Positions 1 through 32,363 of a stretch of DNA of 32,363 nucleotides are shown here, piece by piece (positions within the stretch are counted from its first letter, which is position 1; each line of letters begins with the position of its first letter). This DNA comes from Modestobacter caceresii (GTDB taxonomy: Bacteria; Actinomycetota; Actinomycetes; Mycobacteriales; Geodermatophilaceae): contig NZ_JPMX01000041.1 in NCBI RefSeq assembly GCF_000761485.1, positions 1-32,363 of the forward strand. The letters are read 5' to 3'. Position numbers and translations under genes: made by a program. The notes under the pieces were generated by a model. The model had not been told where the DNA came from, did no database searches, and was given only the letters and a program-made list of their open reading frames with translations.

Positions 1-2
1 GG

Positions 3-740
3 CGGCGCGCCCCCGCCCGGCGGCGCGCCCCGGCCCGGCGCCGGGACCACACCCGCTGGCTGGTCCCGCTGCTGGCCGCCACCGTCGGCGCGGTCGTGCT
101 CGCCCCGCAGCTCACGCCGGTGCTCGTCGACCTGACCGCCACCAACGCGCCGGTCGTGCAGGAGCCCGTCGCCGTCCCGGCCCCGGTCGCGGCTCCCGTG
201 CCCGCGGAGGTGCCCGTGCTCGCGCAGGGCGTGGACACCCTGGCCGACGTCGCCGCCGCCCGCGCCGAGACCCGCTCGCGCGCCGAGGTGGCCGCCGGTG
301 GCGGCGGCCTGGTCGTCCCCCAGCCGCCGCGCCCCGGACGGATCTCGATCATGCCCAACGCGTCGGTCGGCCGGGCGCCCGTCTACGAGCTGGAGCCCGA
401 CGGCTGCGGGGGAGCAGGCACCACACCGCGCCGGATCGTCCCCGGCGTCGTCCCCGGGCCGGGGTCGGCGACGTTGGACTGGATGTCGGACAACCGGCCC
501 GAGGTGGTCGGGTACCGGGTCCAGGCGGTCAGCCAGCGACTCGTCGGAGGGCAGCAGCCGCCGCCGGTCGTGCGGGCCGTCGACCAGGTCGAGGGCTGCC
601 AGCCGATGACCGTCACGATCGACGGGCTGGCCCCCGGCGAGCCCTACGTCTTCTGGTTCGAGGAGCAGGTGACCAGCGCCAGCACCGGGGTGACCCGGAT
701 GGTGCAGGTGGGCACGACCGCCGCCGTCGTCATCGGCTGA
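3..740 (+). CDS. Membrane-anchored protein with fibronectin III-like ectodomain (5' end cut off)
   Basis: The reading frame is open from the window edge, so the true start lies upstream; an internal GTG at 96 would remove the membrane anchor and is unlikely to be the start. Visible order: an Arg/Ala/Pro-rich cytoplasmic stretch, one hydrophobic segment after RDHTRW (about positions 57-115), a Pro/Ala/Val-rich linker, and a C-terminal domain of roughly 130 residues. That domain has a fibronectin type III-like pattern (ATLDWMSDNRPEVVGYRV, later TVTIDGLAPGEPYVFWF) and two cysteines (in DGCGG and EGCQP) that could form a disulfide. The arrangement suggests an N-in, C-out surface protein. No catalytic motif is visible and its function is unknown. 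It converges with the exporter gene at 754. Confidence 0.6.
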   Translation, partial: RRAPARRRAPARRRDHTRWLVPLLAATVGAVVLAPQLTPVLVDLTATNAPVVQEPVAVPAPVAAPVPAEVPVLAQGVDTLADVAAARAETRSRAEVAAGGGGLVVPQPPRPGRISIMPNASVGRAPVYELEPDGCGGAGTTPRRIVPGVVPGPGSATLDWMSDNRPEVVGYRVQAVSQRLVGGQQPPPVVRAVDQVEGCQPMTVTIDGLAPGEPYVFWFEEQVTSASTGVTRMVQVGTTAAVVIG

Positions 741-747
741 CCCGCGC

Positions 748-766
748 CGCCGCTCAGTGAGCGGCG
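748..766. terminator. Weak hairpin between convergent genes
   Basis: CGCCGCTC, a 3-base loop AGT, then GAGCGGCG gives an 8-bp perfect stem between the ends of the FnIII-like gene (stop ending at 740) and the convergent exporter gene, whose stop codon lies inside the stem. No U-tract follows. A terminator role is inferred from position. Confidence 0.3.
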
Positions 767-2076
767 ACGGCGGCCATCTCGGGGTCGGGCTCCTCGAGCT
801 GCCACGGGCGGACGACGACGACCAGGACGACGATCGCCAGCACCAGCGACCCGACGATCACCGCGCCCATCGCCACCGCGTCGTTGCCCAGCAGGCCGAC
901 CAGCGGGGAGACCGCAGCGCCGACGCCGAACTGCACCGCACCGAGCAGCGCCGCCGCGGTGCCCGCCGACTCGCCGTGCCGGGAGAGGGCGAGGGCCGGG
1001 GCGTTGGGCAGCGCCAGGCCGCAGGCGAACAGCACCGCCCACAGCGGGATCGCGACGGCGAACAGGCCGCCGGTGCTGGTGGCGGCCAGCAGGAGCAGCA
1101 CCGCGCCGGAGACCGCGCCGGCCACCGTGCCGGCGACGAGCACCTGCGCCGGGGAGAAGCGGCGCAGCAGCAGCGGGTTGAGCTGGGTGGCGGCGATCAG
1201 CCAGAAGGCACCGGCGCCGAACAGCAGCCCGAACTGCTGCTCGTCGAGTCCGAACTGCCGCTGGTAGACGAACGACGAGCCGGAGACGTAGGCGAACAGC
1301 CCGGCCATGGTCAGGCCGGCGACCAGCACCAGGCCGACGTAGCTGCGATCCCGGAACAGCGACCGGTAGCCGCGCAGCGTGCCGCCGACCCCCTCGGTGC
1401 TGCGGCGCTCGGGCGGCAGGGTCTCCCGGATCAGGAAGAAGCCGATCGCCAGCAGCGCCAGGCCGTAGAGCGCGAGGATCAGGAAGACCCCGCGCCACGA
1501 GGTGAAGCGGAGGACCTCCCCGCCGATCGTGGGCGCCAGCACCGGCGCGGCGCCGAGCACCAGGAACAGCCGGGAGAGCATCGTGGCCGCCGCGCGGCCG
1601 ACGAACAGGTCGCGGACGACGGCGATCGCGATCACCGCACCGGCCGCGGTGCCCACGCCCTGCAGCACCCGCAGGGCGCCCAGGACGGCGATGTTCGTAG
1701 CGAGCAGCACCAGCACCGAGGCGACCACGTGCACCGCCGTGCCGGCGAGCAGCGGGCGGCGGCGGCCGAACCGGTCGGACAGCGGGCCGAGCACCAGCTG
1801 GCCCAGGGCGAGGCCGATCAGCGTGCCGGTGAGCGTGAGCTGCACCGCCGCGGACGTCGTCTCCAGCTCGGTGGCGATCGTCGGCAGGGCCGGCAGGTAC
1901 ATGTCGATGGTGAGCGGCCCGAGCGCGACGAACGCGCCCAGGGTCAGCGCGAGGCGCGCGGTCTTCGGCTTCTCCACCTGCGGGTCGGGCAGGCCGGGGA
2001 CGTCGACCGGGGCGGTGGCGTCGGCCTGGGCCGGCGCGGCCGGATCTCGTCGTGCGGAGTGCTGGGTGGCGGTCAT
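754..2076 (-). CDS. MFS multidrug exporter, Bcr/CflA family
   Basis: A 440-residue polytopic membrane protein of the major facilitator superfamily, drug:proton antiporter type. The opening helix ends in DMYLPALPTIATEL, the Bcr/CflA signature, and the loop between helices 2 and 3 carries the MFS motif GPLSDRFGRRRP. About 12 hydrophobic segments follow, then a short acidic/Ala tail. The ATG at 2076 was chosen because AGGGGGATCCG precedes it; a longer frame reaches 2196 but its extra 40 residues look non-coding. Bcr/CflA members export drugs such as bicyclomycin, chloramphenicol or sulfonamides; the substrate here cannot be read from sequence. It lies downstream of mftF on the same strand with 132 bases between, so it probably has its own promoter. 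Confidence 0.85.
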   Translation of the reverse strand: MTATQHSARRDPAAPAQADATAPVDVPGLPDPQVEKPKTARLALTLGAFVALGPLTIDMYLPALPTIATELETTSAAVQLTLTGTLIGLALGQLVLGPLSDRFGRRRPLLAGTAVHVVASVLVLLATNIAVLGALRVLQGVGTAAGAVIAIAVVRDLFVGRAAATMLSRLFLVLGAAPVLAPTIGGEVLRFTSWRGVFLILALYGLALLAIGFFLIRETLPPERRSTEGVGGTLRGYRSLFRDRSYVGLVLVAGLTMAGLFAYVSGSSFVYQRQFGLDEQQFGLLFGAGAFWLIAATQLNPLLLRRFSPAQVLVAGTVAGAVSGAVLLLLAATSTGGLFAVAIPLWAVLFACGLALPNAPALALSRHGESAGTAAALLGAVQFGVGAAVSPLVGLLGNDAVAMGAVIVGSLVLAIVVLVVVVRPWQLEEPDPEMAAVAAH

Positions 2077-2156
2077 CGGATCCCCCTGGTCGGTGCTGTG
2101 CTCCCGCGGGACCGACGCTGGCCACGTTCGCAGTACCTCGGCGACAAGGCTGCACG

Positions 2157-2168
2157 ATGCAACTGCAT
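2157..2168. promoter_or_regulatory. TGCAT dyad upstream of the exporter gene
   Basis: ATGCA-AC-TGCAT is a perfect 5-bp dyad, with a further TGCA at 2151, in the 132-base gap upstream of the exporter. It could be an operator for a MarR- or PadR-type regulator. Short dyads arise by chance and this is only a candidate. Confidence 0.2.
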
Positions 2169-2208
2169 TCCGGCTGGACGGGGTGTTCAGCCGCACGTCA
2201 CCCCGACG

Positions 2209-3636
2209 TCACCCTCGTGGGGCGACCGGCTCGGGTGCGGCGGGCAGCAGCGCCCGGCCGTCCCGGGCCCGCAGCGCGCCCCACCAGAGCCCGGCCCCGT
2301 ACGCCAGGTCCTCCAGTCGGCGGCCGGCCACGAAGGCGGGCAGGTCGATCTCCCGGCGGTGCGGCCACCAGCCGGCCACCGCGTCGGCGACCGCCACCTC
2401 ACCGGCCGCCCGCCGCGCCCGGCGGGAGACCAGCATCGCGGCCACGGTCAGCGGCCAGTGGTGCCGGGTGACCGTGCGGGCCAGCGCCCGCCCGGACGAC
2501 GCCGTCCCGCGCAGCACCAGGCCGGCCGCCCAGCCGATCGGCAGCGGCCGGCCGGGCACCGCCACCCGCCGGGCGAGCAGCACGCTGGCCCGGCCGAGCA
2601 CGCCGAGGGAGCCCAGCAGCCCCCACCGGCCGGCGAACGCCGGGAGCACCCAGGCCGCCAGTGACCAGGGCGAGATCACCAGCGGGGCGACCGCGGCGCC
2701 GTGCCGCTGGGCGAGCAGCGCCGCGCCGGTGCCGTAGAACGCCCGGCGCCGCAGCCAGTCGCCCAGCTCGACCCGGTGGTCGTGGGCGACCCGCGCGGCC
2801 GGCTCGTAGCGCACCCGCCAGCCGGCGCCGGTGAGCCGCCACACCAGGTCGACGTCCTCGGCGACCGGCATCGCCTCGTCGAAGCCGTCCGCCAGCGCGG
2901 TCCGCCGGGCCAGCAGCGTCGCGCTGGGCACGTAGGAGACGCCCGTCCCCGGGGCGACCCGTGCGGCGGCCGGGCCCATGTCCAGCGCGCTGTCCAGCGC
3001 CTCGTACCGGGCCACCCAGCCGGGCTGGGCCAGGTCCAGGGCGGTGATCCGGGGCGCGACCAGGGCCAGCCGCGGATCGGCCAGGTGCCCGGCGAGCGTG
3101 GCCAGCCAGCCGGGCTCGGGCACGCAGTCGGAGTCGACGAACGCCACCGCGTCGGTGTCGGCGACCCGCAGCCCGGCGTTGCGGGCGGCGGCCGGGCCGC
3201 GGGCGTGCTCGTGCCGGAGCAGCCGCGTGCCGGCGGCCACCGCGGCCACCGCGGCCGGGTCGGCCGAGCCGTCGTCCACGACCACCACCGGGCAGCCGGC
3301 CGTGCCGGGGTCGGCGCGCAGGGCGGCCAGCAGCCGGGCGAGCCCGTCGGTCCGGTCCTTGACCGGGACGACGACCGTGACGTCGGGCCGCGGCACCGCC
3401 GGCACCTCCGGGGCGGCGACGCCGGCGTCGAGCAGCCGGGCCGCCAGTGCGGCGCTGCGGGCGTCGGTGACCTCCAGCCGGTCGCCGGCCAGCAGCTCCT
3501 GCGCGGCGGGGGCGAGCCGGAGCAGCCGGGCCGGGGAGCCGCCGAGCAGCGCCGTCCCGCCGTCCCGGCGCTCGACGCCCGGGCCGAGCACCACGGTGAA
3601 GCCGTCGGGCAGCCGGTCGGTGGGGGGCGGGTTCAT
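2209..3636 (-). CDS. mftF: Mycofactocin system family 2 glycosyltransferase MftF
   Basis: Family 2 (GT-A) glycosyltransferase of 475 residues, the usual size of MftF, which adds glucose units to premycofactocinol at the membrane. The N-terminal ~80 residues form a small beta/helix module resembling PqqD-type peptide-recognition domains (inference). The GT-A core starts at VTVVVPVKDR (about 86) with DDGS at 121-124, DSDC (metal-binding DxD type) at 168-171 and a later EDVDLVWRL. Hydrophobic segments follow (APLVISPWSLAAWVLPAFAG onward). The ATG overlaps the stop of the upstream cysteine hydrolase (ATGA), so it is translationally coupled to that gene and the NCS1 permease, not to mftE as in the canonical locus. 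A generic GT2 is the alternative, but length, architecture and the mft genes 5-9 kb away favour MftF. Confidence 0.85.
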   Translation of the reverse strand: MNPPPTDRLPDGFTVVLGPGVERRDGGTALLGGSPARLLRLAPAAQELLAGDRLEVTDARSAALAARLLDAGVAAPEVPAVPRPDVTVVVPVKDRTDGLARLLAALRADPGTAGCPVVVVDDGSADPAAVAAVAAGTRLLRHEHARGPAAARNAGLRVADTDAVAFVDSDCVPEPGWLATLAGHLADPRLALVAPRITALDLAQPGWVARYEALDSALDMGPAAARVAPGTGVSYVPSATLLARRTALADGFDEAMPVAEDVDLVWRLTGAGWRVRYEPAARVAHDHRVELGDWLRRRAFYGTGAALLAQRHGAAVAPLVISPWSLAAWVLPAFAGRWGLLGSLGVLGRASVLLARRVAVPGRPLPIGWAAGLVLRGTASSGRALARTVTRHHWPLTVAAMLVSRRARRAAGEVAVADAVAGWWPHRREIDLPAFVAGRRLEDLAYGAGLWWGALRARDGRALLPAAPEPVAPRG

Positions 3637-4169
3637 CGCCGGGCGAGCACCGCGTCGGTGGTGGTGAGGGTGATCAGCGGCGCGTAGAGCGCCATCGCGG
3701 CCAGCGCCCGGTCGTGGTCGGCGTCGCTGGCTCCCGCGCAGGCGTCGGTGACCACCTGCACCGGCACCCCGGCGTCCGCGGCGGGCAGGGCGGTGGAGAG
3801 CACGCAGCAGTCGGTGGAGACGCCGGCCAGCACCAGCGGCCCGGCCCCGACCACGGCGGCGAGCTCGGGGCCCCACTTGCCGAACGTGGTCGCGTCGAGC
3901 ACCGGCGCGTCGCCCGGGTCGTCGACCAGCGCGTACAGCGGCGCGTCCGGCGGTTGCCGCGCGAAGGGGTACTGCGCGTAGTAGGGCACCCAGGCCCCGG
4001 CCGGCTCGGCCGGGGCGACGAAGCGGGTGTGCACCACGCGCCCGGCGAAGGCCGTGGTCAGCCGGCGGATCCCCGGGTGCACCTCGGCGAACCGGGGCGC
4101 GCCCCACGGGGAGTCCCGGTCGGCGAAGACGTGCTGGGCGTCGACCACCACGAGCACGCCGTCGGTCAC
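3633..4169 (-). CDS. Isochorismatase-fold cysteine hydrolase
   Basis: A 178-residue cytosolic hydrolase of the isochorismatase/nicotinamidase superfamily. The Asp-Lys-Cys triad is complete: D10 in VVVDAQHVF, K98 in TTFGKWG, and C122 in GVSTDCCVLST, which is the family position TxxCV. Members cleave C-N amide bonds (nicotinamide, N-carbamoylsarcosine, ureidoacrylate, biuret) or isochorismate; an intact Cys favours an amidase. It starts with GTG at 4169, which overlaps the permease stop (GTGA), and its own TGA overlaps the mftF ATG. Permease, hydrolase and mftF should therefore be translated from one mRNA. Pairing with an NCS1 nucleobase/hydantoin-type permease suggests uptake and hydrolysis of a small cyclic amide or urea-like compound. 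The substrate is not determinable from sequence. Confidence 0.8.
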   Translation of the reverse strand: MTDGVLVVVDAQHVFADRDSPWGAPRFAEVHPGIRRLTTAFAGRVVHTRFVAPAEPAGAWVPYYAQYPFARQPPDAPLYALVDDPGDAPVLDATTFGKWGPELAAVVGAGPLVLAGVSTDCCVLSTALPAADAGVPVQVVTDACAGASDADHDRALAAMALYAPLITLTTTDAVLARR

Positions 4170-5644
4170 GCCGCCTCCTGCCGCCGCACCGCGCCCCGGC
4201 GCAGCAGCAGGGTGCCGGCGAGACCGACGGCCAGGGCGACCAGGACGCCGAGGTTGGCGAAGGCCCAGTCGCCGTCCTTGCCGCCCAGGCCCACCGGGCC
4301 GAGCAGGTAGCCCTGCCAGGTCAGCCAGGTGGCGTAGGTGTTGGTGACCAGCCCCCAGCCGAGCACGGTGCCGAGCCCGAGCAGCGCCAGCGGGACCGGC
4401 GGGACCGAGCCGTAGCGGCCGCGCGGGTCGTACAGCTCGGCCTCGGCGTAGTCGCGGCGGCGCAGCAGCAGGTCGGCCAGCACGATCCCGCACCAGGCCG
4501 CGACCGGGACCCCGAGGGTGACCAGGAAGCCCTGGAACTGGACGAAGAAGTCGCCCTCGGCGAGGAAGACGACCCAGATGGCGCCGAGCACCATCAGCAG
4601 GCCGTCGATCGAGGCGGCGACCGGGCGGGGGACCCGCACGCCGGCGGCGAGCAGGGACAGGCCGGAGGAGTAGATGTCCAGCAGGGCGCCGCCGACCAGC
4701 CCCAGGACGGCGACCAGGGCGAAGAGCACCAGGAACCAGGTGGGGAGCAGGGCGGCCAGGGCACCGATCGGGTCGGCGCTGATCGCCGCCGCCAGGTCGG
4801 TCGACGAGCCGGCCAGCAGCAGCCCCACGACCAGCAGGACGACCGGGGCCAGCGCGGAGCCGAAAGTCGTCCAGCCCACGACGCCGCGGGTGGAGGCGGT
4901 GCGCGGCAGGTAGCGGGAGTAGTCGGCCGCGGCGTTGACCCAGCCGAACCCGTAGCCGGTCATCACGAAGACCAGCGCACCGATGAACGCCTGCGTCGAC
5001 CCGGCGGGCAGGTCGCTGACCACCGCCCAGTCGATCTCGTCGGCGACGAGGAGCAGGTAGCCGACGGTCAGCACGCCGGTGACGACGGTGATCACCGTCT
5101 GCATGCGCATGATCAGGTCGAAGCCGAGCACGCCGCCGACGACCACCAGCGCGGCGACCACCAGCAGGGCGACGACCTGGGTCGCCGTCCCGCCGCCCCA
5201 GCCGAGCTGGGTGAACACGGTGGCGGTGGCGAGGGTGGCCAGCGAGGCGAGCACCGTCTCCCAGCCGATGGTGAGGACCCAGGAGAGGACGGCGGGCACC
5301 CGGCCGCCGGTGACGCCGAAGGCGGCGCGGCTGAGCACGAGGGTGGGCGCCGAGCCCCGCTTGCCGGCGATGGCGATGAGGCCGCAGAGCCCGAAGCTGA
5401 GCACGATCCCGACGACGCCGGCGACGACGGCCTGCCAGAAGGAGATGCCGAAGCCGAGGACGAACGCGCCGTAGGCCAGGCCGAGCACGCTGACGTTGGC
5501 ACCGAACCACGGCCAGAACAGCTGGCGCGGGGTGCCCTTGCGCTCGGCCTCGGCGATCACGTTGATGCCGTTGGTCTCCACCGCCACCCGCGGGGTGGCG
5601 GCCTCCGCCGGGGGCCCGGCCTCCCCCGTTGCCTGGTGCGCCAT
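4166..5644 (-). CDS. NCS1-family nucleobase/hydantoin-type permease
   Basis: A 492-residue inner-membrane transporter of the nucleobase:cation symporter-1 family (cytosine, purine, allantoin, hydantoin, thiamine). The N-terminal signature NGINVIAEAERKGTPRQLFWPWFGANVSVLG is typical of the cytosine/purine permease branch, and about 12 hydrophobic segments follow. GYGFGWVNAAADYSRYLPR around the middle is the conserved region between helices 6 and 7. The ATG at 5644 is preceded by GGACGGAG. It is first in a coupled run with the cysteine hydrolase and mftF. Its promoter must lie in the 139-base divergent gap shared with the PadR gene. Substrate is unassigned. Confidence 0.85.
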   Translation of the reverse strand: MAHQATGEAGPPAEAATPRVAVETNGINVIAEAERKGTPRQLFWPWFGANVSVLGLAYGAFVLGFGISFWQAVVAGVVGIVLSFGLCGLIAIAGKRGSAPTLVLSRAAFGVTGGRVPAVLSWVLTIGWETVLASLATLATATVFTQLGWGGGTATQVVALLVVAALVVVGGVLGFDLIMRMQTVITVVTGVLTVGYLLLVADEIDWAVVSDLPAGSTQAFIGALVFVMTGYGFGWVNAAADYSRYLPRTASTRGVVGWTTFGSALAPVVLLVVGLLLAGSSTDLAAAISADPIGALAALLPTWFLVLFALVAVLGLVGGALLDIYSSGLSLLAAGVRVPRPVAASIDGLLMVLGAIWVVFLAEGDFFVQFQGFLVTLGVPVAAWCGIVLADLLLRRRDYAEAELYDPRGRYGSVPPVPLALLGLGTVLGWGLVTNTYATWLTWQGYLLGPVGLGGKDGDWAFANLGVLVALAVGLAGTLLLRRGAVRRQEAA

Positions 5645-5738
5645 CCGTGCGTGCTCCGTCCTCGCCGGCGGTGCTGGCGCCCCGCTCCCGGTGCGGGACC
5701 CTAACCGCGGTCACCGACACCGGCGCGGGGCTCCGGGC

Positions 5739-5763
5739 GCCGATGCATCGACAGCCGATGCAT
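5739..5763. promoter_or_regulatory. Tandem GCCGATGCAT boxes, candidate PadR operator
   Basis: The 10-mer GCCGATGCAT occurs at 5739-5748 and 5754-5763, 15 bp apart start to start. Each contains the palindrome ATGCAT, and the pair is framed by GGCTCC (5729-5734) and GGAGCC (5764-5769). It lies 21 bases before the padR start, inside the padR/NCS1 divergent promoter region. PadR repressors commonly bind their own promoter at dyads, so autoregulation, possibly also control of the permease-mftF operon, is inferred. Confidence 0.45.
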
Positions 5764-5783
5764 GGAGCCGCTAGCGTCCGGCC

Positions 5784-6110
5784 ATGGACGTGCGGCCGCT
5801 CACCGAGCCGACCTTCTTCGTGCTGGCGGCCCTGGCCGACCGGCCTCGGCACGGGTACGGGGTGATCGCCGAGGTCCAGGGCCTGTCCGGCGGCCGGGTG
5901 ACCCTGCGGGTCGGCACGCTCTACGGGGTGCTGGACCGGCTGGTCGCCGAGGAGCGGGTGGCGCTGGACCGGGAAGAGGTGCACGCCGGCCGGCTGCGCC
6001 GCTACTACCGGCTCACCGACGCCGGCCGACTGGCACTGGAGGCCGAGCTCGCCCGGCAGGAGACCAACGCCCGCGCCGTACGGGCCCGGCTCGCGGTGCG
6101 GCCGGCATGA
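5784..6110 (+). CDS. PadR-family transcriptional regulator
   Basis: A 108-residue winged-helix repressor. The N-terminal PLTEPTFFVLAALADRPRHGYGVI and the recognition/wing region GTLYGVLDRLVAEERV...RRYYRLTDAGR are the PadR signature. The length fits the short PadR-s2 class, which dimerises through a C-terminal helix. Its stop overlaps the ATG of the downstream membrane protein (ATGA), a very common pairing in which the PadR protein controls a membrane protein gene. A tandem GCCGATGCAT motif sits just upstream. The ligand is unknown. Confidence 0.88.
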   Translation: MDVRPLTEPTFFVLAALADRPRHGYGVIAEVQGLSGGRVTLRVGTLYGVLDRLVAEERVALDREEVHAGRLRRYYRLTDAGRLALEAELARQETNARAVRARLAVRPA

Positions 6111-7078
6111 GCCCGCTGGAGCAGCGCTACCGGCGGCTGCTGACCTGGCTGCCCGAGCCGGCCCGGTCGCGCTGGGCCGACGACATGACCGAGACCTACC
6201 TGCAGGTGGAGACCGCCGACGACCCCGAGTACGCGGAGTTCGGCAGCCCGTCGCTGACCGACCGGCTGGACGTCGCCCGGCTGGCGCTGCGGCTCCGGCT
6301 GGGTGCCCCCGGTGCCTCGGTGCGCGCCGTGGCGACCGGCCGGACGGTGCGACTGGTCGCCGTCGCCGGCACGGTGGCGCTCGCCTCGCTGGCCCTCCTC
6401 GGGCTGCTCTCCACGGCCGCGCTGCACGGCGTGCTCCCGCTGGTCGACGCCCCCGACGTGGGCGGGACGCCCGGGTGGGGGCCAGGAGACGCGGTCTCCG
6501 TGGTGGTCAGGGTGCTCACCGTGGTGCTGGCGGTCTGCGCCATCCGGGGGTTGGCCGCCACCCGCCCCCTGGCCGTCGTCGTGCTCATCGGGCAGCTGGT
6601 GCCGGCGGTCGTCTCGGTGATCCGCCCGCTGGAGCTGCTGTTCCAGCTGACGATCGCCGTCCCGCTGGTCGCAGCCGCGCTGATGCCCCCGGGCCGCCCG
6701 ATGCACCGGCCGCTGTGGCTGATCCCTGTCCCACTGGTCGCCTCGGTGTCGGTGGCGGCGCTCCGCCCGGGCGAGCCGCCGGAGTGGACCTGGGGGCTCT
6801 TCGACCCCGTGGTGCAGTGGGCGCTGCTGACGGCCGTGGCCGGCGCCGTGCTGCTGCTGCGCCGCAGGCGGGTGCGCGGGCCAGCCGAGCTGGCGGTGGC
6901 GGTGCTGGCCCTCGCGACGTTGCCGGCGCTGGCCAGCCGCTGGCCGTACGACACACCACCCGAGTACGCGACGGTCGTGGTGCTCACGACCCTCGCCGCC
7001 ACGGCCACCGCGGCCGTCACCGGCACCGTCGGGCTGCGCGCCGTCCGCGCCCTGCCGATGGTGCCGGCCGACCGCTGA
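6107..7078 (+). CDS. Membrane protein coupled to PadR regulator
   Basis: A 323-residue protein with a soluble N-terminal region of about 75 residues (MSPLEQRYRRLLTWLPEPARSRW and an acidic DDMTETYLQ segment), then roughly 8 hydrophobic segments. The N-terminal pattern resembles the short cytosolic domain of many actinobacterial PadR-linked membrane proteins of unknown function. Translation is coupled to padR by an ATGA overlap. No ABC or MFS motif is seen, so transport is not claimed. A strong hairpin follows the gene. Confidence 0.7.
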   Translation: MSPLEQRYRRLLTWLPEPARSRWADDMTETYLQVETADDPEYAEFGSPSLTDRLDVARLALRLRLGAPGASVRAVATGRTVRLVAVAGTVALASLALLGLLSTAALHGVLPLVDAPDVGGTPGWGPGDAVSVVVRVLTVVLAVCAIRGLAATRPLAVVVLIGQLVPAVVSVIRPLELLFQLTIAVPLVAAALMPPGRPMHRPLWLIPVPLVASVSVAALRPGEPPEWTWGLFDPVVQWALLTAVAGAVLLLRRRRVRGPAELAVAVLALATLPALASRWPYDTPPEYATVVVLTTLAATATAAVTGTVGLRAVRALPMVPADR

Positions 7079-7084
7079 CACGAC

Positions 7085-7122
7085 GACGCCCCCGCCGGTC
7101 CGGGTGGACCGACGGGGGCGTC
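7085..7122. terminator. Strong bidirectional hairpin terminator
   Basis: A 17-bp stem with one mismatch (7095/7112) and a GGGT loop: GACGCCCCC at 7085-7093 pairs with GGGGGCGTC at 7114-7122, and GGTCC at 7097 pairs with GGACC at 7106. It sits between the ends of convergent genes, so it probably serves both. There is no T-tract, as is usual for high-GC actinobacteria. Confidence 0.75.
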
Positions 7123-7136
7123 TGACGGACAGCGCG

Positions 7137-7388
7137 TCAGCTGCGGGTGCGCGCGCCGTACCGCTGGTTGAACTTCTCGACCCGGCCGGCGGTGTCGAGC
7201 ACCCGCTGGTTGCCGGTCCAGAACGGGTGGGACGACGCGCTGATCTCGACCGGGACCACCGGCAGCGTCTCGCCGTCCAGCTCGATCGTCCGGCTGGTCT
7301 GCACGGTGGAGCGGGTGCGGAAGGTGGCCCCGGTCGCGGTGTCCTGGAAGACGACGGTGCGGTACTCGGGGTGGATGCCGTGCTGCAT
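7137..7388 (-). CDS. rpmE2: 50S ribosomal protein L31 type B (zinc-independent)
   Basis: An 83-residue large-subunit ribosomal protein. [20 protein letters not shown] and [27 protein letters not shown] are the L31 type B signature. There is no cysteine at all, so this is the C-minus form lacking the zinc ribbon. In other actinobacteria this form replaces the Cys-containing L31 during zinc starvation under Zur control. I did not find a convincing Zur box in its upstream region, which it shares with the divergent iron-regulated lipoprotein gene. Confidence 0.93.
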
Positions 7389-7540
7389 GGCTGGTCCTCT
7401 CGGTCTGCGCGGGACGTCCACCCCCGTTGGGGCGGGCTGATCGCGACTGTCTGGGTCAACCACCCCGACGGGCCCGCTGTTCCCGGCCCAGCACTGCAGG
7501 AGGAGCCGCCTGCGGTGACCGGACCGTGACCTCCGTGTGC

Positions 7541-7559
7541 TTAGGTCAGCCTCACCTGA
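7541..7559. promoter_or_regulatory. IdeR/DmdR iron box
   Basis: TTAGGTCAGCCTCACCTGA matches 15 of 19 positions of the actinobacterial iron-box consensus TTAGGTTAGGCTAACCTAA, with both half-site cores (TTAGGT and ACCT) intact. It lies 18 bases upstream of the siderophore-binding lipoprotein start. Iron-loaded IdeR/DmdR binding here would repress that gene when iron is sufficient. Confidence 0.75.
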
Positions 7560-7577
7560 CCCACCGAAGGAGCTCGA

Positions 7578-8591
7578 ATGTCCCGCCTCCCCCTCCGCCG
7601 CAGGGCCGTCCGCGGCACCGCGCTGCTGGCCGCCGCCCTCGTCATCACCAGCTGCGGGGGTTCCGGCTCCAGCGACGACACCGCGGCCGAGGGCACCGAC
7701 CCGGCGACCGGGTCGTCGGACGCCTTCCCGGTCACCGTCGAGACCGCCTTCGGCGACGTGACGGTCCCGGAGGAGCCGACCCGGGTCGTCGCCCTCGGCT
7801 GGGGCGACGCCGAGATGGCGCTGGCGCTCGGCGTCCAGCCGGTCGGCGCCAGCGACTGGCTCGGCTTCGGCGGCGAGGGCGTGGGCCCGTGGGCCGAGGG
7901 GCTCTACGACGAGGTTCCGGCGATCATCGAGACGCTGGAGCCCAGCCTCGAGGCGATCGCCGCGCTGGACCCCGACCTGATCCTGGACACCAAGTCCCCC
8001 GCCACCGAGGAGCGGTACCAGGCGCTGAGCGCCATCGCGCCGACCATCAGCCAGCCGGTGGGCACCGACCCCTACATCGTCCCCTTCGAGGAGCAGCTCG
8101 ACCTGGTCGGCCAGGCGCTGGGCAAGACGGAGGAGGCCGAGGAGGTCGCGGCCGAGGTCGACGAGGCCTTCGCCGCCGCCGCCGAGGCACACCCGGAGTT
8201 CGACGGCACCGAGGTGGCGGTCGCCGCCTACACCGCCGAGGGCTTCGGCGCCTACGTCAGCGGTGACTCGCGGGTCGACTTCATGGAGCAGCTCGGCTTC
8301 GTGAACAAGCCGGCCATCGAGGAGCTGGCCACCGACAGCTTCTACGTGCCGGTGAGCGAGGAGCAGCTCCCGCTGCTCGACGCCGACCTGACCGTCGCCT
8401 TCCCGATCTTCGTCGAGGCCAGCGAGATCACCGACAACCCGCTGTGGCAGGCGATCCCGTCCGTGCAGGCCGGCAACGCCGCGGTGCTCGACGACGAGAC
8501 GCTGACCAACGCCTTCTCGATCGGCACGCCGCAGGGCATCCAGTACGCCCTGGACAACGCCGTCCCGCAGTTCGCCGACACGCTCGGCTGA
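7578..8591 (+). CDS. Iron-siderophore ABC transporter substrate-binding lipoprotein
   Basis: A 337-residue secreted lipoprotein. A basic N-terminus ([11 protein letters not shown]), a hydrophobic stretch and the lipobox VITSC (Cys26) are followed by a Gly/Ser/Asp linker. The mature part has the FecB/FepB class III binding-protein pattern: [32 protein letters not shown], then [18 protein letters not shown]. It binds a ferric siderophore outside the membrane and delivers it to an FecCD-type permease, which is not in this window. The start is fixed by GAAGGAG upstream. An IdeR box 18 bases upstream indicates iron-responsive expression. It appears monocistronic and converges on mftE. Confidence 0.88.
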
Positions 8592-8638
8592 CCTGCCGAA
8601 CCACCTGATCGGACCGGCGCCGCCGGGCAGCACCTGGC

Positions 8639-9343
8639 TCAGCCCAGGAGCCGCCCGGCGGCGTCGGTGTCCCAGGCCCGCACGGCGGCGACCAGCCGGC
8701 CGGTCAGCGTCCGCAGCAGCTGTGCCCCCTCCGCCGCCGAGGCACCGGCCGGGTCCCCGAGCACCCCGTCCGGGCTCACCGCCCGCACGCCCTCGGCCCG
8801 CAGCCGGGGCAGCAGCTCCCCGATCGGTGCGGTCTCCCCCGCGGCGGCGAGCTCCGGGCGGACCCCAGCAGGTTCCACGTGCAACATCAGTGACGTCTCG
8901 CTGCGCCCGGCGTGTGCGTCGCCCCCGGGCACCCCGCACGGGAACCAGACGACGTCGCGACCCTCGCCCCGCAGCTGCGGCACGGCCGCCCGCAACGCCT
9001 CGACGTTGCCGCCGTGCCCGTTGACCACCAGCAACCGGCCGGCCCAGCGTCCGGCCGAGCGCCCGTACTCCACCAGCAGGGTGGTCAGCGCGGCGGTCCC
9101 GATCGAGATCGTGCCGGGGAAGTCCTCGTGCTCACCACTGGCGCCGTACGCCAGCGCCGGGGCGAGCACCGCGCCGTCCAGCTCGCCGACGGCGGCCTCC
9201 GCCACCGCCTGGGCGACGGCGGTGTCGGTGGTCAGCGGCAGGTGGCGGCCGTGCTGCTCGACCGACCCGAGCGGGACGACGAGCAGCGGCCGGCCCTCCA
9301 GGTCGGGCCAGGTGGCCCCGGTCAGCCGCACGACGTCGTCCAC
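8639..9343 (-). CDS. mftE: Mycofactocin system creatininase-family peptidase MftE
   Basis: A 234-residue metal-dependent hydrolase of the creatininase family. MftE cleaves the MftC-modified precursor to release the C-terminal Val-Tyr-derived core (AHDP). Candidate metal ligands are in [16 protein letters not shown] (E29, H31, D40); further family blocks are [23 protein letters not shown] (H110) and [15 protein letters not shown] (H144, E149). The GTG at 9343 follows a GGCAGGGTG element and gives the usual MftE length. In the canonical locus it follows mftD; here mftC is about 630 bases away with an opposite-strand gene in between, so mftE needs its own promoter in the 60-base divergent gap with the PPOX gene. 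A generic creatininase is possible but unlikely beside mftABC. Confidence 0.88.
8871..8886. other. parS-like site inside mftE
   Basis: GTTCCACGTGCAAC at 8872-8885 matches 12 of 14 core positions of the parS consensus GTTTCACGTGAAAC bound by ParB. It is encoded as TTG-CAC-GTG-GAA plus CCT, all three of TTG, GAA and CCT being rare in this G+C-rich gene. The same 14-mer recurs at 17536-17549. ParB binding is inferred. Confidence 0.35.
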
Positions 9344-9403
9344 GGCTGGGCACCCTGCCAGACCGTGCGTGTCGTCCGCCGCCGGAGCGGGCAGGGCAGC
9401 TGG

Positions 9404-9895
9404 ATGACCGACGAGACCCGCGCTGACGACACGCGCAAGGTGGCCGAACTGCTGAAGGACGAGCGGATCGCCGTGTTCACCACGATCACCGCCGACGGCA
9501 CGCTGATGAGCCGGCCGATGTCCATGCAGCAGGTCGAGTTCGACGGCGACCTGTGGTTCTTCGCCAGTCGGAGCTCCCGCAAGGTCGCCCAGGTGGCCGC
9601 GAACCCTCAGGTCAACGTGGCCACCTCGGGCAGTGACAGCTGGGTCTCGCTGACCGGTCACGCCGTGGTGTTCGACGACCTGGCGAAGAAGCAGCAGCTG
9701 TGGAACCCGGTCGTCGGTGCCTGGTTCCCGAACGGACCCGAGGACCCCGACGTGGTGCTCATCCGGGTCGACGCGGCCTCCGCCGAGTACTGGGACTCCC
9801 CCGGCGGGCGGCTCGCCAGCGTCTTCAGCTTCGCCAAGGCCAAGGTCACCGGGCAGCCCTACTCCGGTGGGGAGAACGAGACCGTCCGGCTCTGA
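9404..9895 (+). CDS. Pyridoxamine 5'-phosphate oxidase-like flavin-binding protein (general stress protein 26 type)
   Basis: A 163-residue protein of the split-barrel PNPOx-like superfamily. KVAELLKDERIAVFTTITADGTLMSRPMSMQQVEFDGDLWFFASRSSRKVAQVAANPQVNVA is the typical barrel opening of the general stress protein 26 group, which binds FMN, FAD or F420. WVSLTGHAVVFDD and the C-terminal VRVDAASAEYWDSPGGR pattern agree. The ATG at 9404 leaves 60 bases to the divergent mftE start. It sits between mftC and mftE on the opposite strand, where mftD is usually found. No evidence links it to mycofactocin other than position. Confidence 0.8.
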   Translation: MTDETRADDTRKVAELLKDERIAVFTTITADGTLMSRPMSMQQVEFDGDLWFFASRSSRKVAQVAANPQVNVATSGSDSWVSLTGHAVVFDDLAKKQQLWNPVVGAWFPNGPEDPDVVLIRVDAASAEYWDSPGGRLASVFSFAKAKVTGQPYSGGENETVRL

Positions 9896-9932
9896 CCGGC
9901 GCTCCCAGCAGCCGCACAGGGAACGCGCCCGA

Positions 9933-9964
9933 TGTCGGCCCGGCCGGGCTGTCGGCCCGGCCGG
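9933..9964. repeat. Short tandem 15-mer between PPOX and mftC
   Basis: TGTCGGCCCGGCCGG occurs at 9933-9947 and again at 9950-9964, each with an internal CCGGCCGG-type dyad. It lies between the convergent ends of the PPOX gene and mftC, so a terminator-like role is possible. Confidence 0.4.
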
Positions 9965-9972
9965 CATGGGCG

Positions 9973-11190
9973 TCAGCCCAGTCGCAGCCCGGCGAGCGGC
10001 GACTCGTCGCAGATCTTGGCCGGCGGGACGCGGGGCATGCCCAGCAGCGTGGGCTGACCGCGCACCGGGCCGGTGTGCGAGTGGTCGACGTGGCTCCTGG
10101 GCGTGGCCAGCTGGAGGTCCCGCGCGGCCAGCGCGGTCTCGCCGTAGCCCTGCACGCACTCGGGATCGGGCCCGTCCAGCGGCAGTCCGGTGAAGAACTT
10201 CGCCGCCATGCAGCCACCGCGACAGGCGTCGAAGTGGGCGCACTTGGTGCACGCGCCACCGGTCTGCGGGCTGCGCAGGTCGGCGAAGAGCTCCGACTGC
10301 TGCCACACCTGCTGGAAGCCGCCGGGGGACCGCACGTTACCGGCCAGGAAGTCCTCGTGGATGGCGAACGGGCAGGCGTAGACGTCGCCGACCGGGTCGA
10401 TCAGGCAGACCACCCGGCCCGCACCGCACAGGTTCAGCCCCGGCAGGGCCTCCCCGAACGCGGAGAGGTGGAAGAACGAGTCACCGGTGAGCACGTTGTC
10501 GCCGTTGGCCAGCAGCCAGGCGTACAGGTCCTTCTGCTGGGCCATCGTGGGGTGCAGCTGGTCCCAGACGTCCGCCCCGCGGCCGGAGGGCCGCAACCGG
10601 GTGAGCCGCAGCTGGGCGCCGTAGGAGTCGGTGAGCGCCCTGAACTCGTCGAGCTGGCCGGCGTTCTCCCGGGTGACGACGACGGAGACCTTGAAGTCCT
10701 TCATCCCGGCCTCGGCCAGGTTCTCCAGGGCCCGGACGGCCATGTCGAACGAGCCGGTGCCGCGGACCCGGTCGTTGACCTCTGCCGTGGCGCCGTCCAG
10801 GGAGATCTGCACGTCGACGTAGTCGGTGCGGGCCAGCTGCGCGGCGCGGGTCTTGTCCAGCTTCACGCCGTTGGTGGAGAACTTGACGCCGACGTCGTGC
10901 CCGATCGCGTAGTCGAGCAGGTGCCAGAAGTCCGGCCGGACCGTGGGCTCGCCGCCACCGACGTTGACGTAGAAGACCTGCATCCGCTGCAGCTCGTCGA
11001 TGACCGCCTCGGCCTCGGCGGTGCTCAGCTCGCGGGGGTCGCGGCGCCCGGAGGAGGACAGGCAGTGCGCGCACGCCAGGTTGCAGGCGTAGGTGAGCTC
11101 CCAGGTCAGGCAGATGGGGGCGTCCAGGCCGTACTCGAACTGGTCGATCAGCCGCCCGCCGGTCGGGCGGGAGGGGAGGACGGCGGTCAC
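9973..11190 (-). CDS. mftC: Mycofactocin radical SAM maturase MftC
   Basis: A 405-residue radical S-adenosylmethionine enzyme that, with MftB, oxidatively decarboxylates the C-terminal tyrosine of MftA and then forms the Val-Tyr lactam crosslink. The radical SAM cluster motif is C36-x3-C40-x2-C43 (CNLACAHC), with GGGEPT at 78-83 for SAM contact. The C-terminal SPASM region has the cysteine set LCGAGRVVCLIDPVGDVYACPF and later GACTKCAHFDACRGGCMAAKFF for auxiliary Fe-S clusters. The GTG at 11190 overlaps the mftB stop (GTGA), so the two are translationally coupled. Length and motifs match MftC rather than PqqE or other SPASM proteins, and mftA and mftB lie directly upstream. Confidence 0.97.
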   Translation of the reverse strand: MTAVLPSRPTGGRLIDQFEYGLDAPICLTWELTYACNLACAHCLSSSGRRDPRELSTAEAEAVIDELQRMQVFYVNVGGGEPTVRPDFWHLLDYAIGHDVGVKFSTNGVKLDKTRAAQLARTDYVDVQISLDGATAEVNDRVRGTGSFDMAVRALENLAEAGMKDFKVSVVVTRENAGQLDEFRALTDSYGAQLRLTRLRPSGRGADVWDQLHPTMAQQKDLYAWLLANGDNVLTGDSFFHLSAFGEALPGLNLCGAGRVVCLIDPVGDVYACPFAIHEDFLAGNVRSPGGFQQVWQQSELFADLRSPQTGGACTKCAHFDACRGGCMAAKFFTGLPLDGPDPECVQGYGETALAARDLQLATPRSHVDHSHTGPVRGQPTLLGMPRVPPAKICDESPLAGLRLG

Positions 11191-11504
11191 GCGGCTGCCT
11201 TCCGTCGTTCGATCATCTGCGACCGGGCGAGGTCGGCCAGCGCCTTCACGTAGGTGGGACGCTGCGACTCCGGCACCTCGCACGCGAGGAGGGCGGCCGT
11301 GGCGGTGGGGTGGTCGGCGAGGGTCTCCACGACCCGGACCAGCGTCTTCGACTTGAGGAAGGAGAGCTTCCGGGTGCCGAAGTGGTAGACCAGCGCCCCG
11401 AAGGGCTCCGGCCGCAGCGCGACCGACCGGGCACGCTGCCAGGGCAGCTCCGGGTCGAACACCGCTGGGTCGACCACCGCTGGGGCCGGAGCAGGCGAGG
11501 TCAT
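11187..11504 (-). CDS. mftB: Mycofactocin precursor chaperone MftB (PqqD-like RRE)
   Basis: A 105-residue peptide chaperone with the PqqD-like winged-helix fold (RiPP recognition element) that binds the MftA leader and presents it to MftC. LPWQRARSVALRPEPFGALVYHFGTRKLSFLKSKTLVRVVETLADH is the typical MftB core, followed by a helical C-terminus ending in a basic RSQMIERRKAAA. The ATG at 11504 is 10 bases past the mftA stop. A longer frame runs upstream to 11939, but it would overlap all of mftA and lacks coding character. Its stop overlaps the mftC start. Confidence 0.95.
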   Translation of the reverse strand: MTSPAPAPAVVDPAVFDPELPWQRARSVALRPEPFGALVYHFGTRKLSFLKSKTLVRVVETLADHPTATAALLACEVPESQRPTYVKALADLARSQMIERRKAAA

Positions 11505-11514
11505 CGGGCGCGGG

Positions 11515-11634
11515 TCAGTAGACGCCGCACATGCCGTCGATGGAGACCTCCTCCACGAGGGACTCCTCGACGAGGGCCTCCTCGGGGGCCGCGGGGGTCT
11601 CGACGGTGAGCTCGTCCTGCGTCGTCTCGGGCAC
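11515..11634 (-). CDS. mftA: Mycofactocin precursor peptide MftA
   Basis: A 39-residue RiPP precursor, short enough to be missed by gene callers. The C-terminus EEVSIDGMCGVY is the invariant MftA ending; the last two residues, Val38-Tyr39, become the redox-active core after decarboxylation and crosslinking by MftC and cleavage by MftE. The leader is very acidic (repeated EE, with TQDE and PEEALVEESLVEE), as expected for MftB binding. It starts with GTG, and GGAGG lies 4 bases upstream. It is the first gene of mftABC and is divergent from mftR, with a likely promoter at 11676-11705. Confidence 0.96.
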   Translation of the reverse strand: MPETTQDELTVETPAAPEEALVEESLVEEVSIDGMCGVY

Positions 11635-11638
11635 GGTG

Positions 11639-11643
11639 CCTCC
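11639..11643 (-). promoter_or_regulatory. Ribosome binding site of mftA
   Basis: GGAGG on the minus strand, 4 bases before the GTG at 11634. It fixes the start of the 39-codon precursor gene; no other in-frame start nearby has such a site. Confidence 0.7.
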
Positions 11644-11675
11644 GGGTGAGCTGGGTCACGGACCTGACCCGGCAG

Positions 11676-11705
11676 ACCGTAGGTGACACCCAGTGCCACC
11701 GGCAA
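11676..11705 (-). promoter_or_regulatory. Putative mftA promoter with dyad operator in the spacer
   Basis: On the minus strand TTGCCG (11705-11700) and TACGGT (11681-11676) form a -35/-10 pair with an 18-base spacer; the -10 fits TAnnnT. The spacer and the last -35 base carry an imperfect dyad, GGTGACAC at 11682-11689 and GTGCCACC at 11693-11700, with 7 of 8 arm positions paired. A TetR dimer there would block RNA polymerase, so MftR is the obvious candidate. A second weaker dyad, GTGA-6-TCAC, lies at 11646-11659. Confidence 0.5.
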
Positions 11706-11760
11706 GCGCTGCGACCGCTGAGCGCGGCGCCGGGCAGTCACCGCGCTGCCGAGGGGCAGG

Positions 11761-12372
11761 ATGGGGATCGTGACCGAGACGATGGTCGCGGCCGACGCCC
11801 GCGAGGAGACCCGCGCCCGGATCGAGCAGGCCGCCCTCGACCTGTTCACCGCGCAGGGGTTCGAGGCGGTGACCATCGATGAGGTGGCCGACGCCGCCGG
11901 GATCAGCCGGCGCACCTTCTTCCGCCACTGCGGCACCAAGGCCGACGCGGTCTGGGGCCAGTTCGACGGCCACGTCGTCCGGCTGGAGGGGATGCTCGCT
12001 GCCGCTGCGGCCGACCAGCCGGTGCTCGCCTCGGTCTACGCCGCCTACGTCGAGGTCAACGACTACGCACCGGCCGACCTGCCGATGCTGCGCCAGCGGA
12101 TGCGGCTGATCCTGACCGAGCCGGCGCTGCTGGCGCACTCCCAGGTGCGCTACGCCGACGTCGACCGGGTCGTCGCCGCGCACGTGGCCCGGCGGACCGG
12201 GGTGGCGCCGGACGCGCTGGTGCCGCGGCTGGTCGCCACCAGCACCCGCGCCGCCGCGACGACGGCGTTCGAGCTGTGGCTGGCCGACGGCCGGATCACC
12301 CTGGGCACCGCACTGCACCAGGCGTTCGACGAGCTGGCCGCCGGCTTCCCGTCGCTGCGCCTGCCCGGCTGA
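11761..12372 (+). CDS. mftR: Mycofactocin system TetR-family regulator MftR
   Basis: A 203-residue TetR-family repressor. The N-terminal three-helix DNA-binding domain is clear: ARIEQAALDLFTAQGFEAVTIDEVADAAGISRRTFFRHCGTK, with the helix-turn-helix at about residues 38-58. The C-terminal helical domain (RQRMRLILTEPALLAHSQVRYADVDRVVAAHVARRTG) follows the MftR pattern. Divergence from mftA supports the assignment, since mftR sits beside mftA in mycobacteria. In mycobacteria MftR represses the cluster and responds to acyl-CoA ligands. GAGGGGCAGG precedes the ATG at 11761; GTG at 11770 and ATG at 11782 are alternative starts. Confidence 0.9.
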   Translation: MGIVTETMVAADAREETRARIEQAALDLFTAQGFEAVTIDEVADAAGISRRTFFRHCGTKADAVWGQFDGHVVRLEGMLAAAAADQPVLASVYAAYVEVNDYAPADLPMLRQRMRLILTEPALLAHSQVRYADVDRVVAAHVARRTGVAPDALVPRLVATSTRAAATTAFELWLADGRITLGTALHQAFDELAAGFPSLRLPG

Positions 12373-12382
12373 CCGGGCAGCC

Positions 12383-12418
12383 GGGGGCGTGGGGCAGCCG
12401 AGCTGCTCCCACGCCCCC
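12383..12418. terminator. Hairpin between mftR and convergent membrane protein gene
   Basis: GGGGGCGTGGG at 12383-12393 pairs with CCCACGCCCCC at 12408-12418, extended inside by GCAGC/GCTGC with one bulge and a CGA loop. It sits between convergent genes, so it can stop transcription both ways. Confidence 0.75.
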
Positions 12419-12426
12419 AGCTCGGC

Positions 12427-12978
12427 TCAGACGGTCGCGGGCTTCACGGTGACGCCACGCAGCACCTCGGACGGGCGCTGCTGCTCCCCCGCGTAGGAGC
12501 TGACGACGACGAGCGCCCCGGTGATCGCCGGCACGACCCACTGCAGCTGGTCCAGCCGCAGCTGCGCGGCCGCGACCTCGCCACGGGCCCGCTTGGAGGG
12601 CCTGGTGGCGCGCTTGGACGGGGTGGCGCCGCCCTGGTCGACGACCTTGCCGAGCAGCCGGCTGTAGGCGGTGACGCCGAGCGCAGCCGCCGTCAGCGCC
12701 GTCTTGACCGTCGACATGACCTTCACGCCCTGCTGCTCGGCGACGCGCTGCTTGTTCGCCTGCAGCTGGCCGACGCTGCCGATCAGGTGCGCGCCGATGG
12801 CGGCGGCGTTGACCGGCGTCCACCGGTTCCAGCCGGCGTTGGCGACGGCGCCGGTGGCGCGGGCGCTGCCCGCCTCCCCGGAGGCGGGGTTCAGCGCGAC
12901 GGCGTTGGCGAGCGTGCCGCCGAACCAGGCGGCGAGGCCGACGTCGTGCAGGGAACGGGACAGGGTGTTGCGGGCCAT
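12427..12978 (-). CDS. Small membrane protein of unknown function
   Basis: A 183-residue protein. The N-terminus RSLHDVGLAAWFGGTLANAVALNPA contains a hydrophobic, Gly/Ala-rich segment; more hydrophobic segments occur around PVNAAAIGAHLIGSVG, KTALTAAALGVTAYSRLL and LQWVVPAITGALVVVSSY. Between the last two lies a strongly basic loop with two SKRA repeats (TPSKRATRPSKRARG). I recognise no family. It appears monocistronic, with the 211-base gap to the SRPBCC gene on its 5' side. Confidence 0.7.
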   Translation of the reverse strand: MARNTLSRSLHDVGLAAWFGGTLANAVALNPASGEAGSARATGAVANAGWNRWTPVNAAAIGAHLIGSVGQLQANKQRVAEQQGVKVMSTVKTALTAAALGVTAYSRLLGKVVDQGGATPSKRATRPSKRARGEVAAAQLRLDQLQWVVPAITGALVVVSSYAGEQQRPSEVLRGVTVKPATV

Positions 12979-13189
12979 CGCGGGCTCCTCGGATCAGGGG
13001 TGTGTCGTGGTCAGCGACCGAGGAGGGTCGACGACCTCGATCTGCATGGACCCCCGGTACCCGCCGTTGCCGGATGCACCCGTCCGTCGGCCAACGGGTC
13101 TGCGATCTGCCCACTCGGCGCCGGACAACCGGGTGACCGGCGCGCTGACCCGGCTCGTCGCGCCGGCCGACCGCTGCGAGGATGCCGGG

Positions 13190-13660
13190 ATGGACAGCCT
13201 CACCCATGCCGGCTCCGTCGTCGTCCGGTCGTCCCCCGAGGCGCTCTACGCGCTGGTGTCCGACGTGACCCGGACCGGCGAGTGGAGCCCGATCTGCACC
13301 GCCTGCTGGTGGGACGAGGGCGCCTCGGCCGAGGTCGGCGCGTGGTTCACCGGCCGCAACCAGGTGCCTGGCCGCACCTGGGAGACCCGCAGCCAGGTGG
13401 TGGCCGCCGAGCCCGGCCGGGAGTTCGCCTTCCTGGTCGGCGGGAAGCTGGTGCGGTGGGGCTTCACGATGGAGCCGGTCGAGGGCGGCACCCGGCTGAC
13501 CGAGTCCTGGGAGTTCCTCCCCGCCGGCCAGGAGTTCTTCGCCGAGCGGTACGGCGCCGACGCCCAGGCGCAGATCGACGACCGCACCCGTTCCGCCCAC
13601 GAGAGCATCCCGGCCACCCTCGCCGCCCTCAAGGGCATCGCGGAGGGCGCGCCGCGCTGA
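13190..13660 (+). CDS. SRPBCC (START-like) ligand-binding protein
   Basis: A 156-residue cytosolic protein with the helix-grip fold of the SRPBCC/polyketide cyclase-dehydrase group. SVVVRSSPEALYALVSDVTRTGEWSPICTACWWDEGA is the typical first strand, helix and W-S-P motif. VVAAEPGREFAFLVGG, RWGFTMEPVEGGTRLTESWEF and a long C-terminal helix complete the fold. Such proteins bind hydrophobic ligands; no enzymatic residue can be named. The ATG at 13190 follows a GAGGA element. Confidence 0.82.
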   Translation: MDSLTHAGSVVVRSSPEALYALVSDVTRTGEWSPICTACWWDEGASAEVGAWFTGRNQVPGRTWETRSQVVAAEPGREFAFLVGGKLVRWGFTMEPVEGGTRLTESWEFLPAGQEFFAERYGADAQAQIDDRTRSAHESIPATLAALKGIAEGAPR

Positions 13661-13717
13661 CCCGGTGCTGGACGTCCCCGGCCTGCCGTGTGGCGCCCTC
13701 CGGCCCAGGATGACCAC

Positions 13718-14350
13718 GTGCCCGCACCCTCGCTCACGCACCTGATGGACGAGGACACGGTCGACAAGATCGCGTCCCAGGTCCGGCTGTCCGGCAGCTA
13801 TCTGCTGTTCATGACCGCCTCCGGGGTGCTCGCCTCGGTGGCGCTGCTGTCGGACTCGGTCCCGATCCTGATCGGGTCGATGATCGTGGCGCCGTTGATG
13901 CCCCCGTTGGCCCTGGCCCCGTTCGCGCTGGTGGCGCGTCGTCGCGGCGAGGCCGGGCGCGGCCTGCGGGTCGCGCTGGTCGGCCTCGCGCTGGCCTTCG
14001 CCGCCGCGTGGGCCACCACCGCGCTGATGTCCGCGCTGGGGGTCGTCGCCTCGGACGCCGTGCTGCTGAGCCAGCCCCTCCTGCAGGAACGCGTCCACCC
14101 CGGCTGGTGGTCCATGGCCGCAGCGGTGGCCGCCGGCCTGGCCGGGACCGTCGCACAGGCCAGCGAGAAGACCGACACGCTCATCGGGACCGTCGCTGCG
14201 CTGGCCCTGGTGCCCGCCGTCGGCGCATCGGCGATCGCGGTGTACGTGGGCGCTGCGGAGCCAGCCCTCGGCGGGCTGCTGCTGCTCGGCATGAACGTCG
14301 GCCTGATCGTCGGGATGGGGATCGTCGCCCTGCTCGTCTCCGCGGGATGA
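13718..14350 (+). CDS. DUF389 membrane protein, stopped by an in-frame TGA
   Basis: A 210-residue polytopic membrane protein of the DUF389 family (unknown function). The signature region SYLLFMTASGVLASVALLSDSVPILIGSMIVAPLMPPLALAPFAL is present, followed by four or more hydrophobic segments. GTG at 13718 follows AGGATGACCAC; ATG at 13745 is an alternative. The frame stops at TGA 14348-14350, but the same frame continues for 48 more codons with a clear hydrophobic segment (see 14351-14497). This copy may therefore be a nonsense-truncated form of a roughly 258-residue protein, or be partly read through. Confidence 0.75.
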   Translation: MPAPSLTHLMDEDTVDKIASQVRLSGSYLLFMTASGVLASVALLSDSVPILIGSMIVAPLMPPLALAPFALVARRRGEAGRGLRVALVGLALAFAAAWATTALMSALGVVASDAVLLSQPLLQERVHPGWWSMAAAVAAGLAGTVAQASEKTDTLIGTVAALALVPAVGASAIAVYVGAAEPALGGLLLLGMNVGLIVGMGIVALLVSAG

Positions 14351-14497
14351 CCGGGGCTGCGCCCGCTGGCGCTGGTCCCGGTGGTCATCGTCGTGGTCGT
14401 GGGCCTCTTGCTGGCCTGGGCCCAGTCGACCGGCACGGTCTCCGAGACGCCCCCGAACACCGGGGTCACGTCGAACGCCGGGGCTGCCCCCCGTTGA
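14351..14497 (+). other. In-frame 3' continuation of the DUF389 gene after TGA
   Basis: Reading on in frame after TGA-C gives GLRPLALVPVVIVVVVGLLLAWAQSTG, a perfect membrane helix with a basic start, then a Thr/Asn-rich tail ending SNAGAAPR and a second TGA at 14495-14497. The high-GC third positions continue unbroken. A single TGG-to-TGA change (Trp) would explain the interruption. Confidence 0.55.
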
Positions 14498-14508
14498 CCC
14501 GTGGGTGG

Positions 14509-15228
14509 TCAGCGGCGGCGGAAGACGTACCCGCCGTGGTGGAGCACGCCGTCCCGGAACCGGCCGTAGGCCCAGAAGCCGAGGTCGTCGCGGTAGACGA
14601 TGCGGTCGCCGTCGAGCCAGAACGCGCCCTGGTAGGCGTGCGCGCGGCCGCCGCGGGTCTCGTCGTACCGACCGTCCGCGGTGAGCTCCTGGTGGATGGG
14701 ACCCGTCTCGTCGACCCACGTCCCCAGATGCGGGCTGTCGGCCGGGGCGCGGCCCGGGCCCGTCTCGTCGATCGGGGCGGCGAGCCGGCGCCCGTTCCAC
14801 CGCTGGACGACGCCGTCGGCCACGATCGCCGCAGCGCCGGCGGTGTACCAGACCAGCTGCTCGATCGGCCCGGTGCCCGCGGACGGGACGATGCCGAACG
14901 TGGCCGGGTCGCCCGGCGTCAGGCTGCCGACCCGGTCCCGCCGCCCGGCCACCGCCCCGGTCTCGATGACCGCCGGCGCGATCGTGAACCCGGTGCAGTC
15001 GACGACCAGGGCGTCGTCGTCCTCAGCGGCGGTGCGCAGGCCCGGCCCCACCCGCACGATCTCGGTGCAGCGGACCAGCACGTCGGCGTCGGTCAGGTCG
15101 CCGACCGAGAGGTCCATCGTGCGCACCGTCGCGTGCGCGAACAGCAGCGGGCGGTGCCCACCTGCCTGGTTGGCGAGGACCGCCGGGAGGACGTCGTCGC
15201 TCAGCTGGCGTGTCGTGGTCGTGGTCAT
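14509..15228 (-). CDS. Amidohydrolase-like composite domain fused to Atu4866 domain
   Basis: A 239-residue protein. The last ~73 residues (167-239: HLGTWVDETGPIHQELTADGRYDE... WAYGRFRDGVLHHGGYVFRRR) match the small Atu4866 domain, a beta-rich fold of unknown function. Residues 28-90 (LLFAHATVRTMDLSVGDLTDADVLV... VDCTGFTIAPAVIET) look like the first half of the amidohydrolase composite beta-sandwich, and 100-115 (VGSLTPGDPATFGIV) like its second half. The catalytic TIM barrel that should lie between them is reduced to a few residues, and no HxH metal motif exists. It is therefore probably non-enzymatic, or uses the Atu4866 domain. The ATG at 15228 follows CAGGGTCGGGGC; the longer frame to 15306 would cross a terminator hairpin. 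Confidence 0.72.
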   Translation of the reverse strand: MTTTTTRQLSDDVLPAVLANQAGGHRPLLFAHATVRTMDLSVGDLTDADVLVRCTEIVRVGPGLRTAAEDDDALVVDCTGFTIAPAVIETGAVAGRRDRVGSLTPGDPATFGIVPSAGTGPIEQLVWYTAGAAAIVADGVVQRWNGRRLAAPIDETGPGRAPADSPHLGTWVDETGPIHQELTADGRYDETRGGRAHAYQGAFWLDGDRIVYRDDLGFWAYGRFRDGVLHHGGYVFRRR

Positions 15229-15268
15229 GCCCCGACCCTGCGGGCCGGACCGGGGGCCATCCAGGCCC

Positions 15269-15303
15269 CGCCGGACCTGGGTGCAGCGCACCCAGGTCCG
15301 GCG
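15269..15303. terminator. Perfect 16-bp hairpin
   Basis: CGCCGGACCTGGGTGC (15269-15284), loop AGC, and GCACCCAGGTCCGGCG (15288-15303): a perfect 16-bp inverted repeat just past the stop of the SufS-like gene. It lies between two minus-strand genes, so it likely ends that transcript and separates it from the Atu4866 gene. Confidence 0.8.
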
Positions 15304-15310
15304 CACACGG

Positions 15311-16513
15311 TCAGGAGGCGAGGAACTCCCGCAGCCCGGCGAGCAGCCGGTCGACGTCGGCGTCGTCGCTGTACGGCGCCAGCCCGACCCGCAGCCCGCC
15401 GGTGTCGCCCAGCCCCAGGTGGCGGCTGGCCTGGAGCGCGTAGAACGAGCCGGCCGGGGCGTTGACGCCGCGCTCGGCCAGGGACCGGTACGCGTCGGCG
15501 GCGTCCCGGCCGACGAAGGTGAGCAGCAGGGTCGGCGTGCGGTGCGCCGCGCGCGACCACACGGTCACGCCGGGCAGCTCCCGGACGCCGTCCTCGATAC
15601 GCTCCCGCAGCCGGTCCTCGTGCTGCTCGATGGCGGCCATCGCGGCCACCAGCCGGCTGCGGCGGTCGCCCTCGGGGCCGGCCTGGGCGGCGAGCAGGTC
15701 GATCGCCGCCGTGGTGCCGGCCAGCAGCTCGTAGGGCAGCGTGCCCAGCTCGAACCGCTCCGGGACGGCGTCGGTCGAGGGCAGCAGCTTGTCCGGGTGG
15801 AGGGTCTCCAGCAGCTCCGGTGCGGCGATCAGGCAGCCGCAGTGCGGGCCGAGGAACTTGTAGGGCGAGCAGACGAAGAAGTCCGCGCCCAGCGCGGTGA
15901 CGCCGACCGGCGCGTGCGCGGCCAGGTGCACGCCGTCCACCCAGGTCAGCGCCCCGGCCTCGTGCGCCAGGGCGGTGATCGCGGCGACGTCGGGGCGGGT
16001 GCCGATCAGGTTGGAGGCGCCGGTGACGGCGACGAGCCGGGTGCGCTCGGACAGCAGCGCCCCGACGGTCGCGGGGTCGAGCTCGCCGGTGGCGGGGTCG
16101 AAGTCGGCCCAGCGCACCGTGGCGCCGCGGGCCTCCGCGGCCTGCACCCACGGGCGGATGTTGGCTTCGTGGTCCAGCCGGGTCACCACCACCTCGTCGC
16201 CGGGCCCCCAGCCGGCGGACAGCACCCGGGAGAGGTCGTAGGTCAGCGCAGTGGCGCTGCGCCCGAAGACGACGCCGCCGGGATCGCCGCCGGTCAGGTC
16301 GGCGACCGCCTGGCGGGCCTCCCGCACCACCGCGTCGGCGTTGCGCTCGGCCTGGGTGACCGAGCCGCGGTTGGCCATCGGCTGGGTCATCGTGGCGGCC
16401 ACGGCCTGCGCGACGACGTCCGGCGTCTGCGAGCCGCCCGGGCCGTCGAAGTGCGCGGCACCGTCGGTGAGGGCGGGGAAGTGGGCGCGGAGTGCTGCGA
16501 CGTCGAAGCTCAC
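15311..16513 (-). CDS. Cysteine desulfurase-like PLP aminotransferase (class V)
   Basis: A 400-residue fold-type I PLP enzyme close to the SufS/CsdA branch annotated as cysteine desulfurase-like proteins. The PLP-binding Lys is K219 in CSPYKFLGPHCG; D193 and H196 in WVDGVHLAAHAPV contact the cofactor ring; RLDHEANIRPW is the SufS-type N/H motif. The N-terminus FPALTDGAAHFDGPGGSQTP replaces the usual 'LNNAA' stretch. I see no catalytic Cys loop of the kind SufS has near the C-terminus, so genuine desulfurase activity is uncertain; selenocysteine lyase or another beta-elimination is possible. It ends at a perfect 16-bp hairpin and follows the flavin monooxygenase gene by 9 bases, so the two are likely co-transcribed. 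Confidence 0.8.
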   Translation of the reverse strand: MSFDVAALRAHFPALTDGAAHFDGPGGSQTPDVVAQAVAATMTQPMANRGSVTQAERNADAVVREARQAVADLTGGDPGGVVFGRSATALTYDLSRVLSAGWGPGDEVVVTRLDHEANIRPWVQAAEARGATVRWADFDPATGELDPATVGALLSERTRLVAVTGASNLIGTRPDVAAITALAHEAGALTWVDGVHLAAHAPVGVTALGADFFVCSPYKFLGPHCGCLIAAPELLETLHPDKLLPSTDAVPERFELGTLPYELLAGTTAAIDLLAAQAGPEGDRRSRLVAAMAAIEQHEDRLRERIEDGVRELPGVTVWSRAAHRTPTLLLTFVGRDAADAYRSLAERGVNAPAGSFYALQASRHLGLGDTGGLRVGLAPYSDDADVDRLLAGLREFLAS

Positions 16514-16522
16514 GCGGTCACG

Positions 16523-17926
16523 CTAACCGCGAGCGACGGCGGCGACGATCCGGTCGGGACGCACCAGCACCGAACGCCTGCCGAGCCAGCGGACCAGCTC
16601 CGGCGAGCCGAGCCGGTCGGCCCGGACGATGGGACCCGGCCAGTCATCGGGCACCGGCCCGCCGGCCGTGAGCACCGCCCAGCCGGGGCCGAGCAGGTCG
16701 TCCAGCCGTGGGCTGCCAGGGACCGGCGGCTGCGGCACGAGCGACCCGACCGGCGAGCCGGGTGCGACGAGGGGCCGGCGCACCAGCGGCCCGCGACGCA
16801 GTGGCGGCGTCCGGCTGGCGGCGGCGAAAGCGGCCAGCCGCGGCAGTCGGCGCACCTTGGTCAGTGCCGCCCGGCGCACCAGTGCCGCCCGGTCCCCGCC
16901 ACCGGTCATCAGCCGGCCGAGCAGCACCGCCACCCGGATCAGCGCCCGGGCGTGCGGCGCCCGCTCGGCCTGGTGGGTGTCCAGCAGCGCGTCGTCCGCG
17001 CCGTCCAGCACCGCCGCCAGCTTCCAGGTCAGCTGGTGCACGTCGCGCAACCCCAGGCCCAGGCCCTGGCCGATGAACGGCGGGGTCAGGTGGGCGGCGT
17101 CGCCGCAGAGCAGCACCCGCCGGTCCCGCCACCGGTCGGCCACCTGTGCGGCATAGGTGTACTCCGCGGTCCGGACGACGGTGCACCCCTGCGCCCCGAA
17201 CCGGCCGAGCAGCGCCGGGAGGTCGAGGTCGGCGGCGGACTCCTCCGCGGCCAGCCGGAACTCGGCGCGGTACCGGTCGCCGGCGATGGGCATGAACGTC
17301 GCCGGGCGAACCGGGTCGCAGACCTGGTGCACGCCGGGCCAGACGTCCAGCGGGGCGTCGGCGGCCAGGTCGACCACCAGCCAGCGCTCGGAGGGGCCGA
17401 GGTCGTGCATCCACGAAGCGATCAGCCGGCGCACCGTGCTGTTCGCGCCGTCGCACCCCAGCACGGCGTCGGCGACCAGCTCCTCCTCGACGCCGGTGGC
17501 CCGGTCGCGGACGGTGAGACGGACCGGTCCCGGTTGTTCCACGTGCAACACCTCGACCCCGCCGCGCAGCTCGGCCCGCGGCTCGGCGGCCAGCGCGTCG
17601 CGCAGCACCGCCTCCAGGTCGGGCTGGCTGAACATCGACGCCTGCGGCCAGCCGTGCTCGCCGTCCCCCCGCCCGAACTCGACGAGCGTCCGGTGCTCGC
17701 CGTCCAGCAGGCGCAGCCCGGCCATCGGCCGGCTGACCGCGGCGAACGCCTCGGCGACGCCGGCGGCCTGCAGCACCCGCAGCGACTCGTCGTCCAGGTG
17801 GACCGCCCGCGGCTGCGGGTAGGCGGCCGGGTGCCGGTCGAGCACCAGGACGTCGATGCCCCGGCGGGCCAGCAGCAGCGCCGCCGTCACCCCGACCGGC
17901 CCGGCGCCGACCACCACCACCGTCAC
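16523..17926 (-). CDS. FAD-dependent monooxygenase (aromatic hydroxylase family)
   Basis: A 467-residue class A flavoprotein monooxygenase, which uses NAD(P)H and O2 to hydroxylate aromatic substrates. VTVVVVGAGPVGVTAALLLARRGIDVLVLDR at the start is the Rossmann GxGxxG FAD site. The DG motif is in VLGCDGANSTVRR, and RRVLLCGDAAHLTPPFIGQGLGLGLRDVHQLTWKLAAVL is the GD motif. The C-terminal ~70 residues hold a degenerate thioredoxin-like tail as in MhpA/PheA-type enzymes. The start is GTG at 17926. The nearest characterised relatives are 3-(3-hydroxyphenyl)propionate and resorcinol-type hydroxylases; the substrate is unknown. A parS-like site lies inside the gene at 17535-17550. Confidence 0.85.
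   Translation of the reverse strand: MTVVVVGAGPVGVTAALLLARRGIDVLVLDRHPAAYPQPRAVHLDDESLRVLQAAGVAEAFAAVSRPMAGLRLLDGEHRTLVEFGRGDGEHGWPQASMFSQPDLEAVLRDALAAEPRAELRGGVEVLHVEQPGPVRLTVRDRATGVEEELVADAVLGCDGANSTVRRLIASWMHDLGPSERWLVVDLAADAPLDVWPGVHQVCDPVRPATFMPIAGDRYRAEFRLAAEESAADLDLPALLGRFGAQGCTVVRTAEYTYAAQVADRWRDRRVLLCGDAAHLTPPFIGQGLGLGLRDVHQLTWKLAAVLDGADDALLDTHQAERAPHARALIRVAVLLGRLMTGGGDRAALVRRAALTKVRRLPRLAAFAAASRTPPLRRGPLVRRPLVAPGSPVGSLVPQPPVPGSPRLDDLLGPGWAVLTAGGPVPDDWPGPIVRADRLGSPELVRWLGRRSVLVRPDRIVAAVARG
17535..17550. other. parS-like site inside the flavin monooxygenase gene
   Basis: On the minus strand TGTTGCACGTGGAACA matches 14 of 16 positions of TGTTTCACGTGAAACA, the ParB-binding parS consensus. 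It is encoded by TTG-CAC-GTG-GAA-CAA; TTG, GAA and CAA are all rare in this gene. The core 14-mer is identical to that at 8872-8885. Confidence 0.4.
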
Positions 17927-17991
17927 GGCGATGAGTCTGCCCGTGGCCCCACCCCGGGACAGACGGCAGGCCACGGGCCAGGATGCCGGGC

Positions 17992-18387
17992 ATGGACCTG
18001 CACCTGACGGCGCCGTTCACCATCGACACCTGGGACGCGGTCCCGGACCCGGAGACCGCCGAGCCCGGCGCGCCGGCCACTGCGCGGGTCGTGCTGGTGA
18101 AGACCTACCAGGGCGACGACCTCACCGGCTCGGCCACCGGCCACGCGCTCACCACCCAGGGCGAGCGCGGCGCCTCCTACGTGGCGCAGGAGCGGATCAC
18201 CGGCGCCCTGGCCGGCCGGCGGGGCAGTTTCGTGCTCGAGCACGGAGCCGCCATGGGCGAGGGCGTGGAGACCACCCAGTGGGCCCGGGTGGTCGCCGGC
18301 TCGGGCACCGCCGCACTCGCCGGGCTGAGCGGTACGGGGACGGTCGCCCACGAGCTGCTCACCCTGGACGTCGTCCTGCCCGACTGA
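17992..18387 (+). CDS. DUF3224 protein
   Basis: A 131-residue soluble protein of the DUF3224 family, a small beta-barrel of unknown function. Signature parts are TWDAVPD, RVVLVKTYQGDDLTGSATGHALTTQGERGASYVAQERITGALAGRRGSFVLEHGA and the end GTGTVAHELLTLDVVLPD. ATG at 17992 is preferred because AGGATG lies 7-9 bases upstream; ATG at 17983 is an alternative adding three residues. It is divergent from the flavin monooxygenase gene. Its stop codon overlaps the start of a terminator stem. Confidence 0.85.
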   Translation: MDLHLTAPFTIDTWDAVPDPETAEPGAPATARVVLVKTYQGDDLTGSATGHALTTQGERGASYVAQERITGALAGRRGSFVLEHGAAMGEGVETTQWARVVAGSGTAALAGLSGTGTVAHELLTLDVVLPD

Positions 18388-18414
18388 CACCCCGCCCGGC
18401 GGGGGCGGGGTGTC
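18386..18414. terminator. Bidirectional hairpin between DUF3224 gene and lldP
   Basis: GACACCCCGCCC (18386-18397), loop GGCGG, and GGGCGGGGTGTC (18403-18414) form a perfect 12-bp stem that includes two bases of the DUF3224 stop codon. It lies 6 bases from the stop of the convergent lldP. Confidence 0.8.
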
Positions 18415-18420
18415 CGTCGA

Positions 18421-20319
18421 TCAGCGGTCGTCGCGGGTGGCGTTGGGGTCGGGCACCATGTCCGTCTGGTCCCGGCCGTCGCCGGGCGCCCCACCGGTCG
18501 TGGGGCTGTCCGCCGGCGACCCGGCCGTGTCGACGAGCTCGTTGTTCGGCTTCCCGGGCGAGCGCCGCATCGCGATGATCAGCGCGGCGATCGCGACCAG
18601 GAGGACGGCCAGCCACAGCGTGCTCAGGTTGGCCCCGAACCCGTAGATCAGCACCAGCGAGATGCCACCGGCCATCAGGCAGTAGTAGATCGTCGGCAGG
18701 ACGGTCTTGCGGATCAGGTCGCCCTCCCGCCCGATCAGGCCGACGGTGGCCGACGCCGCCACGATGTTGTGCACCGTGATCATGTTCCCGGCCGCGCCGC
18801 CGACCGCCTGGGTGGCGACGACGGTCTCCGGGGTCACCCCGATCTGCTCACCGGTGGAGAACTGGAAGAGCGAGAACATCAGGTTGCTGACCGTGTTGCT
18901 GCCGGCGACGAACGCCCCCAGCGCACCGATCCACGGCGCGAAGGCCGGCCAGGTGTCGCCCGCGATGGACGCCGCGCCCTCGGCCAGGGTCAGCGGCATC
19001 GACGCCAGCCCGGACTCGTTGAAGTCGGCGCCGGAGTTGATGAACACCCGGACCAGCGGCAGCGCGAACAGCAGCGCCACCGCCGCGCCGGCCAGCTGGC
19101 TGCCGGCCACCTTCCACGACGCGGCGATGTCGGCCGGCCGCATCCGGTGGATGGCGTAGGTGATCAGGCAGGTGAGGATGAACAGGAAGCCGGGCAGGTA
19201 GACCATCTGCAGCGCCTGGGCGATGCCGGTGCCGAAGATGTCGTCCACGGTGACGACCCGCCAGCCGGTGGTCAGGAACTCGGTGATCGGGTCGATGGTC
19301 CGGCTCAGGACCAGCAGGGCGGCGACGATCACGTACGGCGTCCAGGCCAGCCAGATGCTCATCTTCTTGCCGGCGACGTCCTTCTCGTCCTCCGGGGAGA
19401 GGTTGCCCATCCAGTTGGTCGCCCACCGCTGCCGGGCCGGGAAGTCCCAGGTCTCCTTCGGCATCAGGAAGCCGCGGCTGGACGCGAACATCACGATGAC
19501 CAGGCCGATCAGGCCGCCGAGCAGCGACGGGAACTCCGGGCCGAGCACCGCGGCGACGGTCACGTAGGGCACGGTCATCGCGAAGGCGGCGAAGAGCGCG
19601 AACGGCCAGATCGCCAGGCCGTCAGCGAACCGCTTCCGCTCGCCGAAGAAGCCGCACAGCATGCAGGCGAGGATCAGCGGGATCAGCGTCCCGATGGTGG
19701 CGTGGATTGCGGCCACCTGGAAACCGATCCGCTCCAGGAACTCGGGGAACTCGATGCCGAGGAACGCCGTCCGCTCCTCAACGGCGTCCGAACCGGTCAG
19801 CCCGCCGCTGACGCCGACCAGGATGGGCGTGCCGACGGCGCCGAAGCTCACCGGCGTGCTCTGGATGATCAGTCCCACCATGACCGCGGCCATGGCCGGG
19901 AAGCCCAGCGCCAGCAGCAGCGGGGCGACCACGGCGGCGGGGGTGCCGAAGCCGGACGCGCCCTCGATGAAGCTGCCGAACAGCCAGCCGATGATGATCG
20001 CCTGCACCCGGCGGTCGGGGCTGATGCTGGTGAAGCCGGCGCGGATGGTCGCCATCGCGCCGCTCTTGGTGAGGGTCTCCAGCAGCAGCAGCGCGCCGAA
20101 GACGATGTAGAGCAGCGTCAGGGCCAGCAGCAGCCCCTGGACCGCCGAGGCGGCGATCGCGGTGGGGCTCATCTCCCAGGCGAACAGGGCGACGAGCACC
20201 ACGACCACGAAGCCGATCGGCATGGCCCGCTTGGCGGGCCACCGGAGGCCGGCCAGCAGCACACCGACCACCAGGATCGGGAGCAGGGCCAGCAGGCTGA
20301 GCACAGCGAGGTTGTCCAC
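18421..20319 (-). CDS. lldP: L-lactate permease family transporter
   Basis: A 632-residue polytopic membrane protein of the lactate permease (LctP) family, which imports L-lactate, D-lactate or glycolate with protons. Family blocks include [47 protein letters not shown], and near the end [22 protein letters not shown] and [24 protein letters not shown]. At least 12 hydrophobic segments are visible, plus a polar C-terminal tail of about 45 residues that is longer than usual. The start is GTG at 20319, preceded by GAGAGG at 7 bases. It is divergent from the mycofactocin-dependent alcohol dehydrogenase gene. No lactate dehydrogenase is beside it. Confidence 0.9.
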
Positions 20320-20495
20320 GTTGACGCCTCTCGTCGGCAGTGTCCGCACCATCGAGGGCGTGCGGAGTCGCTGCACTGTGACGCACCGCACGGTCGCCCG
20401 CCACCCCTGCGCACACGGCCGTGGACCGTTGTCCGCCCGGGATCCCCGACATCCCGCCTTGACGGCACCCACCGGCCTCCGCAGGCTGTGAGAGA

Positions 20496-20519
20496 GACCA
20501 CATCAACGACGACGTGGTC
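20496..20519. promoter_or_regulatory. Dyad operator candidate upstream of alcohol dehydrogenase
   Basis: GACCACATC (20496-20504) and GACGTGGTC (20511-20519) form an inverted repeat with 8 of 9 positions paired around AACGAC. It ends 11 bases before the Shine-Dalgarno of the dehydrogenase gene and would be in or just below its promoter. The binding regulator is unknown. Confidence 0.4.
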
Positions 20520-20530
20520 GCTGCAGACCT

Positions 20531-20535
20531 GGAGG
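20531..20535 (+). promoter_or_regulatory. Ribosome binding site deciding a TTG start
   Basis: GGAGG lies 7 bases before TTG at 20543 and only 2 before ATG at 20538. That ATG reads Met-Thr-stop (ATGACTTGA), so TTG is the real start and yields the family N-terminus MKTKGAIL. Confidence 0.75.
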
Positions 20536-20542
20536 ACATGAC

Positions 20543-21670
20543 TTGAAGACCAAGGGCGCCATCCTGTGGGGAATCGGCCAGGAGTGGTCGATCGAGGAGA
20601 TCGAGATCGGGGACCCCCGGGCCAACGAGGTCACCGTGCAGCTGGCGGCCTCGGGGCTGTGCCACTCCGACGAACACCTGGTCACCGGCGGCACCCCGGT
20701 CGGCTCCTACCCGGTGCTCGGCGGGCACGAGGGCGCCGGCGTCGTCACCGAGGTGGGCCCCGGTGTCACCGGGCTGGCCGTCGGCGACCACGTCGTCACC
20801 GCGTTCATCCCGGCCTGCGGGCAGTGCCCGCCCTGTTCCAACGGCCACCAGAACCTCTGCGACCTCGGCGCCAGCCTGCTGGCCGGGACGTCGATCTCCG
20901 ACGGCTCCTACCGGGTGCAGACCGGCGGCAAGGACGTCGTCCCGATGTGCCTGCTGGGCACGTTCGCCCCCTACATCACCGTGCACGAGGCGTCGGTGAT
21001 CAAGATCGACCCGAACATCCCGCTGGAGGTCGCCGCGCTGGTCGGCTGCGGCGTGACCACGGGCTGGGGCTCGGCGACCAAGGTGGCCGACGTCCGCCCG
21101 GGCGAGACGGTCGTGATCATGGGCGCCGGCGGCGTGGGCATGAACGCCGTCCAGGGCGCCGCGGCGGCCGGGGCGCTGCGCGTGGTGGTGATCGAACCGG
21201 TCGTCGCGAAGCACCAGTGGGCCAAGGACTTCGGCGCCACCCACGTGTTCTCCAGCGTCGAGGAGGCCACGCCGGTGGTCAACGAGATGACCTGGGGCCG
21301 GATGGCGGAGAAGGCGATCATCACCGTCGGCGACATCCAGGGGGAGGACATCCAGGCCGCGGTCTCGATGATCGGCAAGGGCGGCCGGGTCGTCGTCACC
21401 GGCATGGGCAACGCGGCCAACATGGACGTGAAGCTGAACCTGTTCGAGTTCACGCTGCTGCAGAAGGACCTGCAGGGCGCGATCTTCGGTGGCGCGAACC
21501 CGCGCGCGGAGATCCCGGCCCTGCTCGCCCTCTACCAGGCAGGTCAGCTCAAGCTCGACGGGCTGGTGACGCAGAAGTACTCCCTGGCCGAGATCAACCA
21601 GGGCTACCAGGACATGCGCGACGGCAAGAACATCCGCGGGATGGTCGTCTACACCGACGCCGACCGCTGA
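20543..21670 (+). CDS. NDMA-dependent (mycofactocin-associated) zinc alcohol dehydrogenase
   Basis: A 375-residue medium-chain zinc dehydrogenase of the NDMA-dependent type, which oxidises alcohols with tightly bound NAD and hands electrons to mycofactocin. MKTKGAILWGIGQEWSIEEIEIGDPRANEV is the hallmark N-terminus. Catalytic zinc ligands are C40 and H62 with E63; structural zinc is held by C92, C95, C98 and C106 (CGQCPPCSNGHQNLC). The Rossmann motif is GAGGVGMNAVQGAAAAGA. It starts at TTG, with a strong Shine-Dalgarno. It is divergent from lldP and ends in a strong hairpin. Mycobacterial homologues include methanol:NDMA oxidoreductase (Rv3086-like). This is the only mycofactocin-dependent oxidoreductase in the window and is 9 kb from mftR. 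Alcohol specificity is unknown. Confidence 0.92.
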   Translation: MKTKGAILWGIGQEWSIEEIEIGDPRANEVTVQLAASGLCHSDEHLVTGGTPVGSYPVLGGHEGAGVVTEVGPGVTGLAVGDHVVTAFIPACGQCPPCSNGHQNLCDLGASLLAGTSISDGSYRVQTGGKDVVPMCLLGTFAPYITVHEASVIKIDPNIPLEVAALVGCGVTTGWGSATKVADVRPGETVVIMGAGGVGMNAVQGAAAAGALRVVVIEPVVAKHQWAKDFGATHVFSSVEEATPVVNEMTWGRMAEKAIITVGDIQGEDIQAAVSMIGKGGRVVVTGMGNAANMDVKLNLFEFTLLQKDLQGAIFGGANPRAEIPALLALYQAGQLKLDGLVTQKYSLAEINQGYQDMRDGKNIRGMVVYTDADR

Positions 21671-22260
21671 CCGGACCCGCGCCCCGTCGGCGGACGGGGC
21701 GCGGGCCGCACGGCGGCACCCGCCTGCGCCGGGTCCAGCGGGACGGCGGTGCGCAGCACGGCCGGGCCCAGCCGAAGGACGCCGTCCGACCGTGGTGCGC
21801 AGCGGACCCCCGCCCGCCCGCGGAGCCCGCGGTGTGCGCCGGGGGTGAGCGCGAGGTCCAGCCAGGCGCACGGGTGGGCCGGCCGCCCACCGGCCAGGAC
21901 GACGACCCCCTCCCCGGAGTCCAGGCTGAACGGCTCCCCGCGCAGCGCCTCGACCTCCGCACCCCGCAGGACGACGTTGCGCCGGGCGGCGAGCGGGTCC
22001 AACGGCCCGCTGCCCAGCTCGTCGGCCAGGTGGTCCAGCCCCTCGGCGGCGAGCACCGTCACCGAGGCGTCCCGGTGGGCGGGCCGGCCGAAGTAGCGGT
22101 CGCCGACGATGCCCAGCCCGGCCCGCACCTCGACCCGGTCGGTGCGCTCGACCGGTCCGGCCAGGGCAGGGTCGGGCCGGCCGTCCCAGCGGTGCGCCGG
22201 CGAGGCGAGCAGCCCGACGACCTCGACGTCGTAGCGGTACGGCAGGTCCTCGTCCGTCAC
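21649..22260 (-). CDS. MOSC-domain protein
   Basis: A 203-residue protein with a MOSC (molybdenum cofactor sulfurase C-terminal) beta-barrel. RAGLGIVGDRYFGRPAHRDASVTVLAAEGLDHLADELG, DPLAARRNVVLRGAEVEALRGEPFSLDSGEGVVVLAGGRPAHPCAWLDLAL and a later GLRGRAGVRC are the core blocks; the Cys in PCAWLD is at the conserved MOSC Cys position. MOSC proteins bind molybdenum cofactor or carry sulfane sulfur. The start is GTG at 22260. The last 22 bases overlap the end of the convergent dehydrogenase gene, and the C-terminal tail (PAPRPPTGRGSG) is translated through that gene's terminator stem. A Mo-hydroxylase accessory set lies 3-5 kb away. Confidence 0.82.
   Translation of the reverse strand: MTDEDLPYRYDVEVVGLLASPAHRWDGRPDPALAGPVERTDRVEVRAGLGIVGDRYFGRPAHRDASVTVLAAEGLDHLADELGSGPLDPLAARRNVVLRGAEVEALRGEPFSLDSGEGVVVLAGGRPAHPCAWLDLALTPGAHRGLRGRAGVRCAPRSDGVLRLGPAVLRTAVPLDPAQAGAAVRPAPRPPTGRGSGQRSASV
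21676..21705 (+). terminator. Terminator of the alcohol dehydrogenase gene, inside the MOSC gene
   Basis: CCCGCGCCCCGTC (21676-21688), loop GGCG, GACGGGGCGCGGG (21693-21705): a perfect 13-bp stem starting 6 bases after the dehydrogenase stop. It falls in the 3' coding end of the convergent MOSC gene. Confidence 0.75.
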
Positions 22261-22289
22261 CCGCCGATCGTCCCCCCTCGACTCCCTCG

Positions 22290-22315
22290 ACCACCAAAAT
22301 GGCCATTTTGGTGGT
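22290..22315. repeat. Palindrome A, copy 1 (of paired element)
   Basis: A perfect 26-base palindrome centred on TGG|CCA; its inner part reads CCAAAATGGCCATTTTGG. It lies in the divergent gap between the MOSC and M20 genes, 6 bases from palindrome B. Copy 2 is at 23816-23839. Confidence 0.9.
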
Positions 22316-22321
22316 GGGCTC

Positions 22322-22349
22322 GGGGGCCAAAGTCGCGACTTTGGCCCCC
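22322..22349. repeat. Palindrome B, copy 1 (of paired element)
   Basis: A perfect 28-base palindrome centred on TCG|CGA; its inner part reads GCCAAAGTCGCGACTTTGGC, with G/C-run ends, followed by a run of nine G. Copy 2, with one mismatch, is at 23849-23872 in the same order relative to palindrome A. Confidence 0.9.
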
Positions 22350-22387
22350 CGGGGGGGGGTGGGCGGCCGGGGCCGAGGACTGCGAAC

Positions 22388-23808
22388 GTGGACGGCGTGG
22401 ACCGCCAGACCGCCCTCGCCCGCGCCCGCGCCGCCGAGCAGCTCGACTCCGGCGTCTTCCTGACCGACCTGGCCCGCCGGGTCGCGCTGCCGACGGAGAG
22501 CGCCGACCCCGCCCGCGAGCCGGTGCTGCGGGAGTACCTGACCGCCGAGATGGTGCCGCAGGTGGAGCGGCTGGGCTTCACCGCGCGGATCGTGGAGAAC
22601 CCCGTCTCACCGCGCCACCCCTTCCTGGTCGCGCGGCGGGTCGAGGACCCCGGGCTGCCCACCGTGCTCACCTACGGCCACGGCGACGTGCACCCGCCCA
22701 CCCGGAGCAGTGGCGGGACGGGCTCGACCCCTGGCGGGTCGTGGTCGAGGGCGACCGCTGGTACGGGCGCGGCGTTGCCGACAACAAGGGCCAGCACAGC
22801 GTCAACCTGGTCGCGCTGGAGCAGGTGCTCGCCGTGCGCGGTGGCCGGCTGGGCTACAACGTCACGCTGCTGCTGGACATGGGCGAGGAGTTCGGCTCCC
22901 CCGGCCTGGACGAGGTCTGCCACCAGCTGCGCGACGAGCTCGCCGCCGACCTGCTGATCGGCTCGGACGGCCCGCGGGTCGCCGCCGACCGGCCCACCGT
23001 CTTCCTGGGCACCCGGGGCGCGGTGAACCTGACGCTGTCGGTGCGTGCCCGCGCCGCGGCGCACCACTCCGGCAACTGGGGCGGCGTGCTGAGCAACCCG
23101 GCCACGGTGCTGGCCAACGCGCTGGCCAGCCTGGTCGACGGCCGCGGGCGGTTGCTGGTCGAGGGCCTGCGCCCGGACGGCGTCCCCGAGCCGGTGCGGC
23201 GGGCGCTGGTGGACGTGCCGCTGGACCAGGGGCCGGACGCACCCGCCATCGACCCGGAGTGGGGTGAGCCCGGGCTGACGCCCAGCGAGCGGCTGTTCGG
23301 CTGGAACACCCTCGAGGTGCTGGCGATGACCGCCGGCGACCCGGAGGCCCCGGTCGGCGCAATCCCGCCGTCGGCCCGGGCGCACTGCCAGCTGCGCTTC
23401 GTCGTCGGCACGGACGGCGGCTCGGTGGCCGACCAGGTGCGCGCCCACCTGGCCGCGGCCGGATTCGGTGCGGTCGAGGTCAGCCAGGACCTCGCGATGG
23501 CCGCCACCCGCCTCGACCCCGAGGACCCCTGGGTCGCCTGGACGCTCGCCTCCCTGGAGCGCACCACCGGCGTCCGGCCAGCGCTGCTGCCCAACCTGGG
23601 CGGGTCGCTGCCGAACGGGGCCTTCGCCGACGTGCTCGGGCTGCCGACCGTCTGGGTGCCGCACTCCTACCCCGGCTGCGCCCAGCACGCCCCGGACGAG
23701 CACCTGCCGATCGGGCTGGTCCGGGAGTCCCTGCAGGTCATGGCAGGCCTGTGGTGGGATCTCGCCGAGCTCGCCCCCGCCTGGCCCCCGCCGTCCCACC
23801 CGTCCTGA
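22388..23808 (+). pseudogene. M20-family peptidase with a one-base frameshift
   Basis: An M20 zinc dipeptidase-like gene read in two frames. From GTG 22388 (GAGGA upstream) the first frame runs through residue ~101 (TYGHGDVH, the metal-binding HxD). It then must shift by -1 near 22692 into HPEQWRDGLDPWRVVVEGDRWYGRGVADNKGQ, the conserved continuation. Restoring one base between 22692 and 22693 (GTGCA-G-CCC) reads DVQPAHPEQWRDG and gives an intact 473-residue protein with LLDMGEEFGSPG, SGNWGGVLSNPATVLANAL and a C-terminal GGSLPNGAFADVLGLPTVWVPHSY. Members hydrolyse dipeptides or N-acyl amino acids. Either this is a young pseudogene or the base is a sequencing error; the rest shows no decay. Paired palindromes flank it on both sides. 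Confidence 0.8.
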
Positions 23809-23815
23809 CCCACCA

Positions 23816-23839
23816 CCACCACAATGGCCATTGTGGTGG
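23816..23839. repeat. Palindrome A, copy 2
   Basis: A perfect 24-base palindrome with inner part CCACAATGGCCATTGTGG. Compared with copy 1 it differs at one base in each arm (A to C and its partner T to G), so self-complementarity is kept. It lies between the convergent M20 and XdhC genes. Confidence 0.9.
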
Positions 23840-23848
23840 CCCGGCTGA

Positions 23849-23872
23849 GGGCCAAAGTCGCGACTTCGGCCC
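23849..23872. repeat. Palindrome B, copy 2
   Basis: A 24-base palindrome, GGGCCAAAGTCG then CGACTTCGGCCC, with one mismatch (23854/23867) that would be a G-U pair in minus-strand RNA. It is 9 bases after palindrome A copy 2 and ends 3 bases before the XdhC stop codon. Confidence 0.85.
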
Positions 23873-23875
23873 CTG

Positions 23876-24997
23876 CTAGCGGTCGGCGGTGCGGTGGATG
23901 GGGCCGGCGACCTCGGCCAGGCGCTCGCCGGTGCCGCCCCAGCGGCCGGCGATGATCTCCGCGGCGATCGAGACGGCGGTCTCCTCCGGGGTGCGAGCGC
24001 CGAGGTCCAGCCCGACCGGTGAGGCGAGACGGACCAGTTCGTCCTCCGTCAGCCCGGCCTCGCGCAGCCGGGCCAGCCGCTCGTCGTGGGTGCGCCGCGA
24101 CCCCATCGCGCCGACGTAGGCGACAGGCAGTCGCAGCGCGACCTCCAGCAGCGGGACGTCGAACTTCGGGTCGTGGGTGAGCACGCAGAGCACCGTGCGC
24201 TCGTCGATCGCCCCGGCGTCCACCTGGGCCTGCAGGTACTTGTGCGGCCACTCCACGACGACCTCGTCGGCGTCGGGGAAGCGGCGGGCGGTGGCGAACA
24301 CCGGCCGGGCGTCGCAGACGGTCACCCGGTAACCGAGGAACGACCCCACCCGGGCGACGGCGGCGGCGAAGTCGATCGCGCCGAACACCACCATCCGGGC
24401 CGGCGGGGCGAAGGAGGAGACGAACAGGGTCAGCTCGTCGCCGCGCCGCTCGCCGTCGTGGCCGTAGGTGAGGGTCGCCGTCCGGCCGGCGGCGAGCATG
24501 CCGCGGGCGTCGTCGGCGACGGCGTCGTCCAGCCGCTGGGCGCCGAGCGTGCCCGAGGCGCGGTCCGGCCAGAGCACCAGCCGCTTGCCGAGCCGGTCGG
24601 CCGGGCCCTTCACGCAGGTGACGACGGCGACCGGCTCGTGCGCGCCCACCGACGCGGCCACGTCACCGAGCTCGGGGAAGGACTCGCGGGAGATCGCCTC
24701 CACGTAGACGTCGAGGATCCCGCCGCAGGTCAGGCCCACGGCGAAGGCGTCGTCGTCGCTCACCCCGTACCGCTCCAGGGTGGGCTCGCCGCTGGCGAGG
24801 ACGTCCTGCGCCTCCGCGTAGACCGCGCCCTCGACGCAGCCGCCGGAGACGCTGCCCACCGCCGTCCCGTCCGGGCCGACCAGCATCGACGCCCCCGCCG
24901 GGCGCGGCGCGGACCGCCAGGTGCCCACCACGGTGCCCACGCCGACGGTCTCCCCCGCCTGCCACCACCCGACCAGGTCGTCAAGAACGTCGCGCAT
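23876..24997 (-). CDS. XdhC/CoxI-family molybdenum cofactor insertion protein
   Basis: A 373-residue protein of the XdhC/CoxI family, which binds sulfurated molybdenum cofactor and delivers it to xanthine dehydrogenase or CO dehydrogenase-type hydroxylases. The N-terminal XdhC domain shows VGVGTVVGTWRSAPRPAGASMLVGPDGTAVGSVSGGCVEGAVYAEA and GLTCGGILDVYVE; the Cys in SGGC and TCGG are the family positions. The C-terminal Rossmann domain contains VVFGAIDFAAAVARVGSFLGYRVTVCDARPVFATA and ends VAYVGAMGSRRTHDERLARLREAG. ATG at 24997 follows AAGGAG. It is last in the run coxD-coxE-xdhC. Confidence 0.9.
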   Translation of the reverse strand: MRDVLDDLVGWWQAGETVGVGTVVGTWRSAPRPAGASMLVGPDGTAVGSVSGGCVEGAVYAEAQDVLASGEPTLERYGVSDDDAFAVGLTCGGILDVYVEAISRESFPELGDVAASVGAHEPVAVVTCVKGPADRLGKRLVLWPDRASGTLGAQRLDDAVADDARGMLAAGRTATLTYGHDGERRGDELTLFVSSFAPPARMVVFGAIDFAAAVARVGSFLGYRVTVCDARPVFATARRFPDADEVVVEWPHKYLQAQVDAGAIDERTVLCVLTHDPKFDVPLLEVALRLPVAYVGAMGSRRTHDERLARLREAGLTEDELVRLASPVGLDLGARTPEETAVSIAAEIIAGRWGGTGERLAEVAGPIHRTADR

Positions 24998-25074
24998 GAG
25001 AGAACTCCTTCCGGCCTCGTCCAGAGGCTCGTCCCGAGCCCGCGAGGGATGAGGAGGACGAGGTCCTTCCACCT

Positions 25075-26187
25075 TCAGGCACGCGTGATCACTCCTGCCA
25101 GTTCCTCGAAGGCGGCCAGGCTGTGCCCGGCGACGAAGCAGTCGACCGACGGCAGCGCCGCCACCATCCCGCCGGTCAGCGGCTCGTAGCCGGCCCGGCC
25201 CTTGTGCGGGTTGACCCAGACGACGGCGTGCGCCAACCGGGCCAGCCGGGCCATCTGCTCACCCAGCAGCTCCGGGCCGCCACGCTCCCAGCCATCGCTG
25301 CAGACCACCACGATCGCGCCGCGGGCGGTGCCGCGCTGGCCCCAGCGGTCCAGGAACGCCTTGAGCACCTCGCCGATCCGGGTGCCACCGGACCAGTCGG
25401 GGATCGCCGAACCGCTGGCGGCCAGCGCCTTGTCCGGGTCGCGCAGCCGCAGCTCGCGGGTCACCCGGGTCAGCCGGGTGCCGATGGTGAACACCTCGGT
25501 GCTGGCCGGCCGGGCCCGGACGGCGGCGTGCCCGAACCGCAGCAGCGCGTCGGCGTAGGGGCTCATCGACCCGGAGACGTCGATCAGCAGCACCACCCGG
25601 CGCGGGCGCGGCCGGGCCCGGTGGTGCACCAGCCGGGTGATCTCGCCGCCGTCACGCAGCGCCCGCCGGACGGTGCGGGCCCGGTGGATCGCCCCGTGCG
25701 CCGACGGGCTGCGCCGCCGTGACGCACGCATCGGGCTGGCCGGGACCAGCAGCGCGAACAGCCGGCGCAGCTGGTCGCGCTCGGCCACGGTCAGCTCGGC
25801 GACGTCCCGGTGCCGGAGCACCTCCTCGCCGCTGGCCTGGGTGGCCAGCTCGGTGGGCTCCCCGCCCTCCTGGCTGCCCTCGCCGGTCTGCAGCGGCGCG
25901 GACTGGGCGACCCGCTGCTCCTCCGCCCCCGACGGCCGCCGGGCGCGCGGCGCCTCGCCCCCGAAGTAGGCGGCGAAGCCGGCGTCGTAGCGCTCGAGGT
26001 CGTCGGGGCTTGCGCAGAGGGTCAGCCGACCGGACCAGTAGACGGCGGTGGGGTCGAGGACGTCGAGGTGCGCGACCGCGGCCAGCATCGCCTCGACCCG
26101 GTCGGGGGAGGCGTCGACGCCGGCGTGCCGCAGCGTCCGGGCGAACCCGAGCACGGTCGTGACGACGTCCCGCTGCTCACCCACCAC
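25075..26187 (-). CDS. coxE: CoxE-like VWA-domain protein
   Basis: A 370-residue protein of the CoxE/VWA family. An N-terminal helical region (FARTLRHAGVDASPDRVEAMLAAVAHLDVLDPTAVYWSGRLTLC) is followed by an acidic, low-complexity linker (about 80-120). The VWA domain carries the MIDAS motif DVSGS at 203-207 and a later GGTRIGEVLKAFL threonine. CoxE works with the CoxD AAA+ ATPase to mature the CO dehydrogenase-type Cu/Mo active site or load metal. It overlaps the coxD end by 11 bases, so the two are translationally coupled, and is followed after 77 bases by xdhC. Confidence 0.88.
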   Translation of the reverse strand: MVGEQRDVVTTVLGFARTLRHAGVDASPDRVEAMLAAVAHLDVLDPTAVYWSGRLTLCASPDDLERYDAGFAAYFGGEAPRARRPSGAEEQRVAQSAPLQTGEGSQEGGEPTELATQASGEEVLRHRDVAELTVAERDQLRRLFALLVPASPMRASRRRSPSAHGAIHRARTVRRALRDGGEITRLVHHRARPRPRRVVLLIDVSGSMSPYADALLRFGHAAVRARPASTEVFTIGTRLTRVTRELRLRDPDKALAASGSAIPDWSGGTRIGEVLKAFLDRWGQRGTARGAIVVVCSDGWERGGPELLGEQMARLARLAHAVVWVNPHKGRAGYEPLTGGMVAALPSVDCFVAGHSLAAFEELAGVITRA

Positions 26188-27079
26188 CGAACAGCGCTCC
26201 CCGGGCGAGGGCGTGCACGCGGTCGGTGTCCTCCCGGTACTTCAGCACCGCCCCCAGCGTGCGGGCCGCGGTGTCCGGGTCGAGCTCGCGGGCGCCCAGG
26301 GCGTGCAGGGCGGTCGCCCAGTCCATCGCCTCGGCGACCCCGGGCGGCTTGAGCAGGTCGAGCTCGCGGAGCCGGGCCGTGGCGCGGGCGACCTGACGGG
26401 CCAGCTCCTCGGTGACGTCGGGCAGCCGGCGGCGCAGGATCGCCACCTCGCGCTCGAAGTCGGGGTGCTCCAGCCAGTGGTAGAGGCAGCGGCGCTTGAG
26501 CGCGTCGTGCACCTCGCGGGTGCGGTTGGAGGTGAGGACGACGAGCGGTGGCGTCTGCGCCCGGATCGTCCCCAGCTCCGGGATCGAGATGGTGAAGTCG
26601 CTGAGCACCTCGAGCAGGAACGCCTCGAACTCGTCGTCGGCCCGGTCGACCTCGTCGATGAGCAGCACCGACGGGGAGTCCTCCAGCGCCTGCAGCAGTG
26701 GGCGGGCCAGCAGGAACCGGCGGTCGTAGAGCGAGGCCTCCAGCTCCTCGGCGCGCTCGGCGGTACCCGCGGCCTCGGCGGCGCGCAGGTGCAGCAGCTG
26801 GCGGCCGAAGTCCCAGTCGTAGAGGGCGTGGCTGGCCTCCAGGCCCTCGTAGCACTGCAGCCGGTAGATCGGCCGGCCGGTGACGTCGGCGAGTGCCCGG
26901 GCCAGCGCGGTCTTGCCGACCCCGGCCTCGCCCTCCAGGAACAGCGGGCGGTGCATCACCAGCGCCAGGTAGGCCGCCGTCGCCAGGCCCTCGTCAGGCA
27001 GGTAGCCGGTGCCCTCCAAGGCAGCGGCCAGGGCTGCGGGGTCGGCGGGCAGCGTGGGCTCGGTCACAGGTCGCAGCAT
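26177..27079 (-). CDS. coxD: CoxD-like MoxR-family AAA+ ATPase
   Basis: A 300-residue AAA+ ATPase. Walker A is GEAGVGKT (50-57) and Walker B is VLLIDEVDRAD (about 138-147); sensor region VVLTSNRTREVHDALKRRCLYHWLEHP carries the sensor Asn and arginine finger. The YDWDFGRQLLHLRAAEA block marks the CoxD subgroup of MoxR ATPases. With CoxE it forms a chaperone for maturation of CO dehydrogenase-like molybdoenzymes. ATG at 27079 is used; GTG at 27067 is an alternative. The last 11 bases overlap coxE. Structural coxMSL genes are not in the window. Confidence 0.9.
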   Translation of the reverse strand: MLRPVTEPTLPADPAALAAALEGTGYLPDEGLATAAYLALVMHRPLFLEGEAGVGKTALARALADVTGRPIYRLQCYEGLEASHALYDWDFGRQLLHLRAAEAAGTAERAEELEASLYDRRFLLARPLLQALEDSPSVLLIDEVDRADDEFEAFLLEVLSDFTISIPELGTIRAQTPPLVVLTSNRTREVHDALKRRCLYHWLEHPDFEREVAILRRRLPDVTEELARQVARATARLRELDLLKPPGVAEAMDWATALHALGARELDPDTAARTLGAVLKYREDTDRVHALARGALFGGG

Positions 27080-27101
27080 CCCATCCGCACCGCGATGGTG
27101 A

Positions 27102-27368
27102 TCAGTCCGCCGTCATGACCGTCAGGTACTCGTCGTAGCTGGCGATGACGTCCTCCAGGTCGACGGTCTCCGGGAAGTCGGCGACGTCCTGGTGCCTGCG
27201 CAGGAACTGCACGGTGCGCAGGACCACGTCCTCCTCGTCGTCGGCGCCGAGCTGGTCCATCACCTCGGGGGTCACCTTGAACCAGGTGCGCACGTCCTCC
27301 AGCTCGCTCGGCTGGGTCACGAGGTAGCCATGCTCACCCTGGGCATCGATCTCGATGTCGTCGGCCAT
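27102..27368 (-). CDS. Small acidic protein of unknown function
   Basis: An 88-residue soluble, strongly acidic protein (MADDIEIDAQGEHGYLVTQPSELEDVRTWFKVTPEVMDQLG, later FLRRHQDVADFPETVDLEDVIASYDEYLTVM). I do not recognise a family. It ends 22 bases before coxD on the same strand and may head that operon. The ATG at 27368 leaves 74 bases to the divergent M18 aminopeptidase start. Confidence 0.7.
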   Translation of the reverse strand: MADDIEIDAQGEHGYLVTQPSELEDVRTWFKVTPEVMDQLGADDEEDVVLRTVQFLRRHQDVADFPETVDLEDVIASYDEYLTVMTAD

Positions 27369-27442
27369 GCACCCGACCTACCCGCGCTGCCCACGCCAAA
27401 CGCGGGTCGGACGGGACCGAGCCGGTCGAGCAAGATGGGCCC

Positions 27443-28714
27443 ATGCCGGACCTCTCCCTCGGTGACGACCTGCGGGCCTTCGTCGACACCTCCCCGTCCC
27501 CGTCGCACGCCGTCGCGGAGCTCGCCCGGCGGCTGCGCGCGGCCGGCTTCACCGAGCTCGCCGAGGCCGACCGGTGGGAGCTGGCCCCCGGCGGTCAGCA
27601 CTTCGTCGTCCGGCACGGCAGCCTGATCGCGTTCCGGGTCGGCAGCGCCTCCCCGGCCGAGGCGGGGCTGCGGCTGGTCGGCGCGCACACCGACTCCCCC
27701 ACGTTCAAGGTGCGGCCGCGCGACGACGTCCGCCAGGCCGGGTACCGGCTGGTCGGCGTCGAGCCCTACGGCGGCGGGCTGTGGCACACCTGGCTGGACC
27801 GGGAGCTCACGGTGGCCGGCCGGGTGGCACTGCGCGGCGGCGGCACCGCACTGGTGCGGCTGCCCGGTGCGGCGCTGCGGCTGCCGTCGCTGGCGATCCA
27901 CCTGGACCGCAGCGTGCGCGAAGGCCTGAAGCTGGACCCGCAGCGGGAACTGGTGCCGGTCTGGTCTCAGGACCTGGGCACCGAGCCGGGCCTGCGAGAG
28001 GCGCTGGCCACCGAGGTGGGCGCGGCCGTGCAGGACGTCGTCGGGCACGACCTGGTGCTCGCCGACACCCAGCCGGCCGGCCGCACCGGCGCCGACGGCA
28101 GCTGGATCGCCGCGCCGCGGCTGGACAACCTGGCCAGCTGCCACGCCGGGGTGACGGCGCTGATCGCCGCGGCGGCCACCAGCCGCACCCAGCTGCTGGT
28201 CGCCAACGACCACGAGGAGGTGGGCAGCGGCTCGATGTCCGGGGCGCGCGGCAGCTTCCTGGAGGACGTCGTCCGCCGGCTGGTGGCGGTCCTGGACGCC
28301 GGTGACCCGCAGGCGCTCCCCCGGGCACTGGCGCAGTCCCGGCTGGTCTCGGCGGACATGGCGCACGCCGTCCACCCGACCCGTTCCGACCGGCACGAGC
28401 CCGGCCACCAGCCGCAGCTGGGCAGCGGGCCGGTGCTGAAGGTGAACGCCAACCAGGCCTATGCCACCGACGCGGTGACCAGCGGCTGGTTCGCCGAGCG
28501 TTGCGCGGAGGCGTCGGTGCCGGTGCAGTGGTTCGTCACCCGCGCCGACCTGCCCTGCGGGAGCACGATCGGCCCGCTGACGGCGACCCGGCTGGGCATC
28601 GCGACCGTCGACGTCGGCGCACCCATGCTGGCCATGCACTCGGCCCGCGAGCTGGCCTCGGCCCTCGACGTCCCGCTGATGGTCGGCGCGCTGACCGCGT
28701 GCTTCGCCGACTGA
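27443..28714 (+). CDS. M18-family aspartyl aminopeptidase
   Basis: A 423-residue cytosolic dodecameric zinc aminopeptidase that removes acidic N-terminal residues from peptides. Di-zinc ligands fit H82 and D84 in GAHTDSPTFKV, D228 in PRLDNLASC, E258/E259 in NDHEEVGS, and the M18 MAHAVHP histidine. GSTIGPLTATRLGIATVDVGAPMLAMHSARE is the family C-terminal block. The length is normal. The ATG at 27443 is standard; the gene appears monocistronic. Confidence 0.93.
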   Translation: MPDLSLGDDLRAFVDTSPSPSHAVAELARRLRAAGFTELAEADRWELAPGGQHFVVRHGSLIAFRVGSASPAEAGLRLVGAHTDSPTFKVRPRDDVRQAGYRLVGVEPYGGGLWHTWLDRELTVAGRVALRGGGTALVRLPGAALRLPSLAIHLDRSVREGLKLDPQRELVPVWSQDLGTEPGLREALATEVGAAVQDVVGHDLVLADTQPAGRTGADGSWIAAPRLDNLASCHAGVTALIAAAATSRTQLLVANDHEEVGSGSMSGARGSFLEDVVRRLVAVLDAGDPQALPRALAQSRLVSADMAHAVHPTRSDRHEPGHQPQLGSGPVLKVNANQAYATDAVTSGWFAERCAEASVPVQWFVTRADLPCGSTIGPLTATRLGIATVDVGAPMLAMHSARELASALDVPLMVGALTACFAD

Positions 28715-28732
28715 TCCGTCCCCCGGGCGGGG

Positions 28733-29122
28733 TCAGGCGTCGAGCCGACTGCGGCCGGTGGCCCGGCCGACCCCGACGGCGACGAGCAGCGAGCCGAGGA
28801 ACAGGCCCACGGCGATCAGCAGGGCACCGACCAGGAAGAGCCCGGTCTCGTCCTGGAGCGCGGCGTCGACCGTCCAGCAGAGGGTGAACGGCACGGTCAC
28901 CACGAGCGCAGCGACGAGCGGCCGCTGCACCCACCCGGCCAGCACCGCCGCGGCCAGCAGCGTCAGCACGCAGCCGATGACCTGCCACTCCGCGTAGGGG
29001 CCGGAGGTGGTGCTGGTGGCCGGGTCGAACTGGTACTCCCGGTCCCAGGCGAGCCACGCGGCCCAGGCGAGCACGCTGAGCGCGGCCGCTCCGGCGGTCC
29101 AGGTGCGTCGACGTCCGGTCAT
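28733..29122 (-). CDS. Small membrane protein of unknown function
   Basis: A 129-residue protein with four hydrophobic segments (WTAGAAALSVLAWAAWLAW; WQVIGCVLTLLAAAVLAGW; LVAALVVTVPFTLCWTVDAAL; GLFLVGALLIAVGLFLGSLLVAVGV) and a basic start MTGRRRTW. It has no recognised family. A longer frame reaches 29650 but runs antisense through aidB, so ATG 29122 is used. It converges with the M18 gene. Confidence 0.68.
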   Translation of the reverse strand: MTGRRRTWTAGAAALSVLAWAAWLAWDREYQFDPATSTTSGPYAEWQVIGCVLTLLAAAVLAGWVQRPLVAALVVTVPFTLCWTVDAALQDETGLFLVGALLIAVGLFLGSLLVAVGVGRATGRSRLDA

Positions 29123-29166
29123 GCGGCGGAGGATAGGGCGGCAGGCATCCCGCCGGTGGGACGAGG

Positions 29167-30792
29167 TCAGGCGCGAGCGGCGATCGCGGCGAGGTCCAGG
29201 CCGGCGTCCAGCGCCCCGTACTCGAGGCTGCGGTCGGCCCCGAGACGGGCCGCGACGAAGGCGTCGGCGACGGCGGCCGGCGCCTCCCGGATCAGGACGG
29301 CGCCCTGCAGGGCGAGCGCCAGCGCCTCCACGACCCGGCGGGCGTGCTGCGGGGCGCTCCCCGGGTCGGCCTGCACCCGGCCGATGAGCGCCCGGGTGGC
29401 CTGCACGTGCGCGTCGAAGGCCCGGTGCTGGCCCAGCGCCGAGGCGACCTCCTCGTCGACGGCGGCCACCGACTCCGGCTCGCGGGCCAGTGCCCGGAGG
29501 ACGTCGAGGGCGATCACGTTGCCCGAGCCCTCCCAGACCGCCATCACCGGCTGCTCCCGGTAGCGACGGGCGAGCGGGAAGGCCTCGGTGTAGCCGTTGC
29601 CGCCCAGGCACTCCAGCGCCTCGTAGGCGTGGTGCGGCCCGCGCTTGCACACCCAGTACTTCGCCACGGGGGTGGCGAGCCGGCGGAACGCGACCGACTC
29701 GGCGTCCTCGCTGTCGTACGCCGCGGCCACCCGCAGCGCCGTCCAGGTGGCGGCCTCGGCCTCCAGCTGCAGGTCGGCGACGACGGCGGTCATCGCCGGC
29801 TGGTCGATCAGCGTCGAACCGAAGGCGCTGCGGTGCCGGGTGTGCCAGGCGGCCTCGGCGACGGCCTGCCGCATGCCGGCGGCGCTGCCCAGCACGCAGT
29901 CCAGCCGGGTCTGCCCGACCATCTCGATGATGGCGCGGACCCCGCGCCCCTCCTCCCCGACCAGCCAGCCGACCGTGCCCTCCAGCTCGGTCTCCGAGGA
30001 GGCGTTCGACCGGTTGCCCAGCTTGTCCTTGAGCCGCTGGATGCGGAACACGTTGCGGTCACCGCCCGGCAGAACGCGGGGCACCAGGAAGCAGGAGAGG
30101 CCGGTGCCGGTCTGGGCGAGCACCAGGAACGCGTCGGACTGCGGGGCCGAGCAGAACCACTTGTGCCCGGTCAGCCGCCAGCTGCCGTCGCCGGCGTCGA
30201 CGGCCCGGGTGGTGTTGGCCCGCACGTCCGAGCCGCCCTGCTTCTCGGTCATCGCCATGCCGAAGACCGCGGAGGACTTGGTGGCCGGGTCGCGCAGCTC
30301 GGGGTCGTAGTCCCGGGAGAACACCTTGGGCAGCCACACGTCGGCCAGCTCCGGCGTCGCCCGCAGCGAGGGGACGACGGCGTGGGTCATGCTCACCGGG
30401 CAGGCGTGCCCGGGCTCGACCTGGGCGAAGAGCATGAACGCCGCTGCCCGGGCGACGTGCGCACCGGGCCGCGGCTCCGCCCAGCAGCTGGTGTGCGCGC
30501 CGTGCGCGATCGCCGCGGCGCTGATCCGGTGGTAGGCGGGGTGGAACTCGACCGCGTCGACCCGGTTGCCCCAGCGGTCGTGGCCGGCGAACACCGGCGG
30601 GTGGGTGTTGGCGAGTTCGGCGTCCCGCTGGAAGTCGGCCTGCCCGACGAGCGACCCGACCTCGGCGAGGTGGTCGGCGGCCCATCCGGCGCCGTGGCGC
30701 TCGACCGCCTCGGTCAGGGCCGGGTTGGTCGAGTACTCGTCCAGGTCGACCCGCGGCGGCGCCTGGTTGAGGACCTCGTGCGTGCTGCTCAC
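29167..30792 (-). CDS. aidB: AidB-family acyl-CoA dehydrogenase-like flavoprotein
   Basis: A 541-residue FAD protein of the AidB branch of acyl-CoA dehydrogenases, the same length as E. coli AidB, which binds DNA and is induced by alkylation damage. THEVLNQAPP, VERHGAGWAADHLAEVGSLVG, FGMAMTEKQGGSDVRANTTRA, GHKWFCSAPQSDAFLVLAQT, LKDKLGNRSNASSETEL, LECLGGNGYTE and WEGSGNVIALDVLRAL all align with AidB blocks from memory of the family. GTG at 30792 follows GAGGAGG. No ada or alkA is adjacent. It is divergent from the glucose-6-phosphate dehydrogenase gene. Confidence 0.93.
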   Translation of the reverse strand: MSSTHEVLNQAPPRVDLDEYSTNPALTEAVERHGAGWAADHLAEVGSLVGQADFQRDAELANTHPPVFAGHDRWGNRVDAVEFHPAYHRISAAAIAHGAHTSCWAEPRPGAHVARAAAFMLFAQVEPGHACPVSMTHAVVPSLRATPELADVWLPKVFSRDYDPELRDPATKSSAVFGMAMTEKQGGSDVRANTTRAVDAGDGSWRLTGHKWFCSAPQSDAFLVLAQTGTGLSCFLVPRVLPGGDRNVFRIQRLKDKLGNRSNASSETELEGTVGWLVGEEGRGVRAIIEMVGQTRLDCVLGSAAGMRQAVAEAAWHTRHRSAFGSTLIDQPAMTAVVADLQLEAEAATWTALRVAAAYDSEDAESVAFRRLATPVAKYWVCKRGPHHAYEALECLGGNGYTEAFPLARRYREQPVMAVWEGSGNVIALDVLRALAREPESVAAVDEEVASALGQHRAFDAHVQATRALIGRVQADPGSAPQHARRVVEALALALQGAVLIREAPAAVADAFVAARLGADRSLEYGALDAGLDLAAIAARA

Positions 30793-30876
30793 TGCGCCTC
30801 CTCACCGACGTGTCCCGGTTCCCCAGGAGTGGACCACGGCCGTTCGCCGGATCGGCTGATCAGGCGTCCCGGGGTT

Positions 30877-30893
30877 CAGGGCTGCGAGCCCTG
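30877..30893. promoter_or_regulatory. Hairpin in the aidB/G6PDH divergent gap
   Basis: CAGGGCT-GCG-AGCCCTG, a perfect 7-bp dyad at 61-77 bases upstream of the dehydrogenase start. It could be an operator or a 5'-leader stem; nothing else supports either. Confidence 0.25.
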
Positions 30894-30953
30894 GGCAGGG
30901 CGAGAAGGGGCCCTGCGGACGGCGGGCCCGCCACGACGACGGAGAGGACGACG

Positions 30954-32312
30954 ATGCAGGCGACCCTCGTGGTGCTGGGCGGGACGGGTGACCTCGCCGG
31001 CCGCCTCCTCCTCCCGGGGCTGGCCCAGCTGGTCCAGGCAGGTGCGCTCGACGGCGACGTCGACGTGCTGGCGGTGGGCCGGGACGACTGGTCGGAGCAG
31101 GAGTACCGGGAGTGGGCGCGGACCCGGCTCGCCGAGCACGCCGGCCACGTGCCCGAGGAGGCCCAGGACCGTCTGGTCGACCTGCTCGGCTACGAGCGCG
31201 GCGACGTCACCGCCCCCGACGACCTGCGGCGGGTGCTGGCCCGCGTTCCGGGCCGCCCGGTGGTCTACCTGGCCCTGCCGAACACCGTCTTCCTCCCCAC
31301 CCTGGAGGCGCTCACCGAGGTCGAGCTGCCCGAGGGGACGACGATCGCCGTGGAGAAGCCCTTCGGCCGCGACGAGGCCGACGCCCGGGAGCTCAACGCC
31401 GTCCTGCACCGGCTGGTCCCGGAGGAGCGTGCGTTCCGCACCGACCACTTCCTGGCCAAGCAGACCGTGCTCAACGTCCTGGGGCTGCGCTTCGCCAACC
31501 GGCTGTTCGAGCCGGTCTGGAACGCCTCGCACGTCGACCGCGTCGAGATCGTCTTCGATGAGACGCTGGGCCTGGAGGGGCGCGCCGGCTACTACGACAC
31601 GGCGGGCGCGCTGCGGGACATGCTGCAGAACCACCTGCTCCAGCAGCTGGCCCTCGTGGCGATGGAACCGCCGAACGCGGTCGACGGCGCCAGCCTGTCC
31701 GCCCGCAAGGCCGACGTCCTGCGGGCGGTCCGGCCCCCGGCCGACATGGCCCGGGACACCGTGCGCGGGCGGTACACCGCCGGGACCGTCCAGGGCCGGG
31801 AGCTGCCCGACTACACCAGCGAGGAGGGCGTCGACCCGGCGCGGGAGACCGAGACGCACGCCGAGTTCACGGTGACGATCGACAACTGGCGCTGGGCGGG
31901 CGTGCCGTTCCGGTTGCGCAGCGGCAAGGCACTGGGCGCGGGCCGGCGGGAGATCGCCATCTGGTTCAAGCCCGTGCCGCACCTGGCCTTCGGTGACCAG
32001 CAGCTCCAGCCGGACGTGCTGCGGCTGGGCCTCGACCCCGACCACGTCACGCTGGAGCTGAACCTCAACGGGGCCGGCGAGCCGTTCGATCTCGAGCGCC
32101 GCGCCCTGGACATCGACCTGCCCCCGAACGACCTGTCGGCCTACGGGCTGCTGCTGCGGGAGGTGCTGGCCGGGGACGCCACCCTGTCCATCAGCGACGT
32201 GGAGGCCGAGCAGTCCTGGCGCATCGTCGAGCCGGTCCTGGCCGCCTGGTCGGCGGGTGAGGTGCCGCTGCGGGAGTACCCGGCCGGGTCGGCCGGCCCC
32301 GACCACGGCTGA
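30954..32312 (+). CDS. zwf: Glucose-6-phosphate dehydrogenase paralogue
   Basis: A 452-residue NAD(P)-dependent hexose-phosphate dehydrogenase. The Rossmann start is TLVVLGGTGDLAGRLLLPGL (canonical GASGDLAKRKL), and VEKPFGRD at 133-140 is the conserved EKPFG block. The catalytic region is FRTDHFLAKQTVLN (D164, H165, K169) instead of the usual RIDHYLGKE, so the Gly before the Lys and the Glu after it are changed. NHLLQQLALVAMEPP and RWAGVPFRLRSGKAL fit the C-terminal domain. ATG at 30954 follows GGAGAGGA. It is shorter than typical Zwf and probably a second, divergent copy; glucose-6-phosphate remains the likeliest substrate. No opcA, gnd or tal neighbour is in view. Confidence 0.8.
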   Translation: MQATLVVLGGTGDLAGRLLLPGLAQLVQAGALDGDVDVLAVGRDDWSEQEYREWARTRLAEHAGHVPEEAQDRLVDLLGYERGDVTAPDDLRRVLARVPGRPVVYLALPNTVFLPTLEALTEVELPEGTTIAVEKPFGRDEADARELNAVLHRLVPEERAFRTDHFLAKQTVLNVLGLRFANRLFEPVWNASHVDRVEIVFDETLGLEGRAGYYDTAGALRDMLQNHLLQQLALVAMEPPNAVDGASLSARKADVLRAVRPPADMARDTVRGRYTAGTVQGRELPDYTSEEGVDPARETETHAEFTVTIDNWRWAGVPFRLRSGKALGAGRREIAIWFKPVPHLAFGDQQLQPDVLRLGLDPDHVTLELNLNGAGEPFDLERRALDIDLPPNDLSAYGLLLREVLAGDATLSISDVEAEQSWRIVEPVLAAWSAGEVPLREYPAGSAGPDHG

Positions 32313-32363
32313 GAGGGTGTTGGGTAACTGATCCAGCGCGGTCGGTGAGGGCGCGATCTGTTC

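Follow-up and report, generated by a model that had tools for sequence, protein, structure and literature searches.

The window analyzed here is a stretch of 32,363 nucleotides from Modestobacter caceresii in which two short palindromes, A and B, occur twice and in identical order around a single gene, at the places where the earlier note had reported them. The first pair consists of A at 22291..22314 (CCACCAAAATGGCCATTTTGGTGG, a perfect 24-bp core) and B at 22323..22348 (GGGGCCAAAGTCGCGACTTTGGCCCC, a perfect 26-bp core), and the second of A at 23816..23839 (CCACCACAATGGCCATTGTGGTGG, again perfect) and B at 23848..23873 (AGGGCCAAAGTCGCGACTTCGGCCCC, with two unpaired positions); none of the four is assigned to a strand. 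The double change described for A, an A-to-C in one arm matched by a T-to-G in the other, is present in copy 2. One of the unpaired positions of B copy 2, which were absent from that description, lies within the core and the other is the outermost. The centers of A and B are 33 bp apart in both pairs. When up to three mismatches are allowed, each core is found exactly twice in the window and never in 100 shuffled sequences, and a search of positions 22000-24200 against Rfam gave no match up to an E value of 1.

Gene calling and Pfam matches placed pair 1 in a divergent gap and pair 2 in a convergent one. To the left of pair 1 lies a MOSC-domain gene on the reverse strand (21649..22260, start at 22260; PF03473, 24.5 bits vs. 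a cut-off of 22.7), between the pairs an M20-family peptidase gene on the forward strand (22388..23808, start at about 22388; PF01546 on its 3' part), and to the right of pair 2 an XdhC/CoxI-family gene on the reverse strand (23876..25072; PF13478 and PF02625), for which the gene caller puts the start at 24997 and the open reading frame at 25072. The M20 gene is split over two reading frames by a break near 22,700, which may reflect a pseudogene or a sequencing error.

A count of both palindromes across the genome and in related genomes, as proposed earlier, gave many further copies in M. caceresii and in the genus, far above chance, in agreement with the idea of a dispersed intergenic palindrome family of REP/BIME type. 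With at most one mismatch, the M. caceresii genome contains 42 copies of A and 20 of B, the reversed-pattern controls giving none; AATGGCCATT has 37 matches and the B core, with up to three mismatches, 25, and neither has any when the pattern is reversed. A search for a degenerate pattern that covers A and B, at two mismatches or fewer, gave 129 matches against 5 in the control. Of the 112 genomes of the family, 10 contain A and 12 contain B; for the 23 genomes of the genus, the numbers are 9 and 10. The reversed controls had no hits, and 29 of the 30 stretches with an exact 24-bp A match in named genomes belong to Modestobacter, the remaining one to a "Frankiales" MAG. The abundances of the two are independent, as seen in G094 (0 A, 14 B), G098 (7 A, 0 B), and G089 (22 A, 3 B). 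A broader pattern for related centers, RARATGGCCATYTY, occurs in 43 of the 112 genomes and 6 of 12 genera, and a further core, D (GGCCATGTTGGCCRACATGGCC), in 10 of the 112, the controls being 0 for both; D is present 60 times in G105 but absent from M. caceresii. The cores are not strictly exclusive, since the D-rich G105 also carries one A and three B, and the M. caceresii genome holds A, B, and some C cores together. In the open-licence literature, we found no description of these repeats or of the link between palindromes and a DUF559 nuclease described below.

On balance, we think it likely that A and B are REP-like repeat families that stand outside the known REP superfamilies, occupy the position of gene-end hairpins, and multiply as repeats. 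REP-type palindromes are among the commonest bacterial repeats, and the described superfamilies rely on one type of transposase. The domain of that enzyme, Y1_Tnp (RAYT, PF01797), had no match at E <= 0.001 in any of the 23 genomes of the genus, the same search being positive in 5 of 14 control genomes; this excludes a RAYT-driven REP system for the genus, and the REP-associated tyrosine transposase that the earlier note had suggested looking for is thus absent. The sequences next to the palindromes gave a similar picture: among the 82 A flanks and 56 B flanks, the 12 nt closest to the palindrome never contained GTAG, and CTAC occurred once, beside A. CGTC was present there in 8 A and 5 B flanks and in the following 18 nt in 16 and 10, which is about the same rate. 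As both the tag and the transposase are absent, we place A and B outside the described superfamilies (GTAG/CGTC).

The position of the palindromes relative to genes is strongly skewed. The examined loci contained 138 distinct A/B sites, of which 43 were in convergent, 66 in codirectional, and 12 in divergent gaps; another 11 fell within called genes and 6 at the edge of a locus. The gene caller had been trained on codon usage and called 90% of the examined M. caceresii loci as coding. Of the 121 classified sites, 36% are in convergent gaps, which account for 13% of the intergenic bases in the M. caceresii sample, and 10% are in divergent gaps, which account for 26%. In codirectional gaps, the median distance from the upstream stop codon to the palindrome is 10-20 nt. 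According to PMC1590033, bacterial stem-loops in general favor convergent gaps and the first 50 bp downstream of a stop codon. The argument that simple termination cannot explain both copies in the window, one being in a divergent gap, is fair for that copy, but divergent sites are a minority (12 of 121).

In convergent gaps, the palindrome is usually the only strong hairpin. Among those of 20-150 bp that contain A or B, a hairpin at least as strong as -20 kcal/mol is present in 14 of 15, and in 1 of 15 after the palindrome has been masked; of the length-matched convergent gaps without A or B, 49 of 56 have one. Since masking leaves 1/15 against 49/56, the palindrome replaces the ordinary hairpin instead of adding to it, with the qualification that masking shortens the sequence left for folding and so favors a sole-hairpin result. 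The rule is weaker in codirectional gaps, where another hairpin of this strength persists in 10 of 30 after masking, compared with 182 of 302 without A or B, and is not evident in divergent gaps (2 of 5). None of the 82 A tails and none of the 56 B tails contain four or more T in 8 nt, and the palindromes are for that reason no canonical intrinsic terminators. Codirectional A/B sites have 22 G.U vs. 21 A.C mispairs and thus no RNA-level wobble bias, and ordinary gene-end hairpins a modest one (55 vs. 31; coding control 256 vs. 236), a difference that is not decisive. By eye, the ordinary gene-end hairpins (L184-L243) are long and GC-rich, apparently without T-tracts, and have no common core.

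Orthologous gaps show that cores are exchanged. We made 63 comparisons between M. caceresii sites and relatives, which are non-independent as several genomes were compared per gap: 18 were A-A, 5 AB-AB, 4 B-B, and 8 were switches between A and B in four distinct gaps, the others being without A or B in the sense that only these two were scored; the sole case of B to none (L080 vs. L151) is an artefact of the compared stretch cutting the core. The genes flanking the switched gaps are about 81-97% identical. In 20 same-type pairs of single sites, 35 of 488 core positions differ; the 6-nt arms differ at 62 of 202 positions and the remaining sequence at 150 of 975. This conservation of the core is partly ascertained because the sites were located by core patterns. 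One example is the gap between the M20 and XdhC genes. Behind the XdhC gene, 13 of the 23 genomes of the genus have a recognizable core, of at least six types, and none was recognized in the other ten: A and B together in M. caceresii, G101, G102, and G103, A in G089 and, degenerate, in G100, B in G094, C in G104, D in G085, G087, and G092, a further type in G086, and F in G106. In G085, G087, G092, and G094, the palindrome nearly fills the space from stop to stop. Another gap contains two A in M. caceresii, two B in G094, and two D in G085, the centers being 54 bp apart in each, and the divergent gap between the MOSC and M20 genes has B only in G101, both palindromes in G103, and neither in G100, G089, G106, and G087. 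Among the genomes compared, we saw no transposition event, target duplication, or excision. A copy of A in M. caceresii (L066, ~3994-4017) separates two genes whose counterparts in G093 and G099 overlap or come close to touching, and the same place in G090 holds an unrelated element with inverted ends of ~15 bp (AGGCATAGGTACCAA ... TTGGTACCTATGCCT); the loci compared with L066 are L261, L262, and L263.

These exchanges bear on one alternative, that A and B are ordinary intrinsic-type bidirectional terminators, immobile and alike through descent and duplication of neighboring DNA. Point mutation does not explain switches of a whole hairpin from A to B in conserved gaps, nor do terminators need an identical core of 18-24 bp at dozens of unrelated genes, where the ordinary hairpins share none; A and B moreover have neither the T-tract nor the wobble bias. 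We therefore regard ordinary terminators as unlikely, even if the placement behind stop codons, the role of sole hairpin in convergent gaps, and the constant presence of some hairpin at the XdhC gap all agree with them, as does the occupation of the same position in most other gaps by GC-rich hairpins without a conserved core.

The arrangement of neighboring copies and the symmetry of their arms speak to a second alternative. The idea that A and B always pair did not hold: the count for the genus is 162 copies of A and 152 of B but only 11 A-B pairs within 30 bp, in 4 of the 23 genomes, so that most copies are solitary, and strict pairing was rejected. The 36 close doublets in the examined loci have center distances of 24 bp (1 case), 30-35 bp (16), 38-45 bp (8), and 52-55 bp (11), and no distance between 56 and 400 bp was seen among these loci; some of the doublets are orthologous, 12 stretches had been chosen because listings showed close pairs, and the length of the gaps limits the range. 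All doublets spaced at 52-55 bp join two palindromes of one type (A, B, C, or D). The F core was sampled without selection over 400 kb of G106, where 8 of its 10 sites are in doublets with a spacing of 33-35 bp. Structured spacers within doublets were considered and rejected, the z-scores being mixed and showing no consistent structure. The seven A-then-B neighbors in M. caceresii (the window; L072, L074, L077, L081) all have A before B on the contig strand, which may be due to chance as the orientation of contigs is arbitrary, and one of these loci has an additional second A.

The arms of the A core change independently of each other. At the 42 A sites of M. caceresii, 36 core pairs are altered on one arm and 5 on both, where independent arms would give 4.9, and the pairing of the variable core positions (173 of 210) equals that of shuffled arms (171.5 +- 2.9). 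For the B core, the corresponding pairing is 107 of 140 vs. 100.1 +- 3.9 (p 0.05), with both arms altered in 13 cases against 10.5 expected, a borderline result. Just outside the cores, pairing at flank positions +1..+5 exceeds that of shuffled arms in both A (119 of 210 vs. 85.4 +- 6.1) and B (71 of 140 vs. 56.1 +- 5.0), and positions +6..+10 of the M. caceresii A and B sites show no excess. Only the outer flanks +1..+5 thus covary; the earlier claim that symmetry is actively kept is borderline for the B core and fails for the A core, in which the arms show the very independence that the earlier note had named as counting against its reading. Selection for core symmetry is accordingly not supported, since both-arm changes in A occur at the independent expectation, and, because these arms vary independently, the paired A-to-C/T-to-G change in the window is by itself no evidence of selection. 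Correction of quasi-palindromes by template switching could likewise produce such a double change.

Independent variation within the A core is awkward for an explanation in which A and B are DNA-level sites of a dimeric protein at gene ends, such as a nucleoid protein, a roadblock, or a gyrase-recruiting factor, with a specificity that differs among lineages and with doublets of ~33, 43-45, and 53 bp that reflect helical phasing. Sequence-specific symmetric cores, the absence of an RNA wobble bias, and the preferred doublet spacings would all be expected of such sites, and BIMEs provide a precedent through the relief of positive supercoils at 3' ends. Several unrelated cores nevertheless coexist in the M. 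caceresii genome, doublets of 38-40 bp are out of phase, and no protein candidate was found, so that we consider protein-binding sites distinctly improbable.

The genes enclosed by the palindromes differ among relatives. The M20 gene adjoins the XdhC gene in 12 of the 21 genomes of the genus examined; G102 lacks it and has a single B-A pair separating the XdhC and MOSC genes, and it is also absent at this place in G105 and G088, which have no A or B between the two genes. In G089, a pair of genes for a CcdA-like antitoxin and a PIN toxin lies between two B copies (L148, 1426-2470), inside imperfect direct repeats of ~110-130 bp that include the 3' end of the upstream gene, and looks like an inserted cassette. 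That same-type palindromes serve as short direct repeats through which recombination gains and loses small gene-end cassettes would suit both this unit and the bracketing of the M20 gene by direct-order A-B pairs in the window, with one pair left in G102, but is very improbable, as G102 is a single loss event whose crossover cannot be placed, its spacer fitting neither of the relatives' pairs well, as G105 and G088 lack the M20 gene and also any A or B at this place, and as most palindromes are solitary.

If A and B are instead repeats that multiply, a candidate for their mobilization comes from another kind of enclosed gene. Same-type palindromes ~0.9-1.0 kb apart were met in six contexts, of which three enclose one family of predicted nucleases. 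Its copies are found in six genomes and next to three core types (A, D, and C), always the local one: the first context is shared by M. caceresii, G102, and G088, the second by G092 and G085, and the third is in G016, which belongs to another genus. The copies are 68-95% identical to that of M. caceresii. The other contexts enclose a pyrK-like gene (identified by eye; G088, L295), an FmdA-type gene (G105, L285), and the CcdA-like/PIN unit (G089, L148). All six nuclease copies were reached via palindromes and the frequency of bracketing is not free of bias; bracketing itself is not rare, as the examined M. caceresii loci contain four bracketed genes, three of them other than the nuclease. The weight of the link is in the recurrence of one family in three unrelated places.

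DUF559 scored over the cut-off in all five copies scanned, and both of the copies searched against AbiEi-like profiles matched in the N-terminal part; 962 homologs were found among 8000 scored candidates. The C-terminal domain has a profile match to the "mobile intron protein" I-Bth0305I (E 5.3e-5). A structure model built from 81 sequences reached a mean pLDDT of 91.4, compared with 50.5 for one from five sequences, and its C-terminal part fits 3r3p with a TM score of 0.75 over the 97-residue target, the best match for the whole chain being 1zel at ~0.4. The motif CTGTGGACGRCG is present just inside the upstream palindrome in 6 of 6 nuclease copies, and also beside the left-hand B copy that flanks the CcdA/PIN genes in G089; the 2.79 Mb examined contain 15 distinct occurrences, 8 of them away from palindromes. 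Those beside palindromes are in L053, L124, L305, L292, L297, L296, and L148. The complement of CTGTGGACGRCG resembles TTGTCCACA, the high-GC DnaA box. A profile search of the reading frames in the examined DNA found two further distant relatives of the nuclease (L313, L207), neither with a palindrome, and a search for the close G105 homolog over 380 kb of one 506-kb contig did not locate it and met only a 33%-identical relative. A search of plasmids with the nuclease returned seven records, all below 60% identity.

The AbiEi-like/DUF559 (Vsr-fold) nuclease might thus mobilize the palindromes. In a tentative extension of the repeat reading, which we put forward as possible, the lineage-specific gene-end palindromes (A, B, C, D, and others) would be dispersed by this predicted homing-type enzyme, which is unrelated to RAYT and itself bracketed by palindromes with CTGTGGACGRCG; the palindromes would in return be useful as gene-end hairpins, and a gap could for that reason exchange one core for another.

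For the REP-like families themselves, the patterns suggest the following course. A self-complementary core of ~24-26 bp would take the place of a gene-end hairpin close behind stop codons, where it would probably act as a two-way 3'-end hairpin through termination or 3'-end protection. Cores would multiply as repeats, so that different lineages come to carry different ones (A, B, C, D, F, and others), and different cores could take over one orthologous gap, their copies being single or in doublets of preferred spacing; the gene for the candidate mover, the AbiEi-like/DUF559 nuclease with its predicted Vsr fold, lies between two palindromes of the local type in six genomes. An actinobacterial family with the habits of REPs, minus their transposase and tag, raises the question of what else can spread a repeat of 25 bp, and the exchange of unrelated cores together with the recurrence of one nuclease family between palindromes makes that question testable. 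The families would also bear on the formation of transcript ends in actinobacteria of high GC content, as the gene-end hairpins seen here have no T-tracts.

Compared with known systems, A and B share with intrinsic terminators, including bidirectional ones, the place behind the stop codon, the strength of the hairpin, and the role of sole hairpin in convergent gaps, but differ in the absent T-tract, the repeated conserved core, and the exchange among unrelated cores. Like REPs, BIMEs, and REPINs, they are short extragenic palindromes with tens of copies that prefer the 3' ends of genes and are absent or replaced in close relatives. As described in PMC3733652 and PMC3116915, REP-type elements, much as A and B here, occur singly or as dimers whose spacers vary in sequence and are similar in length, and a genome may have several families and hybrid dimers. 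A and B are unlike them in having no GTAG/CGTC tag, no Y1_Tnp gene in the genus, and spacings of ~33 or 52-55 bp, and, as their cores are fully symmetric, their doublets have no orientation. The doublet, the main unit of REPINs, accounts for 8 of the 10 sites of the F core in the 400-kb sample of G106, whereas A and B are mostly solitary. With EDxHD/Vsr-fold homing endonucleases such as I-Bth0305I (PDB 3r3p), the predicted nuclease shares the C-terminal domain, by profile and by predicted structure, and departs from them in its AbiEi-like N-terminal part, its palindrome flanks, and the lack of an intron or intein. A parallel for its setting is the REPtron, a RAYT gene flanked by REPs: the enclosed gene here is a DUF559 nuclease and no HUH tyrosine transposase, and was located via the palindromes, which biases its frequency, but in both systems one gene family is found repeatedly between two palindromes of the local type.
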